Source of the DNA: a virus
Length of the DNA stretch: 21,784 nt
Reading direction: 5' to 3' (one strand)
IMG/VR virus record: IMGVR_UViG_3300048837_000251
Location: 1 to 21,784 of that record
Below, one piece after another: positions 1 to 21,784 of this stretch. Below the pieces are notes generated by a model that saw only the letters and a list, made by a program, of their open reading frames with translations, was not told where the DNA came from and did no database searches. Each line of letters starts with the position of its first letter. The stretch's first letter is position 1. Both the position numbers and the translations under genes were made by a program.

Positions 1-80
1 CGTAAGTATCCGAATGCGCTTTGAACTTCCCCTACTACTGTAGGTGAAATACTGCCTGGTTGTCTTGGTTGGAATCCCAT
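1..80 (-). CDS. Partial CDS, first 26 residues of an unidentified structural-region protein
   Basis: An ATG at 78-80 opens a frame that stays open to the window edge and begins MGFQPRQPGSIS. GGAG lies about 8 nt upstream, a reasonable Shine-Dalgarno. It sits 33 nt downstream of the major capsid gene on the same strand. In phages with this head order the next gene is often a head-tail connector or head-completion protein, but 26 residues are too few to assign a family. The rest of the gene lies outside the window. Confidence 0.6.
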   Translation of the reverse strand, partial: MGFQPRQPGSISPTVVGEVQSAFGYL

Positions 81-113
81 ATTTTTAGCTCCGTATATTC
101 GCTAAGTTAATGA

Positions 114-1037
114 TTAAGCGACTGCGTTTTTGATTAGGTAGCCAGCTTCTACAGCTACGACCTTAGGTTCGTAGTAGTCGTTAGCGCGAACGTACTCGGA
201 TTTTACCCAAGGTTCGTCCCATCTATCGACGTATCTAGCACCTTCTACTTGAAGTGTGTAACCTAAACTGATTTTCTTGATAGCTGGGCGGGCTTGTACA
301 TAAGCTAGTAAAGCGTGTTTGCCCCAGACATAACCTAATGTACTGGTCTGTCCTTCGTCGGCGGTGTTGTACACTGCGTCACCGATTAAGACTTTTTCGA
401 CTCCGATAAGGGCGGCTAGCATTTCGGTTGTTAAGACGCGAACACTTGCTACACTCATGCGACCTAGTAAATCTGGGTGGTGTCGAAGTTTCGACCATAC
501 CTGATAACCGAGAGTGAAGGTATTAGGCGTAACACCAGAAGCGGCTTTGATTGTGTCAATACCGACCTGAATATCGTCGAATGGGTCACTATTTGCGTAG
601 TCGTTCCATTGATCTGTACCAGACAAGGTAGTATTTTGTGTGATGATTGCAGTATCGGTAAGCATAGCGGCAATTTCTTGCTCTAAGCCTAAGTCCAATG
701 CTTCGGTAACATCTTCGGTAGCGTCTACCCGTGCGTCGTGTGGACTTGGGTAAGTGTCGCGTACTTCGTATTCGATAGCTTCTTCTAAGGAATGTTCATC
801 TAATGGCCCGAATGCTGTTTTACTCATTCCGCTAGCAATTCTGTTAGCGCGACTTGTACCAGTTCGGCGACTGTCGTTTACATTAAAACGGGATTTATCG
901 AAAGTGTAGTAAAACCCGACACGTCCATTAACCTCGACGCGTGGCATTAATTGAGTACCAATAAGTAAGCCGTTTTGATAGGCTACACTCATTTGTGTAA
1001 GGGTTGTGTCTACTTGGTAATCAATTACTTGTGGCAT
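114..1037 (-). CDS. Major capsid protein (HK97-fold type, inferred)
   Basis: This 307-aa protein is the likely shell subunit of the head. No short catalytic motif applies. The call rests on length, on position as the last large gene after portal, minor head protein, protease/scaffold and decoration protein, and on a composition typical of capsid proteins. The N-terminal third has a flexible, charged stretch (about residues 45-75, with the R-R-T-G-T-S-R-A-N-R segment) where an HK97-type N-arm and E-loop would be expected. Next come alternating helix/strand segments with repeated A-A-L-I-G and G-Y-Q-V-W patterns. The C-terminus (about 250-307) is strand-rich and contains Y-V-D-R-W-D-E-P-W, common in phage coat proteins that bind as rings. 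There is no Shine-Dalgarno in the 39-nt A-rich gap upstream, and the gene may be co-transcribed from the decoration-protein promoter. The exact capsid subfamily is not determined. Confidence 0.82.
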   Translation of the reverse strand: MPQVIDYQVDTTLTQMSVAYQNGLLIGTQLMPRVEVNGRVGFYYTFDKSRFNVNDSRRTGTSRANRIASGMSKTAFGPLDEHSLEEAIEYEVRDTYPSPHDARVDATEDVTEALDLGLEQEIAAMLTDTAIITQNTTLSGTDQWNDYANSDPFDDIQVGIDTIKAASGVTPNTFTLGYQVWSKLRHHPDLLGRMSVASVRVLTTEMLAALIGVEKVLIGDAVYNTADEGQTSTLGYVWGKHALLAYVQARPAIKKISLGYTLQVEGARYVDRWDEPWVKSEYVRANDYYEPKVVAVEAGYLIKNAVA

Positions 1038-1076
1038 ATGTGTTTTACTTTATGTTTTTTGTTAATTTACCTTTTA

Positions 1077-1466
1077 TTAATCTACTATATCGAAGCAAGG
1101 TACATACTCGATAACGTCGTTTGCGTCACCATCTTGCAGGGCAAGACCGAAGACGTAATCGTCGCTAGTTGTAGTAACGATTGCTTTACCTGCTGAATCG
1201 GTGGTTAGTTGGTCGCCTGCTGAAACACTTCCACCCAGTTTAACTTTAGCTGTACCGCCACCGTGAGGCATAGCGACCTCTACGTTAGCGCCTGCGCCTG
1301 CTTGTGGCTTATTCATAATAGCGCCCATGATGTTTTCACCTGGGACGTCTGCGTCGTCTGCTAAAGTGGCAAGACCGTTAGCTACCCAGACAATGAAATA
1401 CTGCTTTTCGCTGTAGTCTGCCGCGGTTTCAAAAGTTCTTGTTAGTCCGAGTGTTTGTGTTGCCAT
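1077..1466 (-). CDS. Capsid decoration/cement protein, DUF2190-like
   Basis: A 129-aa protein immediately before the major capsid gene, where lambda gpD-like or DUF2190 decoration proteins usually lie. The sequence fits DUF2190: a Gly/Ala-rich beta protein with segments equivalent to 'VANGLATLADDADVPG', 'VAMPHGGGTAKVKLGG', 'VSAGDQLTTDSAGKAIV' and a final strand ending in E-Y-V-P. This family coats the outside of HK97-fold capsids and stabilises them after expansion. There is no Shine-Dalgarno, but AATAAT lies 6 nt before the ATG with TTGCAA 17 nt further up, so translation from a leaderless mRNA is likely. High expression would suit a stoichiometric head protein. Family call by pattern recognition only. 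Confidence 0.75.
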   Translation of the reverse strand: MATQTLGLTRTFETAADYSEKQYFIVWVANGLATLADDADVPGENIMGAIMNKPQAGAGANVEVAMPHGGGTAKVKLGGSVSAGDQLTTDSAGKAIVTTTSDDYVFGLALQDGDANDVIEYVPCFDIVD

Positions 1467-1472
1467 AATTTT

Positions 1473-1501
1473 ATTATTGTGTATTTATTTACTATTTGCA
1501 A
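1473..1501 (-). promoter_or_regulatory. Promoter for decoration and major capsid genes, leaderless
   Basis: On the minus strand TTGCAA (complement of 1496-1501), a 17-bp spacer and AATAAT (complement of 1473-1478) are followed by 6 nt and the ATG at 1466. A start about 7 nt past the -10 would fall on the initiation codon. Each box matches the sigma70 consensus at 4 of 6 positions, so strength is uncertain, but the geometry equals that of the stronger leaderless promoters in this window. Confidence 0.45.
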
Positions 1502-1515
1502 TAGGTCATTTAACC

Positions 1516-2208
1516 TTAGTTATTTTCTGCTAGAAAAGCCTTGTAAATTGCTTCGTGTGCTTTGCGAACTTCCTTATTCGCTTCGGCTGGGCTTTTTCCT
1601 GCTTTAATTGCTTCATTAATAAGATTATTGTATTGCTCGGTTGCTGTCAAGCCTTCTTTAGTATCTTCGCCGATTGAACCTTCGACCTTAGTATCAGAAG
1701 CGGCGTTTAAGACGCTTGCTAATAAGGTGCGCTGTTCATTGGTTAATGATTGGGCTAATTGAACTAATGCGGTTTTGCCTGCTGGCTTAACTTTGCAAGT
1801 TCCGTTAGAAGCTCTAAGGAATGGTTTACTAAAGTCTTCTGCGGCTCTCAATAATTCAGACGCTTTATGGTCTGCTTCGAGTTTTTGAAGTCTTTCAAAT
1901 TCACTAGCTTTAATAGTGACATCTTTATTAGCGGCCTCTTTAGCGGCTTCTTCTTCTGCGATTTCTTCTGGGGTTTTGCCTGAGGCTTCGGCCTCTGCCT
2001 TAGCTTTTGCGTCTGCTTCTTCTTGTTCTTTAACCTTTGCGGCTTCGAGGTCGGCTTGTGCCTTGGCTTCGTCGGCGGCTTCCTGCTCTGTTTCAAGCTG
2101 GGTTTTTTGATCTTCGGTTAAGTCTGCTTCGTTCTCCGTTAAAAACTTTACGTCTTCTTCGGTTCGGTCTGCGACTGGTTTAGCAAGGATTTCTGTAAGT
2201 GTAGGCAT
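1516..2208 (-). CDS. Candidate nested scaffold protein, internal start in the protease gene
   Basis: An in-frame ATG at 2206-2208 (Met192 of the protease gene) begins MPTLTEILAKPVADR and would give a 230-aa protein consisting only of the Ala/Glu/Lys-rich helical scaffold part. Nested scaffolds made from the 3' half of a protease gene are established in Mu (I/Z) and lambda (C/Nu3). The start falls exactly at the domain boundary and lies downstream of a promoter-like sequence at 2243-2271. Against it, there is no Shine-Dalgarno. A separate out-of-frame ATG at 2237 lies closer to the predicted transcription start and would open only a 29-codon frame. Function inferred. Confidence 0.45.
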   Translation of the reverse strand: MPTLTEILAKPVADRTEEDVKFLTENEADLTEDQKTQLETEQEAADEAKAQADLEAAKVKEQEEADAKAKAEAEASGKTPEEIAEEEAAKEAANKDVTIKASEFERLQKLEADHKASELLRAAEDFSKPFLRASNGTCKVKPAGKTALVQLAQSLTNEQRTLLASVLNAASDTKVEGSIGEDTKEGLTATEQYNNLINEAIKAGKSPAEANKEVRKAHEAIYKAFLAENN

Positions 2209-2781
2209 AGTTTTTTGATTTGTTTTACTGTCTTCATTTAATAGTATCATAATTCCGCTATCATTTGTCAAGCCTTTTTCGCTGGCTGTAATAGTAGGCA
2301 TACTTTGCATTAATGGGCGGTTCGTTAAAGTGGCCGCGACCAATACCGCGCCGTGATGGGTAGACTTCTGGGGGTCTACATAATCAAACGACCATTCGGC
2401 GCTAATCATTTTATATACTTCGTCGGCGATTGATTCAGAACCTAGCTTATTCCATTTAACACGCGCCCATAAACCGTCGGCTTTATTGATTAACTCTTTA
2501 ATCCAACCTGCGGCCTTGGTGTTTTCCCAGGCATGGTCGAAGTCTACGGGTACACCGCGTCGAATACCTGCCTTAAAATTGCCGATCATCTGTTCGAATA
2601 CCGCGTCGTTAAGTACCATGTTTCCATAAGGTAGCGTCATGTACTCGCCTTTAGGTAAGACTGGGATTTCGTCGGGTAGCTCGCCGTCTTTTTCTGCGGC
2701 TCGCAAGGTATCAATATCAATAACAGTAGAGAATTGACCGCGCATTATTCTTTTATTGTCGGCGTTAGTTGGTTTAGGCAT
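1516..2781 (-). CDS. Mu I-like prohead protease fused to C-terminal scaffold
   Basis: A 421-aa head maturation protein. The N-terminal part (about residues 15-165) matches the Mu gpI-type prohead protease: the V-D-F-D-H segment near residue 80 followed by A-A-G-W-I-K-E-L corresponds to the family's catalytic-His region and its conserved AAGW block. I-S-A-E-W-S-F-D-Y near 127 corresponds to the family's 'Y-x-S-P' Ser region. From about residue 192 the composition changes to Ala/Glu/Lys/Gln-rich helix (about 215-310), typical of internal scaffolding proteins that guide shell assembly and are then degraded by the protease. A Leu/Asn-rich low-GC linker (about 168-191) joins the halves. It lies between a small membrane protein gene and the decoration gene. 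The ATG is 4 nt after the preceding stop and has no Shine-Dalgarno. Which Ser and His are catalytic is inferred from the family. Confidence 0.85.
   Translation of the reverse strand: MPKPTNADNKRIMRGQFSTVIDIDTLRAAEKDGELPDEIPVLPKGEYMTLPYGNMVLNDAVFEQMIGNFKAGIRRGVPVDFDHAWENTKAAGWIKELINKADGLWARVKWNKLGSESIADEVYKMISAEWSFDYVDPQKSTHHGAVLVAATLTNRPLMQSMPTITASEKGLTNDSGIMILLNEDSKTNQKTMPTLTEILAKPVADRTEEDVKFLTENEADLTEDQKTQLETEQEAADEAKAQADLEAAKVKEQEEADAKAKAEAEASGKTPEEIAEEEAAKEAANKDVTIKASEFERLQKLEADHKASELLRAAEDFSKPFLRASNGTCKVKPAGKTALVQLAQSLTNEQRTLLASVLNAASDTKVEGSIGEDTKEGLTATEQYNNLINEAIKAGKSPAEANKEVRKAHEAIYKAFLAENN
2243..2271 (-). promoter_or_regulatory. Possible internal promoter for the nested scaffold
   Basis: Inside the protease gene the minus strand carries a perfect TTGACA (complement of 2266-2271), a 17-bp spacer and GATACT (complement of 2243-2248), with a predicted start near 2236, about 28 nt before the internal ATG at 2208. 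The -10 matches consensus at only 4 of 6 positions. A chance TTGACA in coding sequence is not rare, so this is tentative; position at the protease/scaffold boundary is what makes it worth listing. Confidence 0.35.
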
Positions 2782-2785
2782 ATAT

Positions 2786-2950
2786 TTAGAATATCCAGAA
2801 TAAAATTAGTATAGCCATAAATAGGTAGATGGCTGTTTTTATTACTTCGGGAATAGTGGAATTTTGAATTAGGTACACTATCGCCCAGACACCCACGGCG
2901 ACGGCCAGAATGTATAGTAGTTGGTTCGCGGTAATGCTTCCTAGTTCCAT
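2786..2950 (-). CDS. 54-aa protein with two transmembrane helices, holin-like topology
   Basis: A short gene starting at the ATG at 2948-2950 (MELGSITANQ...) and ending 4 nt before the protease start. Residues about 11-27 (LLYILAVAVGVWAIVYL) and 38-54 (TAIYLFMAILILFWIF) are hydrophobic, separated by a polar turn QNSTIPEVIK: a two-helix hairpin. Small two-helix membrane proteins in phages are most often holins or membrane-active accessory proteins. Its place between the minor head protein and the protease genes is odd for a holin, so function is unknown. It has its own leaderless-type promoter (TAGACA, 17 bp, TATTAT, 6 nt, ATG). That promoter supports it being a real gene expressed separately from the upstream structural genes. 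Confidence 0.72.
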   Translation of the reverse strand: MELGSITANQLLYILAVAVGVWAIVYLIQNSTIPEVIKTAIYLFMAILILFWIF

Positions 2951-2956
2951 AGATTA

Positions 2957-2985
2957 ATAATAAGTTCTTTTGTACTAATTGTCTA
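2957..2985 (-). promoter_or_regulatory. Promoter for the two-helix membrane protein gene, leaderless
   Basis: On the minus strand TAGACA (complement of 2980-2985, overlapping the TAG stop of the minor head gene), a 17-bp spacer, TATTAT (complement of 2957-2962), then 6 nt to the ATG. The -35 and -10 each match consensus at 5 of 6 positions. Transcription would begin at or next to the start codon. Confidence 0.6.
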
Positions 2986-3840
2986 TACTTCTTCGTCGGG
3001 CATGAATATTTGCATACCGCACCTACAATTAGGGTGCGCGGGTGCTTGTGTTACTTTTACGCCACGTGGCGTTAAATAAATATGCTCCCAGGGTACGACG
3101 CCTTGATCTTGAAAGTTTAAGCAGTAGTCTTTAGCGCCAGCCGTTCGCCACTTCTTGCGATTAGCCCCGATCTCTGCGCCTACCCTCATACGACCAGAGG
3201 TAAACGCCCGAACGCTTTCAGTCTGGGCGATAGTAGTAGCGCGTTTGGGGTCGTTAATGACTTGGTTAATTCGATTGGTTGCGCCGTCGCGGTTTTCACC
3301 GTTAGCTATAGATTCTTTCAATGCTGAATATATGCGGTCTTGGGTGTGCCTGGTTAATCCCTTTGAAAGTTGTAGGGTGTAACTATTCATAAAGTCGATT
3401 ACTGGCGGTTCGTTTCTTGACCAGGGTACGTCTACGTTTAAGTCTTCTACTGTATACAATCCGCCCGCCTCGATAGCGTCCATTAATGTACCAGTTAGAT
3501 ATAGTTTTAAGACTAAGATTTCTTCTTCCCAGAATGCCTTAACCAAGTAGTCTAAAACGTCGGCTTTGAAAACTGCGCCAGGTGGCGTACTTGCTATCTT
3601 GCGTTCGTACTCGTTCCAGTCCAGCGATTCGTTAGCCCGTTCTGATAACTCCCTAAAATATTTACGCATTCCCTTGTCTGTCATAATTTCAGACTTTACT
3701 AGCTGTTTGAATAGCTTCGGGAACTTGCGGTACAGTGGGGCGTAATCTTCCGCACCACGTCGAATAGTATCGGCTACATAAGTGGCGATAATTTCGTCTT
3801 GAAGATTTTCTAATCGGCGTAGCTTGGCGTCTGTATTCAT
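2983..3840 (-). CDS. Minor head protein, Mu F / SPP1 gp7 head-morphogenesis family
   Basis: A 285-aa protein that is probably packaged in a few copies inside the procapsid next to the portal. The C-terminal half carries the family pattern: a helical T-I-A-Q-T-E-S-V-R-A segment near residue 205, then G-R-M-R-V-G-A, K-K-W-R-T-A-G-A-K-D-Y-C, and a final H-P-N-C-R-C-G (about 270-276). That last segment is the conserved His/Cys end of the Mu F-like domain. The N-terminal half is helical and charged. The ATG follows the portal stop by a single base (TAA-T-ATG), so the pair is translated together. It contains one of the five CACGTG palindromes, near its 3' end. Start chosen because it abuts the portal stop; no Shine-Dalgarno. 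Confidence 0.85.
   Translation of the reverse strand: MNTDAKLRRLENLQDEIIATYVADTIRRGAEDYAPLYRKFPKLFKQLVKSEIMTDKGMRKYFRELSERANESLDWNEYERKIASTPPGAVFKADVLDYLVKAFWEEEILVLKLYLTGTLMDAIEAGGLYTVEDLNVDVPWSRNEPPVIDFMNSYTLQLSKGLTRHTQDRIYSALKESIANGENRDGATNRINQVINDPKRATTIAQTESVRAFTSGRMRVGAEIGANRKKWRTAGAKDYCLNFQDQGVVPWEHIYLTPRGVKVTQAPAHPNCRCGMQIFMPDEEV
3059..3072. repeat. CACGTG palindrome, site A
   Basis: ACGCCACGTGGCGT, a perfect 14-bp palindrome. The symmetry continues outward after one mismatch as TTT on the left and AAA on the right. It lies in the 3' part of the minor head gene, encoding T-P-R-G-V. It is the most symmetric of five related sites in the window. Confidence 0.7.
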
Positions 3841-3841
3841 A

Positions 3842-5800
3842 TTAAGACTTGCGAATAGTCGCTAACTCGGCTTCGACCGCCTCGAACATATCTAGTAATG
3901 AATCTGGGGTAGCTTCTGGTTCGTGGTGGTGACTAGCTTCTTTTTTAGCTGGCGTCGCCTTGGCAGGTGGTTTAGCTTTTTCTTTAATTTCTTCTATTTC
4001 GTCCTGAACCTTGCGAATCTTGGCGCTGATTTCTTCTTTACGGTTAAAAATGTCTAGTTCTTTTTTCGCTTGGGCTTGTGGGTCTAACTTAATGCCTTTT
4101 GCTTTTGCTTCCAGTAGTTCGCGTCTAACCTGTGCATTAAACGCCCGCGCTTCTTCTCGAAGTGCTTTAACCTCTGCGCGTTTCTTAGTTAGTGCTGGGT
4201 TTGCGGCTTTCCCCTTGGCTTTTTTCTTAGGTGCATTGAGTTTTTTACCGCCCTTGGCTTGCAACTTTTTAAGTGCCTCGCTGATTTTCTTCTTGTGTTC
4301 GTCTGAAAGTGGTACACCCTTCGCCATTTTTAAGGTTTTCATAAATTTATACATACCTTCCCCATAGGTGAACTTAAACGTATTGGGGGTTTTGCCGTTT
4401 CTGAATGCGGCTACTGCTTCTTCGATTTCTTCGTCGGTAGGTTCTTCTTCGTCTAAACTTTCGTCTAAAACTTCGTCTTCGTCGTCTAAACTGGCTACCA
4501 TGCTTTCGACGTCGCTATCAAGTTCGGCTAACATACCGTCGGCCATAGCTGGGTCTGATGTAACCTCGCCTGTAAATTCTGGCAAGTCCATAGCGTCGCG
4601 TAGGTAATCTTCAAGGTGTGAATCGACGGTTAATACTCCCGTTTGAATACCGCGCTGTAGTGCTGTGGTTAGCGCGTTTACATCTACCGTACCGATTTTG
4701 TCATAAATAAGAGTGGGGTACTTGTCGGTAACGAAGTTAAAATTAACTAAGTCTTCGATTAAATACTTATTGATTGTCTGGGCTACGTGCTTGGCGACAT
4801 ATTCCAGCGCCATTAAAAAGAAGGTGTTACTACCCTTGAACAGTGCGAAGCTACCAACTGAACCGCTACCCATTTGCATAAAGGTAGCCAGCACGTTTAA
4901 CATGATCGCCCATTCTTGGCGTTTAATGAAGTCGTTAGGATTCTTGATACTGTTAGATTTCATATCTAACATACCTACTTCGAAGTCGTTCGGGAATCTT
5001 AAAAAGCCTTCTGCATTTGCTCTAAAGTTGCGTAGGATTTCGTCTAGTTTGGCTTCTTCTTCTGGGGTGGCGTTCGTTCCAGTCTTACCATAAGGCACAC
5101 CCAGGCCGTGACGCTCCATAGCCATAATTTCGATTAGTTCGGCTTTATCCTTAAATAACCAATGCTTCCAGGCAGACCGCAAGATACTTTTACCTTCCCA
5201 GTTATCGCCTTCCTTCTCATTGACGAAGATAATCAGTTTTTCCATTGGAATTTGAAACACACCGTTAGTAGTGGTTTGCTCGACGCCGTTAGCCCCGCCC
5301 TTCATTTCCCATCGACTAATAGTTCGAGGGTGACGCTGTGCCAGTTTCTTTAATCCGATCTTACCGTCGTCTAAGAATTTCCATATTTTCTCGAATGGCA
5401 TAACGCCGTAGTCGAGGTGTAGCAGAATGTTTGTTAGCGTTTCTTGCCATGTGCGGGTAGGTTCATTAAATAATTGTTGCTCTACAAACTCCGCTATCTG
5501 TCGGTCTTCTCGCTTTTCACTAGCTGGCTGAATAGTCCAGTTTGCGCTTAATAGTGGCAATTTCACCACCTTTAACGAAGCCTGTACGTGTGCGTCACCT
5601 AATCGCATTTCGTCGTACTGTTGTATGCGTCGTGTGCCTTGTAGCTTTGGGTTATATTCGTGTCCTGCAATAATGCCATTAAACATTAACGAAGCGTCGC
5701 CGATCTCTTTAGTATTTTTAGGTGGGTGTGGCTTGGGTGGTTGTGCTGAAAGTGCGCCCATTTTGTTTTCAGGTCGTTTATTGTTTGTAGGTTTTGCCAT
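3842..5800 (-). CDS. Portal protein (Mu gp29/DUF935-like) with long C-terminal extension
   Basis: A 652-aa protein, longer than the roughly 500 aa usual for DUF935 portals. Residues about 30-430 fit the portal core: the Y-D-E-M-R-x-G-D-A-H-V-Q-A segment near 63, L-P-L-L-S-A-N-W-T-I-Q-P near 80, and D-Y-G-V-M-P-F-E-K-I-W near 130. W-E-G-K-S-I-L-R-S-A-W-K-H-W near 202 completes the set, a hallmark of the family. The portal forms the dodecameric ring through which DNA is packaged. After the core come an Asp/Glu-rich linker (about 440-470) and a NUMOD3-like motif at 497-512 (PLSDEHKKKISEALKK). A Lys/Ala-rich segment, a probable coiled coil (about 540-615) and a His-rich tail follow. The extension's role is unknown; NUMOD3 normally contacts DNA in homing nucleases. 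Start: nearest ATG to the promoter at 5812-5840. Confidence 0.88.
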   Translation of the reverse strand: MAKPTNNKRPENKMGALSAQPPKPHPPKNTKEIGDASLMFNGIIAGHEYNPKLQGTRRIQQYDEMRLGDAHVQASLKVVKLPLLSANWTIQPASEKREDRQIAEFVEQQLFNEPTRTWQETLTNILLHLDYGVMPFEKIWKFLDDGKIGLKKLAQRHPRTISRWEMKGGANGVEQTTTNGVFQIPMEKLIIFVNEKEGDNWEGKSILRSAWKHWLFKDKAELIEIMAMERHGLGVPYGKTGTNATPEEEAKLDEILRNFRANAEGFLRFPNDFEVGMLDMKSNSIKNPNDFIKRQEWAIMLNVLATFMQMGSGSVGSFALFKGSNTFFLMALEYVAKHVAQTINKYLIEDLVNFNFVTDKYPTLIYDKIGTVDVNALTTALQRGIQTGVLTVDSHLEDYLRDAMDLPEFTGEVTSDPAMADGMLAELDSDVESMVASLDDEDEVLDESLDEEEPTDEEIEEAVAAFRNGKTPNTFKFTYGEGMYKFMKTLKMAKGVPLSDEHKKKISEALKKLQAKGGKKLNAPKKKAKGKAANPALTKKRAEVKALREEARAFNAQVRRELLEAKAKGIKLDPQAQAKKELDIFNRKEEISAKIRKVQDEIEEIKEKAKPPAKATPAKKEASHHHEPEATPDSLLDMFEAVEAELATIRKS

Positions 5801-5811
5801 AGGTTGTATTC

Positions 5812-5840
5812 AGTATAACTAAATTAAAATTTCATGTCCA
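5812..5840 (-). promoter_or_regulatory. Promoter before the portal gene
   Basis: On the minus strand TGGACA (complement of 5835-5840, within the last codons of the large terminase gene), a 17-bp spacer and TATACT (complement of 5812-5817). Both boxes match consensus at 5 of 6 positions. The ATG at 5800 is 11 nt past the -10, giving a predicted leader of only about 5 nt and no Shine-Dalgarno. Confidence 0.6.
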
Positions 5841-7542
5841 TTAGACCCGCGGTAATTGGTGCTTCTTTTTCGTTTTTTACTGCATTTCTGCGATATTCTT
5901 CGAATTTGTCGGCTTTTAAGTTCTTTTCTATCGTTTTTTCTGGTAAATGTTTACCTGCCCGTCGTAACCAGTTACGCTCTAAGTCTGCGCCGATTGCTAG
6001 CAATAAGTACCGTAAAGCGTCTGGGCCGTGGTCGTCTTCCTTTTTAGTGACTGTGTTCGACCATGTGCCGTTAGCATTCTTGCGCCACTGGTAACTAAGT
6101 ATCTCCATTCGAAGATTAACACACTTCGACGTAATCATTATACGACCAGCCCGCATAAACTTTTTAACAATCGGTATAGAGTTTTGCAGTAGGTACAGTT
6201 TCGCTTCTTTATTATCTGGCAAGACTGGCGCACCTCTTACCTTGCGTTCGTGGATTAATGCCAGGTTGTGAGGGTCGCAAGCCCACCCGCGAATATTACC
6301 CTGTATTCCCTTGGGTTTGTTTGGTAACTCTAAATTGTATGGCGCTAGTATTTCGTTTGCGGCTTCCCATATTTCATCTGTACCGCGGTCGTCTACGTAC
6401 AATTCGTCGAACACTACTAGGCGGTCGAACGTCGTCGGTATCCAGACTGGTAGTATTACGTTTGGGTGGCCTTCACTGTGTCCGAAGTCTTCGGCAAGAT
6501 AAATATAACCGCGTTCTGGTGGCTTCCATAAGTCCATACCTTCATCTGGTGTAATCAAGTTATTTTCGTCGCTGTAGGCAGTACCGTAAATAATGCCTTG
6601 CAGTCCAGGGCGACTACATACCCACTCTGTAGCCCATACTTCATCTTCAAGGTTTAATTTTTTGTCGATTAAATCTTCCCAGTCGTAGTAGCCGTTAGCT
6701 TGGTCGATGTCCTCTGGCAATTCATCGCCGAACACTCTTTTAATTCGCTCCATTAATTCGGGGTTATTAACTGGCAGTGGCGCGACTACTTCCCAGATAT
6801 TCCAGAAGTACACCGCATAACCTTTAGTGGCCGCTTCGTCTAACATTCTCTGCATTACGCCACCTGCAAATTTACGGGTACTAGTTAAAACTGTTCTAGC
6901 CCGAACGCCTTTTTTTGACTGCGGCATACTTAACCCTTGCTGTAGGATTTGCCACGGCATTAGGTCGATTTCGTCGAAAAATGCTAATTGAGGGTGGGGC
7001 GAATTAACACCAGACATAGTACCCGCTAGTACTTGGTACTTTGAACCGTTTTTAAGTTCGGTCTGGCGCATGGTGAAGCTAGTTACATTAAATGCGAATG
7101 GGAATAGGGAACTAAACGACTGAAAGTATTCGTAGCTTTTTAATGCCTGTTGCTGAATTGCGCCAACTGTCGCGATTTCTGTATCGTCGTTTACGAATGA
7201 AAGAATAGTAGCCAAGATACCGAAAATAAAAGTTTTGCCGCCTGAACGGTTAGCCATGACGACGGCGAATGTGATTAGTCCGAATAGATAATCTGCTACG
7301 AAGTCGAACGGTGCTTTATGGCCTTCGGTAATTACCACCCGCGGTATATTTACCTTCATGTAAAAAAGTATCCAGTCGTGAAGGGCGTCGCGGTCTTGGC
7401 GTTCGATAATACCGACTAATATTTCTTTTGCGTTTAGTCGTGCTTCTTCTGTTTCGGTTTGTACGCCATATGTCGCATTCCCATAATCTGCGCCACGTGT
7501 CGCACTAACGCTATTTACTGGTATTTTTTTTACTTTCGACAT
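5824..7542 (-). CDS. terL: Terminase large subunit (packaging ATPase and nuclease)
   Basis: A 572-aa packaging motor. ATPase domain: Walker A A-N-R-S-G-G-K-T at residues 97-104, Walker B L-A-F-F-D-E at 186-191 with the catalytic Glu, and the coupling motif L-T-S-T-R-K at about 218-223. Nuclease domain (RNase H-like): Asp351 in A-E-D-F-G, Asp378/Glu379 in F-D-E-L-Y, Asp422 in W-A-C-D-P, and the final acidic motif D-D-H-G-P-D-A-L-R-Y at 502-511. All expected elements are present, so it looks functional. The ATG lies inside the small terminase gene, a 32-nt overlap in another frame, without a Shine-Dalgarno, suggesting coupled translation. A CACGTG palindrome lies in its first codons. Confidence 0.95.
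   Translation of the reverse strand: MSKVKKIPVNSVSATRGADYGNATYGVQTETEEARLNAKEILVGIIERQDRDALHDWILFYMKVNIPRVVITEGHKAPFDFVADYLFGLITFAVVMANRSGGKTFIFGILATILSFVNDDTEIATVGAIQQQALKSYEYFQSFSSLFPFAFNVTSFTMRQTELKNGSKYQVLAGTMSGVNSPHPQLAFFDEIDLMPWQILQQGLSMPQSKKGVRARTVLTSTRKFAGGVMQRMLDEAATKGYAVYFWNIWEVVAPLPVNNPELMERIKRVFGDELPEDIDQANGYYDWEDLIDKKLNLEDEVWATEWVCSRPGLQGIIYGTAYSDENNLITPDEGMDLWKPPERGYIYLAEDFGHSEGHPNVILPVWIPTTFDRLVVFDELYVDDRGTDEIWEAANEILAPYNLELPNKPKGIQGNIRGWACDPHNLALIHERKVRGAPVLPDNKEAKLYLLQNSIPIVKKFMRAGRIMITSKCVNLRMEILSYQWRKNANGTWSNTVTKKEDDHGPDALRYLLLAIGADLERNWLRRAGKHLPEKTIEKNLKADKFEEYRRNAVKNEKEAPITAGLMDMKF
7489..7504. repeat. CACGTG palindrome, site B
   Basis: TGCGCCACGTGTCGCA, a 16-bp palindrome with one mismatched pair, identical over all 16 bases to site D. 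It lies in the first codons of the large terminase gene (A-T-R-G-A-D), just past the end of the small terminase gene. Confidence 0.7.
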
Positions 7543-8107
7543 AATCGTAGTGCTTGTTTAGAAGCCGTTCTAGTAGTTCCGCTTCTACTTCGTTTCGAGG
7601 TGCGCCCAGTTGTGGGGCGTCGGTTTCCTCTGCACCGCCGATTTTATCGACTGTAGTTAGCCACCACTGGGCTACCGCCGTATTAGGTGGTATCTCTTTT
7701 AACTCGATGTACTTAGGCTGATTCGTTTCTGGGTTAATGATTTTGTAGTACTGTGGCATTTGCCCCATGATCGCTTTAGCTATCGTAATTTGGGCGCGTA
7801 ATGATACGTTCCGCTTTGCTAGATCAGTTACCCCCGAGAAGGTGGCAGACCGTCGGTTATAGTCCTGCCTCGTTTTCTCTGGTAGGTTTACTGCTTCTGC
7901 CGAGTCTTGCAGATTAACACCCATAGATACGTAGTACAAAAAGTCCCGTAGCATTTCGGGGGTTAGTGTTAATTTTTGCCCGCCTTTATTCTTACCCTTG
8001 GCACTAGTGCGGGTAGTTAGTTCGCTGGCGATTTGCTTATATAGCGCGTCGTTTGCATGATCTTTTACGAAGTCGTTTTCGTTTGGGCTAAGTACGAAGT
8101 CTGTCAT
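7511..8107 (-). CDS. Probable terminase small subunit
   Basis: A 198-aa protein directly before and overlapping the large terminase gene, the standard place for the DNA-recognition subunit. Residues about 47-85 (L-T-P-E-M-L-R-D-F-L-Y-Y-V-S-M-G-V, then A-V-N-L-P-E-K-T-R-Q-D-Y) look like a helix-turn-helix of the kind small terminases use to bind the packaging site. A central helical part (about 100-165) could form the oligomer ring, and an acidic helical tail could contact the large subunit. A perfect TATAAT lies 6 nt before the ATG and there is no Shine-Dalgarno, so a leaderless mRNA is expected. The assignment depends mainly on position and on the helix-turn-helix-like segment. Confidence 0.75.
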   Translation of the reverse strand: MTDFVLSPNENDFVKDHANDALYKQIASELTTRTSAKGKNKGGQKLTLTPEMLRDFLYYVSMGVNLQDSAEAVNLPEKTRQDYNRRSATFSGVTDLAKRNVSLRAQITIAKAIMGQMPQYYKIINPETNQPKYIELKEIPPNTAVAQWWLTTVDKIGGAEETDAPQLGAPRNEVEAELLERLLNKHYDYVESKKNTSK

Positions 8108-8113
8108 AGTTTC

Positions 8114-8143
8114 ATTATACCGATTTGTCGGGGGTAAGGTCTA
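8114..8143 (-). promoter_or_regulatory. Promoter for the terminase operon, leaderless
   Basis: On the minus strand TAGACC (complement of 8138-8143, 4 of 6), an 18-bp spacer and a perfect TATAAT (complement of 8114-8119), then 6 nt to the ATG at 8107. The -10 overlaps the TAA stop of the upstream 87-aa gene. A small inverted repeat CCGA/TCGG sits in the spacer. Confidence 0.55.
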
Positions 8144-8378
8144 ACACCTTTTGCCATTCGTCTATATCGCATTGGTCGCCTAGCTTTCCGTACATTTCGG
8201 GATACCTTCTAATTTCGTCCTGCATTTGTAATTGCGTTTCTGGTCGTAGTTTGTGCCAATCGTTTAAGATTCTCGTTACTAATATGCTAACTGCCGCTGT
8301 TCGGCGTCCCAGTGCATACCTAAAAGCGAAGAATAGTATATTTTCGTCGTCTGTATTTAAGTATTGGTTTTCGTTCAT
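8115..8378 (-). CDS. Small conserved phage protein, function unknown
   Basis: An 87-aa protein with N-terminal D-D-E-N-I-L-F-F-A-F-R-Y-A-L-G-R-R-T-A-A-V, then I-L-N-D-W and I-R-R-Y. I recognise this FRYALGR-containing pattern from many small uncharacterised phage proteins, but know of no biochemical role. It ends 8 nt before the small terminase start. A perfect TATAAT 29 nt upstream of its ATG gives a leader of about 21 nt, with two copies of TCTAAGG just before TTTATG, so this gene may use a Shine-Dalgarno, unlike its neighbours. Confidence 0.7.
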   Translation of the reverse strand: MNENQYLNTDDENILFFAFRYALGRRTAAVSILVTRILNDWHKLRPETQLQMQDEIRRYPEMYGKLGDQCDIDEWQKVLDLTPDKSV

Positions 8379-8406
8379 AAATCCTTAGACCTTAGACTAA
8401 GCGTTC

Positions 8407-8435
8407 ATTATATTAAGCCTATTTTGAGGATTCTA
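8407..8435 (-). promoter_or_regulatory. Promoter between the Fic gene and the 87-aa gene
   Basis: On the minus strand a perfect TATAAT (complement of 8407-8412) with TAGAAT 17 bp upstream (complement of 8430-8435, 3 of 6). The leader of about 21 nt carries the direct repeat TCTAAGG-TCTAAGG and the small inverted repeat CTTAG-T-CTAAG just before the ATG at 8378. The second repeat supplies an AAGGA close to the start codon. Confidence 0.5.
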
Positions 8436-8444
8436 CGGGGTCGC

Positions 8445-9059
8445 TTATTTGAACCAGGCGTAATATTGCTCTTTTTTACCTTCGTCGTGAATAATTAGAA
8501 GGGGTAGCCCCGCTTTTAAGCGTTGCCAGTTTAATATCATTCTACCAGTGCGGCCGTTGCCGTCTGCGAATGGGTGAATCTGTTCGTATTGAATGTGTAG
8601 CTGTTTGGTGTCTTCGTCGATTCTTGAACCAGGATAATTTACTTGCAGGTTGGCACGTTCTACCCAGGCTTTCATTAAATCGGGTACGTGACGCCATTCG
8701 ACACCTTCACCAGTAGCGACGAATTGCTTAATTAATCCTTTACCATCTGGCGTAATGCCGACTATTTTGTCGTAGCCGATTCGTACGTCGGTAGTGCGCC
8801 AGTAGCCGCGTTCGTTTGGTCGAAGCCGTTTAGCATGAAGCATTAATATTTTATGTAGCTTCAAGATCGAACCGCCCGTTAATTTCTTTTCCGCCCATAG
8901 GTTATGCCAGGCTATTAGTGACTGCTTTAGGTTTTCTGGTGTGTCTTCGCCTTCGATTGCGTTACTCTCTTTAATAAAATACTCGATTGCCATATCTGGG
9001 TTTAGATCAGGGCAGTAGTGACAATCGGGTAGGGTACAGACTGGCGGTAAGTATTGCAT
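8445..9059 (-). CDS. Fic-domain protein, probable AMPylase with built-in inhibitory helix
   Basis: A 204-aa Fic protein. The active-site loop H-P-F-A-D-G-N-G-R-T-G-R is at residues 162-173: His162 is the catalytic base, Asp166 binds metal, and the GNGRTGR part holds the nucleotide phosphates. Fic enzymes usually transfer AMP from ATP to a hydroxyl side chain of a target protein. An N-terminal S-N-A-I-E-G (32-37) matches the autoinhibitory [S/T]xxxE[G/N] motif, whose Glu36 would block productive ATP binding, as in class II Fic proteins. The first 20 residues carry C8, C13 and C16, possibly a metal site. The chain stops soon after Q-Y-Y-A-W-F-K, so the helix that usually closes the Fic core may be short. 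Its target is unknown. It lies between small phage genes and the packaging module. Confidence 0.92.
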   Translation of the reverse strand: MQYLPPVCTLPDCHYCPDLNPDMAIEYFIKESNAIEGEDTPENLKQSLIAWHNLWAEKKLTGGSILKLHKILMLHAKRLRPNERGYWRTTDVRIGYDKIVGITPDGKGLIKQFVATGEGVEWRHVPDLMKAWVERANLQVNYPGSRIDEDTKQLHIQYEQIHPFADGNGRTGRMILNWQRLKAGLPLLIIHDEGKKEQYYAWFK

Positions 9060-9061
9060 AG

Positions 9062-9322
9062 TTATAATTGTTTGGTTTCTTTTTCTACGTTTAACGGTTG
9101 CTGGCTGTAGGTCGTTTCTTGGGTCGGTGTAATAGTTACATTAGGGTACGACGTCTTAAATGCCTGAATTAACGCTATTACTGTTTTACTCAACACCTCG
9201 ACTATTTCTTTATTGCCGTTACTATCTACTGGGCTTTCACCTGTGAAGGTTAGCCGAACATCACTACTAAAAAATATAGTGCTTTTTGCGCCACGTGGCG
9301 TACTTTTAGTTTTTGTAGTCAT
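9062..9322 (-). CDS. Hypothetical protein, 86 aa
   Basis: Not recognised. The N-terminus is Thr/Lys-rich (M-T-T-K-T-K-S-T-P-R-G-A-K), followed by a strand-like stretch and a helical segment (about 38-55, E-V-L-S-K-T-V-I-A-L-I-Q-A-F-K). The C-terminal 25 residues are polar and rich in Thr and Gln. It ends 2 nt before the Fic gene and starts inside the small membrane gene at 9306-9461, so it belongs to a tightly packed operon with Fic. A CACGTG palindrome occupies codons 8-11. Confidence 0.6.
   Translation of the reverse strand: MTTKTKSTPRGAKSTIFFSSDVRLTFTGESPVDSNGNKEIVEVLSKTVIALIQAFKTSYPNVTITPTQETTYSQQPLNVEKETKQL
9289..9300. repeat. CACGTG palindrome, site C
   Basis: CGCCACGTGGCG, a perfect 12-bp palindrome near the start of the 86-aa gene, encoding P-R-G-A. 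The flank GTACTTTTA resembles the GTAAAAGTAA-type flank of site A read on the opposite strand. Confidence 0.65.
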
Positions 9323-9461
9323 TCCTTAGCTTCCGTTCGTATTTGTACCAGGCGTTTAATAAGATCATCATTATAGGCAGTAGCAATATGAAGGCTACTA
9401 TTTTTAATGCCGATACAATGAACTCGCCCGCTTCTAGTATCATGTCTTCAATTTCTTTCAT
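9306..9461 (-). CDS. Small single-pass membrane protein, 51 aa
   Basis: The ATG at 9459-9461 overlaps the end of the 70-aa gene, and the stop at 9306-9308 lies inside the next gene, so three genes overlap in a chain. Residues about 13-36 (F-I-V-S-A-L-K-I-V-A-F-I-L-L-L-P-I-M-M-I-L-L) form one hydrophobic segment, flanked by an acidic N-terminus (E-I-E-D-M) and a basic C-terminus (K-Y-E-R-K-L-R). AGGGAAA directly precedes the ATG. One-helix phage proteins of this size include holins, lysis regulators and superinfection factors; nothing here decides between them. Confidence 0.6.
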   Translation of the reverse strand: MKEIEDMILEAGEFIVSALKIVAFILLLPIMMILLNAWYKYERKLRNDYKN

Positions 9462-9660
9462 TTTCCCTAGCTTCTACCCGTTCCCAGGTGTCGTATAAAT
9501 CAAGTTTAGCTAGTTGCTTGTTACCCCAGTAAATCTCTAGTCTAATAAATTCGTATTTTCTGAACTGGGCGTTATCCCGCATAATTGCCGTACCTATATT
9601 TAGTTTCCAGATATTTAAGTGAAAGTCTAGGATAGGCCAGCGCGTAGGTTTTATTTGCAT
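9448..9660 (-). CDS. Hypothetical protein, 70 aa
   Basis: Not recognised. A small protein rich in aromatic and branched residues, with probable beta strands (Y-E-F-I-R-L-E-I-Y-W, L-A-K-L-D-L-Y) and a charged C-terminus (E-R-V-E-A-R-E-N-E-R-N). It begins one base after the methionine aminopeptidase stop (TAA-T-ATG) and overlaps the small membrane gene downstream, so it is part of the same operon. Confidence 0.6.
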   Translation of the reverse strand: MQIKPTRWPILDFHLNIWKLNIGTAIMRDNAQFRKYEFIRLEIYWGNKQLAKLDLYDTWERVEARENERN

Positions 9661-9661
9661 A

Positions 9662-10447
9662 TTACGCCTTTATAAAATGGTCTGTTAATATTTCGTGTCC
9701 GTCTTCGGTGACTAATACCATGTGTTCAAACATGGCGCTAAAACCATTGTCACGGGTTAAGATCGTCCAGCCGTCGCCAGATTGTTTACCGCCCCTATCC
9801 TTAAAACTTATAATAGGTTCGATACAAATTACCTCGCCCGCTTTTAGTGTTCGCATTCCGAAGCGCTGTAGGTACTGTTTATCGTGGCTGTAGAAGTTTG
9901 GTATAGTTGGTTCTTGGTGCATTTCTTCGCCGATACCGTGACCACTGAACACCTGGCACGTTACAAATTTATTAGCCTGGGTGTACTTGTCGATTGCCTT
10001 ACCGATATTAGTAACTAGCGCACCTGCTCTAACCTCATTTATTCCAATATAGACGGCGCGGTTAGCGTAGCGTAATAGTCGTTCGTGTTTTTCTTCGACT
10101 GAGCCGACGGGTACAGTTATCGCACAATCACCGCAAGCACCGTTAAATATTATGCCAATATCCAGGGTAATAATATCGCCTTCTTTTAGTGCGTAGTCGT
10201 CTGGTATGCCGTGGGCGATTTCGTTATTAACGCTTGTACACAATACGGCGGGGTAGGGGGTACTAGCCCAGTCTGGCTTATATCCAAGGTTGTAGGGCTT
10301 TGCCTGTAGCTTGTCTACCAGCCTGGCCGCGAAAAAGTCTAGTTCGTTTGTCGTTACGCCGACTTTAACTTCTGCCGCTGTTTGTGCAATTATTGAACTG
10401 GCTACTAATGCCGCGTCCCTCATTTTTTGAATGTGTTCGTTATTCAT
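9662..10447 (-). CDS. map: Type I methionine aminopeptidase, phage-encoded
   Basis: A complete 261-aa MetAP, close to the length of bacterial housekeeping enzymes. It removes the initiator Met from new proteins using two metal ions. All five metal ligands are present: Asp96 (L-D-I-G), Asp107 (G-D-C-A-I-T), His170 (S-G-H-G-I-G), Glu210 (C-I-E-P-I) and Glu241 (F-E-H-M-V-L). The substrate-site His79 (N-E-I-A-H-G-I-P) and His177 (M-H-Q-E-P) are also present. Spacing is almost that of E. coli MetAP. There is no N-terminal SH3 or zinc extension. The start overlaps the 63-aa gene by 4 nt. A phage copy is unusual: it could process phage proteins or replace a limiting host activity, perhaps relevant where many mRNAs begin directly at AUG. 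No decay is visible. Confidence 0.95.
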   Translation of the reverse strand: MNNEHIQKMRDAALVASSIIAQTAAEVKVGVTTNELDFFAARLVDKLQAKPYNLGYKPDWASTPYPAVLCTSVNNEIAHGIPDDYALKEGDIITLDIGIIFNGACGDCAITVPVGSVEEKHERLLRYANRAVYIGINEVRAGALVTNIGKAIDKYTQANKFVTCQVFSGHGIGEEMHQEPTIPNFYSHDKQYLQRFGMRTLKAGEVICIEPIISFKDRGGKQSGDGWTILTRDNGFSAMFEHMVLVTEDGHEILTDHFIKA

Positions 10448-10635
10448 ATATTTTTTAATTCTTCGTCTAGCATTTTACCAAGATAATCAAATATCATCTT
10501 ACCCACGAATAATCTGCCGTAGTCTGTTAGTTCAATGTCTGGCGACTCTATGGATTCTACGCCAACTAAAAAAGTAATAGTTTCACCCGCTTTAATATCT
10601 CGCTTTGCTACGCCGATAGGCTTATCGTTCGACAT
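10444..10635 (-). CDS. Small protein with SAF-like segment, 63 aa
   Basis: Residues about 6-22 (P-I-G-V-A-K-R-D-I-K-A-G-E-T-I-T) resemble the beta-clip SAF type of fold ('a-x-r-d-I-k-x-G-e-x-i'), followed by a strand and a C-terminal helix (V-G-K-M-I-F-D-Y-L-G-K-M-L-D-E-E-L). Function unknown; the resemblance is short. Its ATG lies within the last codons of the J-domain gene, behind AAAGGA, a good Shine-Dalgarno, and its stop overlaps the MetAP start, so it joins the two in one operon. Confidence 0.6.
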   Translation of the reverse strand: MSNDKPIGVAKRDIKAGETITFLVGVESIESPDIELTDYGRLFVGKMIFDYLGKMLDEELKNI

Positions 10636-11137
10636 TTTTTTCCTTTCGAATAATCTCTATTGCTTTGTTTAGCTCTAACATTTTTTCTTCTGAACCTGTC
10701 GCGGTATCAGGGTGGGCGGTTCGGGCTTTGGCCTTAAATGCCGCTTCGATTACTTCCATTGGCTGATTGTCGTACACTCCTAAAACTTCGTACGGGTTAA
10801 AAACCTCTGGGGCTTGAAGCTGTGCATATGCCGACTGCAATACTTCACCAATTCCGCGCCGTTCATTCATTCGCATAGACTCAATGGCAAGAAATAGTAC
10901 CCGCAAGTTATCGACTGCCCTACTTTGTTTATTCATCATTAAAGAAACGGTTTTACCGTCTTTTTGGTACGTAAGGGTTACTGTTCGGTCTGCCTCTGCT
11001 TGGTTCATGCCTTCCAACCTAGCACCGCGGGGATAATTAGTATCCCAGTTACTTACTCCCCAGTTTTCAAATTCTGCGGCTAAGTCGTTTTGTGTAGCCG
11101 ACCATGATTTAGGTGTCTTGATTTTGTACTCTCTCAT
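10622..11137 (-). CDS. J-domain (DnaJ-like) protein, 171 aa
   Basis: The C-terminal part (about 114-168) is a J-domain: N-P-Y-E-V-L-G-V at the start, a helix with E-A-A-F-K-A-K-A-R, then the invariant H-P-D at 142-144 and a helix with L-N-K-A-I-E-I-I-R. J-domains stimulate the ATPase of Hsp70/DnaK and bring clients to it. The 110-residue N-terminal part is not a Gly/Phe or zinc-finger DnaJ region; it has a conserved-looking N-Y-P-R-G-A-R-L and alternating strands, perhaps the client-binding part. Unlike cellular DnaJ the J-domain is at the C-terminus. AAGGAT precedes the ATG, which overlaps the upstream stop. Likely role: redirecting host DnaK to phage replication or assembly (inference). Confidence 0.85.
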   Translation of the reverse strand: MREYKIKTPKSWSATQNDLAAEFENWGVSNWDTNYPRGARLEGMNQAEADRTVTLTYQKDGKTVSLMMNKQSRAVDNLRVLFLAIESMRMNERRGIGEVLQSAYAQLQAPEVFNPYEVLGVYDNQPMEVIEAAFKAKARTAHPDTATGSEEKMLELNKAIEIIRKEKNVER

Positions 11138-11358
11138 TTTGTTTTATCCTTCTTCTTCAAGGCATTACTGCGTAACCTAATATATAACTGCAAGTCTGCC
11201 GATAGAATACATTTTGTACCCGCGCTACTTAGGTAATGTGGCTTATTCCCGAACCATTTTATAAACGCGCTGTATTCTTCGGGTTTTATTACCTTTTTTA
11301 TTTCTGCTAGTGCGTACCCTAGCCCATCTATTAAAGTTAATTTAGCTCTATCAATCAT
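11134..11358 (-). CDS. Hypothetical protein, 74 aa
   Basis: Not recognised. Predominantly helical with a basic C-terminus (N-A-L-K-K-K-D-K-T-K) and a central W-F-G-N-K-P-H-Y-L. Its stop overlaps the J-domain start (ATGA), so the two are coupled. It follows the 126-nt gap that holds no intact gene. No promoter or Shine-Dalgarno is obvious before its ATG. Confidence 0.6.
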   Translation of the reverse strand: MIDRAKLTLIDGLGYALAEIKKVIKPEEYSAFIKWFGNKPHYLSSAGTKCILSADLQLYIRLRSNALKKKDKTK

Positions 11359-11368
11359 ACTTTTTGTA

Positions 11369-11455
11369 CTAAGCGCCTAGCACTCGGTCTACCTTATTGC
11401 TATGTTCGCTTCCGTCCTGTTTAGCTTGATTCCATCGGTCTATTAGGCTATGTGT
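11369..11455 (-). pseudogene. Coding-like remnant without a start, in a 126-nt gap
   Basis: The gap 11359-11484 has no intact gene. On the minus strand one frame stays open for 28 codons with a protein-like reading (begins THSLIDRWNQAKQDGSEHSN, ends KVDRVLGA, stop at 11369-11371) but is closed upstream by TAA and has no ATG, GTG or TTG. Just upstream, in the frame of the HTH gene past its TGA, another protein-like stretch (FGHLGTNGSKHIA) is readable. Together they look like a longer C-terminus broken by a nonsense codon and a -1 shift, or a degraded small gene. A structured leader RNA is an alternative: GACCGA occurs twice and can pair with TCGGTC. Confidence 0.3.
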
Positions 11456-11484
11456 TTACTGCCATTAGTGCCTAAATGACCGAA

Positions 11485-12006
11485 TCAGTTATTAACTAAG
11501 TGCGCTTTTACGTGCCTGCCGTCTTCTTTAGCGTTGCTGATGTACCATAATCGTAGGTTCGTATCGAATGAAAGTTCAGGTTTTGGCGGTACGTGCTTGT
11601 CGTCGTCGATTAAATCTTCCTTATTTGGCTTTGCCATTACTCCCAACTTCTCTACGCTCCATGATTCGTCGTGGGCGCGTTGTAGTAGTAAGTGCCTGTC
11701 TTCATTGGCGGCTACTTCTCTAAAATGTGACCACGATAAGAACTTATACGCTTCCCTGATTTCTAATGGGAACGCCAGCGAAACATCTTTATACCGTCGT
11801 AGTGTGGCTATCTTGATACCAATACCGCGGGCTAGGTCTGGTAGGAACTTCTTACCCATTAGGCGGGTAAACTCTACTGCCAGGTCGCCGAACTCCCATT
11901 GTAAATTATCGGCTTTTTCTCTTAAATCCATTCCCCGCTGTATAAAGTCTTCAAACGATTCTTGATCTATTATTACTTCTGATTGGATTTGTGGTAAGTC
12001 GTTCAT
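11485..12006 (-). CDS. DNA-binding protein with ParB-type helix-turn-helix
   Basis: A 173-aa protein. Residues about 58-82 (L-A-R-G-I-G-I-K-I-A-T-L-R-R-Y-K-D-V) form a helix-turn-helix. The block that follows (F-L-S-W-S-H-F-R-E-V-A, then L-L-Q-R-A-H-D-E-S-W-S-V-E-K-L) is the pattern seen after the HTH in ParB/KorB-like and related plasmid and phage DNA-binding proteins. The N-terminal nuclease/CTPase domain of true ParB (GxxR) is absent, so this is an HTH-only relative. The C-terminus is polar and may be truncated, since protein-like sequence continues past the TGA. It is a candidate to bind one of the palindromic DNA motifs in this window (inference). It starts 4 nt after the 224-aa gene and has no Shine-Dalgarno. 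Confidence 0.65.
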   Translation of the reverse strand: MNDLPQIQSEVIIDQESFEDFIQRGMDLREKADNLQWEFGDLAVEFTRLMGKKFLPDLARGIGIKIATLRRYKDVSLAFPLEIREAYKFLSWSHFREVAANEDRHLLLQRAHDESWSVEKLGVMAKPNKEDLIDDDKHVPPKPELSFDTNLRLWYISNAKEDGRHVKAHLVNN

Positions 12007-12010
12007 ATAT

Positions 12011-12685
12011 TTATTTTTCCCCGAATACCTTACCTGCTATTTCGACTAGATCGTCTTCGTTTTCTTCACGGTCTAGCTTCGGCGCGAAGTCTAGGTATGA
12101 TTCGAATGCGGTTTGTTTGTCTTCGTCACTTAGCGGCGTAGGCTCTAGGTGTGCTTCGACCACCCAGTACGTTACGTTCCTTAATCCCTGCGCTGTTTCT
12201 TTTGGCTTCTCGACTTCTGCACTTGAAATATATACGGGGTAATCCCATGCGTTTTTAGCGCCCTTCGTTTCCAGTTCTTCGAATATTTTCCCGAATGCTG
12301 AAAATGAAGTGATAGGCACACTTAAAATAAATGGCTTTTGTCGTTCCAGATTAATAGCTAGAATCTGTAGGCTTACCACCTTTTCGATTCTGCCGTCTTC
12401 TTGGCGCTGAACTCTAACGCTACGTTTTGCCCGTAGTATTACGATACGAAGTTCGTTTACTGCTTGGCGAATATCTGGCATTAAAAAGCTACCATTTGCG
12501 GCTCGTTTGCCGTCTGGTAATGTCGCCTTCTCTGTTTGTGGGTGAACGAATTTATAAAATGGTACGGGGATTATTGAACGTGGGACGTCTTCAAGCCCAG
12601 TTAGTAAAAATGTTCTAACTTGCTGTTTTTGGTTCAGTACTTCGGTAGACCCTTCGACGTGAGGGGCGTTAGCTTTTTTTGTCAT
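12011..12685 (-). CDS. Possible ssDNA-binding or recombination accessory protein, 224 aa
   Basis: Not firmly recognised. The layout resembles phage proteins often encoded near recombinases and annotated as ssDNA-binding-type. There is a central beta-rich part with P-F-I-L-S-V-P-I-T-S-F near 135, a helix F-G-K-I-F-E-E-L and a strand P-V-Y-I-S-S-A-E-V. A further strand R-N-V-T-Y-W-V-V-E-A near 185 follows, then an acidic tail (about 195-220, D-R-E-E-N-E-D-D). An acidic C-terminus is usual in SSB proteins. AAAGGG precedes its ATG. It lies directly after the 98-aa HTH gene under the shared-operator promoter at 13004-13037, and before the ParB-HTH-like gene. Function is inferred. Confidence 0.45.
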   Translation of the reverse strand: MTKKANAPHVEGSTEVLNQKQQVRTFLLTGLEDVPRSIIPVPFYKFVHPQTEKATLPDGKRAANGSFLMPDIRQAVNELRIVILRAKRSVRVQRQEDGRIEKVVSLQILAINLERQKPFILSVPITSFSAFGKIFEELETKGAKNAWDYPVYISSAEVEKPKETAQGLRNVTYWVVEAHLEPTPLSDEDKQTAFESYLDFAPKLDREENEDDLVEIAGKVFGEK

Positions 12686-12700
12686 ATACCCTTTTAACTA

Positions 12701-12997
12701 TTAACTTTTCTTCTCGGATTCGACGCCGTGAAAAAATGGTTTAGAAGCCCTGAACTTTTTAGGTTTCGTGCTTGGCTTCTTGTGTCTAGGTACACCCATA
12801 CGCTCTAATCTGTCGTATAGGTTTTTTGGTGAAGAACCATACTTACCGACAAGATCAGACATGGTTAGACCATTTTCGGGCATTCCCGCGTAGTCAATCG
12901 CAAGCTGTTTGTTTTCTTCGGGGTTTGGCTGTGGGCCACGACCGCCGTTTACTTCGGTTAATATGTTTAATTCGCTGATGTTTAATTTAATTGCCAT
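12701..12997 (-). CDS. Small helix-turn-helix protein, candidate regulator
   Basis: A 98-aa basic protein. Residues about 43-72 (L-T-M-S-D-L-V-G-K-Y-G-S-S-P-K-N-L-Y-D-R) are a helix-turn-helix of the homeodomain-like/resolvase-tail type, followed by a Lys/Pro-rich tail with R-A-S-K-P-F-F-H-G. It is the first gene after one of the three promoters that share the TTGACACGGTGGGT block, and its ATG is 6 nt past the -10, so it is probably made from a leaderless mRNA. That position makes it a natural candidate for an autoregulated repressor or activator of the three-promoter set; nothing in the sequence proves it. Confidence 0.65.
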   Translation of the reverse strand: MAIKLNISELNILTEVNGGRGPQPNPEENKQLAIDYAGMPENGLTMSDLVGKYGSSPKNLYDRLERMGVPRHKKPSTKPKKFRASKPFFHGVESEKKS

Positions 12998-13003
12998 AAT
13001 TTT

Positions 13004-13037
13004 ATATTACTTATTTATACCCACCGTGTCAAGTGGG
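13004..13037 (-). promoter_or_regulatory. Shared-operator promoter 2, before the HTH gene
   Basis: On the minus strand TTGACA (complement of 13027-13032, perfect), a 17-bp spacer and TAATAT (complement of 13004-13009), then 6 nt to the ATG at 12997. The -35 lies inside CCCAC-TTGACACG-GTGGG, an inverted repeat with 5-bp arms. The block TTGACACGGTGGGT is identical in the promoters at 15876-15909 and 19437-19470. A transcript would start on the initiation codon. Confidence 0.82.
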
Positions 13038-13038
13038 G

Positions 13039-13254
13039 TTATATTAGATTCCTTTTTACTATTTCTGCTCTCAATGCCTCTACTTTTTCGGCTAACTCTA
13101 CGTCGTATTCAGACATAAAAGAATCTTGCTTCGCCGCTTCCATTCTCTTTTTATAGTATGCGTAGCTATTGAGTAGGTACGCGTCTACCATTTTAGAGAT
13201 TACTACTACTTCGCCTTTATTGTTTAGGTAGCTTGTTAGCCTGGGTTTTGCCAT
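13039..13254 (-). CDS. Hypothetical protein, 71 aa
   Basis: Not recognised. Short strand pair (R-L-T-S-Y-L-N-N-K-G-E-V-V-V-I) followed by helices rich in Lys/Glu (Y-Y-K-K-R-M-E-A-A-K-Q and E-L-A-E-K-V-E-A-L-R-A-E-I-V), typical of small soluble phage proteins. It overlaps the membrane gene upstream by 38 nt, and its stop lies immediately before the shared-operator promoter 2, so it closes its operon. An AGGA is present but 12 nt or more from the ATG. Confidence 0.6.
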   Translation of the reverse strand: MAKPRLTSYLNNKGEVVVISKMVDAYLLNSYAYYKKRMEAAKQDSFMSEYDVELAEKVEALRAEIVKRNLI

Positions 13255-13363
13255 TATTTCTCACTTCCTGAAAATTTACTAACCACTGTACGCCCTTAAA
13301 AACGGCGAATAAAAGCAGTCCGTTAATACAGACCACCAATAAAAGCGCGTAAAGTAAAGTCAT
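13217..13363 (-). CDS. Small single-pass membrane protein, 48 aa
   Basis: Starts at the ATG at 13361-13363, overlapping the stop of the HNH-like gene (TTATGAC), with GAAGGG just upstream. Residues 2-29 are hydrophobic (T-L-L-Y-A-L-L-L-V-V-C-I-N-G-L-L-L-F-A-V-F) and the rest is polar and basic (N-N-G-K-T-Q-A-N-K-L). A longer upstream start at 13489 exists, but it would overlap the HNH-like gene by 130 nt and produce a Cys-rich out-of-frame leader, so I reject it. Function unknown. Confidence 0.65.
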   Translation of the reverse strand: MTLLYALLLVVCINGLLLFAVFKGVQWLVNFQEVRNNGKTQANKLPKQ

Positions 13364-13770
13364 AAATTCCCTTCTTGATAGTAATAGGTTTGCGGTTGGT
13401 TTCTTCTTGATTCGATAGCACCCAGTACAATTTCTCGCATTTCTAACCGTGGCATACGTTCTATGTAGTTGTGGCATTCGACACAACATAAAGCCACCAG
13501 GGTAATTATTTCTGCACCTTCCAAGTTGTCGCGCTTATCACCATGCGCCCACGTTAAAAAGAATTTATGGTTATGCTTTTCTACCTTAGTAGCGTGTTCG
13601 GGGAAGTCTTGAAGGTATAGCCCGATTTCACAATAGGTAATACCCACCGCCTCGAATGCTGGCTTTAATAACTTCTTGGCCGCTTCCCAGTCGTTCGTTT
13701 TTACACCAGGCTTAATAGTGCGCTTTACCTTCTTCTTTTTACTTACTGGTTTTGGTTGTGGATTAAACAT
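13360..13770 (-). CDS. HNH-like metal-binding protein, possible nuclease
   Basis: A 136-aa protein with a Lys-rich N-terminus (K-K-K-K-V-K-R) and a treble-clef-like core: Cys47, His66 and His68, F-L-T-W-A-H76-G-D-K-R, then L-V-A-L-C95-C96-V-E-C99-H100-N-Y-I-E. The 'A-H-x-x-K-R ... C-x-x-C-H-x-x-I-E' layout is what I know from phage HNH-type proteins, where it forms the metal site and catalytic His. A clear first C-x-x-C pair is missing, so activity is not certain. It may act in recombination with the ERF/YqaJ pair encoded upstream, or in packaging. The ATG is 6 nt after an AATAAA; a weak leaderless promoter is possible. Confidence 0.6.
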   Translation of the reverse strand: MFNPQPKPVSKKKKVKRTIKPGVKTNDWEAAKKLLKPAFEAVGITYCEIGLYLQDFPEHATKVEKHNHKFFLTWAHGDKRDNLEGAEIITLVALCCVECHNYIERMPRLEMREIVLGAIESRRNQPQTYYYQEGNL

Positions 13771-13851
13771 AATTCTTTTATTTGCGGGCTATACTAGACG
13801 ACAACACCGTAAGTACAAGACTTCGAATATCGTCGTACTAGTATTAATGCC

Positions 13852-13920
13852 CTACCAGAACCAACTACCCATTAAGTTTATTAATTCTGGTTTCACTAGT
13901 AAGTCATCTTTACTTGACAT
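13852..13920 (-). CDS. Possible 22-aa peptide gene
   Basis: The ATG at 13918-13920 lies in another frame within the last codons of the RlpA-like gene and reads MSSKDDLLVKPELINLM, ending G-S-W-F-W before TAG. It occupies part of the gap 13771-13895. The same stretch can fold as ACCAGAA...TTCTGGT, a 7-bp stem with a long loop, so it may instead be RNA structure. There is no Shine-Dalgarno. Listed because the reading looks protein-like; weak evidence. The rest of the gap (13771-13851) shows nothing I recognise except weak promoter-like boxes before the HNH-like gene. Confidence 0.3.
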   Translation of the reverse strand: MSSKDDLLVKPELINLMGSWFW

Positions 13921-14510
13921 AAGTTTTTACAATTAATTGCGTCACGGGTTGCGACTGATAGGTCGGCTACTCTGCCGTGCCTAGCGAATCCGCCCGTATC
14001 GGTTACTTTTGCGTATACTTCCTGTCCGTTGCTTAAATTCGTCACCTTCACAATATCATTTAATAACTTGTGCTGTCGTACCATTTCTGGGGTTAGTGCT
14101 AGAGTAAGTTCGCTGTCGTTTAGGCTGTCCCCGTTTGCCATTATCATTTTTTCATTACAACCAAGACAACCAGCCCGACTATAGTAACTTGCTTCGCCTT
14201 CTATTTCTCTAACCTCTGGTTCGCTAGCTTTAACTTCGCTTACTACCATTTTACCGACGTCGGGAATATGGTTAATTTGTGCGCCACGTGTCGCAACTTC
14301 TGGGCTGGCGACTGGTGTATCTGTCGGTACTGGGCTAAGTAGTTCTACTTCTCGTTCTTGAATTACTAACGGCGACTGTACTTTTATTTCGTGATTTACA
14401 GACACCCACTTAGAAGATAGCCATAATAATAAAAGCATTACGATTAGTCTAACTGTGGTACGTAATCGTTTTTCTCTTTTAATTCTTCTTAGTCGGGCAG
14501 ACTTGTACAT
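13896..14510 (-). CDS. Membrane-anchored RlpA-like double-psi beta-barrel protein
   Basis: A 204-aa protein with a basic N-terminus (R-L-R-R-I-K-R-E-K-R), one transmembrane segment (about 20-37, V-R-L-I-V-M-L-L-L-L-W-L), a Pro/Glu/Val-rich linker (40-100) and a C-terminal RlpA-like domain from G-E-A-S-Y-Y (105-110) to D-T-G-G-F-A-R-H-G-R-V-A-D-L-S (171-185). The last motif is the conserved Asp...Arg...(A/I)DLS part of this fold, in which Asp171 and Asp183 match acidic positions of RlpA and related lytic transglycosylases. Cys115/118 and Cys194/198 may form disulfides outside the membrane. Likely role: cutting or binding cell-wall peptidoglycan from outside the membrane, for lysis or entry. 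It lies in the recombination gene block rather than with lysis genes. Ends at TAG. Confidence 0.82.
   Translation of the reverse strand: MYKSARLRRIKREKRLRTTVRLIVMLLLLWLSSKWVSVNHEIKVQSPLVIQEREVELLSPVPTDTPVASPEVATRGAQINHIPDVGKMVVSEVKASEPEVREIEGEASYYSRAGCLGCNEKMIMANGDSLNDSELTLALTPEMVRQHKLLNDIVKVTNLSNGQEVYAKVTDTGGFARHGRVADLSVATRDAINCKNLCQVKMTY
14280..14295. repeat. CACGTG palindrome, site D
   Basis: TGCGCCACGTGTCGCA, identical to site B over all 16 bases, inside the linker region of the RlpA-like gene (A-T-R-G-A-Q). Confidence 0.7.
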
Positions 14511-14515
14511 ATTGA

Positions 14516-15112
14516 TTACGCCTTTTCGACGACCTTTAATATTTCGGCTAACTTATCCTTACCCATCACTAGCCCGCCTTCTATTTTGGTGATCTTGGCG
14601 TCGTTTCTAAGAACCCTAGTAATAATGGTGCTTTTCTTGAAGTTTGGATTAAATAGCACGTAGTCTACCCACTGGCGACCAGTAACCAGCATTTGCATTT
14701 GCATTTGCCAATCATGGGCGGGGTCGATATTGCTGTCGAATATGAATTTAACGAAGTTAGAATCGTCTTTACATTTGATCTCTAGTAAGCCGTCTTCGCC
14801 GACTAAACCGTCTGGGCTACACCCGACCTTTTCGTCTAACTCCACGAATCCTACTTGTGTAACGATTACACCTTTTTCTAGTTCGTATGAGTTGCGGGCC
14901 AGGGCTTCTAGCAAGTTGCCGCGTTCCATATCGGCATTACTGTACTGGTCTTTCATTTGACCAGTCATTACCTCGGCCGCTTTTTTATAGACCAGGGTTT
15001 CTAATCCCTTGCCATTACTAGCGATTGCCTGGGCGTCGCTGGCTGTGAACTTGCCTAATCGAACCTGTAACCATTCGGGCGTACCCTGTTTTAATTCGTT
15101 ATAGATTTTCAT
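14516..15112 (-). CDS. YqaJ-family (lambda-type) recombination exonuclease
   Basis: A 198-aa PD-(D/E)XK nuclease. Family features in order: G-T-P-E-W-L-Q-V-R-L-G-K-F-T-A-S (9-25, the conserved 'W-x-x-x-R-x-x-x-x-T-A-S' entry), M-E-R-G-N-L-L-E-A-L-A-R (62-73), C-S-P-D-G-L (98-103, Asp101), E-I-K-C-K (111-115, Glu111 and Lys113) and D-W-Q-M-Q-M-Q-M (134-141). These are the metal and catalytic residues of the lambda exonuclease/YqaJ fold. The enzyme would resect dsDNA 5' ends to give ssDNA for the annealing protein encoded just upstream. Its ATG overlaps the annealing protein's stop (ATGA) behind AAGGA, a coupled two-gene recombination system. Confidence 0.93.
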   Translation of the reverse strand: MKIYNELKQGTPEWLQVRLGKFTASDAQAIASNGKGLETLVYKKAAEVMTGQMKDQYSNADMERGNLLEALARNSYELEKGVIVTQVGFVELDEKVGCSPDGLVGEDGLLEIKCKDDSNFVKFIFDSNIDPAHDWQMQMQMLVTGRQWVDYVLFNPNFKKSTIITRVLRNDAKITKIEGGLVMGKDKLAEILKVVEKA

Positions 15113-15867
15113 TGTGTTTTTTCCTTAGTCAATTCGTCTTTTTTAGTAGTGTAGTGCTTTAACAATGCCTGATTTTTGTTAAAACCTTTTCGCTGTCTGA
15201 TTGATTGGCAGATGGTATTAAGCTGTTCTAACTCGGTAGCTTCTTTAATTGCGTCGAGGTCGCGGGGGTCTAATTCTTCTTCTGGTTTTATTTCTGGGGT
15301 GGTCTTTTTACCCTGGCTATCGACGGTATCTTTAACACTTATTTCGTATGCAATTTCGAATAATGCACGTCGCATATAGGTAGTAGTACCCTTTAGAATC
15401 TGTATTTTTTGGGCGTCTTCCATTTCGTAGCCCTGTACTGGTAGCGTCCACTCTAGTACTTCTTCTGGTTTGTCGGCGTTGGTAATTTTTAACACGGCTT
15501 CGCTATCGTCCATATTAAAATGTGTGAATAATCCGTATTCTGAATTAAGTTTATTTATTTGGGGCAAGTAGTCGGGAAGCTCTAAGTAACTGAATCCCTT
15601 GTCTTCGTTTCGACTGCTTCGCTGTATATCTAGCTCGGCTACTTCTTTACGAATGGTTTGTAGTTTTTGGTAGATGTTCATGTTCCTAACTTCTGCCTCT
15701 GGCTTTATTTGTTGAATTTCTTTAACCATTTTTTTAGCCTTTGGCACTATTTTTAGGTGGGGTTTTGGCAGTTTGTCGAATGTCCCGACTTGTTGGTATA
15801 CTTCGGCGTCTTCTTCGTGGCTTTCCACTTCTTTACTTTGTTTGGTTGGTCTGTTGTATTTTCCCAT
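15109..15867 (-). CDS. ERF-family single-strand annealing protein
   Basis: A 252-aa recombinase. The core (about 64-200) has the ERF pattern: N-I-Y-Q-K-L-Q-T-I-R-K-E-V at the start, F-S-Y-L-E-L-P-D-Y-L-P-Q-I-N near 91, and later Q-K-I-Q-I-L-K-G-T-T-T-Y-M-R-R-A-L-F-E (the conserved 'G-s-x-x-T-Y-x-x-R-y-x-L' block). The N-terminal 60 residues are Lys/Glu-rich and not part of the usual core, but the start is supported by the promoter placed 8 nt before this ATG. ERF proteins bind and anneal complementary ssDNA; with the YqaJ nuclease it makes a complete lambda Red-like pair. Expressed from shared-operator promoter 3 on a leaderless or nearly leaderless mRNA. Confidence 0.9.
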   Translation of the reverse strand: MGKYNRPTKQSKEVESHEEDAEVYQQVGTFDKLPKPHLKIVPKAKKMVKEIQQIKPEAEVRNMNIYQKLQTIRKEVAELDIQRSSRNEDKGFSYLELPDYLPQINKLNSEYGLFTHFNMDDSEAVLKITNADKPEEVLEWTLPVQGYEMEDAQKIQILKGTTTYMRRALFEIAYEISVKDTVDSQGKKTTPEIKPEEELDPRDLDAIKEATELEQLNTICQSIRQRKGFNKNQALLKHYTTKKDELTKEKTQ

Positions 15868-15875
15868 ATGTTTTT

Positions 15876-15909
15876 ATATTAGTTTATATAACCCACCGTG
15901 TCAAGGGGG
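15876..15909 (-). promoter_or_regulatory. Shared-operator promoter 3, before the recombination genes
   Basis: On the minus strand TTGACA (complement of 15899-15904, perfect), a 17-bp spacer and TAATAT (complement of 15876-15881), then 8 nt to the ATG at 15867. The upstream arm is CCCCC instead of CCCAC, so the inverted repeat is imperfect here, while TTGACACGGTGGGT is fully conserved. Confidence 0.82.
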
Positions 15910-15912
15910 TAA

Positions 15913-16014
15913 TTACCAGAGGTGGGCTAAATTTAGTATATCTGCTTGAAAGAGAAATAATATTACAAAAAATGATAAACCGATTAACCATAGTAGTAAT
16001 TGAGTTATCCCCAT
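15913..16014 (-). CDS. Possible 33-aa membrane peptide
   Basis: The ATG at 16012-16014 opens a 33-codon frame beginning MGITQLLLWLIGLSFFVILF and ending D-I-L-N-L-A-H-L-W. Residues 4-23 are strongly hydrophobic, a single membrane helix. It fills most of the otherwise empty 206-nt stretch 15868-16074 between a hairpin and shared-operator promoter 3. There is no Shine-Dalgarno. Small membrane peptides are common in this phage (54, 51 and 48 aa elsewhere), which makes it plausible. Confidence 0.45.
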   Translation of the reverse strand: MGITQLLLWLIGLSFFVILFLFQADILNLAHLW

Positions 16015-16043
16015 ATGTGTAGAACTTGTGTATAAACTTGCTT

Positions 16044-16067
16044 CTACCGCCAAGTAATTAGCGGTAG
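16044..16067 (-). other. Hairpin after the 117-aa gene, weak terminator candidate
   Basis: CTACCGC and GCGGTAG form a 7-bp stem with a 10-nt loop, 7 nt past the stop codon of the gene at 16075-16428. On the minus strand it is followed by AAGCAAGTTTATAC, with no clear U-run, so it may be a Rho-type, processing or pausing site rather than an intrinsic terminator. Confidence 0.35.
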
Positions 16068-16074
16068 TGGTAAA

Positions 16075-16428
16075 TTAATAACCTAGTTCTTTTAAGACCT
16101 GCTGGCGTTGGCTCGCTAGCGCCTCTATTTCGGTGTTTTTCTTAGGTATCTGCTCTGCTACTGCTTCCAGTGTACCTAGATCGTTATTAGATATTGCATA
16201 GTAACCAGCGCTACACAATTCCATAGATTCACCAGCTACGATAAAACCTTTATCGTCGATCTCTTTCAATCTGCGCCACGTGTCGCCGTTTTTCTCAACT
16301 TCGACAATCGTTTCGACTGGCACTTCTTTAATAACTTCCTTTTCGACTACTTGGGTTTTACCCGAAGCGCCGAAGCCAATACCGACCAATAGGATTACTG
16401 CGCCTATTCCGATTTGTTTAAGTGTCAT
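16075..16428 (-). CDS. Small membrane-anchored protein, 117 aa
   Basis: The N-terminus (5-22, Q-I-G-I-G-A-V-I-L-L-V-G-I-G-F-G) is one membrane helix or uncleaved signal. It is followed by a repetitive acidic/basic strand Q-V-V-E-K-E-V-I-K-E-V-P-V-E-T-I-V-E-V-E-K, a pattern often seen in phage membrane-proximal or spanin-like proteins. The C-terminal half is helical. Spanin-type function is only a guess; no lipobox Cys follows the helix. AAAGGGG lies just before the overlapping ATG, so it is coupled to the 113-aa gene. One CACGTG palindrome lies inside it (codons for D-T-W-R-R), in a different frame from the other sites. Confidence 0.6.
   Translation of the reverse strand: MTLKQIGIGAVILLVGIGFGASGKTQVVEKEVIKEVPVETIVEVEKNGDTWRRLKEIDDKGFIVAGESMELCSAGYYAISNNDLGTLEAVAEQIPKKNTEIEALASQRQQVLKELGY
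16272..16286. repeat. CACGTG palindrome, site E
   Basis: TGCGCCACGTGTCGC, 15 bases identical to sites B and D, here read in a different frame (D-T-W-R-R instead of T-R-G-A). The frame change argues that the DNA sequence, not the peptide, is conserved. Confidence 0.7.
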
Positions 16429-16766
16429 AAATCCCCTTTCGTGGGTTTTTTAATTGTTAGATACTTACTAAACGTCATTATCATATCTACCACCTGGGCG
16501 CTTGCCATGCCCCGAAACATCATAATAGCTTGACTCTGGTTTCGGTGTGACTCTGCCATACAGTCGGCCATTGTCTGCCAGGGAATCAATTTACTAAGTT
16601 TTCTGTTTTCCCTCGATACCTGTACGATGGTTTTATTAAAAAAGTACGCTTCTTTTTCCCATTGTGTCGCGGCGTAACTTCGCTTCCAGCCCGTAGTAAG
16701 CCCTAACCATGTCGTAGGTTCAAATAAAGGAATTGTTTTATAGATAATTTCTGGTGTATTTTTCAT
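16425..16766 (-). CDS. Hypothetical protein, 113 aa
   Basis: Not recognised. Trp/Tyr-rich N-terminal half (T-T-W-L-G-L-T-T-G-W-K-R-S-Y) and a Met-rich helical C-terminal half (M-F-R-G-M-A-S-A-Q-V-V-D-M-I-M). No signal peptide or metal motif. It ends by overlapping the start of the membrane-anchored 117-aa protein, and begins 3 nt after the zinc-ribbon gene, so it is part of one operon. Confidence 0.6.
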   Translation of the reverse strand: MKNTPEIIYKTIPLFEPTTWLGLTTGWKRSYAATQWEKEAYFFNKTIVQVSRENRKLSKLIPWQTMADCMAESHRNQSQAIMMFRGMASAQVVDMIMTFSKYLTIKKPTKGDL

Positions 16767-16769
16767 ATA

Positions 16770-17204
16770 TTAGGTACTCGCTAACTGCGTCGCTAAAAAG
16801 CTAAACATATCTTGATAGCTACCGCGCTTATTACTTTTAAGATCATGGTATCGACGGTTCACTACGTACAAGTCAATCGTCCCATTAATCCGCCATTGAT
16901 ACTCTGTTAGGTACTTTACTGTATATTTTTCTTCTATTCTTTTTTTCATGTCCTGCCAGAACCTAGCTTCTTTTTCTGCTTTTCTGGCGTCGTTAGTGGC
17001 TTGTGCCTTTTGTCGCTTTGACTCTTTAGCCATTTCGATAGCGGCGCATTCGTCGCATAAATTAATAACTTCGTCGTCACCTCTGAACCAGCTAACTTCC
17101 CAGGTAAAAGTAAACCCAGGCTTAAACTTTTTACACTCCGAACATAATTTATCGGTCTTGTACTTTTTCTTTTCTGCTAGATATGGGTATTTTTTATTAC
17201 TCAT
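16770..17204 (-). CDS. Zinc-ribbon protein, 144 aa, function unknown
   Basis: The ATG at 17202-17204 is chosen because it overlaps the upstream stop (ATGA); an in-frame ATG 30 nt further up would lie deeper in that gene. A four-Cys zinc site is visible: C21-S-E-C24 and C50-D-E-C53, separated by a Trp/Phe-rich hairpin. Then come a strongly charged helix (about 54-95, A-K-E-S-K-R-Q-K-A-Q) and a C-terminal part with Y-Q-W-R-I-N-G-T-I-D-L-Y-V-V-N-R-R-Y, which resembles the strand layout of small RNase H-like or nuclease-type folds but has no motif I can name. It probably binds nucleic acid or protein. Confidence 0.6.
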   Translation of the reverse strand: MSNKKYPYLAEKKKYKTDKLCSECKKFKPGFTFTWEVSWFRGDDEVINLCDECAAIEMAKESKRQKAQATNDARKAEKEARFWQDMKKRIEEKYTVKYLTEYQWRINGTIDLYVVNRRYHDLKSNKRGSYQDMFSFLATQLAST

Positions 17205-17467
17205 GTTTTGATAGTTTCGTAATCTACTAAGCAACTTAAAATATATAAAACTTTGTCTAGCCGTTCTTCTTCGAACCTAAGGTAATTAACCTTGCCAGGT
17301 GCGGGCATAATCCTAAGCGGCGAATTGTTATTTAATAGCACGTTGTTAATGTCTGTAATGATTTGGGCTATTTCAATGTTTCGGTAAATGGTTGGGTTAA
17401 TTACTAACCCCGCCACCTGTGCCATATGTGCGCCCGACGTTACAAATTCTTCTAGTGTTAATTTCAT
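17201..17467 (-). CDS. Hypothetical protein, 88 aa
   Basis: Not recognised. Mixed helix with a central Asn-rich turn (V-L-L-N-N-N-S-P-L-R-I) and a C-terminal helix (L-D-K-V-L-Y-I-L-S-C-L-V-D-Y). Its ATG follows the preceding stop by one base (TAA-T-ATG). Confidence 0.55.
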   Translation of the reverse strand: MKLTLEEFVTSGAHMAQVAGLVINPTIYRNIEIAQIITDINNVLLNNNSPLRIMPAPGKVNYLRFEEERLDKVLYILSCLVDYETIKT

Positions 17468-17468
17468 A

Positions 17469-17729
17469 TTACTTTTTCTCTTTTAATTTTCTGTACTCCA
17501 TCTCGGCTAAATATTTACTTGTTTCGATACCAACTATTAAAATTTCCATGTCATTTGACACCTTACTAAACGCTTTTAGTTCTTGTATTAAATCGTCTAC
17601 GCTTAGAAAAAGTACGCCGTCTTCGCTCATATAACACCTAGACCGCGGCGCTGTTTTAATCATGTCGTCAATTTCTCTAACTATTTGTGGGTTTAATATA
17701 TAACCCTGTGGCTGTTTTTTGCTTTTCAT
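17469..17729 (-). CDS. Hypothetical protein, 86 aa
   Basis: Not recognised. Basic N-terminus (M-K-S-K-K-Q-P-Q-G-Y), a short strand pair around G-V-L-F-L-S-V-D-D-L-I, and a helical basic C-terminus (E-M-E-Y-R-K-L-K-E-K-K). Tight TAA-T-ATG junction with the gene before it. Confidence 0.55.
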   Translation of the reverse strand: MKSKKQPQGYILNPQIVREIDDMIKTAPRSRCYMSEDGVLFLSVDDLIQELKAFSKVSNDMEILIVGIETSKYLAEMEYRKLKEKK

Positions 17730-17730
17730 A

Positions 17731-18024
17731 TTATTTAACCATCTGATCTAGTACGTAATCTATGTCGAGTACTACGGCCTTGGGTTTTCTTGTAATAAAT
17801 GTGCCTTCGGTATTTTTATAGCTTTGCCCTATCCAGTCTATGATTTCTTGACTGTTTTTAGGTAGCTTATTCACCTTCGCAAATTTAGCGAATAGCGTTA
17901 AAAGCGTTTTACAGTCTTGGTCGAACTTGGCTTTTTGCTCAGTTATTTGTGGTTTGCCGAAGAAGCCTTTAGGTTCGTATACCGTTATTGTTTTTTCCCG
18001 TAGTTTAATTACTTTGCTTGTCAT
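17731..18024 (-). CDS. Hypothetical protein, 97 aa
   Basis: Not recognised. N-terminal strands (V-I-K-L-R-E-K-T-I-T-V-Y-E-P-K-G-F-F-G-K-P-Q), then helices (K-T-L-L-T-L-F-A-K-F-A-K, Q-E-I-I-D-W-I-G-Q-S-Y). GAGGCG about 8 nt before its ATG is a fair Shine-Dalgarno. Part of the same run of small genes. Confidence 0.55.
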   Translation of the reverse strand: MTSKVIKLREKTITVYEPKGFFGKPQITEQKAKFDQDCKTLLTLFAKFAKVNKLPKNSQEIIDWIGQSYKNTEGTFITRKPKAVVLDIDYVLDQMVK

Positions 18025-18026
18025 AG

Positions 18027-18260
18027 TTACGCCTCGTTTTTAACCTTAATTTCTTTTACTAGGTCAATTAACATCTGTGCAAACGAATAGTAGCCCGATA
18101 AATGAACCTTGCCGTATGAACACCACCAGTAATCGTCCTGCCCGCTTTTCGGGTCGTTCTTGCCTATTGTTAATTCACCATCGCCGCTTTTAGGGCTTTG
18201 GTTTACTCCGTCTAAAAAGTCGATTGCTTTAGATAGTTCTTGTGCTTGCTCTATTGTCAT
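18027..18260 (-). CDS. Hypothetical protein, 77 aa
   Basis: Not recognised. Helical ends flank a central part rich in Gly, Asp, Ser and aromatics (K-S-G-Q-D-D-Y-W-W-C-S-Y-G-K-V-H-L-S-G-Y-Y). It follows the 74-aa gene by one base and has no Shine-Dalgarno. Confidence 0.55.
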   Translation of the reverse strand: MTIEQAQELSKAIDFLDGVNQSPKSGDGELTIGKNDPKSGQDDYWWCSYGKVHLSGYYSFAQMLIDLVKEIKVKNEA

Positions 18261-18261
18261 A

Positions 18262-18486
18262 TTATTTATTTTCTTCTGGTTCGGTTTTTATTGTGTACGG
18301 CATACCTATAAAAATAGTGCGCTTGCCGTTTGTGTACTCAATCACTACTTTTTCTATACCTTCGGTTACTCCCGCGTGAATGCGGGCTACGTCTGGCAGT
18401 CCCAAGACGTTAAATATTGCTGGCTGGTTGCCTGGCTGAAATACGACTACTTGTATAATTTTTTGTAGGTCTTTTTCGTTTGCCAT
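18262..18486 (-). CDS. Hypothetical protein, 74 aa
   Basis: Not recognised. A compact beta-rich sequence with Q-V-V-V-F-Q-P-G-N-Q-P-A-I-F-N-V and V-I-E-Y-T-N-G-K-R-T-I-F-I-G-M-P, like a small barrel or hairpin protein. The start follows the 164-aa gene's stop by one base; GAAGGG from that gene's last codons lies at a usable distance. Confidence 0.55.
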   Translation of the reverse strand: MANEKDLQKIIQVVVFQPGNQPAIFNVLGLPDVARIHAGVTEGIEKVVIEYTNGKRTIFIGMPYTIKTEPEENK

Positions 18487-18487
18487 A

Positions 18488-18982
18488 TTAGCCCTTCATC
18501 AATTCATCATAATTAAATTTATTGCCTAATGCTTCGTGGATTGTGACGTCTACCCCTGTTAGTCCGTAGGATTTAGAGTTAAATACTTTGGCGTGTGATC
18601 GTACCGTAATTTCACCTTCTACAAACTCCCGACCTAATTCGGTTAGCTTCCAGTATCCAGCGCGATTACTTCCGTCGTCGCGTTGCTCTGGCTTTTCTTC
18701 TAGTAAGTCCCAGTATCTAAGTTTCGCGTTATCGCCGCTTTTAACTGGGAAGGGAATATCTAAGGTGTTTAGGTAGTCGTTCATGTGTACCCATTCTTGA
18801 TCTGGGTTAGCTTCAAAATATCGGTATAGCAGAATTAGCGCGTACGCCATGCTTGAAGTAATCTTACGCTTGTAGAGTTTGACGAACTGGGTGCAACATG
18901 GACACTCTATACCCTCGTTCCATTCGGCGCGTAAAACGTCTTTAGCTTCTTTTAGGGTTGCGGTGCTGGGTAGTGTTGTCAT
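18488..18982 (-). CDS. Conserved phage protein with CPCC site and winged-helix-like region
   Basis: A 164-aa protein of a type I recognise from many phages and mobile elements but cannot name. There is an N-terminal C-P-C-C-T-Q-F-V-K-L-Y-K-R-K (27-40) and a helix S-S-M-A-Y-A-L-I-L-L-Y-R-Y-F. A region A-K-L-R-Y-W-D-L-L-E ... R-A-G-Y-W-K-L-T-E-L-G-R-E-F-V (86-121) looks like a winged helix-turn-helix, and the end is I-H-E-A-L-G-N-K-F-N-Y-D-E-L-M. The Cys cluster may bind zinc. DNA binding is likely by inference. AGAGGAAAT precedes its ATG, which overlaps the previous gene's stop. Confidence 0.65.
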   Translation of the reverse strand: MTTLPSTATLKEAKDVLRAEWNEGIECPCCTQFVKLYKRKITSSMAYALILLYRYFEANPDQEWVHMNDYLNTLDIPFPVKSGDNAKLRYWDLLEEKPEQRDDGSNRAGYWKLTELGREFVEGEITVRSHAKVFNSKSYGLTGVDVTIHEALGNKFNYDELMKG

Positions 18983-19194
18983 AAATCTATTTCCTCTGTA
19001 ATGTACATTTCCCCGCTAATCATTATTAATTTTTTTGATTTTTTATCTTCTAGCGCAATATCTACATAAACCCTATTACCTATAACAAATTTTCTTAAAA
19101 GTTTAGTTATTTCGTGCGTTGCCTCGCCCAGTTCTTTTTTTGATCTGTCGCAAGTAACTATTATGTGGTTTTTTTCTATCGTCTTAGTTATCAT
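18979..19194 (-). CDS. Hypothetical protein, 71 aa
   Basis: Not recognised. Alternating strands and helix: I-E-K-N-H-I-I-V-T-C-D, then A-T-H-E-I-T-K-L-L-R-K-F, V-Y-V-D-I-A-L-E-D and L-I-M-I-S-G-E-M-Y-I. Basic and compact. It begins 2 nt after the 77-aa gene. Confidence 0.55.
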   Translation of the reverse strand: MITKTIEKNHIIVTCDRSKKELGEATHEITKLLRKFVIGNRVYVDIALEDKKSKKLIMISGEMYITEEIDL

Positions 19195-19196
19195 TT

Positions 19197-19430
19197 TTAT
19201 TTTTCCCAGTCTGGGTTATTTTCCATTTCGGTAGTGACTTCGCTTTTTACATTTGGCGACAATGCCATCATCAAGGCTAGGCAGGTTGCTAATACCGATT
19301 GTGTTCTACTAATATCTGTTTTTATGTCTATCTCTATTTTAATTTTTGTTTCTTTCGAAACGCCAGCACCCCGCTTGTTCTTAATCATTTCTAAGGCTTC
19401 TGGTATTGTGTAGGTTTTTAGTTTCTTCAT
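19197..19430 (-). CDS. Hypothetical protein, 77 aa, first gene of a small-gene operon
   Basis: Not recognised. Basic N-terminus, I-K-I-E-I-D-I-K-T-D-I strand and a Leu/Met-rich helix (V-L-A-T-C-L-A-L-M-M-A-L), which could be a short membrane-active or packing helix. It is the first gene after shared-operator promoter 1, whose -10 box ends 6 nt before this ATG, so its mRNA should be leaderless. It heads the run of small genes down to 16075. Confidence 0.62.
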   Translation of the reverse strand: MKKLKTYTIPEALEMIKNKRGAGVSKETKIKIEIDIKTDISRTQSVLATCLALMMALSPNVKSEVTTEMENNPDWEK

Positions 19431-19436
19431 AATTTA

Positions 19437-19471
19437 ATAATACTAGGTGTTACCCACCGTGTCAAGTGGGT
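19437..19471 (-). promoter_or_regulatory. Shared-operator promoter 1, before the small-gene operon
   Basis: On the minus strand TTGACA (complement of 19460-19465, perfect), a 17-bp spacer and TATTAT (complement of 19437-19442), then 6 nt to the ATG at 19430. The -35 sits in ACCCAC-TTGACACG-GTGGGT, an inverted repeat with 6-bp arms, the most symmetric of the three copies. It could bind a dimeric regulator covering the -35. Confidence 0.85.
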
Positions 19472-19474
19472 AGT

Positions 19475-19690
19475 TTAGTCAAGTACGCCCCACGCTCTTA
19501 GTATTCCTTCGTGGTATGCCACTATGTCGGCAGGTAGTTTATTGCGTTGTTTATAGACGTGCATAGATACTATTAACTGTTCGCCGACTGATTCGTCGCT
19601 TAGTGCCTGTTCTAATCGTTTGTCATTTGAGTACTTACCGTCGTGATTACATTCGTCACGTTTGCCGCGTATAAACTTTTCTTTTGCCAT
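19475..19690 (-). CDS. Hypothetical protein, 71 aa
   Basis: Not recognised. Charged N-terminus (K-F-I-R-G-K-R-D-E-C-N-H-D-G-K-Y) with a C-x-H pair, and a helical C-terminus (L-P-A-D-I-V-A-Y-H-E-G-I-L-R-A-W). AAGGTGG 6 nt upstream of the ATG is a good Shine-Dalgarno, but the same bases can pair with upstream GCCACC (see the hairpin at 19694-19717). It stands alone between a terminator and a promoter. Confidence 0.6.
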   Translation of the reverse strand: MAKEKFIRGKRDECNHDGKYSNDKRLEQALSDESVGEQLIVSMHVYKQRNKLPADIVAYHEGILRAWGVLD

Positions 19691-19693
19691 TGT

Positions 19694-19717
19694 GCCACCT
19701 TAAAAAAATAGGGTGGC
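19694..19717 (-). promoter_or_regulatory. Alternative hairpin hiding the Shine-Dalgarno of the 71-aa gene
   Basis: GCCACC (complement of 19712-19717) can pair with GGTGGC (complement of 19694-19699), a 6-bp stem over a 12-nt A/U-rich loop. The second arm contains the Shine-Dalgarno AAGGTGG. The first arm is also the 3' arm of the terminator stem at 19702-19775, so the two folds exclude each other. Confidence 0.4.
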
Positions 19718-19775
19718 TGTGGATATAGCCCAGTGTTCGCACGTAGCTAAACCAGACTATCTACACAACCACCCC
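19702..19775 (-). terminator. Strong intrinsic terminator after the ATPase gene
   Basis: On the minus strand GGGTGGTTGTG pairs with CACAGCCACCC (11 bp including one G-U). The stem then extends through a mismatch-containing part (TAGATAG with CTATAT) to a loop of about 18 nt. TATTTTTTT follows directly (the A-run at 19702-19708 on the plus strand). It lies 7 nt after the stop codon of the gene at 19782-20987. Long GC-rich stem plus U-run make this the clearest terminator in the window. Confidence 0.8.
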
Positions 19776-19781
19776 GTATTA

Positions 19782-20987
19782 TTACTTTTTGATTTGACCG
19801 TCTTCGATCAAAATACCGACCTGCCCGTTATCCTCGACCCTCTCAATCCAGACTTGATAGTCTTCGGTCTTAGCCATTTCTTTAATAACGGCCATGTTAT
19901 CGCTGTCGAGTAATGAACCGTCCATAATTCGCATTACCCTTAGTTTTGGATTCATCGACATAGCGATAGCCAGACTTATTTTTAACTGCTCGGCGCTAGA
20001 CAACTGGGTAAACGGCATGGCGTTAAACGTCACACCCTCGGCGTCGATGTTCAAGCCGTCGATAGGTAGCTTTGCCGACGTGATTAATTCGTCTTTTTGC
20101 TTTAGTAGCGCATTCATTTCGTCGGTTAGCTGTTGTTGCTCTACTGCTTTGGCGTTAGCTTTTTCTTGCGCTTCTACGCATTCTTTAGCCTGTTCGTACC
20201 TGCGGTTCATTTCGCCCGCACTAGCTAACCGTTCTTCTAGCTTGGTCGTGTCTACCTTCTTATACTTTTTAAGTTTCGCCTCGGCTTCTTTTAATTCCGC
20301 CTTGTGCCTTTTAATTTCGGCTTCCATTCTGGCTAGTTCTTTTTTGCCAGTTTCTAAAAACGCTTCGCCGTCTTCGATTAGGCGGTTATTCTGCTCTGCT
20401 TCTCGCAACTCATTCGCCACCGCCACCGTGTCTACTGGGGCTTTTGGGGCGTTTTCAGGTATCGAGGTACTAGCGGCGTGACCCTGTGCCGTTTTTAACT
20501 CCCTACCTACGAAAGTGCGTAATTCGTACTTACTTCTATAAGCGTTTTGTAATGCCTCGACGTCTTTAGCTAAACCGAGTACGTCTAGTAATATGCTTCG
20601 CTGTTCGGCGGGCTTCATGTTGGCGAATGCCAGCGGGTCGAATGCAATACGGCCGACAATTTCGTCTAGTAAAGTTTGAGGGCTGGCGAATTTAGCACCT
20701 TCTTTACTTAGTACCTCTAGTCTAGTAGTTCCCTTTTCGGTGAAAGTTCGAATTACTTTATAGTCGCCTAAGTCTATTTCGATACGCGCGTCTTCTTGAC
20801 CGTCACGTACTGGCTTTGGCGTGTTTTTCAAGGCGTCTTTACCGCCTAGTGCAAACAGTATTGAATCTAACACACTACTTTTACCCTGTCCATTTTTGCC
20901 ACTAATTACGATAGTGTTATCGGTTGGCGTAATGTCTATGGCTTTAATTTTCTTGACGTTCTCCGCCTTTAGGTTAATTATTTTCAT
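19782..20987 (-). CDS. RecF/SbcC/Rad50-type ATPase (phage recombination family)
   Basis: A 401-aa ABC-type ATPase. Walker A G-K-N-G-Q-G-K-S-S at 30-38 follows an N-terminal strand pair (M-K-I-I-N-L-K-A-E-N-V). A coiled coil (about 190-290, rich in E, K and A) separates the halves. The ABC signature L-S-S-A-E-Q-L-K-I-S is at 329-338, and the Walker B region L-R-V-M-R-I-M-D-G-S-L-L-D at 349-361. A Gly follows the Walker B Asp where most ABC ATPases have Glu; I know the D-G-S-L-L-D form from other phage relatives, so it is a family trait. The end Q-V-W-I-E-R-V is also typical. Likely role: DNA-end or ssDNA handling. No SbcD-like nuclease partner is visible here. Translation is coupled to the gene before it, with AAAGGGGG upstream of the ATG. 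Confidence 0.85.
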   Translation of the reverse strand: MKIINLKAENVKKIKAIDITPTDNTIVISGKNGQGKSSVLDSILFALGGKDALKNTPKPVRDGQEDARIEIDLGDYKVIRTFTEKGTTRLEVLSKEGAKFASPQTLLDEIVGRIAFDPLAFANMKPAEQRSILLDVLGLAKDVEALQNAYRSKYELRTFVGRELKTAQGHAASTSIPENAPKAPVDTVAVANELREAEQNNRLIEDGEAFLETGKKELARMEAEIKRHKAELKEAEAKLKKYKKVDTTKLEERLASAGEMNRRYEQAKECVEAQEKANAKAVEQQQLTDEMNALLKQKDELITSAKLPIDGLNIDAEGVTFNAMPFTQLSSAEQLKISLAIAMSMNPKLRVMRIMDGSLLDSDNMAVIKEMAKTEDYQVWIERVEDNGQVGILIEDGQIKK

Positions 20988-21280
20988 TGTGTACCCCCTT
21001 TATTAAAAAATTTACTAGCTTCGTGGATTTTTTCAGTTTCGCATTTATTCGTAGGATTGGCGCACATAACATTAAGTACGCATGATTCGTAAAAGTTCCA
21101 GTCTTCGAACTCCGTACCGATAAAGCCTTCTTTTGCTCGGTTCGCGCCGTATAAACAACTTTCGTGCGTACCTTTGTCGATCTTAAATTCTCGTTCTCGA
21201 TCACCCGTAACCATAAGTAAGCCCATTACAGCCAGTACCATAAATGTATATGTGGCTAAAAATATTAGTGCTTTATTCAT
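20984..21280 (-). CDS. Membrane-anchored or secreted four-Cys protein, 98 aa
   Basis: Residues 5-25 (L-I-F-L-A-T-Y-T-F-M-V-L-A-V-M-G-L-L-M-V) are a membrane helix or signal peptide. The rest is a small polar domain with Cys42, 67, 73 and 80, able to form two disulfides outside the membrane. Function unknown; small exported Cys proteins of phages can act at the envelope, for example in blocking other phages, but nothing specific is visible. GAGGT lies 7 nt before the ATG, which overlaps the upstream stop. It sits directly before the ATPase gene. Confidence 0.62.
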   Translation of the reverse strand: MNKALIFLATYTFMVLAVMGLLMVTGDREREFKIDKGTHESCLYGANRAKEGFIGTEFEDWNFYESCVLNVMCANPTNKCETEKIHEASKFFNKGGTQ

Positions 21281-21630
21281 AGTGCGACCTCGATTTCGGT
21301 TATCTTAAATGCTTCCCTGGCTTTTTTCTCTGCTTGCTCTGTAGCCTTTTCGTCGATCAAATAGTCTAGGTGGGCTAACTGTTTTTCTTGGTCGCCCTGC
21401 TCTAGTAATTCTTCTTCGTCGGCAATCTCATAAAGGGCGTTATACATTACCTGCCAAGGCTGGGTATCTAGCCCTAGTGCGCGGTTACTTGGCTTTTTGG
21501 CGTCGTCCTCGGCTTCTTGCTTGTACTCGGCGATATACTCAACTTTTAACGTATCGGTGATTTCTTCTTGCTTTTCGAAAGTTAAATCATCGAATTGTAT
21601 ATTAAAGTGTTTGGCAGTTTGGCTAGTCAT
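21277..21630 (-). CDS. Acidic helical protein, 117 aa, function unknown
   Basis: Not recognised. Rich in Glu, Gln, Ala and Asp, mostly helical (Q-E-E-I-T-D-T-L-K-V-E-Y-I-A-E-Y-K-Q-E-A-E-D-D, E-E-E-L-L-E-Q-G-D-Q-E-K-Q, E-K-A-T-E-Q-A-E-K-K-A-R). Two Trp/Tyr spots (P-W-Q-V-M-Y-N-A-L-Y) suggest a packed core. Acidic small phage proteins sometimes mimic DNA or bind host enzymes; that is speculation. Starts one base after the preceding stop (TAA-T-ATG). Confidence 0.6.
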   Translation of the reverse strand: MTSQTAKHFNIQFDDLTFEKQEEITDTLKVEYIAEYKQEAEDDAKKPSNRALGLDTQPWQVMYNALYEIADEEELLEQGDQEKQLAHLDYLIDEKATEQAEKKAREAFKITEIEVAL

Positions 21631-21631
21631 A

Positions 21632-21784
21632 TTAGTTAGGTTTCTTTTCGTTTTTAGGGTGTAATAATTCTTCGTCTAGTAATGCGTTTTCCATGAGGCT
21701 AGCTATGCTGTGCTGGCTTACGTGTTCAAGTATTCCCCTGAACTTTTTAGAAACATTTATACAAGCCTCTAGGAACTGGGCGTA
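21632..21784 (-). CDS. Partial CDS, last 50 residues of an unidentified protein
   Basis: An open frame enters from the window edge and ends at TAA (21632-21634), just before the next gene. The visible end is helical (Y-A-Q-F-L-E-A-C-I-N-V-S-K-K-F, then S-I-A-S-L-M-E-N-A-L-L-D-E-E-L-L) with a Lys-rich tail. The start and most of the gene lie outside the window, so no family can be given. Confidence 0.6.
   Translation of the reverse strand, partial: YAQFLEACINVSKKFRGILEHVSQHSIASLMENALLDEELLHPKNEKKPN

Follow-up and report, generated by a model that had tools for sequence, protein, structure and literature searches.

Our analysis revealed that a single 14-bp sequence, TTGACACGGTGGGT, which unites a consensus −35 hexamer with eight further base pairs, CGGTGGGT, stands once at the head of each of the six promoter-headed operons seen in the co-directional genome of an uncultured phage. 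Judging from its distribution and exact conservation, this block is probably a selected, phage-wide element that is read by a dedicated regulator at predicted leaderless promoters. The explanation that we consider best, with a probability of about 0.42, is that the consensus −35 is fused to the site of the regulator and that one protein gates all the operons, likeliest by occluding the −35. The element is ordinary in kind and new in sequence and lineage; every single feature lies within known phage biology. We found no mention of the 14-mer in the literature; the general idea of repeated phage operator-promoters is already known, and similar logic occurs in other phages.

Block promoters and the operons they head

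In the 21,784-nt stretch of viral DNA analyzed here (the window), the exact block occurs three times, always on the minus strand (13032-13019, 15904-15891 and 19465-19452). Only 0.04 copies are expected from shuffled sequences, so that a chance origin can be rejected, and allowing up to two mismatches across the whole window yielded no further site. At all three copies the −35 is separated by 17 bp from a −10 box, and the two hexamers together score 10-11 of 12. At P1 (block at 13019-13032), 6 nt separate TAATAT at 13004-13009 from the ATG at 12997; at P2 (15891-15904), 8 nt separate TAATAT at 15876-15881 from the ATG at 15867; at P3 (19452-19465), 6 nt separate TATTAT at 19437-19442 from the ATG at 19430. 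The copies, the spacer, the −10 boxes and the three gene starts are thus as described in an earlier, sequence-only reading of this DNA.

A 32,747-bp viral contig, IMGVR_UViG_3300048836_000092 (G001), contains the whole window at 100% identity. Extending the search to this wider genome, as the sequence-only reading had proposed, showed that the exact block occurs six times, always on one strand, at positions 45, 13652, 16524, 20085, 23070 and 32408, with P3, P2 and P1 among them. P2 heads the recombination genes, which encode an Erf-like single-strand annealing protein (15109-15867, minus strand; phrog_155, E 2.9e-14) and a YqaJ/RecE-like exonuclease (14516-15112, minus strand; PF09588, E 9.2e-22). 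P5 (G001 23070) heads a run of small genes that follows the lysis genes. P6 (G001 45) comes after the capsid genes, at the head of a unit identified as head-tail genes by position in the relative L036, and P4 (G001 32408) heads a tail/lysis unit with the tape measure, other tail genes and an amidase. The unit of P1, starting at 12997, runs co-directionally on into terminase, portal, protease and capsid genes, the portal and capsid being assigned by position and size. The proposal that the block promoters form one early regulon therefore did not hold, because two of the six copies head structural operons and the P1 unit itself reaches the terminase, portal and capsid. Terminator-like hairpins, judged by eye, are present upstream of P5 in a 277-bp gap.

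Conservation of the block

Two diverged relatives each keep the exact block at the place orthologous to P6. One of them, L007, shares 67-74% nucleotide identity with the phage over most shared genes, and the capsid protein of the other, L036, is 88% identical to that of the phage. An ungapped alignment of eight copies (six from the 32,747-bp contig and one each from L036 and L007) has invariant columns at exactly the 14 positions of the block, and at none of the 25 positions before it or the 26 after it, the −10 box included; two of the eight copies have an 18-bp spacer, which places their −10 one column off. All eight copies have TTGACA and, 17-18 bp away, a −10 of the form TAnnnT, that is with A2 and T6, with the start codon adjoining, consistent with σ70-type promoters. 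At the orthologous sites in the relatives the spacer and the −10 differ and the 14 bases stay. Such a sharp invariant block amid variable surroundings argues for selection on all 14 bases.

P3 and P5 have 31 identical bases in common and may not be independent copies. It is nevertheless hardly credible that the whole set reflects recent duplication of one promoter cassette, with the extra bases free of selection, as the remaining copies have little in common beyond the 14 bp and the relatives retain 14 of 14 at the orthologous site with spacer and −10 changed.

The CCCAC/GTGGG dyad

The invariant 14-bp core is asymmetric. At some promoters it is extended on the left by an arm that completes an inverted repeat. 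At P1 the arm CCCAC (13033-13037, minus strand) pairs with GTGGG at 13020-13024, and at P3 the arm TACCCAC (19466-19472, minus strand) forms 7-bp arms with GTGGGTA. The sequence-only reading had noted a perfect CCCAC/GTGGG at two window copies, and it is indeed present at the first and the third; the second, with CCCCC, matches at four of five positions. It is also perfect at P5. As a conserved element, however, the repeat fails, since the left arm matches at only two of five positions at the structural promoters P4 and P6 and at three and one of five in the P6-orthologous copies of the relatives. Random 5-mers reach four or more matches in 1.4% of cases, and the arm scores 5, 4, 5 and 5 of 5 at P1, P2, P3 and P5. 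Since it scores high at these four promoters only, the dyad appears to mark the non-structural promoters rather than to form part of the whole element, in a split seen over six promoters of one genome, too few for a firm test, of which P3 and P5 have 31 identical bases.

Comparable arms were seen in two further viral contigs, both from unrelated large phages and each with a single exact copy of the block. In L061 (175 kb), CCCACTTGACAGAGTGGGT precedes a 138-aa gene whose start is of the leaderless type; in L057 (422 kb), CCAC stands at the corresponding place.

Predicted leaderless transcripts

In six of the eight block promoters the end of the −10 and the ATG are 6 nt apart, and in P2 and P6 they are 8 nt apart. 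With so little room upstream of the start codon, the transcripts, including those of P1 and P3, should be leaderless; the host RNA polymerase would presumably start at or beside the AUG. The same arrangement recurs across these phages. Of 78 gene starts, 21 have a TATAAT-like hexamer whose end lies exactly 6 nt upstream, compared with 0 to 2 of 78 at 4, 5 and 7 nt, and the matches at 0, 1 and 3 nt (9, 11 and 6 of 78) probably reflect common TAATATATG-type starts. A Shine-Dalgarno 5-mer is nearly absent, being present at one of the 78 starts. A TAnnnT motif some 12 bp upstream of the start codon has been published as a mark of leaderless genes (PMC3160421). The block promoters resemble the bacterial TA-led promoters of that study in the placement of this motif and in being predicted to produce no 5′ leader, but they add an invariant extended −35 and belong to a genome almost devoid of Shine-Dalgarno sequences. 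If leaderless expression indeed extends across the phage genome, it bears on which host is infected. Relatives of the phage proteins are a mixture from mycobacteriophages, Arthrobacter phages and Microcystis phages and do not point to a single host.

A second promoter type, TTGCAW-17-AATAAT-6-ATG with a conserved ACCTATTGCA, lies at 1467-1515 of the window (minus strand), before the gene starting at 1466, and lacks the block. The same type occurs in L007 upstream of 7191, and in both phages it stands before the gene that immediately precedes the capsid gene.

A dedicated regulator or a promoter sequence only

In our preferred reading the block would be a composite promoter element, in which the consensus σ70 −35 hexamer and the additional 8 bp jointly make up the recognition site of a regulator. 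A dedicated DNA-binding protein, most likely encoded by the phage, would gate the six operons together, structural and non-structural alike, and the likeliest mode is that it covers the −35 in the manner of a repressor on its operator. We favor occlusion because the −35 is a perfect consensus and lies inside the invariant site. The additional left half-site CCCAC would strengthen or modify binding at the non-structural promoters.

The sequence-only reading had argued that the conserved bases between the boxes are not needed by σ70 and are probably read by a regulator. The support for this idea is indirect: 14 invariant columns with sharp edges, and promoters of the same phages that do without the additional bases. 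Predicted leaderless promoters of these phages with a weaker −35, namely TAGACA, TTGACT, TCGACA or TTGCAA, retain only 0-4 of the eight CGGTGGGT bases. The basal machinery thus does not seem to need CGGTGGGT, and the block probably adds specificity to the promoter. That the block is conserved all or none is better explained by a specific binding site than by a graded preference of the polymerase.

The alternative without any regulator takes the block as nothing more than the host promoter at its strongest, with the bases after the −35 touched by host σ or β′. The perfect −35 at every block promoter suits plain strong promoters too, as do the 17-18 bp spacing and the single copy per operon. In the part of the genome seen, no integrase or recognized repressor was found, nor any other known regulator or lysogeny gene, and lone exact 14-mers occupy promoter-like places in three unrelated viral contigs (L091-L093). 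We nonetheless regard this alternative as unlikely. It does not readily explain why all 14 columns are invariant and sharply bounded, or why graded partial matches are lacking among the other predicted promoters of the same phages. Moreover, when 84,980 species genomes were scanned for the block together with a −10, only 13 loci came up, nearly all of them one metabolic operator in Clostridia, which suggests that no sampled host uses the block as a general promoter.

Somewhat more doubtful is the possibility that the block serves as the site of a phage activator or σ-appropriating factor, which would bind just downstream of the −35, recruit the host RNA polymerase and switch on all the operons, much as T4 MotA or Mu Mor do. 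The position of CGGTGGGT, about −29 to −22, would allow it to be read together with σ, and the block is found on structural and non-structural operons alike. The −10 of block promoters is also less consensus (TAnTAT), with T at position 4 in seven of eight compared with four of 15 non-block promoters (Fisher p 0.009; the comparison was made post hoc and depends partly on site selection). This difference leans toward altered recognition or activation. On the other side, activator-dependent promoters usually lack a consensus −35, and here it is perfect. Between the two modes we favor occlusion, as a preference rather than a decision.

A more specific version of the regulator reading can be drawn, in which one phage protein reads the extended −35 at every operon, early and late, as control of the whole leaderless set, a second half-site is used only at non-structural promoters, and the host belongs to an uncultured lineage poor in Shine-Dalgarno sequences. 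It would amount to a new kind of phage-wide control; taken as a whole it is speculative, and we would not expect all of it to be correct. Should the regulator reading be right, one 14-bp sequence would predict every promoter that heads an operon in an uncultured phage lineage and would offer a direct handle on its master regulator.

Occurrences elsewhere and known systems

Twelve of the 13 loci in the species genomes belong to Clostridia, where the block is part of a wider palindromic ACCTATTGACACGGTGGGTAAATAG, or a close variant of it, that spans the −35, in most cases upstream of a gene for cysteine desulfurase or cysteine synthase. From this gene content we infer an operator of the Rrf2 type; by sequence, then, the same 14-mer can serve inside an operator that spans the −35. 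The ACCTATTGACACGGTGGGTAAATAG-like promoters (L021, L023-L029, L031, L032 and others) precede nifS-like, cysK-like and a few other genes and likely form one Rrf2-type regulon. The identical 14 letters in 12 clostridial promoters and the embedding of the −35 in a dyad might suggest that a host sulfur or Fe-S regulator of the Rrf2 type (IscR/CymR-like) controls the phage, the block copying half of the nifS/cysK operator. This is very unlikely. The clostridial dyad CTATTTACC/GGTAAATAG has a different center and length, and a search for the full palindrome CTATTTACC...GGTAAATAG over the −35 found its left half absent from all phage copies. Clostridial operons are led by Shine-Dalgarno sequences, which the phage nearly lacks, and each of two clostridial genomes checked has one copy. 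Furthermore, TTGACA is common to any consensus promoter, so only eight bases need coincide.

In a few other viral contigs the exact 14-mer with a −10 occurs as a single copy each. A relaxed scan with TTGACANNGTGGGT likewise gave mostly single copies in unrelated viruses, and none of the seven records checked contains the exact block in repeat.

A close parallel among phages is found in L5 and other cluster A mycobacteriophages, in which the repressor gp71 binds repeated short asymmetric sites, oriented with transcription, across early and late genes, the site at the early promoter being a true operator (PMC9283540, PMC6550527). Our phage is alike in that its six exact asymmetric sites share one orientation, on the coding strand. 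L5, however, has 20-30 sites of 13 bp, mostly off promoters, whereas here there are six, all at promoters, and all eight block sites, relatives included, have a −10 and a start codon. TTGACA, the −35 bases, is likewise part of the L5 site, in reverse; the bases beyond TTGACA differ from those of the block.

T4 middle promoters, which depend on MotA and AsiA, are similar in having a phage-specific element at about −30, shared by many promoters that use the host RNA polymerase. The MotA box, however, stands in place of the −35, and the perfect TTGACA in eight of eight copies sets the block promoters apart from the MotA-type middle class. No relatives of MotA or AsiA were present among the proteins scanned.

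Candidate regulators

The P1 operon encodes two candidates for the regulator. Its first gene (12701-12997, minus strand) encodes a 98-aa HTH-like protein, which the sequence-only reading had put forward. An HTH call comes from a weak match to phrog_1303 (E 0.0044), and a single-sequence AlphaFold2 model has core helices at residues 31-70 with pLDDT of about 88. Family, PDB and fold searches gave nothing significant, the top fold match being Mu Mor (E 0.49), a resemblance that would suit an activator were it significant. The 98-aa protein may be the regulator, and a second candidate is encoded two genes downstream. The third gene (11485-12006, minus strand) encodes a 173-aa LmbU-family-like protein that matches NCBIfam NF038070 over residues 14-168 with E 3.6e-8, below the curated cut-off; its predicted structure (pLDDT 41) is too poor a model to use. 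Members of the LmbU family regulate genes in actinomycetes and bind DNA through an HTH (PMC6510168). Neither candidate had a PDB sequence match or a relative among phage records, and no gp71 relative was found in these searches.

Other features of the window

Scans of the window for tRNAs and Rfam families gave no matches. Several structured intergenic stretches were nevertheless apparent on the minus strand. The one at 13771-13895 contains two strong hairpins (z −6.2, no Rfam match) and is a possible non-coding RNA or cis element. At 19695-19782 a long stable hairpin followed by a T run (z −5.0) comes after an SbcC-like gene and is likely a terminator. Two others lie at 11359-11484 (z −3.4) and 16023-16074 (z −4.0). 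The phage also encodes, on the same strand, a Fic-domain protein (8445-9059), a type I methionine aminopeptidase (9662-10447) and a J-domain protein (10622-11137).
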